Shown: one piece after another, positions 1 to 25,414 of the stretch
Position numbering within the stretch: position 1 is the stretch's first letter
How the letters are laid out: each line of letters starts with the position of its first letter
Source: a virus
IMG/VR virus record: IMGVR_UViG_3300031715_000071
Coordinates: 1-25,414 of that record
Reading direction: 5' to 3' (one strand)
DNA: 25,414 nt
Translations under genes and position numbers: made by a program
The notes under the pieces: model-generated
Seen by the model: the letters and a program-made list of their open reading frames with translations, nothing else
Database searches by the model: none
Told to the model about the DNA's origin: nothing

Positions 1-1
1 T

Positions 2-748
2 CCTGAATGCGTGTGCCCAGTCATCGGCGCATTCCTTCGCGTATGGAATGACGGTCTGCCGAGCGATGCGGAGAGGGACCGACTACTCAAGCCATTCATC
101 GCCAAGGTGGTAGGGACTCGCAACAAGAACTTGGAGCGCAAGCGTGGCCTAATGGCTTCGGATTGGTTGATTCGAGTCCATACTCCCGCTTGGCTTCGCC
201 TCGCTGGTTTGGTTTCTCAGGCAGAGCGACTGGAATCTCTGCCGGAAATTACGGACATGGCACAGTTCCCCTCAATCAAAGGGCCGATTGAAGCTGTCAG
301 GGAAGATGCTCGGGCAGCGTGGGACGCAGCGGGGGACGCAGCGTGGGACGCAGCGAGGGCCGCAGCGTGGGCCGCAGCGTGGGACGCAGCGAGGGCCGCA
401 GCGTGGGCCGCAGCGGGGGACGCAGCGAGGGACGCAGCGGGGGACGCAGCGTGGGCCGCAGCGTGGGCCGCAGCGAGGGACGCAGCGAGGGACGCAGCGA
501 GGGACGCAGCGTGGGACGCAGCGGGGGACGCAGCGTGGGACGCAGCGTGGGCCGCAGCGTGGGACGCAGCGTGGGACGCAGCGAGGGACGCAGCGTGGGA
601 CGCAGCGTGGGACGCAGCGAGGGACGCAGCGTGGGACGCAGCGTGGGACGCAGCGAGGGCCGCAGCTAAAAAGAAACTCTCTCCGACCATTCACAAGCTG
701 CAAGAATCAGCAGTGGAACTCGTGCAAAGGATGATTGACGCACGCTAG
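2..748 (+). CDS. Ala/Trp-rich tandem-repeat phage protein (5' partial)
   Basis: The frame is open to the window edge, so the true start may lie upstream. A GTG at 11 is possible but has no visible ribosome binding site. Counting from that GTG, residues 1-98 are an ordinary globular-looking region (with [20 protein letters not shown]), residues 105-216 are 28 four-residue units of the form [D/A]-A-A-[W/R/G], and the tail is basic with a short predicted helix. The repeats should form a long Ala-rich helix with Trp, Arg or Asp every fourth residue. Phage proteins with similar AAW/AAR tracts next to an SDWLIR-like segment are known to me only as uncharacterised families. Function is unknown. The repeat leaves other frames open on both strands, which creates false ORFs. 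Confidence 0.75.
323..658 (+). repeat. 28-unit 12-bp tandem repeat inside a coding region
   Basis: The unit is G[A/C]C GCA GCG [T/A/G]GG, repeated 28 times without an indel. Every unit is identical except at base 2 and base 10, and both changes are non-synonymous (Asp/Ala; Trp/Arg/Gly). The last nine units follow a three-unit super-period (W, W, R), which suggests recent duplication of 36-bp blocks. A partial unit precedes it and a degenerate one (GCC GCA GCT AAA) closes it. Confidence 0.97.
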
Positions 749-767
749 GCAGAGAGGAGCGAGAACA

Positions 768-1052
768 ATGGCAAGTAAGCTGATTAAGGCCGAGATGAAG
801 CACGATACCGTCACGCCCTACTCCAAAGGTCCGTTTCCATTCATCCCGATGGTGGTGGAATCAAATCATCCCCGCTTTCGAGTTGGCACACGTCTCGATT
901 GGGGCTTCGTCTCTGTCTCCCTACAAGATGGATACGACGTTCATATTAAGGCTCCGAGCAATGAGCGGATAGCCGAGGCCATCGCGGTGTACGAAGGGGA
1001 GCACGGAAAGCAGGATTGGATTGATTGGCGACCGAAGGCGGAGGGCCGATGA
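768..1052 (+). CDS. Hypothetical phage protein, 94 aa
   Basis: Start ATG 768 is chosen because it follows an AGAGAGGAGCG ribosome binding site; the same frame also has a TTG at 735 with no such site. The protein (MASKLIKAEMKHDTVTPYSK...) is small and mixed in charge, has no Cys, no signal peptide and no membrane segment, and ends in a basic tail. I do not recognise a family. Its stop overlaps the ATG at 1049 (ATGA), so the following microprotein is probably translationally coupled to it. Confidence 0.7.
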   Translation: MASKLIKAEMKHDTVTPYSKGPFPFIPMVVESNHPRFRVGTRLDWGFVSVSLQDGYDVHIKAPSNERIAEAIAVYEGEHGKQDWIDWRPKAEGR

Positions 1053-1144
1053 ACCTAACCCTCAAGCAGAAGGTCTTAGAGGTATTGTGGGGCGCAGTGG
1101 CGGGCCTGCTGGCGAGTCTGTGGCTGGCAAGGATACTGGGATGA
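1049..1144 (+). CDS. Predicted single-span membrane microprotein, 31 aa
   Basis: ATG 1049 overlaps the previous stop as ATGA, and the ORF ends at 1144, again overlapping the next ATG. The peptide begins MNLTLKQKVLEVLWGAVAGL and continues with LLASLWLARILG, giving a hydrophobic stretch of about 20 residues from residue 9 after a short charged N-terminus. That is consistent with a single membrane helix. No family is recognised; a holin-like or membrane-regulatory role would be a guess. Evidence for expression is the stop/start coupling on both sides. Confidence 0.5.
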   Translation: MNLTLKQKVLEVLWGAVAGLLASLWLARILG

Positions 1145-1245
1145 GAAGCGACCTAGCCTGGATTTTGGAGCTGTTGTGGCCCCGGTGGTTGCCGAGAGTT
1201 GAGGAAGTTAACATTAGAATGCGGAGGATTCGCCATGCGAAGTGA
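1141..1245 (+). CDS. Hypothetical microprotein, 34 aa
   Basis: ATG 1141 overlaps the stop of the 31-aa membrane peptide (ATGA). The product starts MRSDLAWILELLWPRWLPRV and ends in a basic stretch (RMRRIRHAK). It is amphipathic with three Trp and a strongly basic tail, so it could associate with a membrane. A 13-codon ORF (1235-1276, MRSDGIMILRWPL) overlaps its end and bridges to the next gene. It may simply be a translational relay. No family recognised. Confidence 0.4.
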   Translation: MRSDLAWILELLWPRWLPRVEEVNIRMRRIRHAK

Positions 1246-1272
1246 CGGCATTATGATTCTGAGGTGGCCGCT

Positions 1273-1566
1273 ATGAGCGAGACTTGGTACAAAATCAGCA
1301 GCTACAGCGTGAGAATCCAGAGAGTCGAAGTCGTTAAAGCCACTGAGTACTTCGTCACCTATAAGCGAAGCCTTTACGGAGGCGGGTGGCGAGAGACGCG
1401 CGAGAAACGCGACGGGCAGTTCTTCAAGACTTTCGCTGAAGCAAAGACCGAACTGATTGACCGCTATGAGAAATCGGTGCAAGCGGCAAAAGATAGCCTG
1501 CAAATCAGAAGGTCATATCTAGGACAAGCAAAATCTCTGACGGAGGAAATGAGCTATGCCCAATGA
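1273..1566 (+). CDS. Hypothetical phage protein, 97 aa
   Basis: ATG 1273 is preferred over the in-frame GTG 1264 because GAGGTGG lies 6-12 nt upstream and the ATG overlaps the preceding stop as ATGA. The product starts MSETWYKISSYSVRIQRVEV, with a beta-rich first half (VVKATEYFVTYKR) followed by a charged helix (FAEAKTELIDRYEKSVQAAK). No Cys and no membrane segment. I do not recognise a family. It overlaps the next gene by 11 bp. Confidence 0.65.
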   Translation: MSETWYKISSYSVRIQRVEVVKATEYFVTYKRSLYGGGWRETREKRDGQFFKTFAEAKTELIDRYEKSVQAAKDSLQIRRSYLGQAKSLTEEMSYAQ

Positions 1567-1867
1567 CCGACGCGTTTCCATGAACGAGCTTTTTGATGCG
1601 CTGCTAGGCCCATCAACGCCCGAAGAGAACAGTTTCATCTCGGACCTGACCTATCTCAACTATCAGCACAACCGGCAGATTACTCCGACAACGACACCCG
1701 AACAATGGGCCACCATCTACGGGCCGCGCACGATGGAGATGGAAGCGCGGTATCAGCGCGAAATGCACCGCGACGATGCGCCGGATTACGGGCTTGAGCG
1801 GATTCTGGCGGCAGACGAGCGCGGAGACGAGGACAGGGAATCAACCGAAGAGCTTCCGGGCCACTAA
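1556..1867 (+). CDS. Hypothetical acidic phage protein, 103 aa
   Basis: ATG 1556 follows GGAGGAAATGAG, a good ribosome binding site located within the end of the upstream gene (11-bp overlap). The protein is soluble and acidic toward its C-terminus (LAADERGDEDRESTEELPGH), with a Thr/Pro stretch (ITPTTTPEQW) in the middle. No recognised domain. It closes the cascade of coupled genes that starts at 768. Confidence 0.65.
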   Translation: MPNDRRVSMNELFDALLGPSTPEENSFISDLTYLNYQHNRQITPTTTPEQWATIYGPRTMEMEARYQREMHRDDAPDYGLERILAADERGDEDRESTEELPGH

Positions 1868-1890
1868 CCCGGAGGGGCAGGGACACAGGC

Positions 1891-1951
1891 CGGAGGCTGG
1901 AGCTACCGCGATTGCCCTGAACGCTCTCAGCGGCCTACCAGCCTCCGTTTT
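1891..1951 (+). other. Stem-loop plus T4 between gene blocks (leader structure or weak terminator)
   Basis: CGGAGGCTGG (1891-1900) and CCAGCCTCCG (1938-1947) are a perfect 10-bp inverted repeat, with an inner 4-bp stem CCGC/GCGG at 1906-1909 and 1930-1933. TTTT follows directly. The 37-nt loop is long for an intrinsic terminator, and the ribosome binding site of the next gene (AAAGGAG at 1954-1960) sits a few bases downstream. It may be a weak terminator or a structured leader. Confidence 0.45.
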
Positions 1952-1964
1952 CAAAGGAGAAAAT

Positions 1965-2744
1965 ATGGCAAGCACGGAAATCGTACCTGTAGACACGCAG
2001 CAATTTGAAGTCGGCCTAGCACGTCTCAAGCGGGAAGCCGATGCCATTGTCGTCAAAGACCAGCAAACCTACGTTGCTGCCTGCCAGATTGCCTTGGACG
2101 CTCGCTCCTACGTGAAGGACGTAAAGGGCAAGATGAATCCAGGGATCGTCAAGGCGAAAGCCCTTGTGGACTCGCTCAAGAACGATTTGTTCAAGTGGAT
2201 TACGCCAGCCGAGCAGATTGATTCCATTGTCTCCCAGAAGGCTGAGGCATGGAAGCGAGCCGAGCGAGAAGCGGCAGAGCGTGAGCGCCAACGGCTCCAA
2301 CGAGAAGCGGAAGCCAAGGCGCGAGAGGTTGCAGAAATGGAGCGCCGCATGGCGGAAGAACAAGCAAGATTCATGCGGGCGGAGCGCGAGAAGGAACTCG
2401 AAGCACAGCGCAAGGCCGGCGAGATTAATAAGCGCGAACAGGCGCGACTCGCCAAGATTGCTGCCGAGGAAGAGGCTGCGGCCAAGAAGCTCGCGGCAGA
2501 GCAAGCCGTACAAACTGCCGCAGCAGTGCCGGAGATTCGCGTTGAGCCATCGGTCCCGAAGGTTGCTGGTATCAAGGCGCGGGTGAACTGGAAGTTCCGC
2601 ATCGTGGACGCAAACAAGATTCCGCATCTGTTCTTGATGCCGGATGAGGTTGCTATCGGACAGGAAGTACGTCGGTTGAAGGACAAAGCTAAAGCCGAGG
2701 AAGTTATCCCCGGAATCGAGGTGTGGAGTGAAGACGGCATCTAA
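1965..2744 (+). CDS. Coiled-coil Bet/RecT-partner phage protein
   Basis: ATG 1965 is chosen over upstream in-frame codons because AAAGGAGAAAAT precedes it; 259 aa. Residues about 1-95 are helical, about 96-185 form a highly charged Glu/Arg/Ala coiled coil, and about 195-259 form a compact C-terminal domain with ARVNWKFRIVDANKIP and VIPGIEVWSEDGI. This C-terminal pattern (W-K-x-x-I/V-D ... I-P-G-x-x-V) is familiar from phage proteins encoded next to RecT or Bet annealases. The end overlaps bet by 17 bp. An accessory role in single-strand annealing recombination is inferred from position and the shared C-terminal pattern; no catalytic residues are visible. Confidence 0.75.
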   Translation: MASTEIVPVDTQQFEVGLARLKREADAIVVKDQQTYVAACQIALDARSYVKDVKGKMNPGIVKAKALVDSLKNDLFKWITPAEQIDSIVSQKAEAWKRAEREAAERERQRLQREAEAKAREVAEMERRMAEEQARFMRAEREKELEAQRKAGEINKREQARLAKIAAEEEAAAKKLAAEQAVQTAAAVPEIRVEPSVPKVAGIKARVNWKFRIVDANKIPHLFLMPDEVAIGQEVRRLKDKAKAEEVIPGIEVWSEDGI

Positions 2745-3792
2745 GCGCAGGGTGGTCACGAAAACGCGCCATATTCGCCCTCAGGCGGCAAAGGCTGCCA
2801 TCGTAGTGCGGCCTCCGACCGAAAAGCCGTGGCTGATACAGGCTGAGGAGCTTACTATCCTCAAAAACGCCATCTGTAAAGGAGCTACCGATGCAGAACT
2901 CCAATTCTGTCTAGCGGTTGCCCGAAGGCGAAAGTTGGACCCGTTCAAAGGACAAATCTGGTTCGTTCCACGCCGCGACCGTGGAGCGGATGACGGCGAA
3001 GGCGGGACCGGCGCGAAGGTCTGGATTCCCGTCGTAAGCATCGGAGGTCTGTGCCACGTCGGAGCGCGTGACCATAAAGACTACGGCTCATTCTCCGAGC
3101 CTCAATACGGACCGACTATCGAAGTCGAATGGCGGTACAAAGGGAACGGATCAGTGAAGAAGCTGAAAGTACCGGACTGGGCCAGCGTAGACGCATGGAA
3201 AAAGGGAGCGATTCATCCGACTGTCGGGAAGGTCTGGTGGAGCGAAATATACCCGAACATTGACTATGCTCCGATGGTGCGCCAGATGCCACGCCGGATG
3301 CTGGCGAAGTGCGCTCAGGCCCAAGCCATCAGACTTGCTTACCCGGAGACTGGCGGACTGTACATCCAAGAAGAAATGCAAGAGACGGGCGAGCCACAGT
3401 TCACGCCAGCGGGAAGGGTAATGACGCAAGTGAATCCACACGAGCAGAAGTACCTTGAGCGCGAGAAAGAGCAACTCGACATGCTGACGCCCGCGCAACG
3501 GGAAGTGGTAGAGCGGCGCATGAAAGAGGCCGAGGAAAAGAAGAATGCCCCGATTGACATTCAACCGCCGAAGGCCGACGCGCCGCCGTCTCTCTACTAC
3601 CGGTACTACCCCGAGAGTGAAACCTATAGGGTTGGCGGGTTTGCGTCACTGGTACGCGAGAATCAGGAGCTTCTAAAGCCTCTCTGGAATCCGATGGTCA
3701 AGAGCTACGTCGCTACGCCGTCGCAACTCGGGAAGCTAATCTCGCAATTCGAGAGAGCCAAGGTACCATTCCGCGAGGCCAAGGATGCCTAG
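2728..3792 (+). CDS. bet: Bet/RecT-family single-strand annealing recombinase
   Basis: GTG 2728 starts inside the end of the upstream gene, with GAGG a few bases before; 354 aa. Hallmarks of the lambda Bet branch of RecT: a helix then RRRKLDPFKGQIWFVPR (residues about 67-82), VWIPVVSIGG (98-107), a beta-rich core, and MPRRMLAKCAQAQAIRLAYP (187-206). Bet binds single-stranded DNA and anneals complementary strands, usually with a phage exonuclease; no obvious exonuclease gene lies in this window. After about residue 220 there is a charged linker and an extra C-terminal segment (residues about 285-354, beginning LYYRYYPESETYRVGGF). This makes it longer than lambda Bet (261 aa) and may be a partner- or DNA-binding add-on. 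Confidence 0.92.
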   Translation: MKTASKRRVVTKTRHIRPQAAKAAIVVRPPTEKPWLIQAEELTILKNAICKGATDAELQFCLAVARRRKLDPFKGQIWFVPRRDRGADDGEGGTGAKVWIPVVSIGGLCHVGARDHKDYGSFSEPQYGPTIEVEWRYKGNGSVKKLKVPDWASVDAWKKGAIHPTVGKVWWSEIYPNIDYAPMVRQMPRRMLAKCAQAQAIRLAYPETGGLYIQEEMQETGEPQFTPAGRVMTQVNPHEQKYLEREKEQLDMLTPAQREVVERRMKEAEEKKNAPIDIQPPKADAPPSLYYRYYPESETYRVGGFASLVRENQELLKPLWNPMVKSYVATPSQLGKLISQFERAKVPFREAKDA

Positions 3793-4165
3793 CCTTTTGC
3801 AGCTCGAATCCTGGCTCAAGCAGGAGATTGCCAAGGGCAAAGGGTACCTGCACACGAACCATGTAGTTATCGTGGAGGAAGAGTCGGAGAAGCGCAAGAA
3901 GGGCGGTGCGCCGGACGAAGAAGGCAAGCTCCCCACCCGCATCGTTTGGGACTGCGGAGAGAATTGGATTTACCGGGAATGGCACACGGAGAGGGAGCGA
4001 TGGATGCAAGCAGCGCAAAGCAACCCAGCCTTGGCGACGGAAGCCCAGCTACAAGCACTGCGCCTGTTCACCAGCGATGGCATACGGGCTATTCTAAACG
4101 AACTGGGAAACCTTCGAGCGAAGAACTCGACTGCTCCGAAAGCCGTAATTCCGTCCGGGATGTAG
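3785..4165 (+). CDS. Hypothetical phage protein, 126 aa
   Basis: ATG 3785 overlaps the end of bet by 8 bp, so coupling is likely. The protein begins MPSLLQLESWLKQEIAKGKG, has a charged central segment (EEESEKRKKGGAPDEEG) and a Trp-rich stretch (IVWDCGENWIYREWHTERERW). The C-terminal third looks helical. No family recognised. Its place directly after bet makes a recombination- or replication-related role plausible but unproven. It is the last gene before the non-coding locus. Confidence 0.7.
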   Translation: MPSLLQLESWLKQEIAKGKGYLHTNHVVIVEEESEKRKKGGAPDEEGKLPTRIVWDCGENWIYREWHTERERWMQAAQSNPALATEAQLQALRLFTSDGIRAILNELGNLRAKNSTAPKAVIPSGM

Positions 4166-4180
4166 ACCGTCTGGCCGCTC

Positions 4181-4209
4181 GCGCCTTCCTAGAGAGGGTG
4201 GGAAAGCGC
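4181..4209 (+). other. Stem-loop at the start of the gene-free stretch
   Basis: GCGC-C-TTCC (4181-4189) pairs with GGAA-A-GCGC (4201-4209): eight base pairs interrupted by one C/A mismatch, loop 11 nt. A second stem GGTTC/GAACC (4211-4215 with 4227-4231) follows. No U tract is present, so neither is a convincing terminator for the upstream operon. Confidence 0.4.
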
Positions 4210-4289
4210 AGGTTCGTTTTGTAGCAGAACCAGGAGAAAGGCCGGAAGGCGTAGCTTGAAATCAGCTTCGCTTCGACAGGAGATTTTGC

Positions 4290-4318
4290 TTGCACAGGGA
4301 ATCATCTTCGCTTAGAAT
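4290..4318 (+). promoter_or_regulatory. Candidate sigma70-type promoter of the structured RNA locus
   Basis: TTGCAC (4290-4295), 17 nt, then TAGAAT (4313-4318). The -10 box matches the consensus at 5 of 6 bases and the -35 at 3 of 6. Transcription would begin near 4325, ten bases before the first arm of the interlocked inverted repeats. The weak -35 keeps confidence moderate. Confidence 0.45.
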
Positions 4319-4324
4319 CCGAGT

Positions 4325-4735
4325 GCGATATCGTCCTGAGGCTGCTCGGCGTAAGAACGTCCTTTGCCGGATACTCGCGCTGACAGCCTCAGGCATGAAT
4401 CGCAAAGAAGTATCCGGCAAATGGCTAAACACTTTTATTTGCCCAGTGCGGTTAGGACGCTGCAACTCGCTGCCATGCGATGCGAGCAACAACGGTGTGT
4501 GCCTGAAATTCTCTTCGGGAGAGGCGGCACGCGCGACAGTTCTCTCGCGTCCCATACGTCAAGAAAGCATGGCTGCGACTCGGAGAGATCCGTGCGCGTT
4601 GAGAGACGCCCTGTACACTAGGACCCAGCGACCGCCAATCGCTGACACCAGTTTCTCAGAAGATTGCCCAAAGCGAAACGACCGACCGACGGGGGTTAAT
4701 TTCGCATCGGAGACCGACGGGTTAGGGTCTCCTTT
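4325..4735 (+). ncRNA. Candidate large structured non-coding RNA with H-type pseudoknot
   Basis: This is the only stretch over 300 bp without a convincing gene (4166-4774). Two perfect inverted repeats interlock: CCTGAGGCTG 4335-4344 with CAGCCTCAGG 4384-4393, and TTTGCCGGATACT 4363-4375 with AGTATCCGGCAAA 4409-4421, in the order A-B-A'-B'. Intervening lengths are 18, 8 and 15 nt, enough to allow a pseudoknot. Further stems follow: 4444-4462, 4466-4486, 4501-4525, 4531-4550 (GCGCGA/TCGCGT), 4581-4592 (CGGA with a GAGA tetraloop), 4626-4644 (CAGCGA/TCGCTG), 4673-4705 (GCGAAA/TTTCGC) and 4709-4732. A possible promoter precedes it. Phages are known to carry large ornate RNAs of several hundred nt (GOLLD, ROOL); membership is not claimed. 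The ORFs crossing it lack ribosome binding sites and protein-like composition. Confidence 0.55.
4709..4735 (+). terminator. Terminator-like stem closing the structured RNA locus
   Basis: GGAGACC (4709-4715) pairs perfectly with GGTCTCC (4726-4732), loop 10 nt, followed by TTT. The U tract is short, so this is a weak intrinsic terminator at best. It could instead be a 3' structural element. The direct repeat GACCGACGGG occurs inside it and about 26 nt upstream. Confidence 0.4.
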
Positions 4736-4774
4736 GCTCACTCCCTCTCTCTGAAGGTTTTATAGGAGGATGGC

Positions 4775-4897
4775 ATGAGTGATTACAGCCAAAAGTGCAT
4801 AGCGGTTACTAGGACCAAGGAAGGTCTAATCAAGCACATTTGCGGCCTAAAGCTCTGGCATTCAGGGAAACATCGCTGCCGAGATTGTGGCGATTAA
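4775..4897 (+). CDS. Cys/His-rich microprotein, 40 aa
   Basis: ATG 4775 follows a strong TATAGGAGGATGGC ribosome binding site. The 40-aa product ends in a segment with ICGLKLWHSGKHRCRDCGD. A CG...W..GKHRC..CG pattern is what small phage zinc-binding proteins look like: one Cys early, then H-S-G-K-H and C-R-D-C. One zinc site is likely. The gene opens the block after the structured RNA locus, and the next gene starts 17 bp further on. Function unknown. Confidence 0.7.
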   Translation: MSDYSQKCIAVTRTKEGLIKHICGLKLWHSGKHRCRDCGD

Positions 4898-4914
4898 TTC
4901 GTGAGGACGAGCAA

Positions 4915-5265
4915 ATGAACAGAAAAATAACGCTCACGAGTCTCAAGAGGAAATACCCACATCCTGTCCGTGGTGTAGGTTCTGACGATGGACAGTATTG
5001 CGTTGGAGGAGCCCTCTGCCGGGAGGTCGGAAACGAGATAGACTTTCCTAGATGGGAACAACTGCGGGATGCAGTCGAGAAGGCCACGCTCATAAATCAC
5101 TACGTTCTCAGTAATGAGGACAACGAACTGTTTCGTGGTCAGTGTATCAAGGTCATAGAAATGAATGACATTGGGAACTTTGACGGAGCATGGAGAGAAC
5201 TCGGTTACTTACTTCGATGGAATCCGAAAGACAGGTTCTCCCAAACCAAAGCGAAGGTAACGTAA
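4915..5265 (+). CDS. Hypothetical phage protein, 116 aa
   Basis: ATG 4915 is chosen over upstream in-frame codons because GTGAGGACGAG lies just before it. The protein (MNRKITLTSLKRKYPHPVRG...) contains GSDDGQYCVGGALCREVGN, then a helical region and a C-terminal GAWRELGYLLRW. It has three Cys but no paired CxxC motif, and no membrane segment. I do not recognise the family. It is followed by a 93-bp gap that carries a recurring intergenic motif. Confidence 0.7.
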   Translation: MNRKITLTSLKRKYPHPVRGVGSDDGQYCVGGALCREVGNEIDFPRWEQLRDAVEKATLINHYVLSNEDNELFRGQCIKVIEMNDIGNFDGAWRELGYLLRWNPKDRFSQTKAKVT

Positions 5266-5283
5266 TGTATGGGTAAATACCGG

Positions 5284-5306
5284 CTGTCGAACGAAGTGGC
5301 TTAAAG
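5284..5306 (+). repeat. Recurring intergenic motif, copy 1
   Basis: CTGTCGAACGAAGTGGCTTA (5284-5303), continuing AAG, lies in the gap 5266-5358. Close relatives lie in two other gaps: 7480-7503 and 11754-11776. The shared core is TGTCGAACG, then AGTG and TTnAA. The spacing does not fit a standard sigma70 promoter. A stem ACCC/GGGT lies downstream near 5327-5338. Confidence 0.6.
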
Positions 5307-5358
5307 ATTGGTTTTCTGTGTCCTCCTACCCTGACGGGTTAAGGGGGCGAGGGGCGCG

Positions 5359-5658
5359 ATGAATCTATTTCCAGCCTATCGCGGTCAAGTCTTAGAAGTC
5401 TCGCACGAGGAAAATGCAATGTTGGCCGAGTCATTCCCCGAAGTGGACAGGCCAAGCGAATACCGCAGCGCCGATGCTTGGTTATGGGCGAACCCGAGAC
5501 GCAGACCAAAGAACTACAGGCGCTTCCTGGTCAACTGGTTCTCCCGGCAGAAGCGGCGAGAGATTGCACGGCCCGAGGATGAGGCAGTCATAGATGGAGC
5601 GCGGGTGCGCTTGACTAGCGCGGAGCGGAGAAAGCGGCAAGACTGGATAAACTATTGA
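5359..5658 (+). CDS. Basic phage protein, 99 aa
   Basis: ATG 5359 follows the purine-rich stretch GGGGGCGAGGGGCG, which serves as the ribosome binding site. The product has an acidic N-terminal third, then a Trp/Arg-rich core (SADAWLWANPRRRPKNYRRF, then LVNWFSRQKRREIARP). A similar W..NP.RR.KN..RF...W pattern occurs at the ends of some phage replication or DNA-binding proteins, so nucleic-acid contact is plausible. It overlaps the next gene by 4 bp (TTGA). Family not identified. Confidence 0.7.
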   Translation: MNLFPAYRGQVLEVSHEENAMLAESFPEVDRPSEYRSADAWLWANPRRRPKNYRRFLVNWFSRQKRREIARPEDEAVIDGARVRLTSAERRKRQDWINY

Positions 5659-5984
5659 GCAGAGGATTCAAGCGCGACATCCCTGGCACGAAGGCTGCGA
5701 AGTTTCTGGACAAGCGCAGCTTCCGCTCGATTGATGGACACGACTTGCTTTTTGGAGCTGACAAGGGCGTACGCCGACAACAAATCATGGATCGTGACGG
5801 TCAGAACTGCCGGGTTTGCGGAGCGCACGCTCTAGAAAGGCTGGGGATGGGCGAGTGGCGGCACTTGGAGAACGAGCACAACAACTTCCGCCGCTGCGAC
5901 TGCATGGAAGGTGGGCAGTGGGCGCACCATTCCTGCCACTTCAAAGCAGACCATCCGGGGGTCATATGGAGTAAACGCACATGA
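5655..5984 (+). CDS. HNH-type zinc nuclease-like protein
   Basis: TTG 5655 overlaps the previous stop (TTGA); 109 aa. Residues 39-56 hold the usual HNH entry (VRRQQIMDRDGQNCRVCG, Cys52 and Cys55), followed by RHLENEH (70-75), CDC (81-83) and WAHHSCHFKADH (89-100). This matches the ordered Cys/His ligands of HNH nucleases, although the exact catalytic His is not certain because the family is divergent. It lies beside RusA and could act in recombination, DNA repair or host-DNA breakdown. It overlaps rusA by 4 bp. Confidence 0.75.
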   Translation: MSRGFKRDIPGTKAAKFLDKRSFRSIDGHDLLFGADKGVRRQQIMDRDGQNCRVCGAHALERLGMGEWRHLENEHNNFRRCDCMEGGQWAHHSCHFKADHPGVIWSKRT

Positions 5985-6346
5985 AACTGGAACTAGACCG
6001 AATTCCACCGAGCCTGAACAAAATGAGACTCATGGGTCCGTACGCCTACCGCGACTTGCGAATCCTTTGGGAGCACGACCTAAAATATGGCACGCAGGGA
6101 GCATCGCACACCGAGCAATTCAGACTCCAAGCACAAGAGGCCGGGAAGATGATTGTCACGATCCATGTGTATCGGCGCAAAGATCTGGACTATGACAATC
6201 TGGTGGGAGGATGCAAACCTGTTTTGGACGCCTTGGTAAATGTGCGCTATCTGCGCGACGACTCCCCGCAGCACATCACGGTCACCTACTTGCAGGCCAG
6301 CCCTTTCAAGCCCCGTACGGTTATAACCATTGAACCTGAAAAATAG
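5981..6346 (+). CDS. rusA: RusA-family Holliday junction resolvase
   Basis: ATG 5981 overlaps the previous stop (ATGA); 121 aa, the normal RusA size. The signature is complete: RKDLDYDNLVGGCKPVLDAL at residues 66-85 gives Asp70, Asp72 and Lys79, and YLRDDSP (90-96) gives the late Asp pair. In Escherichia coli RusA the matching acidic residues bind metal and cut four-way junctions. The enzyme is a homodimer that resolves recombination intermediates before packaging. With Bet and the HNH gene it forms the recombination block. A 47-bp gap with a promoter-like sequence follows. Confidence 0.93.
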   Translation: MKLELDRIPPSLNKMRLMGPYAYRDLRILWEHDLKYGTQGASHTEQFRLQAQEAGKMIVTIHVYRRKDLDYDNLVGGCKPVLDALVNVRYLRDDSPQHITVTYLQASPFKPRTVITIEPEK

Positions 6347-6358
6347 TTGCGATTCCCC

Positions 6359-6387
6359 TTGACAAAGTTGTAGAAACATGTCAATGT
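6359..6387 (+). promoter_or_regulatory. Promoter-like site with TTGACA/TGTCAA inverted repeat
   Basis: A perfect -35 TTGACA at 6359-6364 is followed after 14 nt by its inverse, TGTCAA (6379-6384). The -10 position (6382-6387, CAATGT at 17 nt spacing) is poor, so an activator or repressor binding the inverted repeat may decide its use. The ATG of the next gene is 35 nt after the first base of the -35, and no ribosome binding site is visible. Confidence 0.5.
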
Positions 6388-6393
6388 GCGGTC

Positions 6394-6624
6394 ATGCAAG
6401 CTTCTAAATGTAAAAGTTGCGGCAGTCTATTTGGACCTGAGCACGAATCTCGCCATGCCAAATATGCCAAAGCCCATCGTAGTGCGGCTCTCGCTTGGCA
6501 AAAAAGAAAACGTGCAAGCAAGAGGTGCTACATATGTGGAAAGAAGGCCACGCGGTGGAACAAATCTTTGTGTAACAAGCACGCGGATGAAAGGAACCGA
6601 TGGAATCGGGAGCGTAGACCATGA
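6394..6624 (+). CDS. Small basic zinc-binding protein, 76 aa
   Basis: ATG 6394 is the first codon after a promoter-like site and has no Shine-Dalgarno sequence, so a leaderless mRNA is predicted. The protein has CKSCG (residues 6-10) and CYICG (45-49) plus a later Cys/His (LCNKHADE), enough ligands for one or two zinc sites. It is very basic (RKRKRASKR-like middle and RNRWNRERRP tail), so nucleic-acid binding is likely. It overlaps the next gene by 4 bp. A regulator of the genes downstream is a fair guess. Confidence 0.7.
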   Translation: MQASKCKSCGSLFGPEHESRHAKYAKAHRSAALAWQKRKRASKRCYICGKKATRWNKSLCNKHADERNRWNRERRP

Positions 6625-6920
6625 CCCAGCGAAAGACTCAATGCGAGAGGCCGACGCAGAAAGACCGCGTGCGGGATTTGCTGCTCAAGAATCGCGGCCA
6701 GTTCGTCACCACCCCGCAGCTTCTCACTCTCCGCATAGTTGACTATCGAAGGCGAATCTTCGAGTTGCGCGAGGAAGGCTGGTTGATTGAGACGATGCCG
6801 GAGACGTGGAAGGGCGGGCAGAGAATCAGCGGTTACAAGCTGACCGGGAAACTGGGCAAACAAAAACAACTGGGCGAGGACACCGCCATGTTCAGCGAGT
6901 ATCCAGCGGAGACGGTATGA
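6621..6920 (+). CDS. Winged-helix DNA-binding protein, 99 aa
   Basis: ATG 6621 overlaps the previous stop (ATGA). The N-terminus is basic; residues about 14-70 fit a winged helix-turn-helix: KDRVRDLLLKNRGQFVTTPQL, then IVDYRRRIFELREEGWLIET, then a wing ending in ISGYKLTG. The turn RIFELREEGW is the usual recognition-helix context of phage and plasmid HTH proteins. It probably binds DNA as a regulator or as part of replication control. The C-terminal 20 residues look disordered. It overlaps the next gene by 4 bp. Confidence 0.75.
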   Translation: MTQRKTQCERPTQKDRVRDLLLKNRGQFVTTPQLLTLRIVDYRRRIFELREEGWLIETMPETWKGGQRISGYKLTGKLGKQKQLGEDTAMFSEYPAETV

Positions 6921-7036
6921 GCCGATGCGTAGACAGGCGCTCTCGCACACGATGGAAGCGGCACAATTTCAAGATGCCGAGACCAAGAGTTTGCGAGCGA
7001 TGCGGCAAAGTCGAATACAAGCGGGTGCGTCCATGA
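6917..7036 (+). CDS. Basic zinc-ribbon microprotein, 39 aa
   Basis: ATG 6917 and the stop at 7036 are both coupled to neighbours by ATGA overlaps. The peptide starts MSRCVDRRSRTRWKRHNFKM and ends VCERCGKVEYKRVRP. It has one CxxC (CERC) and an earlier Cys, and more than a third of its residues are Arg or Lys. It could bind nucleic acid. Support is coupling and composition; no family is recognised. Confidence 0.5.
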   Translation: MSRCVDRRSRTRWKRHNFKMPRPRVCERCGKVEYKRVRP

Positions 7037-7413
7037 AGCGCCGCCCGAGCAAGCGCACGGACTGGAAGGCCAAGGCCGAGCAATGCAGCAAGCTGTGGGT
7101 CGAGGCGCAGAATCATGCGGTGGACCTACAGGAGAAATGCAAGAAGCTTCTATCGGAGCGCAACACGTTGCTTGACACCATCTTCGAATTGCACCTTGAG
7201 AACAACGCACTGCGCGAGGACCACAAGCGGCTGGAACGCGAGAAAGAATTCTGGGCCAAGCGAGCGGAATTCAATGGTGAGTTGTGCGACAAAGCGCAAG
7301 CCCGCGTCCATAGCTTGCTAATCGAGAACGAGCAGCAAAACGTGAATATCTTGGCACAGCAAAAGAAGCTAATTGAGCTGCGCGGCAAGCCCGAGGAGAG
7401 AATCTCGTGCTAG
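7033..7413 (+). CDS. Coiled-coil phage protein, 126 aa
   Basis: ATG 7033 is chosen because it overlaps the upstream stop (ATGA); in-frame codons further upstream would cut across the 39-aa gene. After a basic start (MKRRPSKRTDWKAK) almost the entire protein is a charged helix with heptad-like Leu spacing (LLSERNTLLDTIFELHLENN; LREDHKRLEREKEFWAKRAE). It is probably an oligomeric coiled coil. No enzyme motif. A 117-bp gap with a recurring motif follows. Confidence 0.75.
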   Translation: MKRRPSKRTDWKAKAEQCSKLWVEAQNHAVDLQEKCKKLLSERNTLLDTIFELHLENNALREDHKRLEREKEFWAKRAEFNGELCDKAQARVHSLLIENEQQNVNILAQQKKLIELRGKPEERISC

Positions 7414-7479
7414 AAGCGGGAACTTTAAGCGCCAGCTTTTCGGCAGGTGTTTTGTAGTCGTCGTAGAAATTATCTTCGC

Positions 7480-7503
7480 TTGTCGAACGTCAGTGGCTTC
7501 AAA
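7480..7503 (+). repeat. Recurring intergenic motif, copy 2
   Basis: The copy begins TTGTCGAACGTCAGTGGCTT and continues CAAA, inside the gap 7414-7530. It matches copy 1 apart from one inserted base and a few substitutions. The gap also contains a T6 run (7510-7515) just before the ribosome binding site of the next gene (GCCGGAGG). Confidence 0.6.
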
Positions 7504-7530
7504 TAACTCTTTTTTGCCGGAGGCTCTGTG

Positions 7531-7767
7531 ATGAGCGAGGGGAAGCCAGACAAATCTTTCTGCGAGGTAGGAGGCTGCGACCTCAGTGAATGGCCCAAGC
7601 CGCGCCGCGATACAGGCCCCCTTACTCTGAACGGCAACAAAGTTGGACCGGGATGCTGGCTGTTCAGGAGAAATCCCGAGACGTGTTTTTTGCAAAAGTT
7701 CTACTGTCCACTTCCACGTCCGGCATGGTGGACCGACAACCATTCACGTCAAAGGAGGGTTGCATGA
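7531..7767 (+). CDS. Small Cys-containing hypothetical protein, 78 aa
   Basis: ATG 7531 follows CGGAGGCTCTGTG, a good ribosome binding site; a GTG directly before it is less likely. The product has FCEVGGC near the start and single Cys residues further on, so metal binding is possible but the pattern is not standard. The first 16 nt of the gene are identical to the first 16 nt of the next gene, which it overlaps by 4 bp. No family recognised. Confidence 0.6.
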   Translation: MSEGKPDKSFCEVGGCDLSEWPKPRRDTGPLTLNGNKVGPGCWLFRRNPETCFLQKFYCPLPRPAWWTDNHSRQRRVA

Positions 7768-8096
7768 GCGAGGGGAAGCAGGAGTTGGAGGCGATGCGGA
7801 CAGCACTCGAACGAATAACAGAAGCAGCAAAATCGTGGCATGAATTCCACCACGGGAGCGACATCGTGCAATGCGACGAAATCTGCGCGTGCTTGCCTGA
7901 ATGTGAGGCCGCGCTCGAGAGCAACCCAGTGCAGCCCACGGCCCCGCCAGAGGATTGCCAGTGGATGTCCTACGCTCGCGGAGGGATGGGATGGTGTGCG
8001 TGTGGCAAGTTAGGTTCTGAGAAGGAAATGGTTCCTTACGTGGCTTGGGAACAACACATGCAAGGCAATCCTCAGAATCCGGGAGTAAGCAAATGA
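7764..8096 (+). CDS. Cys-rich hypothetical protein, 110 aa
   Basis: ATG 7764 has a very strong AAAGGAGGG ribosome binding site and overlaps the upstream stop (ATGA). The N-terminal half is a helix with CDEICACLPECEAAL; the C-terminal half has WMSYARGGMGWCACGKLGSE. The six Cys, with CxxC-type spacing in places, suggest one zinc site. It starts with the same 16 nt as its upstream neighbour and ends in an ATGA overlap with the next gene. Confidence 0.65.
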   Translation: MSEGKQELEAMRTALERITEAAKSWHEFHHGSDIVQCDEICACLPECEAALESNPVQPTAPPEDCQWMSYARGGMGWCACGKLGSEKEMVPYVAWEQHMQGNPQNPGVSK

Positions 8097-8566
8097 GCCT
8101 AACTTCACACGACGTGCGCCGAATCAAAGTTTGTTCCATGTGCGGAGAACTTGGAATCCATCGTCCTGTAAATAGTGAGGCAGACCTGCCGATAGTGGTA
8201 TGCACGAATTTGCTCCGTGCTCCCGGTGTAACGGCAGACTTTCAGCATCCGACTTGTTACGCGGGAGCGAACGTTAAGAAGTTGACAACCCTTCCGCCAG
8301 AGGAATTGGATTTTATTCGTATATGTGATGTGACCATATCTCAAATGAAAGGAATCTTATCGGCACGTCAGCAGTCCCGCGCCGCCGCTCCCGAAGGAAG
8401 AACGAGACAGGAGCACCGCGAGGATAAATGCGTTTGTGGACACAGGCGCTACCAGCATCCAACGAACGGACGGAATGGAATCTGTATTGAATGCCTCTGC
8501 AACGAATTCAGTTTGGCGCAGGCCCACGTCGCTGCGAGCACCAGACAGGACGCGGATGGAAAGTGA
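8093..8566 (+). CDS. Double zinc-finger protein, 157 aa
   Basis: ATG 8093 overlaps the previous stop (ATGA). The N-terminal part has VCSMCGELGIHRPV and later C and H residues that could make one zinc site. The C-terminal part (residues about 120-145) has CVCGHRRYQHPTNGRNGICI followed by ECLCNEF. That C-x-C-G-H...H...C-x-x-C-x-C pattern is a familiar small zinc motif in phage and actinobacterial proteins. Role unknown; nucleic-acid or protein binding is likely. It overlaps the next gene by 4 bp. Confidence 0.7.
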   Translation: MSLTSHDVRRIKVCSMCGELGIHRPVNSEADLPIVVCTNLLRAPGVTADFQHPTCYAGANVKKLTTLPPEELDFIRICDVTISQMKGILSARQQSRAAAPEGRTRQEHREDKCVCGHRRYQHPTNGRNGICIECLCNEFSLAQAHVAASTRQDADGK

Positions 8567-8766
8567 GCGAATCCAAGCTGACTTGGGATGACAACGGCTG
8601 GCCTGAACTCGCCTGCCCAGTAGATGGAAGCACAATGGGCTGGTTAGGCGGCGATTTTTGGTTGTGCTACGAATGCAAAACGCACCGAATCTATGGCGGA
8701 GTTCGAGGATGGATTCAGCGAGGGGCGGCAAGCGCCCAACCGAAGGCGCAGGGGAGCGGAGAATGA
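8563..8766 (+). CDS. Small zinc-ribbon protein, 67 aa
   Basis: GTG 8563 overlaps the upstream stop (GTGA). The core LACPVDGSTMGWLGGDFWLC then YECKTHRIYGG gives C-P-V-D and C-Y-E-C ligands on two beta turns, as in zinc ribbons. The tail is Ala/Gln-rich. It ends in an ATGA overlap with the next gene. Confidence 0.65.
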   Translation: MSESKLTWDDNGWPELACPVDGSTMGWLGGDFWLCYECKTHRIYGGVRGWIQRGAASAQPKAQGSGE

Positions 8767-8951
8767 GCGAACGAAGCGGAAAAGTAGGTCGCTGTCCTGA
8801 TTGCGGAGGAATCATTGCATTAGATTTTCCGATTCACGAGTGCAAGGTTCCTCTAAGTCGCTTATCGCACGTAGCCGCGCCTGACGGATATTCAATTTCC
8901 TTATCTGGCGCAGGTCACCGGAAGAAGGTTCCGAGAAAGGCGCGCAAGTGA
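8763..8951 (+). CDS. Small zinc-ribbon protein, 62 aa
   Basis: ATG 8763 follows GGGGAGCGGAGA and overlaps the previous stop. CPDCGG at residues 11-16 and HEC at 25-27 supply zinc ligands near the N-terminus. The rest is Ser-rich with a basic end (GHRKKVPRKARK). No family identified. It overlaps the next gene by 4 bp. Confidence 0.6.
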   Translation: MSERSGKVGRCPDCGGIIALDFPIHECKVPLSRLSHVAAPDGYSISLSGAGHRKKVPRKARK

Positions 8952-9082
8952 TACACGCAAACTGCGGCGGTGAAATAGCGTTCAAGAAGCGTCCCTGGTG
9001 GAAGTTTTGGGACTTTCAATATATCTGTACGCGCTGCTCAACAATCGGCGATTTGTACCAGCCGTATCTCGGAGAGGGTTAA
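8948..9082 (+). CDS. Small zinc-ribbon protein, 44 aa
   Basis: GTG 8948 overlaps the previous stop (GTGA). The 44-aa product has NCGGEIAFKKRPWWKFWDFQ then YICTRCSTIGDL, so an early Cys and a C-T-R-C knuckle are separated by an aromatic strand pair. This is a typical half-conserved zinc ribbon. Its TAA shares one base with the next ATG. Confidence 0.55.
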   Translation: MIHANCGGEIAFKKRPWWKFWDFQYICTRCSTIGDLYQPYLGEG

Positions 9083-9246
9083 TGTGCAAGAAAGTGCGCC
9101 TTATTAACGACAAGAATTCTCAGTGTGGATTGCATGACTCGCTCTATTGGATTGTGAGCAAGCAAAGCGACGGCACCACGTGGGCAAGATGTACTGAATG
9201 TTTAAAGGCCCCGCCACCCGCCCAGAGCCAGGAGGAGAAGAAATGA
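9082..9246 (+). CDS. Small Cys-containing protein, 54 aa
   Basis: ATG 9082 overlaps the previous TAA by one base (TAATG). Cys residues at 2, 15, 37 and 40 (ARCTEC) could form one zinc site. The C-terminus encodes APPPAQSQEEKK from a 19-bp sequence that is repeated exactly near the end of the next gene. It overlaps that gene by 4 bp. Confidence 0.55.
   Translation: MCKKVRLINDKNSQCGLHDSLYWIVSKQSDGTTWARCTECLKAPPPAQSQEEKK
9210..9228 (+). repeat. 19-bp direct repeat, copy 1
   Basis: CCCGCCACCCGCCCAGAGC at 9210-9228 recurs perfectly at 9686-9704. Both copies sit about 15-20 bp before an ATGAGC start and encode PPPAQS in the same frame at the end of a gene. Confidence 0.9.
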
Positions 9247-9728
9247 GCGGCAACTATCGTTATGGAATGACATGCTACATCTGCGGGTATTTTGAGAGTG
9301 GCATGCGCTACCTGCCACACGAAAGTTCACAGTTTTTCTGTCATAAGCACAGTACACAAGAAACATTAGAGTGGCAATGTACGCCAGCCAGTGACCTTGT
9401 CCCGTCAGTTCCTAATGACGTGAAGCACGTAAAGCACGGCCCGGCGGGAGCCGTACAAGATTCCCGCCATGATGTTTTAGCAATTCGCTGCATGGAGCAC
9501 AGGGACATTCCGCCACTAAACAAGAACGAAGCATCGGGAGCAGAGTGTCCGATTTGCGCCATGCAGAGTATGCCTCCGACGCCAGACCCCGGATGCTGCG
9601 TGCGTTGCAACGCTCCGCGCGAGAGCACGATTCACGACACCGCGAGCAGGAACACAGAGATTCGCATGGCGGCGCATCACTTCATCCCGCCACCCGCCCA
9701 GAGCGGCAAGGGGAGCGAGGAGAGATGA
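9243..9728 (+). CDS. Multi-CxxC zinc-binding protein, 161 aa
   Basis: ATG 9243 follows CCAGGAGGAGAAGA and overlaps the previous stop. The N-terminal domain has MTCYICGYF and FFCHKHST; the C-terminal domain has CPICAMQ and GCCVRCNAPRE with nearby His. At least two zinc sites are likely. The end encodes PPPAQS from the second copy of a 19-bp repeat. It resembles a fusion of two small zinc-ribbon units like those of its neighbours. It overlaps the next gene by 4 bp. Confidence 0.65.
   Translation: MSGNYRYGMTCYICGYFESGMRYLPHESSQFFCHKHSTQETLEWQCTPASDLVPSVPNDVKHVKHGPAGAVQDSRHDVLAIRCMEHRDIPPLNKNEASGAECPICAMQSMPPTPDPGCCVRCNAPRESTIHDTASRNTEIRMAAHHFIPPPAQSGKGSEER
9686..9704 (+). repeat. 19-bp direct repeat, copy 2
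   Basis: Perfect copy of 9210-9228, placed 20 bp before the ATGAGC of the acetyltransferase-like gene. The pair brackets one complete gene (9243-9728), as expected if the gene was gained or duplicated as a cassette through short homologies. Confidence 0.9.
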
Positions 9729-10177
9729 GCCGATTGCAGCTAGTTCCTGTGACTCTGGCAGAGGCCAACGAGTTCGTGCGTCAGCACCACAGACACCATA
9801 AGCCAGTGCCGGGAGCGAAGTTCTGCATAGGAGTGAGCGACGGAGAGAAAATTTGCGGAATAGCTATTGTTGGTCGGCCAGTTGCGCGAATGACTGATGA
9901 CGGTTGGACGCTTGAAGTCAACCGGACCTGCACAGACGGCACAAGGAACGCAAATTCGATGCTCTACGGAGCGTGCCAGAGAGCGGCTTGGGCTTTGGGA
10001 TTCCGAAAATTGATTACTTATACGCTGCCGGAAGAGGGAGGGGCGAGCCTTAGAGGGTCCGGTTTCCGGCTAGTTGGCACGGCTGGCGGCGGCTCGTGGA
10101 GCAGGACAAGTCGGCCAAGAGTTGATACACACCCGTTGCAGCAAAAGATTCGCTGGGAAGCGGCGGCAGCCCACTAA
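9725..10177 (+). CDS. XF1762-family acetyltransferase-like phage protein
   Basis: ATG 9725 follows GGGGAGCGAGGAG and overlaps the previous stop; 150 aa. It matches the family called XF1762, which has a GNAT-like fold and is common in phages and prophages: VTLAEANEFVRQHHRHHKPV near the N-terminus, CGIAIVGRPVAR, LEVNRTCTDGTRNANSMLYG in the middle, LITYTLPEEGGASLRGSGF, and SWSRTSRPRVDTHPLQQKI at the end. The biochemical role is not established; acyl transfer to a small molecule or protein is inferred from the fold. A short GC hairpin follows the stop. Confidence 0.88.
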   Translation: MSRLQLVPVTLAEANEFVRQHHRHHKPVPGAKFCIGVSDGEKICGIAIVGRPVARMTDDGWTLEVNRTCTDGTRNANSMLYGACQRAAWALGFRKLITYTLPEEGGASLRGSGFRLVGTAGGGSWSRTSRPRVDTHPLQQKIRWEAAAAH

Positions 10178-10192
10178 GCCCCGCACCGGGGC
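10178..10192 (+). other. GC hairpin next to a ribosome binding site
   Basis: GCCCCG-CAC-CGGGGC is a perfect 6-bp stem with a triloop, directly between the TAA of the acetyltransferase gene and the AGGAGG (10193-10198) of the next. There is no U tract, so it is not a terminator. It may tune translation or protect RNA ends. Confidence 0.6.
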
Positions 10193-10207
10193 AGGAGGTG
10201 ACAAGCG

Positions 10208-10885
10208 ATGAGCGATCTTGAATTGATGAATGCAAGAGAAGAGACAAAATTCTGGCTACAGCAGGCGCATGACTTTGAAGAAAAACTGACGCAAGCAGAA
10301 AAAGCCCTCGCCGCCTCCCAACAGCGCGAGCGAGCCGCCGAAGCTGCGGCGCTGGAGAAGGCGGCGAAAGTTTACTGTGTAAATTGCGCCGAAGGATTGC
10401 CGCTCAGCGACGGAAAGAACGGAATGCACCTTGGCGGATTGTACTGCTACGCGCACGCTATCCGCAAGCTCGTCACCCCCTCGGCAGCGAGCGCCCTGGA
10501 ATCATGCGTGGCTCAGAAGGTGCGTGAAGCAAAAATAGCGCAGATGAATGTGGATATTTCTTACAAGGATCAGTGCGTGGCTGCGGCTGTCTTTGAGGAG
10601 CACAAGCGGGCCTGTCAAGCATGCCATCACATAGATGCATCTGGCGGTTACGAGTTTAGTAGCTGGCGCTGCCCGAGACGAGACGAACTTGAAGCGGCGA
10701 CCAGCCGAGCGGAAGCCTCTCGGAAGCCCCGCAAGCCGCAACTTAAACCCCCACCATTACCACCCCCGCCATTAACCCGCACAGAAAACCCCGGTCGCTT
10801 CGGGGCGGGGGGGGGGGATGCCGAAGATAAAATACAAAGATTTCAAGTTCAGAGCGAAGGCGCTGGGAATGATTCAAACCGCTAA
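10208..10885 (+). CDS. Coiled-coil/zinc-ligand protein with G-tract-dependent C-terminus, 225 aa
   Basis: ATG 10208 follows GGCAGGAGGTGACAAGCG. Residues about 10-55 form a coiled coil; then CVNC (57-60) and a Cys/His cluster to residue 83 suggest one zinc site, and ACQACHH further on a second. The C-terminal part turns basic and Pro-rich (RKPRKPQLKPPPLPPPPL), then crosses a hairpin and an 11-G tract, and the last 23 or so codons overlap the next gene out of frame. The native end is therefore uncertain: a one-base loss in the tract would fuse it to the mini-A gene. Confidence 0.6.
   Translation: MSDLELMNAREETKFWLQQAHDFEEKLTQAEKALAASQQRERAAEAAALEKAAKVYCVNCAEGLPLSDGKNGMHLGGLYCYAHAIRKLVTPSAASALESCVAQKVREAKIAQMNVDISYKDQCVAAAVFEEHKRACQACHHIDASGGYEFSSWRCPRRDELEAATSRAEASRKPRKPQLKPPPLPPPPLTRTENPGRFGAGGGDAEDKIQRFQVQSEGAGNDSNR
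10789..10817 (+). other. CCCCG/CGGGG hairpin plus 11-G homopolymer
   Basis: CCCCG (10789-10793) and CGGGG (10801-10805) form a 5-bp stem with loop GTCGCTT. One base later is a run of 11 G (10807-10817) that abuts the ATG of the mini-A gene. The tract may act as a crude ribosome binding site. It is a hot spot for polymerase slippage and for sequencing error. Confidence 0.85.
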
Positions 10886-11720
10886 CCAGATCATCGCCGA
10901 ATATGCCGCACAGGGATTCGATTTGACTCTTCGGCAGCTTTACTATCAGTTCGTTTCACGCGACCTGATCCCTAACACGCAGAAGGACTACAAGAATCTT
11001 GGCAGCATCATAAACGATGCGCGTCTTGCTGGTCTGATTGACTGGGAAACAATTGTTGACCGCACTCGCGAAGTCAGATCGCTCCCGCATTGGAACGGCC
11101 CGGAAGAAATAATCGAAGCCGTTTCCGAACAATTCAACGTTGACCGCTGGAAAGGGCAGAAGTTTCGACCGGAAGTGTGGATCGAGAAGGATGCGTTGGT
11201 TGGCGTATTTGAGCGGGTGTGCCGCGAACTAGACGTTCCTCTTCTCAGTTGCCGTGGTTACACGTCTCAATCCGAAATGTGGGGAGCATCGCAAAGACTG
11301 CTGCGGCACCGCAAAGGCAAGCAGATTCCCATCATATTTCACTTCGGCGACCACGATCCTAGCGGAAAAGATATGTCGCGTGACATCACCGACCGCTTGG
11401 AATTGTTCACTCGCAGCACCTTGAAGTTTGAGCGCCTCGCTCTGAACATGGATCAAGTAGAGAGGTATCAGCCGCCGCCGAACCCCGCAAAGATAACGGA
11501 CTCTCGGGCAAACGCCTATATCGCAGAATTCGGTGGAGAGAGTTGGGAGCTTGACGCGCTGGAGCCGTCGGTCCTTGAGGGATTGGTGAGGGATGCCGTT
11601 GACGGGATCATAGATCAGGATTTGATGGATGAAGCGATAGAAGAACAAAAGAAGCATCGCCGTACTCTTGGATTGATCTCGGAAAGATATGGAGAAGTAG
11701 AGGAACTTGTAAACGGCTAG
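10818..11720 (+). CDS. Spo11/Topo VI A-like protein (Topo mini-A type)
   Basis: ATG 10818 directly after the G tract; 300 aa. Residues 37-52 (LTLRQLYYQFVSRDLI) match the winged-helix segment that carries the catalytic Tyr in Topo VI A/Spo11 (candidates Tyr42 and Tyr43). Residues 119-125 (EVWIEKD) and 173-186 (IFHFGDHDPSGKDM) give Glu123 and the Asp178/Asp180 pair of a Toprim fold. ELDALEP (244-250) is a further family signature. Topo VI A and Spo11 cut DNA through a tyrosyl link. Mini-A proteins are stand-alone, B-less homologues described in plasmids and phages, with unknown activity. No B subunit is seen here. A role in DNA cutting or topology during replication is inferred. Confidence 0.75.
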   Translation: MPKIKYKDFKFRAKALGMIQTANQIIAEYAAQGFDLTLRQLYYQFVSRDLIPNTQKDYKNLGSIINDARLAGLIDWETIVDRTREVRSLPHWNGPEEIIEAVSEQFNVDRWKGQKFRPEVWIEKDALVGVFERVCRELDVPLLSCRGYTSQSEMWGASQRLLRHRKGKQIPIIFHFGDHDPSGKDMSRDITDRLELFTRSTLKFERLALNMDQVERYQPPPNPAKITDSRANAYIAEFGGESWELDALEPSVLEGLVRDAVDGIIDQDLMDEAIEEQKKHRRTLGLISERYGEVEELVNG

Positions 11721-11753
11721 GCGAAGGAAACTGAAACAACAGGCACCCAACCC

Positions 11754-11776
11754 CTGTCGAACGGAGTGATTTAAAG
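11754..11776 (+). repeat. Recurring intergenic motif, copy 3
   Basis: CTGTCGAACGGAGTGATTTA (11754-11773), continuing AAG, lies in the gap 11721-11822. The same gap holds GCGAAGCTGGTTTCAA (11797-11812), which is 15/16 identical to the reverse complement of 4257-4272. Confidence 0.6.
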
Positions 11777-11822
11777 TAAAGCCTTCGAGTCGAATGCGAA
11801 GCTGGTTTCAAAGGAGAATCTC

Positions 11823-12119
11823 GTGAGCCGCTGGTCCCATCGCTCCAAGGACGCCTACATGGGCAAGCCTGCCAAGCTGATTGCCCAGAGGCATCAGGCC
11901 GTGCTGAACGAGCAAGCCAGAAACAACGCGCCTAAATGCTCCCTGCACGTAGGCACGCGCATGATTGCAATCGTGCAGAAGGTGCACATCAACGTAGCTG
12001 GTGACACAACAACCGATGATGTAGGTAGAGAATTTGTAGTACGATTCCGCTGTCCGGTGGTTCAGAACGGGAGGCATTGCGAGCAGGTCAGTGGAATCTC
12101 AGCAGAGGAGGAGTTATGA
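11823..12119 (+). CDS. Hypothetical phage protein, 98 aa
   Basis: GTG 11823 follows CAAAGGAGAATCTC. The product starts MSRWSHRSKDAYMGKPAKLI and is basic in its first third, then beta-rich with three spread Cys (KCSLHVG, FRCPVV, HCEQV) and a His near the middle. A single zinc site is possible. No family recognised. The stop overlaps the next ATG (ATGA). Confidence 0.65.
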   Translation: MSRWSHRSKDAYMGKPAKLIAQRHQAVLNEQARNNAPKCSLHVGTRMIAIVQKVHINVAGDTTTDDVGREFVVRFRCPVVQNGRHCEQVSGISAEEEL

Positions 12120-12583
12120 AGTACCTGACGATCCTAATTGCAATCTTATCTTTATCATTTCTGGCGCAAGCCGATACGATCAACGAGAACGTATTCATGG
12201 ACAGTGGACAGGCTGATTTCACGCTCCTAGACGCAACAGGATTTAACCCCGATGGAGGGCTGTATCAAGTCTATTACAACGTTCCGGGAACCTGGCAAGG
12301 CGAAGAGGTTTCCTTCGATGCGTACTATGCGGTAGTCCCTGGAACACCGAATCCCGATGACGAGCTGTACGTGTGGAGTCCTGAGGTCTCAATGGCTGGG
12401 TACAATCCGGTGACATGGCTCAACGGAGGATTCGAGTTCATTCAAGGGGATTATCCTCTCGGGAACGGAAATCTGTTTATCACCGTGGACCCGCCAAGCG
12501 TGCCTGAGCCTGCCAGCCTGTCCCTACTGGCAATCGGCCTAGTATTTTGCATACAAAGGAGAAAAAGATGCGTAAAGCTGTGA
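12116..12583 (+). CDS. PEP-CTERM sorted secreted protein
   Basis: ATG 12116 follows CAGAGGAGGAGTT; 155 aa. Residues 1-19 are a signal peptide (MKYLTILIAILSLSFLAQA). The body is acidic, aromatic and beta-rich (LYQVYYNVPGTW; VSFDAYYAVVPGTP). Residues 129-151 are a complete PEP-CTERM signal: VPEP, a hydrophobic span ASLSLLAIGLVFCI, and the basic end QRRKR. In bacteria this signal is handled by exosortase (EpsH family) for export to the envelope or matrix. Finding it in a phage early/middle region suggests a host-acquired gene that changes the surface of the infected cell. It overlaps the next gene by 16 bp. Confidence 0.85.
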   Translation: MKYLTILIAILSLSFLAQADTINENVFMDSGQADFTLLDATGFNPDGGLYQVYYNVPGTWQGEEVSFDAYYAVVPGTPNPDDELYVWSPEVSMAGYNPVTWLNGGFEFIQGDYPLGNGNLFITVDPPSVPEPASLSLLAIGLVFCIQRRKRCVKL

Positions 12584-12912
12584 TGGGAAGTGCGTTGTTC
12601 ATGTGCTTGTCTGTATTCGCGCAGCAACCGGGAGACCCGTCAAAGACACCCGTGCAACTGCCAGTAGACCAGCAGAACTCGATTCTCAAGCTGGAAGTCG
12701 AGGACCAGGACATGCAGGCGGTCTACAACGACTGCAACTCCCGCGTACAAGGACTCAACGAGAAATTTCAGGCCAACTCAAAGAAGATCGAAGACCTGAA
12801 GGCGGAAGGCTTAAAGAAACTAGGTCTCGACCCAGCCACGCATGACGTGAACATCCGCACGTTCTACGTATCCGAAAAGCCCGTACCGGCCAAGCCAGAC
12901 GCAAAGAAGTGA
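12568..12912 (+). CDS. Secreted coiled-coil protein, 114 aa
   Basis: ATG 12568 follows CAAAGGAGAAAAAG inside the end of the PEP-CTERM gene. Residues 1-18 or so (MRKAVMGSALFMCLSVFA) are a signal peptide, probably cut before QQPGD. The mature part is a charged helix (QDMQAVYNDCNSRVQGLNEK; NSKKIEDLKAEGLKKLGLD) and a Pro/Lys-rich tail. There is one Cys in the mature part and no lipobox. It could be periplasmic; a spanin-like or envelope role is possible but not shown. Confidence 0.7.
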   Translation: MRKAVMGSALFMCLSVFAQQPGDPSKTPVQLPVDQQNSILKLEVEDQDMQAVYNDCNSRVQGLNEKFQANSKKIEDLKAEGLKKLGLDPATHDVNIRTFYVSEKPVPAKPDAKK

Positions 12913-12913
12913 G

Positions 12914-12935
12914 GGGAATTATATAGATAACTCCC
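12914..12935 (+). promoter_or_regulatory. Palindromic AT-rich element, left copy
   Basis: GGGAATTATATA (12914-12925) is followed by GATAACTCCC, so the element is itself a hairpin: GGGA/TCCC and TTAT/ATAA with one mismatch. Its exact 12-bp inverse TATATAATTCCC lies at 13202-13213, just after the gene in between. The two may be operators or an RNA processing pair. Confidence 0.55.
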
Positions 12936-12957
12936 ACAAATAAACAAAGGAGATAAC

Positions 12958-13200
12958 ATGGCAATAATGACGGTTACAACTAGAATCACGCGGCGGTATC
13001 TCGAACGCAAAACGAAGTCTGATTTGGCGCAGATGTACCTCGATTTGTTGGATGAAGACATCAAGTTGGAAAACGCGGCTAAAGCCGTCGTGGACTGGGA
13101 GTTAGAGTATCGGACACTCAATCATCTGGGAGATCGCGCGCCCGATTGTTTTCAAGCGCTAGGAAAAATGCTCGGCAACGGCGAAGAGTCGGGAAGTTAA
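12958..13200 (+). CDS. Hypothetical phage protein, 80 aa
   Basis: ATG 12958 has a strong AACAAAGGAGATAAC ribosome binding site. The product is mostly helical (RRYLERKTKSDLAQMYLDLL; DEDIKLENAAKAVVDWELEY) with a Gly/Ser end. No recognised domain. It is bracketed by two inverted copies of a palindromic AT-rich element, so it may be controlled separately from its neighbours. Confidence 0.7.
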   Translation: MAIMTVTTRITRRYLERKTKSDLAQMYLDLLDEDIKLENAAKAVVDWELEYRTLNHLGDRAPDCFQALGKMLGNGEESGS

Positions 13201-13213
13201 GTATATAATTCCC
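13192..13213 (+). promoter_or_regulatory. Palindromic AT-rich element, right copy
   Basis: GGGAAGTTAAGTA then TATAATTCCC: the outer GGGAA/TTCCC can pair. Read on the minus strand it is GGGAATTATATA then CTTAACTTCCC, close to the left copy for about 20 bp. It overlaps the stop of the 80-aa gene and lies 12 bp before the TTGACA box of the next promoter. Confidence 0.55.
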
Positions 13214-13224
13214 GAAGTGAGCAG

Positions 13225-13252
13225 TTGACAACTCCATCGAAAGGAATAAAAT
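13225..13252 (+). promoter_or_regulatory. Sigma70-type promoter (leaderless geometry)
   Basis: Perfect TTGACA at 13225-13230, 16-nt spacer, TAAAAT at 13247-13252 (5 of 6). Transcription would begin about 7 nt later, at 13258-13260, while the ATG is at 13261. A small palindrome AGTTG-AC-AACT overlaps the -35 box. Confidence 0.7.
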
Positions 13253-13260
13253 AGCGCCAC

Positions 13261-13485
13261 ATGGACGAGCTACAACGACCGCCCGACACCAAGTGCTCGC
13301 ACTGCGGCAAAAGCCCTTTCCGTTTCGTGGATAACATCGTACAGACAGTCAACGGCAACGTAGTAGCTCTCATCTGGTGCGCGGATTGCGGTACGGTCTA
13401 TTCATCGCAGGTTATTGGCAAGGCCCAAGCGATTCAATTACCGGACCTTACGCGCAAGGATGGCGGTAAACTCATTAGGATGTAG
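13261..13485 (+). CDS. Small zinc-ribbon protein, 74 aa
   Basis: ATG 13261 lies immediately after a good promoter and lacks a ribosome binding site, so a leaderless mRNA is predicted. The protein has CSHCGK (residues 12-17) and WCADCGTVYSSQ (39-50), a complete four-Cys zinc ribbon, with a Lys-rich end (LTRKDGGKLIRM). It sits just before the terminase genes. It could be a late regulator or a virion-associated factor; the sequence does not decide. Confidence 0.75.
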   Translation: MDELQRPPDTKCSHCGKSPFRFVDNIVQTVNGNVVALIWCADCGTVYSSQVIGKAQAIQLPDLTRKDGGKLIRM

Positions 13486-13517
13486 TCTCAAGGAGCTTAT
13501 AGGTTAGAGTCTCGACT

Positions 13518-13904
13518 GTGAATATAAACATTCAACCGGAATCAAAACAATCAAGACACGGTGGAAAGCGCAAGGGCGCTGGCCGCAAAACTGGAACCAT
13601 TGAGCGCGTAACGCTTGCGAAAATGGCCGTTGCCGAGCGTGTGTTCGATTACGTCAGCCAGAAAACAGGACAATCCATCGTTGATCTGTGGTTTCCTCTG
13701 GTAACTTCCGACGAACCGCTTGTACGCATCAAGGCGCTTTCGTACATGACAGACCGCTTAGAAGGGAAAGCGCGTGAAACGATTGTGCATACAGGCGACA
13801 TCAATCACCATCTGACCGAAACGGACCGCGCCGCCGCGCAGCAAACCATCCAAAAGCTACTCACGCCCGCAATAGACGTAGAGGCGAAAGAGGTAATTCA
13901 GTGA
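13518..13904 (+). CDS. Probable terminase small subunit
   Basis: GTG 13518 is the first usable start after the upstream stop; an AAGGAG lies about 25 nt upstream, too far to be ideal. The product (128 aa) has the basic entry SRHGGKRKGAGRKTGT typical of DNA-binding N-termini of small terminases, then helices (AKMAVAERVFDYVSQKTGQS; RIKALSYMTDRLEGKARETI). Small terminases recognise phage DNA and feed it to the large subunit. Position before the chaperone-like gene and large terminase supports the call, but the basic entry alone also occurs in other phage proteins. It overlaps the next gene by 4 bp. Confidence 0.65.
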   Translation: MNINIQPESKQSRHGGKRKGAGRKTGTIERVTLAKMAVAERVFDYVSQKTGQSIVDLWFPLVTSDEPLVRIKALSYMTDRLEGKARETIVHTGDINHHLTETDRAAAQQTIQKLLTPAIDVEAKEVIQ

Positions 13905-14455
13905 CCGTAGATTCGGACCGTTACTTTGCGTGCATCGAGGCGGTTGAGAACATCTTCCACGCTGGCCCCATCGGTTTCGAGGCGTTGTTCGATAAAATCC
14001 TGGTCGTAGAGGACGAATTCCGTTCCGGCTACGAATGCGACACCTGTTCCGCCACAGGCTCTATCGTCTGTGCGGAATGCAAAGGTACGGGCAAGAGCTT
14101 CGTGAACGAGAAAATCACCTGCAAAGCCTGCCACGGAGTAACTACGCTCTCTTGTCCTGACTGCAAGGGAAAGGGCGTATTCCTCGATATTCCCGATGTA
14201 GCGAAGAATCGTCCCACGACCGGCGAAGTGAAAAGCATCGGCAGCGAGACGGTCACTCTCAAGCGTGGAGACCGGGTCATCTACCCTAGCTTCTGCGGCG
14301 AAGTAATGGACCTGAACGGCGTAGACCCGAAAACAGGCAAAGAGGTAAAGGTTGTGATTCGGATGCTGCGCGAGAAAGAAGTCATAGGGCGCGTAACCGG
14401 CAAGCCGATGGACCTACGCCGCATCAACAAGCAAGAGTTTCAGACGACAGGCTGA
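13901..14455 (+). CDS. GroES-like co-chaperonin with DnaJ-type zinc module in the mobile loop
   Basis: GTG 13901 overlaps the previous stop (GTGA); 184 aa. The GroES-like fold is split: FDKILVVEDE (30-39) resembles the first GroES strand (HDRVIVKRKE); GVFLDIPDVAKNRPTTGEV (92-110) resembles the strand after the mobile loop; LKRGDRVIYPSFCGEV (120-135) and EVKVVIRMLREKEVIGRV (148-165) match the GDxVIF and IM-E-x-x-I-L-A ends. Between the first two parts, where GroES has its GroEL-binding loop, lie four CxxC motifs: C46/C49, C57/C60 (CAECKGTG), C74/C77 and C85/C88 (CPDCKGKG), like the DnaJ Cys-rich domain that binds two zinc ions. It lies between the terminase genes. A role in capsid or terminase folding is inferred. 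Confidence 0.75.
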   Translation: MTVDSDRYFACIEAVENIFHAGPIGFEALFDKILVVEDEFRSGYECDTCSATGSIVCAECKGTGKSFVNEKITCKACHGVTTLSCPDCKGKGVFLDIPDVAKNRPTTGEVKSIGSETVTLKRGDRVIYPSFCGEVMDLNGVDPKTGKEVKVVIRMLREKEVIGRVTGKPMDLRRINKQEFQTTG

Positions 14456-16095
14456 TGCGTTGGAAGCCTCTCGAACTCAAAGGCGAGCCTGAGCTGGACC
14501 AGGCTGCCATACGCCTCAACTCTCTTGGTTCGCTGTTCTACTTCATCCGCTTTACTCTCAAGCGCAACAAGCTCTCCGAAATTCACCGGCGCGTCTGTGC
14601 GTCTCTTGAACGCACCAATCTGCGGTTAGTCCTAGAACTCCCGCGCTGGCACTACAAGACCACGATGGTAGCCGAGGGCTTGCCGATGTGGTGGGCCTTG
14701 CCATTTACGGCCAAAGACGAATTTATGATGCGAGAGCTGGGCTATGACGATTCCTGGATACGTTGGATGCGTTACGCCCATGATGCGGACACTTCAACGC
14801 TCTTGATTGCTGAGACGGAGAAGAACACGATACTCAACGGCGTGCTGGTAGACCATCACTACCAGAACAATGATCTATTCCGCTGGGTATTCCCTGAGAT
14901 TATCCCGGACGGCACAACGACTTGGAACAACGAGATTAAGATTCACAGGAGGACGACGTATGGAGCAAGCATCCGAAAAGAGGGTACTTATCACTATCGA
15001 GGTGTTGGACAGGCCGTCACGGGTCTTCACCCTGCTAGAGCGATTGAGGATGATTTATTCGGTCTGGAAGCTCAGCAGTCGGAAGCAGTGGCCGAAGCAA
15101 CAATTCGCTACCACAGGATGCTTGGCGGTGTTATCGGAAGCGGAGACAACGTCGTTGATGGGAATAGATGGTCGGTATCTGACTTGGATGGATGGATCAG
15201 GGAGAACGACAAGACTTTTGCTATAGAATCCCACTCCGCCGAAGGAGGATGCTGCGATGAACACCCTGCGGGTCAGGCTCTTTTCCCAGAAGAATGGCCT
15301 CTCGATAAGCTGCACTACCAGCGCCAACGTATGGGTGATTACGATTATTCTCACCAGTTCCTCAACATTCCCGTTCTTGAGGGCGACTGTGTATTCAAGC
15401 CGGAGTGGCTTAGAGAATATCGCTTCAAAGCCTCTAATCCAAGCTTGGCGCTGGACGATCCCATGAACTTTCTGTTCATCGAGCACGAAGTAGTTGGCGG
15501 AAAGGTCATCCCCGACTTCCCCTGCAACGCACTAGAACTTCGCATGGTGATAGACCCGAACCACGCCGGCAAGAAAGGGCGCTGCCGCCACGCGATAACC
15601 GTCACGTGCTTGGACACCGAGACGGACAATCTCTATTTGCTGGACGTGTGGTCCAAAGCCTGCGGATATAGCGAGTTTGTCGAGGAAATCTACCGCATGG
15701 GCGCGAAGTGGGGATTGCGTGAGGCATGGCTGGAAACCGTTGCGGCACAAAAGTATCTCAAGTTCTACCTGGATGAGAAGAACCTGAGAGTGAAGCGTCC
15801 TATTCTGTTCCGCGAGTTGCCAAACGACAACAGGGCGAACGCGAAGGATCGGAGAATCGAAGCTCTTGAGCCAATCTTCCGCAATGGCAATTTCTGGCAT
15901 CATCCAAGCCACACGGAGTTCCGAAAGGAATTCATCGGTTACTATAGGGGAAAGCAAGTAGACGTAGACATTCTCGATACAGTTTCGTACTCCCCGCAGC
16001 TTTATGAAGTAGTACGACGCAAAGACGTAAATCAACGACTCAGGCAGCGAGCGGCTGATTTCGCTGGCCGTGTAACTTCTGCAACTGGCTATTGA
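14455..16095 (+). CDS. terL: Terminase large subunit
   Basis: ATG 14455 overlaps the upstream TGA by one base; 546 aa. The ATPase has a Walker A-like loop LPRWHYKTTMV (62-72), in which His-Tyr replace the more usual Gly before Lys-Thr, and a Walker B AIEDDLF (196-202). The nuclease half has MVIDPNH (364-370), an acidic strand LREAWLETV (421-429) and a late Asp in VDVDILDTVSY, as in RNase H-fold terminase nucleases. It pumps DNA into the prohead through the portal and cuts the concatemer. Short gap to the portal gene. Confidence 0.93.
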   Translation: MRWKPLELKGEPELDQAAIRLNSLGSLFYFIRFTLKRNKLSEIHRRVCASLERTNLRLVLELPRWHYKTTMVAEGLPMWWALPFTAKDEFMMRELGYDDSWIRWMRYAHDADTSTLLIAETEKNTILNGVLVDHHYQNNDLFRWVFPEIIPDGTTTWNNEIKIHRRTTYGASIRKEGTYHYRGVGQAVTGLHPARAIEDDLFGLEAQQSEAVAEATIRYHRMLGGVIGSGDNVVDGNRWSVSDLDGWIRENDKTFAIESHSAEGGCCDEHPAGQALFPEEWPLDKLHYQRQRMGDYDYSHQFLNIPVLEGDCVFKPEWLREYRFKASNPSLALDDPMNFLFIEHEVVGGKVIPDFPCNALELRMVIDPNHAGKKGRCRHAITVTCLDTETDNLYLLDVWSKACGYSEFVEEIYRMGAKWGLREAWLETVAAQKYLKFYLDEKNLRVKRPILFRELPNDNRANAKDRRIEALEPIFRNGNFWHHPSHTEFRKEFIGYYRGKQVDVDILDTVSYSPQLYEVVRRKDVNQRLRQRAADFAGRVTSATGY

Positions 16096-16119
16096 TTAAA
16101 ATGGCGTTGCGACTATACT
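16092..16119 (+). promoter_or_regulatory. Candidate promoter of the portal gene (leaderless geometry)
   Basis: TTGATT at 16092-16097, 16-nt spacer, TATACT at 16114-16119 (5 of 6). The ATG at 16128 is about where transcription would begin, and no Shine-Dalgarno sequence is present. It overlaps the end of terL. Confidence 0.5.
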
Positions 16120-16127
16120 GAATCCGA

Positions 16128-18161
16128 ATGCCTGACTCCACTCAGCCCGAGTCAAACAAGCCTTCCGGTCGCCTATCGGTATCTTTCCCTGAAAACAAGG
16201 CATTCGAGCTGCACACCGCTTCGTTCGGAGAATCCAAGGACAAAGAGATTGAACGCTGGCTGCACGAGTGGATACGCACGAACAAGGAAGCTCACGATGT
16301 GCTGTTTATGCGGCATGTCCCTCGTTGGCGAGAGATTGCGCTAGGCAAGCCTCGTGACCAAACCAAATCTTTCCCTTGGCCTAACGCAAGTAATCTGGTG
16401 ATTCAGGTCGTCGGGCAGAGAATTGACGATATTTCAGCACGAGTCATGGGCCTGGTGTGGCAAACCTCTCCGGTAGCCATCTACCGCTATTTTTACAAAT
16501 CAGGCAATCCCGAGCACGACCAGCGCAAGAAACAAATCCTAGAGCAGTTCATAGACAACGTAGCGTACGAACCTGCGGAACTCGATCTTTACCGCAAGGA
16601 GAACATGTGGTTCGCGGACTCAGCCAAACTGGGAACGGCATTCGTCAAGGTCTACCCGGACAAACGCACGAACGTCAATATCGTGGGCTACGGATCGGAC
16701 TCAAAGAAGCAGATTGAATTCGAGGAGACGGAAGCCTACAACGGCCCAGCGGTGGACAACGTGAAGTTCGAGCATGTCTTGGCTGACCCCAAAGCAGCGA
16801 CGTGGGAAAAATCGCGGGTGAAGTGCCATATCCGTACGTTGAGCAGGCACGAGCTGGACGAGCGAGCCTTCACCGGATTCTACGACAAGGACAAAGTAGC
16901 GGAGATTCGCGGGAAACCCGACAGGCATGGGCCGGACCAGAACACGCAAAGGACGCAATCGAAGAAAGGCATCAACCAGGGCCAAGACTCGATTATGGCC
17001 GAGTGGGACGTATACGAGTGTTGGTTCTGGTACTACATCAAGATGCGGAAGAAAGAGGGCGGAACGCAGATGGTGAAGGTCGAACTGACTTTCAGCTATC
17101 ACTTCGCCTCTCGCGTTGTACTCAGGCAAGTCTTCAACTTCATGCCGGAGAATCAGGTTCCTCTTATTCCCACCAAGCTGTCTATCGCGGATGAAGGCGT
17201 GTACGGCAGAGGCTACGCCGACATGCTGGAAAACTCTCAGGATGAAGTTTCGACGCAACACAACCAGCGGATTGATGCACGGACAATAGGAATCACGGGC
17301 ATCTTACGGACGAGCAACCGAAACCTCGACAAGAATTTCGGTATTTACCCGTCCTGCATCATTCCGGGGGAAAAGGATGAGAGCGAATGGCTACAGGCAA
17401 GAGAGCCGGGCGATGGCGGAATTGCGGACGAGGAGCTTACGCTTAGACTCGCGGACGAAAGGGCGGGCGTGGGTCCAGCAGTCGCCGGAATGGGGGCAGG
17501 TCAGACTAATAAGAAAGGCCAATTCGGATCAATGGGAACTCTGGCCGTTATGCAGGATTCCAACTCACGGGTTAATCACCGTGTATCAGACTTTAGGCAC
17601 TCGCACGTCAAGCTCATCAGCCTTTGCACGATGATGTACGCGAAGTTCGGGACGGGCGAGAAAGGCTCGATGTTTGGCCTCGATGACAAGATTCTTGAAG
17701 AAGCCTTGAGCGATTTCCTCTCAAAGAAAGTTCGCATCCCTATTCGCGCAGCAACGGCTTCGGCCAACAAGGAAGTCGAGAAGCAGAACGACATGCTGCT
17801 CCGAAACTCTTTGTCTCAACACAACGTCGAGCAAATCAAATTGCTTCAGGCCATCTCACAGATGAACGATCCTGCCGTAAAGAAATACATGCAGGACATC
17901 GTTCTCTCGCAAGACCTGATGATGAAGCAAACGCTCAGAGACTTCGGCTACGATAACCCGGATGAGTTTGTGCCGAAGATGCACTTCCAAGAGGAGCAGC
18001 AGAATGGCCCGAAAGCGCAAGGAAACGGTCAACCCGCCGCAGCAGCACTCGGCGTGGCCTCACCTCCACAGCAATCAGCACCTAGCGGCGGCAATGGTTC
18101 AGGACCGGGCGTTCCAGCTGTTGCTGGAGGATTTGCGGAGCCATCGGGCGGTCAACGCTGA
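16128..18161 (+). CDS. Portal protein
   Basis: ATG 16128; 677 aa. A long helical protein with the portal-like entry RDQTKSFPWPNASNLVIQVV, RIDDISARVMGLVW, stem and wing regions, and a helix-rich segment NKEVEKQNDMLLRNSLSQHN near residues 540-580. The last 50 residues are a disordered Pro/Gly/Ser/Gln tail. Portals form a dodecamer at one capsid vertex, hold the terminase and let DNA in and out. Size is similar to the large portals of podoviruses. The tail region overlaps a second reading frame. The call rests on size, order after terL and the Pro-Trp-Pro-x-x-x-N segment. Confidence 0.88.
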   Translation: MPDSTQPESNKPSGRLSVSFPENKAFELHTASFGESKDKEIERWLHEWIRTNKEAHDVLFMRHVPRWREIALGKPRDQTKSFPWPNASNLVIQVVGQRIDDISARVMGLVWQTSPVAIYRYFYKSGNPEHDQRKKQILEQFIDNVAYEPAELDLYRKENMWFADSAKLGTAFVKVYPDKRTNVNIVGYGSDSKKQIEFEETEAYNGPAVDNVKFEHVLADPKAATWEKSRVKCHIRTLSRHELDERAFTGFYDKDKVAEIRGKPDRHGPDQNTQRTQSKKGINQGQDSIMAEWDVYECWFWYYIKMRKKEGGTQMVKVELTFSYHFASRVVLRQVFNFMPENQVPLIPTKLSIADEGVYGRGYADMLENSQDEVSTQHNQRIDARTIGITGILRTSNRNLDKNFGIYPSCIIPGEKDESEWLQAREPGDGGIADEELTLRLADERAGVGPAVAGMGAGQTNKKGQFGSMGTLAVMQDSNSRVNHRVSDFRHSHVKLISLCTMMYAKFGTGEKGSMFGLDDKILEEALSDFLSKKVRIPIRAATASANKEVEKQNDMLLRNSLSQHNVEQIKLLQAISQMNDPAVKKYMQDIVLSQDLMMKQTLRDFGYDNPDEFVPKMHFQEEQQNGPKAQGNGQPAAAALGVASPPQQSAPSGGNGSGPGVPAVAGGFAEPSGGQR

Positions 18162-18291
18162 GAGGCTGATTCACATTGACGAGGTAAAGAATCAAGGCTT
18201 AGGCATGAAGTTGCGAGGTGCCATATCAGCACTCGATTTCATTTTGGAGCTGCCGCAAGCGGTCGGGCAATGGAAGAAATCAAACCAATAA
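18004..18291 (+). CDS. Small virion-region protein overlapping the portal end, 95 aa
   Basis: ATG 18004 follows AAGAGGAGCAGCAG, a good ribosome binding site. It overlaps the portal gene by 158 bp in the +1 frame. Residues 1-30 are basic and of low complexity; from VQDRAFQLLLEDLRSHRAVN onward (with HIDEVKNQGLGMKLRGAISA) it looks like a normal helical protein. A shorter start at ATG 18094 would reduce the overlap. Family unknown. It overlaps the next small gene by 22 bp. Confidence 0.6.
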   Translation: MARKRKETVNPPQQHSAWPHLHSNQHLAAAMVQDRAFQLLLEDLRSHRAVNAERLIHIDEVKNQGLGMKLRGAISALDFILELPQAVGQWKKSNQ

Positions 18292-18443
18292 CGCAGGAAA
18301 CGATTGTGGTGTTTACCTACCGGCTGACGCCGTGGTACAACGTCGTCGCGCACCTGCTCTCGCGCAAGAAGTCGGGCAAGGTCGAGTTGAACGTATCGCA
18401 GGGAACGGTGTGCGATGTGAAGTGGCGGGAGAACGAGAAATAA
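18270..18443 (+). CDS. Hypothetical phage protein, 57 aa
   Basis: ATG 18270 lies inside the end of the upstream gene; the ribosome binding site is poor, so coupling is assumed. The product is beta-rich (TIVVFTYRLTPWYN; KVELNVSQGTVCDVKW). No family recognised. Its TAA is one base before the TTGACA of a promoter. Confidence 0.5.
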   Translation: MEEIKPITQETIVVFTYRLTPWYNVVAHLLSRKKSGKVELNVSQGTVCDVKWRENEK

Positions 18444-18444
18444 G

Positions 18445-18473
18445 TTGACAAGCCAATAGTTAGGGTTTAGCTT
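18445..18473 (+). promoter_or_regulatory. Candidate promoter between portal and scaffold genes
   Basis: Perfect TTGACA (18445-18450), 17 nt, TAGCTT (18468-18473; 3 of 6 but with the TA...T frame). Transcription would begin near 18480, about 43 nt before a strong terminator. Confidence 0.5.
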
Positions 18474-18522
18474 TACAAGCGATAGGCCGATTGAATCCCC
18501 TCTCCGAGTGAGGGCAAATTTC

Positions 18523-18560
18523 AAGGCTCGATGCCGAAAGGTGTCGGGCCTTTTTGTTTT
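18523..18560 (+). terminator. Intrinsic terminator
   Basis: AAGGCTCGATGCC (18523-18535), GAAA tetraloop, GGTGTCGGGCCTT (18540-18552): a 13-bp stem with a few G-T wobbles, followed by TTTGTTTT. This is the clearest intrinsic terminator in the window. It lies inside the late operon, right before the AGGAG of the scaffold-like gene, so it probably trims rather than stops late transcription. Confidence 0.9.
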
Positions 18561-18572
18561 AGGAGCAACCGA

Positions 18573-19262
18573 ATGGCGTGGCCGTTCAAGAGCGAGCAGA
18601 ACGCAGACCCCAAAGCAGCAGAACAGATGAAAGCGGAGCAAGAGGAATTCGTCAAGACTCTGCGCAGTTCCTTCCAAGAAGATTTGAAACCCCTGCAAGA
18701 CAAGCTCAACGCCTACGAAGCGCGATTCGGAACCATCGAAGAGAAGATGACGACTCCCGCGCGACGCGAACCTACCGAGACTCCGACTCGCACCAGCGTA
18801 TTCGATGACGAGGACAAAGCCTTCGCCGAGCGCGTAGGCCCGTTGGTAGTCGAGACGATTCAACTCAAAGCGCGACTCGTCGAAAACGACATCATCAACG
18901 AACTCAAGGACAAGGGTTGGGGCGAATACATTCCCGACATCCGCAAGGTTCTTGCGGATACGCCCGTCACCGAGAAAGCCAAACCCACGTATGAGACTTA
19001 CGTGCGCGGCGCGGCGGAGATGATTTTCGGCAAGAAGGCGATGGAGGGCGGCTTGCGGCGAGATGCGAACAAGCAGCGATTCATTTTTGCCGAGGATGAG
19101 GCGAGCGGCGGAAACAGCAACGACCCGACCTATCGCCAGATCAACGAAGAGGCCACGGATGGCAAGGTGGACATCCTGGCCAAGAGCGGCGGAGACGTGA
19201 ACAAGTGGGCCGCGAAGCTTGGCATCAAGGATGTATCGGCCTTGATGAAGGAGCCTATGTAA
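18573..19262 (+). CDS. Scaffold-like protein
   Basis: ATG 18573 follows TTAGGAGCAACCGA; 229 aa. The first 80 residues are a charged helix rich in Glu/Lys/Ala (AAEQMKAEQEEFVKTLRSSF; LDKLNAYE-like) and the middle has many charged, Pro-poor helices (FAERVGPLVVETIQLKARLV). The end is KWAAKLGIKDVSALMKEPM. This composition and the place between portal and capsid genes fit a scaffold protein, which shapes the prohead and is then removed. No protease gene was seen. Other virion roles cannot be excluded. Confidence 0.6.
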   Translation: MAWPFKSEQNADPKAAEQMKAEQEEFVKTLRSSFQEDLKPLQDKLNAYEARFGTIEEKMTTPARREPTETPTRTSVFDDEDKAFAERVGPLVVETIQLKARLVENDIINELKDKGWGEYIPDIRKVLADTPVTEKAKPTYETYVRGAAEMIFGKKAMEGGLRRDANKQRFIFAEDEASGGNSNDPTYRQINEEATDGKVDILAKSGGDVNKWAAKLGIKDVSALMKEPM

Positions 19263-19263
19263 C

Positions 19264-19881
19264 GTGGCAACGCTTCCGAATCACATCACCCAAAAGCTCC
19301 GCGAAGATCAACCCAACCGCGCCACATGGTCCGACGACCTTATAGCACTGACTGACCCCAAGATCGAAGCAAGGCCACTGCAACTTCCGCAAGTCGGGCA
19401 GATTTGCCCCAAGAACCGTGAGTATGATTATTACTGGGTACGCCTCAAGCGCGGCTCGAATCCCGACCACACCCGATTCAATCAGTTACGCGCAGCCGGC
19501 TACACCAAAGCAACGATTGATGACGTTGACCCGCTGGTGAATTCGGTTACAGCCAGCGCCGATGGGCAGGAGATTACCTGCGGAGTAGACTTGATTCTGA
19601 TGAAAGCCCACCCGCAAGTTCACCGGGGAGCACTCAAGTATCACTTCCAGCGGGCTATCGGGATGACCAATCCTCGGGGTAAGGAAGCGATCGACGCGAT
19701 TATGAAGTCCGGCGCATATTCCTCGCAGGATGAAGCAGCATTGCGAGCCTCAAACACTTCGGCCATCACGACCGACGCAGAGCTTGACGCGAGACGCGCA
19801 GACCCTAGCGCGGAAAATGCTTTGCAGGTTGGCAGTCCGAAGTGGGAAAAGATTGCAAGCGAAGCCAAGCAGAAGAAATAA
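19264..19881 (+). CDS. Virion-region protein, 205 aa
   Basis: GTG 19264 follows AAGGAGCCTATGTAAC, one base after the upstream stop. A conserved-looking core runs from DYYWVRLKRGSNPDHTRFNQ through LRAAGYTKATIDDVDPL and GVDLILMKAHPQVHRGALKY. The C-terminal 60 residues look disordered and charged. No recognised family; a head-associated or capsid-assembly role is inferred from its neighbours. The next gene starts at the first base after its stop. Confidence 0.65.
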   Translation: MATLPNHITQKLREDQPNRATWSDDLIALTDPKIEARPLQLPQVGQICPKNREYDYYWVRLKRGSNPDHTRFNQLRAAGYTKATIDDVDPLVNSVTASADGQEITCGVDLILMKAHPQVHRGALKYHFQRAIGMTNPRGKEAIDAIMKSGAYSSQDEAALRASNTSAITTDAELDARRADPSAENALQVGSPKWEKIASEAKQKK

Positions 19882-20343
19882 ATGAACCATACTGGCACAT
19901 TCTTCGACCGCGTTAGCTTGGATTTAAACACCGGCTGCTGGAATTGGATGCGGTCGAAATGTTCCAAGGGATACGGAACCGTGAGATTTCGTGGAGTTAC
20001 GGCGTCGGCGCATCGCGTTTCCGCGGTACTGTTCAAGAATTTTGATTTCGACTCAGAATTGCAAGTCTGCCATACATGCGACAATCCTGCCTGTGTCAAT
20101 CCTAAGCACTTGTTTTACGGGACCAATTCGGACAATCAACAGGATTCCGTATCCAAGGGACGCCATTGGGCGGTAAAAGCAACCCACTGTCCTAAAGGCC
20201 ATGCTTATGAAGGAGACAATTTGTATTTGCCTCCTAGCGGACAGAGATGTTGCAGGGCTTGCCGAAGAGAATCTTCGATCCAATTGGCCGCTAAAAGAAA
20301 GATGGCCAGACGAATGAATAAGATAAACAAGGAGATAAACTAA
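19882..20343 (+). CDS. Free-standing HNH endonuclease
   Basis: ATG 19882 begins directly at the previous stop; 153 aa. The HNH core is clear: SAHRVSAVL (42-50), [20 protein letters not shown] (61-80) and TNSDNQQD (81-88), with His64, Asn73 and His76 in typical places. A second zinc unit follows (CPKGHAYE, then CCRACRRES) and a basic tail. Such genes often sit between phage structural genes and spread by cutting DNA that lacks them. Its position between virion genes fits a mobile insertion. No intron was seen. Confidence 0.9.
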
Positions 20344-20960
20344 TGGCCAACTTCTCGGGGCCAATCGAGCCGGTACAAAATCTCGGAGGAGCAGTTTCTT
20401 TCCCCACCGAGAGTCTTATCGAGGAAGCAGGGCAGACTTTCAATGCGTGGACGCCGGTTTGTTTGGCTGCTGACGGAGGAGTTCAGGTTTGGGGAGGCAC
20501 TGCGGCTCCTGGTTTGGGCGCGATTATTGGAGTAGCTTCAGAGAACGCCTCAAACCTTGCCTCAACCGGTTCAGGCGCACCGCAAGGCTTTACTCCGGTT
20601 CTTGGCCCCGGCAGCGTGATTGGAAATTATAAGGCCAATCCCGCGAACCAGCCTGGTGCGGTCGTAACGCCTTCCTTGGTTCCGATTAACGACGGGCTAA
20701 TCAACGTGGTTTTGGCCGCACCTGGCACGGTGTTTGTCGGCAAGTGCGGCACTTCGGGCCAGACGGCTATCGCCACCACGAACCAGATGGTTTCGACTCT
20801 GGCTGGGCTGACTCTGGATACTAATGGCTATTGGTACGTGGACACGTCAAAGACCAACACGATTCAGATTGTGGCGCTCGACCCGCGTGACGCGGTAGGC
20901 ACGGTCGGCGGGCGTCTGTGGTTCACGTTCCAGAACGCAGCGGTAGGATTGTTCGCTTAA
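20343..20960 (+). CDS. Head decoration-like or cement protein, 205 aa
   Basis: ATG 20343 follows AACAAGGAGATAAACTA and shares one base with the upstream TAA. The product is rich in Gly, Ala, Thr and Val, with short beta strands (NAWTPVCLAADGGVQVWGGT; AAPGTVFVGKCGTSGQ; TIQIVALDPRDAVGTVGGRL). It lacks Lys/Glu-rich helices. This composition and the place just before the major capsid gene suit a capsid decoration protein. Family not identified. Confidence 0.6.
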   Translation: MANFSGPIEPVQNLGGAVSFPTESLIEEAGQTFNAWTPVCLAADGGVQVWGGTAAPGLGAIIGVASENASNLASTGSGAPQGFTPVLGPGSVIGNYKANPANQPGAVVTPSLVPINDGLINVVLAAPGTVFVGKCGTSGQTAIATTNQMVSTLAGLTLDTNGYWYVDTSKTNTIQIVALDPRDAVGTVGGRLWFTFQNAAVGLFA

Positions 20961-20985
20961 CGCAAGCAGTTAAGGAGACACGACC

Positions 20986-21945
20986 TTGAATAATTTGAGC
21001 AGCAGGAACACTTTTCCGCCACTGCTTGCGCGGGGCTTGAAGCATATCTTTTTCGAGGCGACGGACCTCACGATGCGCGACGCGCAGTACACGCGCTACA
21101 TGAACGTCGAATCGAGCGAGGATGCCTACGAAATTGACTACCACATCGCCGGAACGGGACCGATGCCGATTATGCCGGAAGGCACGCGACCCGCATACGA
21201 TGGGCTGGTTCAATCGGGCACCAAGAAATATCTACACCTGCCCTACGGCCTTGCCTCGCAAGTCACCAGGCAGCTCGTTGAGGACGACAAGTACGGAATC
21301 ATTCGCCAGATTCCGAAGGCGCATGGCCGTTCTGCGCTGTTTGCACGCGAGGCGGTCTGCGCTTCGATCCTGAACCTTGGCGGGACGCTTATCACGGTTG
21401 ACGACGGTCTGTCTCTGTTCAACACCGCCCACACGCTACCGGGCGGCACCGAGGCGACCAGCATCGGACCGGGACTTTCAAACATCGTCAACGCTGCGGG
21501 TACTTATCCGAACCGGCCCAGCCCCGATGCGGACTTTTCCTTCACCAGCTTGCAGCAGGCCATCAACTACTTCTATCGGTTCGTGGACGGGCGCGGTATT
21601 CCTTCGATGCTCCGGCCCAAGACCGTTTTCCTTCCGCCAGAACTCATCATGATTGGCCGCGAAATTCTCGGTTCTCCGGGCAAGCCGTACACGATGGACA
21701 ACGAGCTGAACGCCTTGCAGGGCGAGAATCTGGAATTCCAGCACTTGAACTATCTGACTAGCCCAAGCGCTTGGTTCCTTTTCGCCGCAAAGGATGAAAC
21801 CCAACTCAAGTTCTACGACCGCGTTCCGATTCAGGCGCAGACCGACGATGACTTCCAGACTCAGGTGCTGATATTCTTGACCACACAGCGATTCAGCGCC
21901 GGCGCAACGAACTGGATTGGTACATTCGGTTCATTCGGACCCTGA
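20986..21945 (+). CDS. Major capsid protein (HK97 fold, Mu gpT-like features)
   Basis: TTG 20986 follows TTAAGGAGACACGACC; 319 aa. Features that fit a major head protein: an N-terminal helix with FFEATDLTMRDAQYTRYMNV, EDAYEIDYHIAGTGPMP, a helix before LGGTLITVDDGLSLFNTAHTL, RPKTVFLPPELIMIGREILG, and an aromatic end TQRFSAGATNWIGTFGSFGP. The LFNTAHT/PPEL layout recalls the Mu gpT-type head proteins. It would form the icosahedral shell. Support is order, length and these patterns. Confidence 0.8.
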   Translation: MNNLSSRNTFPPLLARGLKHIFFEATDLTMRDAQYTRYMNVESSEDAYEIDYHIAGTGPMPIMPEGTRPAYDGLVQSGTKKYLHLPYGLASQVTRQLVEDDKYGIIRQIPKAHGRSALFAREAVCASILNLGGTLITVDDGLSLFNTAHTLPGGTEATSIGPGLSNIVNAAGTYPNRPSPDADFSFTSLQQAINYFYRFVDGRGIPSMLRPKTVFLPPELIMIGREILGSPGKPYTMDNELNALQGENLEFQHLNYLTSPSAWFLFAAKDETQLKFYDRVPIQAQTDDDFQTQVLIFLTTQRFSAGATNWIGTFGSFGP

Positions 21946-21948
21946 GAT

Positions 21949-22170
21949 ATGGGCTTTGCCACACACGACATCGTTCTGAAGTACGATAAGGTTGAGACTG
22001 ATGGCCTTGACCGCGACAGACCGTATCTTGTGCGATGTTCGTGTCAGACCGAAGGGCGCTTTGAGAGCGAAGAAAAGGCTCTGGACTACGTGTTCTTGCA
22101 TCAGACCAATGCGCGGTCAGTGAACATCACGTTTCAGAATTTGTCTCACCGTGCAAAGGCGGCAAGCTGA
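21949..22170 (+). CDS. Virion-region protein, 73 aa
   Basis: ATG 21949 lies 4 bp after the capsid stop, and the ribosome binding site is weak. The product has VRCSCQTEGRFESEEKALDY with a CxC pair, and a C-terminal VNITFQNLSHRAKAAS. No family recognised. Its stop shares a base with the next ATG. Confidence 0.6.
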   Translation: MGFATHDIVLKYDKVETDGLDRDRPYLVRCSCQTEGRFESEEKALDYVFLHQTNARSVNITFQNLSHRAKAAS

Positions 22171-22445
22171 TGCCCTTGTGGCGTTCGTATGCGGAAGTGA
22201 CGTACACAACTTGCTCCCGTTGTGAGCGCAAGGTGCCTATCGAGGACTGTGACTGGAATGCCGGATTGCTGGTCTGTCATATGTACGGCTGCTACGACAG
22301 GAACGTAAACGGCGCGTTCGAGATGGCCGAGGTTCGAGAGGTAACAAGAGACAGGCAAGAGCTGGTTCCCGATCCAAAATTGATTCACCCGAAGGACGTG
22401 CTGGACGACATCAATCACATCAGCGCGTCAGCCGGGACATACTAA
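22170..22445 (+). CDS. Zinc-ribbon virion-region protein, 91 aa
   Basis: ATG 22170 overlaps the previous stop (TGATG). It has TCSRCERKVPIEDCDW then LLVCHMYGCYDRNVNG: a CxxC and a later C...C pair that could hold one zinc ion. The rest is acidic. Phages often encode a small zinc protein near head-completion genes; the function here is unknown. Confidence 0.65.
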   Translation: MPLWRSYAEVTYTTCSRCERKVPIEDCDWNAGLLVCHMYGCYDRNVNGAFEMAEVREVTRDRQELVPDPKLIHPKDVLDDINHISASAGTY

Positions 22446-22457
22446 CCATCCTCAACG

Positions 22458-22492
22458 ATTACCCATGTGCTCCGGTGTGGTAATACCCGGAG
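22458..22492 (+). other. Overlapping inverted repeats just before a ribosome binding site
   Basis: ATTACC (22458-22463) pairs with GGTAAT (22479-22484), and CTCCGG (22470-22475) with CCGGAG (22487-22492), again in A-B-A'-B' order. The last gap is only 2 nt, so a true pseudoknot is strained and alternative hairpins are more likely. The ribosome binding site GGGAGGA starts at 22494. Confidence 0.45.
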
Positions 22493-22505
22493 TGGGAGGA
22501 AATAG

Positions 22506-23411
22506 ATGAGCCGCACGCAGAATCGCCTCGATGCAGATACCGCGCAAGTAGACGGGCAGCTACCGATACCGGGCGTAGATTTCGTAGCCACGACCGGAGT
22601 CACGACTTACTCCAAGATTGCCTTCGGTGAATACTCGCTGCACTGCGCTACCTCGGCCTCGGGCTATGTCACGACAGCCGGAGTCAATTCCGCCGTTCTG
22701 CGTACCGGGGTGCAGGACAATTTGCAGGAACAGTTTGGCTCAACCGTAGCGGGCGGCGCACAAGGCTTGGCAATCGGGATGCCGTTGACGTATCTAAACG
22801 GCGGAATCACGGCAGGACAGAACGTAAACATTACGGTGCAGAGCACTGTGGGCATGTCGGCCAACTCCTATGCCTTGCTGGATACCGTAGCCTCGGGCGT
22901 GCAGGAAAAGATTCGCATTGTCAGTATCACCAGCGGCACGGTATTTGTAGCCGCCTCGATTGCCAACACGCACAGCTCCGGCGCTCCGGTAGCCCTGAAC
23001 CTGTACACGACTCCCGCCGATGTTTCCGGCTATCCGCCTGTCACCGGACTTACACAATTAACGCCAGTCACCGCACCGAGGCCGAAGGGCATCAAGGTCA
23101 CGGCTCTTGTAATCAACTACCTGGTTGGAACGGCCAACATATCAGCGCAGACGGTGGGACTGGCCGCAGCGACTTATGCAAACGGCGTAGCGCCTACGAT
23201 CACGACTCTTATTGCGAACGCCACAAACGGATTGCCGGTAGCTTTCGGTGCGACACCGTATGCTTGGGTGATTCCCGTTCCTGTCGCCCAGCAAGTTTGG
23301 CTAAACACTTTCAACACGATTCTTGCGATTGAATTCGATTTCACGACCGGCACAAGCGGAACGGTAGACATCCTTGGCGCAACTCTAAGCTGCCAGTTCA
23401 ATTTCAACTAA
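22506..23411 (+). CDS. Beta-rich structural protein, 301 aa
   Basis: ATG 22506 follows GTGGGAGGAAATAG. Almost the entire product is Thr/Ala/Gly/Val-rich with repeating short beta strands (ITAGQNVNITVQSTVGMSAN; VQEKIRIVSITSGTVFVAAS; VALNLYTTPADVSGYPP) and few charged residues. This is the usual look of phage head-fiber, neck or tail surface proteins. The exact role is unknown. A structured leader precedes the ribosome binding site. Confidence 0.65.
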   Translation: MSRTQNRLDADTAQVDGQLPIPGVDFVATTGVTTYSKIAFGEYSLHCATSASGYVTTAGVNSAVLRTGVQDNLQEQFGSTVAGGAQGLAIGMPLTYLNGGITAGQNVNITVQSTVGMSANSYALLDTVASGVQEKIRIVSITSGTVFVAASIANTHSSGAPVALNLYTTPADVSGYPPVTGLTQLTPVTAPRPKGIKVTALVINYLVGTANISAQTVGLAAATYANGVAPTITTLIANATNGLPVAFGATPYAWVIPVPVAQQVWLNTFNTILAIEFDFTTGTSGTVDILGATLSCQFNFN

Positions 23412-23412
23412 C

Positions 23413-23913
23413 ATGGCCCAAATCGCCACAAATCCCTGGTCATTTGTCGCCGCCGACCAAGCAACAACGGTGGGGATAAACAGTATCGTCAACAACGGCG
23501 GCGCTTCGGCACTGGTCACCACGGCCAGTGCCCACGGCTATTCCTTGTTTCAGAACGTCAGCATCCAATCGCCGGCAGTTGCGGGATATGCCAACGGCTA
23601 CAAGGTTCTTTCGATTCCCAGCACCACAACCTATCTGGTCGCCTTGCTGCCGAATCAATTCAGCCTTGCGAACTCGGGAGCGGGCGGAAACTCTTTGTCC
23701 GTTGCGTATCCATACAAGGTCCGCATCGAGCAAATCGTTTGGCAGGATGCTACGGCGGCGCAACTGACGATCACGGACACGAACGGAAACGTGGTCTGGA
23801 GTTACCTTCCTCCGGCCACCGGAAACGTCTTTACCTACGGGAAACTGTTTTGGGTTGACGGCCTGGTGCTGAACGCTTTGCCAGCCGGAACCGTGGAAGT
23901 GACGGTCAACTAA
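23413..23913 (+). CDS. Beta-rich structural protein, 166 aa
   Basis: ATG 23413 lies one base after the previous stop. The product has ASALVTTASAHGYSLFQNVS, then VRIEQIVWQDATAAQLTITD and NVVWSYLPPATGNVF. Its composition is like the gene upstream, but no family is recognised. It is probably a virion or tail accessory protein. Confidence 0.6.
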   Translation: MAQIATNPWSFVAADQATTVGINSIVNNGGASALVTTASAHGYSLFQNVSIQSPAVAGYANGYKVLSIPSTTTYLVALLPNQFSLANSGAGGNSLSVAYPYKVRIEQIVWQDATAAQLTITDTNGNVVWSYLPPATGNVFTYGKLFWVDGLVLNALPAGTVEVTVN

Positions 23914-23914
23914 T

Positions 23915-25102
23915 GTGTCAACCTACTTTGAGCAAACCTATGCCGGTCCTTACAAGGGCCTGAACACGCAAAAGCCCGACCTGCTGCTGGACCCCAGCGA
24001 AGCAGCGGCGATGAACAACGTATGGCTTCGCAACGATGAAATCCGCAGCGCCCCGCCTTTCACCAAAGTATTCGTAGGACCGGAACAGAACAACGCCACG
24101 CTGGGGCAGACTTCCTTTCTCGACGCCAACGGGCAGAATCACACAGCAGCCTTTACCTCCCGAGGGCTTTGGCAATTACAGGCTATCAACAACGTACCCG
24201 GCCAGAATCCTTGGGTGTATGTCGGCGCACCGTCCTTATCTGTAGGAACTCCGATAGCTTCGCGAAGCTTTGCCAACGTCCTGTATTACACAAATGGCGT
24301 GCCTTACCTGCTGAGTTGGGACGGAATCGAAAGCGCACCGCAAGTAGCCTCACAACTGAACAGTTCGACTTTCGGCGGGCAGGGCGGAAGTGTTGGAGGA
24401 TTGTTCCTCTACGAGATAAACAACCAGGTTTGTTTGCTGAATTGCACTCTGTTCAATGTGGCTCAGATAGCGAATCCGATACCGGGAACGGGCGCGACGA
24501 CTCTTGCCGCGAATTCCACCACGAACTTCCCGCAGCTTCTTTGGTACAGCGCGAACGGGATTCCGAATCAGTTCGACCCTACGGTGAATATCAGCGCGGG
24601 ATTCAACAACTTTCTGGAGGTGCCGGACAACTTTACCGGAGTCATGGCCTTTGGCGAAGTCGCCTATTTGTTCCGCAACAACGGAATCACCTACCAGACG
24701 ATTACAGGTTCAAGCGCCCTTGCGCCTTTCTACTTCGATCACATGTGGTCAAGCGAATACGGAGTAGGATGCGTCTATCCGTGGAGCATCGCGCAGTACG
24801 GCTCGGTGGGATTCTTCGTTTCGACCGAAGAGATTTACAAGATTGGAGTGGACACGTTCGAGGCGGTAGGCGGGGGAAGTAGGGACGCAATCATGGCGGA
24901 TTTGGCCGCAGCGATAGGAAACCCTGTGGCCGGAGTGATTTCAAGCTACGCCTACGGTTATATCTATTTGCGCTACGAATTGTGCATCCCTTTAGCGCAA
25001 GGCACGCATATCTACTCCTACTCTTTGGAGGACAAGAACTGGCTGTTTCAATCGTATCCGAGGGTGCAGATTCTAGGCCGACCTTCGGTGTGCTGGCGGT
25101 AG
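23915..25102 (+). CDS. Probable tail/neck protein resembling packaged-DNA stabilisation proteins, 395 aa
   Basis: GTG 23915 starts one base after the previous stop. The N-terminus FEQTYAGPYKGLNTQKPDLL and NNVWLRNDEIRSAPPF, then repeated blade-like strands (NHTAAFTSRGLWQL; ASRSFANVLYYTNGVPYLLS; VAYLFRNNGITYQTITG; IYKIGVDTFEAVGG), suggest a beta-propeller fold. P22 gp10-type stabilisation proteins have a similar start and blade pattern. These sit below the portal and hold DNA in the head. The match is by eye, so tail-hub alternatives remain. Length is near that family. Confidence 0.6.
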   Translation: MSTYFEQTYAGPYKGLNTQKPDLLLDPSEAAAMNNVWLRNDEIRSAPPFTKVFVGPEQNNATLGQTSFLDANGQNHTAAFTSRGLWQLQAINNVPGQNPWVYVGAPSLSVGTPIASRSFANVLYYTNGVPYLLSWDGIESAPQVASQLNSSTFGGQGGSVGGLFLYEINNQVCLLNCTLFNVAQIANPIPGTGATTLAANSTTNFPQLLWYSANGIPNQFDPTVNISAGFNNFLEVPDNFTGVMAFGEVAYLFRNNGITYQTITGSSALAPFYFDHMWSSEYGVGCVYPWSIAQYGSVGFFVSTEEIYKIGVDTFEAVGGGSRDAIMADLAAAIGNPVAGVISSYAYGYIYLRYELCIPLAQGTHIYSYSLEDKNWLFQSYPRVQILGRPSVCWR

Positions 25103-25103
25103 C

Positions 25104-25414
25104 ATGGTCCAGCCGATCCTTCCCCCGGTCAGGCCGGGGTTTCCGCCGTACGGAGGAGGCGGGTCAGGTGGCGGTGGTTCTGGAGGTTCAGGCGGTGGTT
25201 CGGGCGGTGGCGGCAGTTCGATGGCCGGCAGCATTTCGGCCCCGGTATCGAACGGAGGAGTCTTTGCCCAGACCCGTGTAGCGTTGTATCCGGTGCAGAG
25301 TTTGACGAGCGGGGCGATGGAGTATTTTACCTTCAACCCGCTGGTTCCTCCAAACGACATGGGGAATCCGTCCAGCTATACGTGGCGCGTCGAGGAGCTG
25401 AAGGCATACCGAAG
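25104..25414 (+). CDS. Gly/Ser-linker tail protein (3' partial)
   Basis: ATG 25104 begins 1 bp after the previous stop and the frame is open to the window end, so at least 103 residues are visible. It starts MVQPILPPVRPGFPPY, then a Gly/Ser-rich linker of about 24 residues, then SISAPVSNGGVFAQTRVALY and EYFTFNPLVPPNDMGNPSSY. The flexible linker between a Pro-rich start and a beta-like domain suits a tail or fiber component. The end is missing, so no family can be named. Confidence 0.65.
   Translation, partial: MVQPILPPVRPGFPPYGGGGSGGGGSGGSGGGSGGGGSSMAGSISAPVSNGGVFAQTRVALYPVQSLTSGAMEYFTFNPLVPPNDMGNPSSYTWRVEELKAYR

What the first reader, a model, noticed from the sequence alone, without database searches (positions are those of the whole stretch)
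4166..4774. Gene-free 600-bp locus with interlocked 10-bp and 13-bp perfect inverted repeats: candidate large structured RNA
A (4335-4344)/A' (4384-4393) and B (4363-4375)/B' (4409-4421) are perfect and interleave, with 8-18 nt connectors long enough for an H-type pseudoknot. Two such long interleaved matches within 90 nt are very unlikely by chance. A promoter-like pair (4290/4313) would start the RNA 10 nt before A. At least seven further stems and a closing 7-bp stem plus TTT follow. Phage large ornate RNAs such as GOLLD and ROOL set a precedent, but no membership is shown.
Basis: partly seen in the sequence, partly recalled or inferred. Interest (0 to 1): 0.85.

Follow-up and report, generated by a model that had tools for sequence, protein, structure and literature searches.

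The report
Orphan pseudoknot-prone phage RNA domain
Between two genes of a soil phage lies a strongly folded, untranslated stretch of about 270 bases whose main hairpin loop is perfectly complementary to the bases just after the hairpin; it is real and not chance, but no related sequence was found, so its function is unproven.

Summary
In 4360 dinucleotide shuffles of the whole window, only 2 gave an equal or better interleaved pair. The stretch is non-coding. Two corrections follow. (1) The 10-bp 'A' arm is the core of a 27-bp hairpin (4324-4352/4377-4404). 'B' lies in its 24-nt loop and B' starts 4 nt after its base, so the pseudoknot cannot form in cis with the full stem; a nested fold is favoured by roughly 5 kcal/mol after a pseudoknot penalty. 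(2) Only about 267 nt (4318-4584; z = -5.9) fold better than chance; the flanks (z = -0.5 and +0.4) do not, so a 600-nt ornate RNA is unsupported. Rfam finds nothing (no GOLLD or ROOL). No homologue was found in viral, plasmid, phage or genome collections, and the closest relative phage has ordinary genes there, so covariation cannot be tested. I favour a cis-acting, two-state intercistronic RNA. Looking for relatives uncovered something firmer: an RNA family absent from Rfam, lying upstream of the terminase gene in related phages, with the same A-B-A'-B' order and clear covariation. Covariance-model tests do not place the window's element in it.

The parts
4318..4584 (+). Core structured RNA domain, closed by 4318-4324/4578-4584
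   Evidence: MFE -122.6 kcal/mol against -91.3 mean of shuffles, z -5.87, 0/200; closing stem mean pair probability 0.82
4324..4404 (+). Hairpin I: 27 bp (4324-4329/4399-4404, 4331-4334/4395-4398, A 4335-4344/4384-4393, D 4346-4352/4377-4383), 24-nt loop
   Evidence: z -7.33, 0/500 shuffles
4363..4375 (+). B: 13 nt on the 3' side of the loop of hairpin I
   Evidence: perfect complement of 4409-4421
4409..4421 (+). B': starts 4 nt after the base of hairpin I; can pair with B, or alternatively (4416-4424) with 4435-4443
4416..4443 (+). Competing 9-bp hairpin (GGCAAATGG/TTATTTGCC) that uses part of B'
   Evidence: mean pair probability 0.91 in the nested ensemble
4468..4577 (+). Domain III: stacked helices 4472-4478/4567-4573, 4479-4486/4544-4551, 4495-4503/4526-4534, 4509-4514/4518-4523
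   Evidence: pair probabilities 0.87-1.0; z -2.84 for 4464-4584
4166..4317 (+).
   Evidence: z -0.46
4585..4774 (+).
   Evidence: z +0.43; sequence
3785..4165 (+). Upstream gene (126 aa, unknown function), stop codon at 4163-4165
   Evidence: 54% identical homologue in L004:662-1018
4775..4897 (+). Downstream 40-aa reading frame with Cys/His (zinc-ribbon-like) pattern behind AGGAGG
   Evidence: read; codon score -0.108, so not certain
4915..5265 (+). Downstream 116-aa gene, no family
   Evidence: codon score +0.084; no relatives found

Best explanation
An untranslated, intercistronic RNA domain of about 267 nt in the phage's plus-strand recombination gene cluster. Shown: it is non-coding and folds far better than chance into a 27-bp hairpin with a 24-nt loop plus a second stacked-helix domain, and 13 nt of that loop are perfectly complementary to the strand just after the hairpin. 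Inferred: transcribed with its neighbours, it acts in cis as a two-state element. State 1 is the full 27-bp hairpin plus the competing 4416-4443 hairpin. State 2 is a loop-to-tail pseudoknot (B/B') with the lower 10 bp opened. The choice of state would affect stability, processing or expression of the downstream genes. The function of the switch is not shown.
For: Pairing and rarity. Folding z. Non-coding. All surrounding main genes are on the + strand and a ribosome-binding site follows, so the stretch is very likely inside an mRNA. Two states of similar energy: nested -122.6 kcal/mol against -120.8 and -122.7 for steric-compatible pseudoknots before any pseudoknot penalty. B' has two mutually exclusive partners.
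Against: No homologue, so no covariation and no evidence of selection on either state. With a usual pseudoknot penalty the nested form wins by roughly 5 kcal/mol, so state 2 may never be populated. The codon score of the small downstream frame is not clearly coding. No ligand, protein or transcript data.
Confidence: 0.4

Rival explanations
1. A free-standing non-coding RNA that oligomerises: with the 27-bp stem intact, loop B cannot reach B' in the same molecule but could pair with B' of another copy, giving head-to-tail or reciprocal multimers, as intermolecular loop pairings do in GOLLD, ROOL and OLE.
For: The 27-bp hairpin with B paired is the lowest local energy (-64.1 against -59.4 nested) but is sterically impossible in cis because only 4 nt separate stem and B'. 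Ornate phage RNAs use loop-to-junction intermolecular pairs (PMC12286853).
Against: No convincing own promoter (9/12 match, 0.6 expected by chance) or terminator; no tRNA neighbourhood; flanks unstructured; no homologues.
Confidence: 0.15
2. A shortened, relocated member of the terminase-upstream pseudoknot RNA family that this study found in related phages: same order A, D, B, D', A', B'.
For: Same arm order and B in the loop of an inner stem D with a 1-nt 3' gap; weak sequence resemblance at UCCUU-B (P about 0.05); one CM-found member, L150, also has a short L3 (14 nt) and no clear C helix.
Against: Not found by covariance models R2 or R3, the latter with filters off, although R3 finds other distant members. 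No helix C, loops 18/8/15 against about 28-49/23-35/14-63, different genome location.
Confidence: 0.1
3. A DNA-level element (replication origin, recombination or packaging site) whose inverted repeats act as binding sites or single-strand hairpins.
For: Lies just downstream of a RecT-like annealing protein and contains direct repeats 4260-4276/4300-4316 and 4684-4693/4712-4721.
Against: No GC-skew switch or A+T-rich block; no iterons; interleaved arms suit single-strand folding rather than dimeric protein sites.
Confidence: 0.15
4. Non-functional spacer: decayed DNA in a variable slot whose repeats arose by chance or by local template switching.
For: The slot is variable: the closest relative L004 has ordinary genes there; no homologue anywhere searched.
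Against: Whole-window shuffles give such pairing in 2/4360 and the hairpin z is -7.3. Template switching could make one inverted repeat, but two interleaved ones plus domain III are less easy.
Confidence: 0.2

Closest known systems
H-type RNA pseudoknots in phage and plasmid leader RNAs (general kind, from knowledge)
   Same: Hairpin loop complementary to the strand just 3' of the hairpin; A-B-A'-B' order
   Different: Stem 1 extends to 27 bp, which blocks the cis pseudoknot unless it partly opens; no known family matched
GOLLD, ROOL and OLE ornate RNAs
   Same: Untranslated, highly structured; GOLLD and ROOL are phage-borne; loop-to-junction pairings
   Different: No Rfam match to them at E < 10; about 267 nt of excess structure, not 600-800; no tRNA neighbours; no homologues
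Terminase-upstream pseudoknot RNA found here in L084, L121, L129, L076, L078, L051, L143, L081, L124, L159, L153, L162, L150, L168, L131 and L006
   Same: Order A, D, B, D', A', B'; intergenic; B in the loop of D
   Different: The window element lacks helix C and motif AAAUCC-F, has shorter loops, lies 10 kb from terminase, and is not hit by the models
cabRNA of staphylococcal phages (PMC10686824)
   Same: Structured phage RNA; relevant to the terminase-upstream family rather than to the window
   Different: cabRNA maps inside terS/terL coding sequence; no sequence relation tested

Membership tests
GOLLD / ROOL (Rfam) | Match to the family covariance model | tested here: not met
   No match at gathering threshold and no match to either with E up to 10 in 4100-4850
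GOLLD / ROOL (Rfam) | Often near tRNA islands (PMC12286853) | tested here: not met
   ARAGORN finds no tRNA in the 25.4-kb record
GOLLD / ROOL (Rfam) | 600-800 nt of elaborate conserved structure | tested here: not met
   Only about 4318-4584 folds better than shuffles
H-type pseudoknot | Two interleaved helices with sterically adequate connectors | tested here: inconclusive
   Arms perfect; connectors fit only if the lower part of hairpin I opens
H-type pseudoknot | Pairing kept by compensatory change in homologues | not testable with these tools
   No homologue found
Terminase-upstream pseudoknot RNA (this study) | Order A, B, A', B' with D stem around B | tested here: met
Terminase-upstream pseudoknot RNA (this study) | Helix C between L2 and L3, loops about 28-49/23-35/14-63 | tested here: not met
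   Window loops 18/8/15, no C
Terminase-upstream pseudoknot RNA (this study) | Match to covariance models R2 or R3 | tested here: not met
   No match at 4318-4450 (filters off); R3 finds held-out L131 and L149
Terminase-upstream pseudoknot RNA (this study) | Location in the intergenic gap upstream of TerL | tested here: not met
   Window TerL starts at 14455 with abutting genes; element at 4318-4584

The most novel reading that the evidence does not exclude
A lineage-specific phage RNA whose intact 27-bp hairpin presents a 13-nt loop segment that can pair only in trans with the tail of another copy, making an RNA-only multimer; or a founder of an unreported RNA class related to the terminase-upstream pseudoknot RNAs.
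Probability: 0.12. Interest if true: 0.75.

Novelty: new variant of a known kind. Interest (0 to 1): 0.48.

Why it matters
The window element by itself is one more orphan structured phage RNA, though a statistically strong one with a clear two-state prediction that can be tested on one transcript. Checking it exposed a covariation-supported pseudoknot RNA family, absent from Rfam 15, just upstream of the terminase gene in many soil phages. That raises a directly testable question: whether RNA structure controls late gene expression or DNA packaging in phages outside the phi29 group.

Tried and rejected
Rfam at gathering and at E < 10: nothing of note. DNA similarity in phages and plasmids: nothing relevant. 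Back-translation scan of the open 154-aa frame, used as a DNA-homology probe, in viral and genome contigs: nothing; this probe mainly reaches close relatives. Neighbour-gene routes: RecT relatives L002 and L003 and the nearest terminase relative L004 lack the element; the downstream 116-aa gene has no relatives. A single-sequence covariance model R1 over 50 related viral records: nothing. A 19-nt match (4263-4281) in three records lies in coding sequence and is coincidence. Group I intron or ribozyme readings: no Rfam support. Coding reading of 4290-4754: rejected by codon score and absence of families. Membership in the terminase-upstream family: not supported.

Full report
WHAT WAS CLAIMED. 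Two perfect interleaved inverted repeats in a gene-free 600-bp stretch (4166-4774), read as a large structured RNA with an H-type pseudoknot.

THE OBSERVATION. The window is a 25,414-base virus record with RecT-like, RusA-like, topoisomerase, terminase, portal and major head genes on the plus strand. A 4335-4344/4384-4393 and B 4363-4375/4409-4421 are perfect. In 4360 dinucleotide shuffles of the entire window, 2 contained an interleaved pair with as many base pairs. In 1.7 Mb of related phage loci, no other short-loop interleaved pair reaches 23 bp. The longest open frame inside, 154 aa, has the codon statistics of spurious frames (-0.128 per codon against 0.16-0.33 for genes) and no Pfam match.

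ANATOMY. Folding shows that A is the core of a hairpin of 27 bp (4324-4352 with 4377-4404), leaving a 24-nt loop that holds B, with B' starting 4 nt after the stem. This hairpin has z = -7.3 (0/500 shuffles). The domain 4318-4584, closed by 4318-4324/4578-4584 and containing a second stacked domain (4468-4577), has z = -5.9 (0/200). The flanks 4166-4317 and 4585-4774 have z = -0.5 and +0.4 (pair probabilities).

CAN THE PSEUDOKNOT FORM? With all 27 bp formed, 4 nt would have to span the whole stem, which is impossible in cis. If the lower 10 bp, or the lower 6 bp, open, the tail has 15 or 10 nt and the geometry becomes possible. Those states come to -120.8 and -122.7 kcal/mol against -122.6 for the nested fold, before a pseudoknot penalty. 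Replacing the bimolecular initiation term by a usual penalty (from knowledge, about 9.6 kcal/mol) leaves the nested fold ahead by about 5 kcal/mol (the penalty arithmetic is mine). B' also forms a competing 9-bp hairpin with 4435-4443. So the element is best drawn as two-state, with the nested state favoured by this model. The same arms could pair between molecules without opening the stem.

RELATIVES. No homologue was found: blastn against phages and plasmids, back-translated pattern scans of viral and genome collections, neighbour-gene routes, blastn and a covariance model over 50 related viral records. The nearest relative, L004 (terminase 78% identical), keeps the upstream 126-aa gene at 54% identity but has ordinary genes where the RNA should be. 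The slot is variable and the RNA is an orphan in this data, so covariation cannot be tested.

WHERE THE SEARCH LED. Scanning the terminase relatives for interleaved repeats uncovered an RNA in the intergenic gap upstream of terminase, in many cases directly after the upstream stop codon: L076, L078, L051, L143, L081, L084, L121, L129, L124, L159, L006, L153 and L162. Order: A, F, D, B, D', F', E, C, A', C', E', B' (not every member shows E or F clearly). A descriptor requiring A, B and C gives 5 hits of 26 bp or more, and none of 29 or more, in 119 Mb of shuffled sequence, against about 18 hits of 26 or more (some of them duplicate loci) in 1.7 Mb of real sequence, nearly all of them on the terminase strand. 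In the alignable trio L084/L121/L129, six pairs spread over all five tested helices change on both sides, no pair varies on one side only, and 99% of cells are paired. L076 and L078 exchange most of the C helix (GCTTCACC/GGTGAAGC against GTCAGACC/GGTCTGAC). Helices F and D in seven members: six of nine pairs with two-sided change. Two covariance models built on subsets then found further members, L150, L168, L131 and L149, in which helices not in the model are mostly present (C is not clear in L150 and B is weak in L149). Rfam has nothing for the loci tested. phi29 pRNA (from knowledge) and the cabRNA at terS/terL (PMC10686824) are the nearest known terminase-linked RNAs by location; no relation was tested. 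The bulk of this family's evidence comes from picking well-paired places first, so the shuffled control and the held-out helices are what carry it.

IS THE WINDOW ELEMENT A MEMBER? It shares the A-D-B-D'-A'-B' order and a weak UCCUU-B resemblance (P about 0.05). It lacks C, has shorter loops, lies 10 kb from terminase, and is not matched by R2 or by R3 with filters off. R2 and R3 also miss some members that the descriptor found, so the negative is not absolute, but I do not file the element there.

VERDICT. A real, strongly folded, untranslated orphan RNA domain; the pseudoknot is possible but not established; the 600-nt ornate RNA is not supported. The most likely role is a cis-acting two-state intercistronic element (0.4), with trans multimerisation, a DNA element and inert spacer as live rivals.

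Noticed in passing
L084:6048-6195, L121:1332-1483, L129:2068-2215, L076:9181-9345, L078:8944-9109, L051:2453-2631, L143:3662-3811, L081:2317-2459, L124:3549-3696, L159:3618-3764, L153:2289-2441, L162:2350-2481, L150:3771-3884, L168:276-401, L131:3434-3549, L006:2791-2948: A pseudoknotted RNA family not in Rfam, upstream of the terminase gene in phages related to the window's phage; helices A, F, D, B, E, C with compensatory changes, and covariance-model hits confirmed by helices left out of the model. This deserves its own study.
   Followed up: yes
L149:3668-3820: Further likely member of the same family found by model R3 (E 3e-6): A (GACTAACACAA) and C (AAAAACAG) helices present, B weak.
   Followed up: partly
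L074:7688-7852 and L082:2902-3077: Other long interleaved inverted repeats (13+10 and 11+10 bp) upstream of terminase that do not share the family's sequence features.
   Followed up: no
window 12077-12583: Small gene ending in a PEP-CTERM-like motif (VPEPASLSLLAIGLVFCIQRRKR), unusual for a phage and a hint to the host group.
   Followed up: no
window 2-748: Low-complexity gene of AAWDAARD-type repeats; several other frames stay open over the same DNA.
   Followed up: no
window 4260-4276 and 4300-4316; 4684-4693 and 4712-4721: Direct repeats within the gene-free stretch (17 nt at 88%, spaced 40; GACCGACGGG twice).
   Followed up: partly
window 16885-17151: Low folding z-score (-4.2, only 15 shuffles) inside the portal gene.
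   Followed up: no
L004:1107-1844: In the closest relative phage the slot of the RNA is filled by two ordinary genes (98 and 133 aa): a variable cargo position.
   Followed up: partly

Follow-up and report, generated by a model that had tools for sequence, protein, structure and literature searches.

A 184-residue protein encoded directly before the large terminase gene of a virus record raises the question of whether a GroES fold can carry a DnaJ-type cysteine module in its mobile loop and, if so, with which partner such a protein would work. The original prediction read the product as a GroES fold that is cut after its first strand and then resumed, with the module at the exact place of the loop that docks on GroEL. 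The stretch of DNA analysed here, referred to as the window, comprises 25,414 nt of IMG/VR virus record IMGVR_UViG_3300031715_000071, and all coordinates are in window numbering. The features are as follows.

13518–13904, plus strand: upstream gene, 128 aa, the stop of which overlaps the co-chaperonin start via GTGA.
13890–13893, plus strand: Shine-Dalgarno-like GAGG, 7 nt ahead of the GTG, as read from the sequence.
13901–14455, plus strand: gene for a Cpn10 co-chaperonin with putative zinc arms, 184 aa, GTG start at 13901 and TGA stop at 14453–14455.
13994–14011, plus strand: first barrel strand KILVVE, residues 32–37, equivalent to DRVIVK of GroES.
14030–14176, plus strand: DnaJ/BSD2-type cysteine module, residues 44–92, an insertion into the mobile loop's N-terminal arm; an empty site in some relatives.
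14036–14047, plus strand: CxxC motif I, C46–C49; C46 is present in 71 of 71 relatives with a complete module.
14069–14080, plus strand: CxxC motif II, C57–C60, absent jointly with motif III in relatives with one putative zinc site.
14120–14131, plus strand: CxxC motif III, C74–C77, absent jointly with motif II in the same relatives.
14153–14164, plus strand: CxxC motif IV, C85–C88, retained alongside motif I in the same relatives.
14183–14191, plus strand: residues 95–97, L-D-I, equivalent to the GroEL-docking tripeptide I-V-L of GroES.
14192–14392, plus strand: remainder of the Cpn10 barrel, residues 98–164, from the Pfam match, the AlphaFold2 model and Foldseek.
14240–14269, plus strand: shortened roof-hairpin position, residues 114–123, where two relatives (L156 and L159) carry a second putative zinc module.
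14455–16095, plus strand: large terminase (TerL; PHROG 38, E 8.4e-48), the ATG of which overlaps the co-chaperonin stop via TGATG.

The ORF at 13901–14455 is a real gene. It had been placed between the small and the large terminase genes; the downstream neighbour is indeed TerL, whereas Pfam/PHROG-type profile searches gave no support for a small-terminase identity of the upstream gene, so that this placement is only half shown. Elsewhere in the window, a Mom-like DNA modification protein (PHROG 1384, E 2.3e-37) is encoded at 9545–10177, and an HNH endonuclease gene (PHROG 826) lies between the portal and major capsid genes at 19882–20343.

The Cpn10 fold was examined by profile search and structure prediction. 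The whole window protein matched Pfam Cpn10 (PF00166) over residues 97–141 with 26.3 bits, above the cut-off of 21.1. When residues 44–89 were omitted, the score rose to 31.7 bits and the match widened to profile positions 3–79; because the match grows to profile position 3 without the module, residues 30–39 are the first strand of the same Cpn10 domain. In the family set A4, 30 of 31 members matched Cpn10 at E up to 0.1, and searching of the family profile against solved structures retrieved co-chaperonins, with a best E of 4e-18. An AlphaFold2 model built from 31 relatives had a pLDDT of 84, and both barrel and module exceeded 90 over most of their length; an earlier run with four sequences (pLDDT 38) was set aside. 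Foldseek matched the modelled beta-barrel to Mycobacterium tuberculosis (Mtb) Cpn10, H. thermophilus GroES and T4 gp31 (1p3h, 8wuw and 1g31; E 2e-4 to 9e-4), and against a viral library the best named matches were nearly all phage GroES proteins. The predicted split of the GroES fold is thus borne out by a modelled barrel and by a module that lies at the mobile-loop position.

The eight cysteines span residues 46–88 and separate the first barrel strand from the remainder of the barrel, which places them at the mobile-loop position. They had been described as four CxxC units with GTG/GKG tails resembling the DnaJ cysteine-rich domain. The four CxxC units were confirmed and their BSD2/DnaJ-type character is supported, but only units II and IV of the window protein (two of four) carry the full CxxCxGxG, which is complete in 161 of 267 units family-wide. 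The DnaJ_CXXCXGXG profile (PF00684) did match the module, with 19.9 bits for the whole protein and 21.3 bits for the module alone, but below its cut-off of 32.7; the BSD2-type zinc finger profile BSD2_CRD (PF25436) also stayed below its cut-off (24.3 bits vs 27). Foldseek matched the modelled module to BSD2 (6ekc/6ekb; E 0.01–0.02, probability 1.00), and the family profile over the module only gave E values of 8e-7 for BSD2 and 1.8e-5 for the DnaJ zinc domain. Neither a J domain nor an HPD motif was found in the 184 aa by profile search and sequence reading. The suggested joining of GroES and DnaJ jobs in one protein is possible and stays putative.

It is known that the I-V-L tripeptide of GroES contacts GroEL helices H and I (PMC3514286). 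Directly after the module, a G-hydrophobic-hydrophobic-hydrophobic-P segment equivalent to GroES G24-I25-V26-L27 is kept family-wide, with a hydrophobic residue at position 95 in 74 of 74 relatives, at position 96 in 88% and at position 97 in 91%. The conservation of this segment after the module implies that the module was added to the loop and that the docking edge was not replaced. Consequently, the module does sit at the mobile-loop position but occupies only its N-terminal arm, and the earlier proposal that it replaces the docking loop, so that the partner could change, is not supported, given the segment straight after it. The window tripeptide L-D-I has a charged middle residue, unlike most relatives, and this residue could weaken GroEL binding. 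The roof hairpin is absent in nearly all members: the window protein has 9 residues from G114 to G123, and most relatives have ~9–15. Roof loops are likewise missing from T4 gp31, whose mobile loop is longer and which acts with host GroEL (PMC6318259), and a missing roof therefore does not exclude a phage co-chaperonin.

Relatives were gathered by scanning IMG/VR, first for the neighbouring TerL and then for the co-chaperonin itself. The scan yielded ~85 distinct related proteins, and the design with a putative zinc module was common to ~70 uncultured viruses. In three relatives (L112:4094–4993, L113:4107–5006 and L115:4100–4936), the Cpn10 barrel is preceded by ~130 additional residues at the N-terminus. 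By tblastn and further searches, the annotated phage collection yielded no complete member. The best tblastn match there, L001 (LR756504.1, a phage record of >600 kb), encodes at 1768–3459 a 563-aa protein that ends in a long DnaJ-type CxxC run; this is only a multi-CxxC protein without the split order of the family, and it was rejected as a relative. A GTDB-based contig scan gave 44 matches, and the six inspected were DnaJ or DnaJ-like repeat proteins. One match, to residues 46–162 (L006), was a 539-aa DnaJ-finger protein and not a Cpn10; this Succinivibrionaceae contig carries adjacent paralogues at 71–1690 and 1783–3165, longer proteins that include a DnaJ-type four-CxxC module. In 398 genomes of one bacterial phylum, searched with the family profile and without a positive control, none was found.

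Module cysteines were counted in those 74 relatives whose loop is complete: there are 0 in 3 relatives, 4 in 6, 8 in 59, 9 in 5 and 10 in 1, so that 68 of the 74 have exactly 0, 4 or 8. The four-cysteine forms, for example L061 and L078, retain the first and last CxxC; these two belong to different TerL-tree branches, and L078 adjoins an eight-cysteine row. Other spacings occur in the II/III pair of some relatives. In DnaJ, the zinc sites are nested, motif I pairing with IV and II with III. Forms that keep the first and last CxxC fit such nested pairing, and the motif order suggests that the putative I–IV zinc site additionally holds the loop together at its base. In two relatives on separate TerL-tree branches (L156:2947–3768 and L159:5049–5729), an extra four-cysteine module of a CxxC pair is located exactly at the roof-hairpin position.

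Seven relatives (L190, L191, L192, L258, L259, L262 and L263) lack the module and are typical Cpn10s, and from their sequences they represent a natural empty site. Alignment of EDPFKYEGLIKIPDTAQRRPTTG (module-free) with EDEFRSGYEC...GKGVFLDIPDVAKNRPTTG places the join between YE and G. The three module-free rows with TerL nest among module-bearing rows, which would favour loss of the module over gain; however, the TerL trees have very long outgroup branches and weak rooting. The dN/dS of close pairs was ~0.03–0.08 for the barrel and ~0–0.08 for the module where dS was estimable, with one module outlier of 0.17 (L079–L143); in more distant pairs, the module apart from its cysteines diverges faster than the barrel. 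These values indicate that barrel and module are both under purifying selection. Given that the eight-cysteine pattern recurs across the family and that the dN/dS of close pairs is ~0.03–0.08 in module and barrel alike, the pattern is not due to chance.

Taken together, the window protein is probably a gp31-like Cpn10/GroES phage co-chaperonin that is used with host GroEL to fold phage proteins and that carries putative zinc arms. This reading builds on the architecture, its conservation, the quantised cysteines, the kept docking segment and the missing roof, as sequence and model present them. Host GroEL is the likely partner. A search of 37 related contigs, which are fragments, turned up no Cpn60 (GroEL) gene, and all 14 control genomes gave a match; because the contigs may be incomplete, this absence is not proof of host GroEL use. 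The protein would form a heptamer and dock on host GroEL via residues 93–97, and such a docked heptamer would place seven arms, each with predicted zinc binding, at the rim of the lid chamber. The arms would most likely make direct protein contacts, either holding a client of the phage, from the capsid or the packaging machinery, much as BSD2 and the DnaJ zinc domain do with their clients, or gripping the GroEL apical domain. In this reading, a gp31-like lid is joined to a BSD2-like holding module. An insertion in the mobile loop is physically plausible, as engineered human Cpn10 tolerates foreign peptides in this loop and can stay heptameric (PMC5118791). Against this explanation, the window L-D-I is charged and the module scores under the Pfam cut-offs for DnaJ and BSD2. 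In addition, the major capsid protein here, encoded at 20986–21945, has only 319 aa and hence does not obviously call for an enlarged cage of the kind used for T4 gp23.

A more specific form of the co-chaperonin reading, which we put forward tentatively, is a modular lid in which DnaJ/BSD2-type client-holding modules were placed in GroES loops (the mobile loop in most of the family and the roof in at least two lineages), so that one protein would both hold the client and close the GroEL chamber over it. It is also conceivable, although rather unlikely, that the module is purely structural and has no client contact, tying the mobile-loop arms together, cutting the entropic cost of loop ordering on GroEL and thereby tuning lid affinity. 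Such a staple would account for the retention of motifs I and IV, which stand at both ends of the inserted loop, in relatives with one putative zinc site, for the module sequence apart from the cysteines varying more than the barrel in several pairs, and for the complete absence of the module in some relatives. However, the one-zinc form would suffice for this role, yet at least 8 cysteines are present in 65 of 74 relatives, and the roof, a site that does not dock, bears an additional module in two lineages.

The position of the gene brings in a third explanation, in which the GroES fold was re-used for terminase or portal assembly and GroEL binding was lost. The gene stands directly before TerL and overlaps its start, in most TerL-lineage contigs with both genes it is found on the TerL strand, at most ~2.2 kb upstream, and the charged residue in the window docking tripeptide would suit such a loss. 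However, in L109 and L188–L192 the gene is remote from TerL or oppositely oriented, and in a second lineage (L166–L186) it follows the DNA polymerase and primase genes in the three contigs examined (L170, L171 and L178); terminase linkage is therefore not general. As the docking segment is also hydrophobic family-wide and module-free relatives are ordinary Cpn10s, we consider a packaging factor improbable. Least probable is a redox-active lid, with the four DnaJ-type CxxC pairs working as a thiol-disulfide device or an oxidative switch. Such roles have been reported for DnaJ and ZnJ6, and thiol activity is known for DnaJ-type zinc fingers (PMC4428491; PMC7865324). However, the cysteines occur in sets of four, as zinc sites would lead one to expect, and the II/III pair is spaced differently in some relatives.

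The window protein is a Cpn10 as judged by profile and modelled fold, and no earlier description of a GroES whose mobile loop carries a zinc module was found in the open-access literature searched. The GroES mobile loop sets the grip on and the release of GroEL. A natural series of loops with none, one or two putative zinc sites, together with a third site in the roof, would offer a ready means to test the influence of loop order and lid appendages on the chaperonin cycle and client choice. The family may represent a phage route to redirect host GroEL beyond that of T4 gp31, and it would provide a natural precedent for display scaffolds on the Cpn10 loop.

Among known systems, chloroplast Cpn20 (7ekq) gave the best sequence match of the family profile mentioned above (4e-18), but it consists of two plain Cpn10 domains in tandem. 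The module resembles the DnaJ cysteine-rich domain (PF00684, 1exk) in its four CxxC motifs, which are mostly CxxCxGxG family-wide and have an order consistent with I–IV and II–III pairing, whereas the window protein has no J domain, G/F region or DnaJ C-terminal domains, its spacing is shorter and its score is below the Pfam cut-off. BSD2 and other DnaJ-like zinc-finger proteins without a J domain (6ekb/6ekc) likewise have four CxxC in ~45 residues and match the module in fold, but the module, at 24.3 vs 27 bits, is inserted within another chaperone and is not a free protein. With bacterial GroES/Cpn10 (PF00166), the window protein shares the barrel, the C-terminal strand pattern and a Pfam score above the cut-off, while the hydrophobic docking segment is shared at the level of the family, and it differs in having the mobile-loop module and extra C-terminal residues and in lacking the roof hairpin. 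T4 gp31 (1g31) is likewise a phage-encoded Cpn10 fold with no roof hairpin, an enlarged mobile loop and host GroEL as the likely partner, with ~15% identity to the window protein over the structural match; however, the gp31 loop has 22 residues and no zinc, whereas that of the window protein has ~65 residues and eight cysteines.
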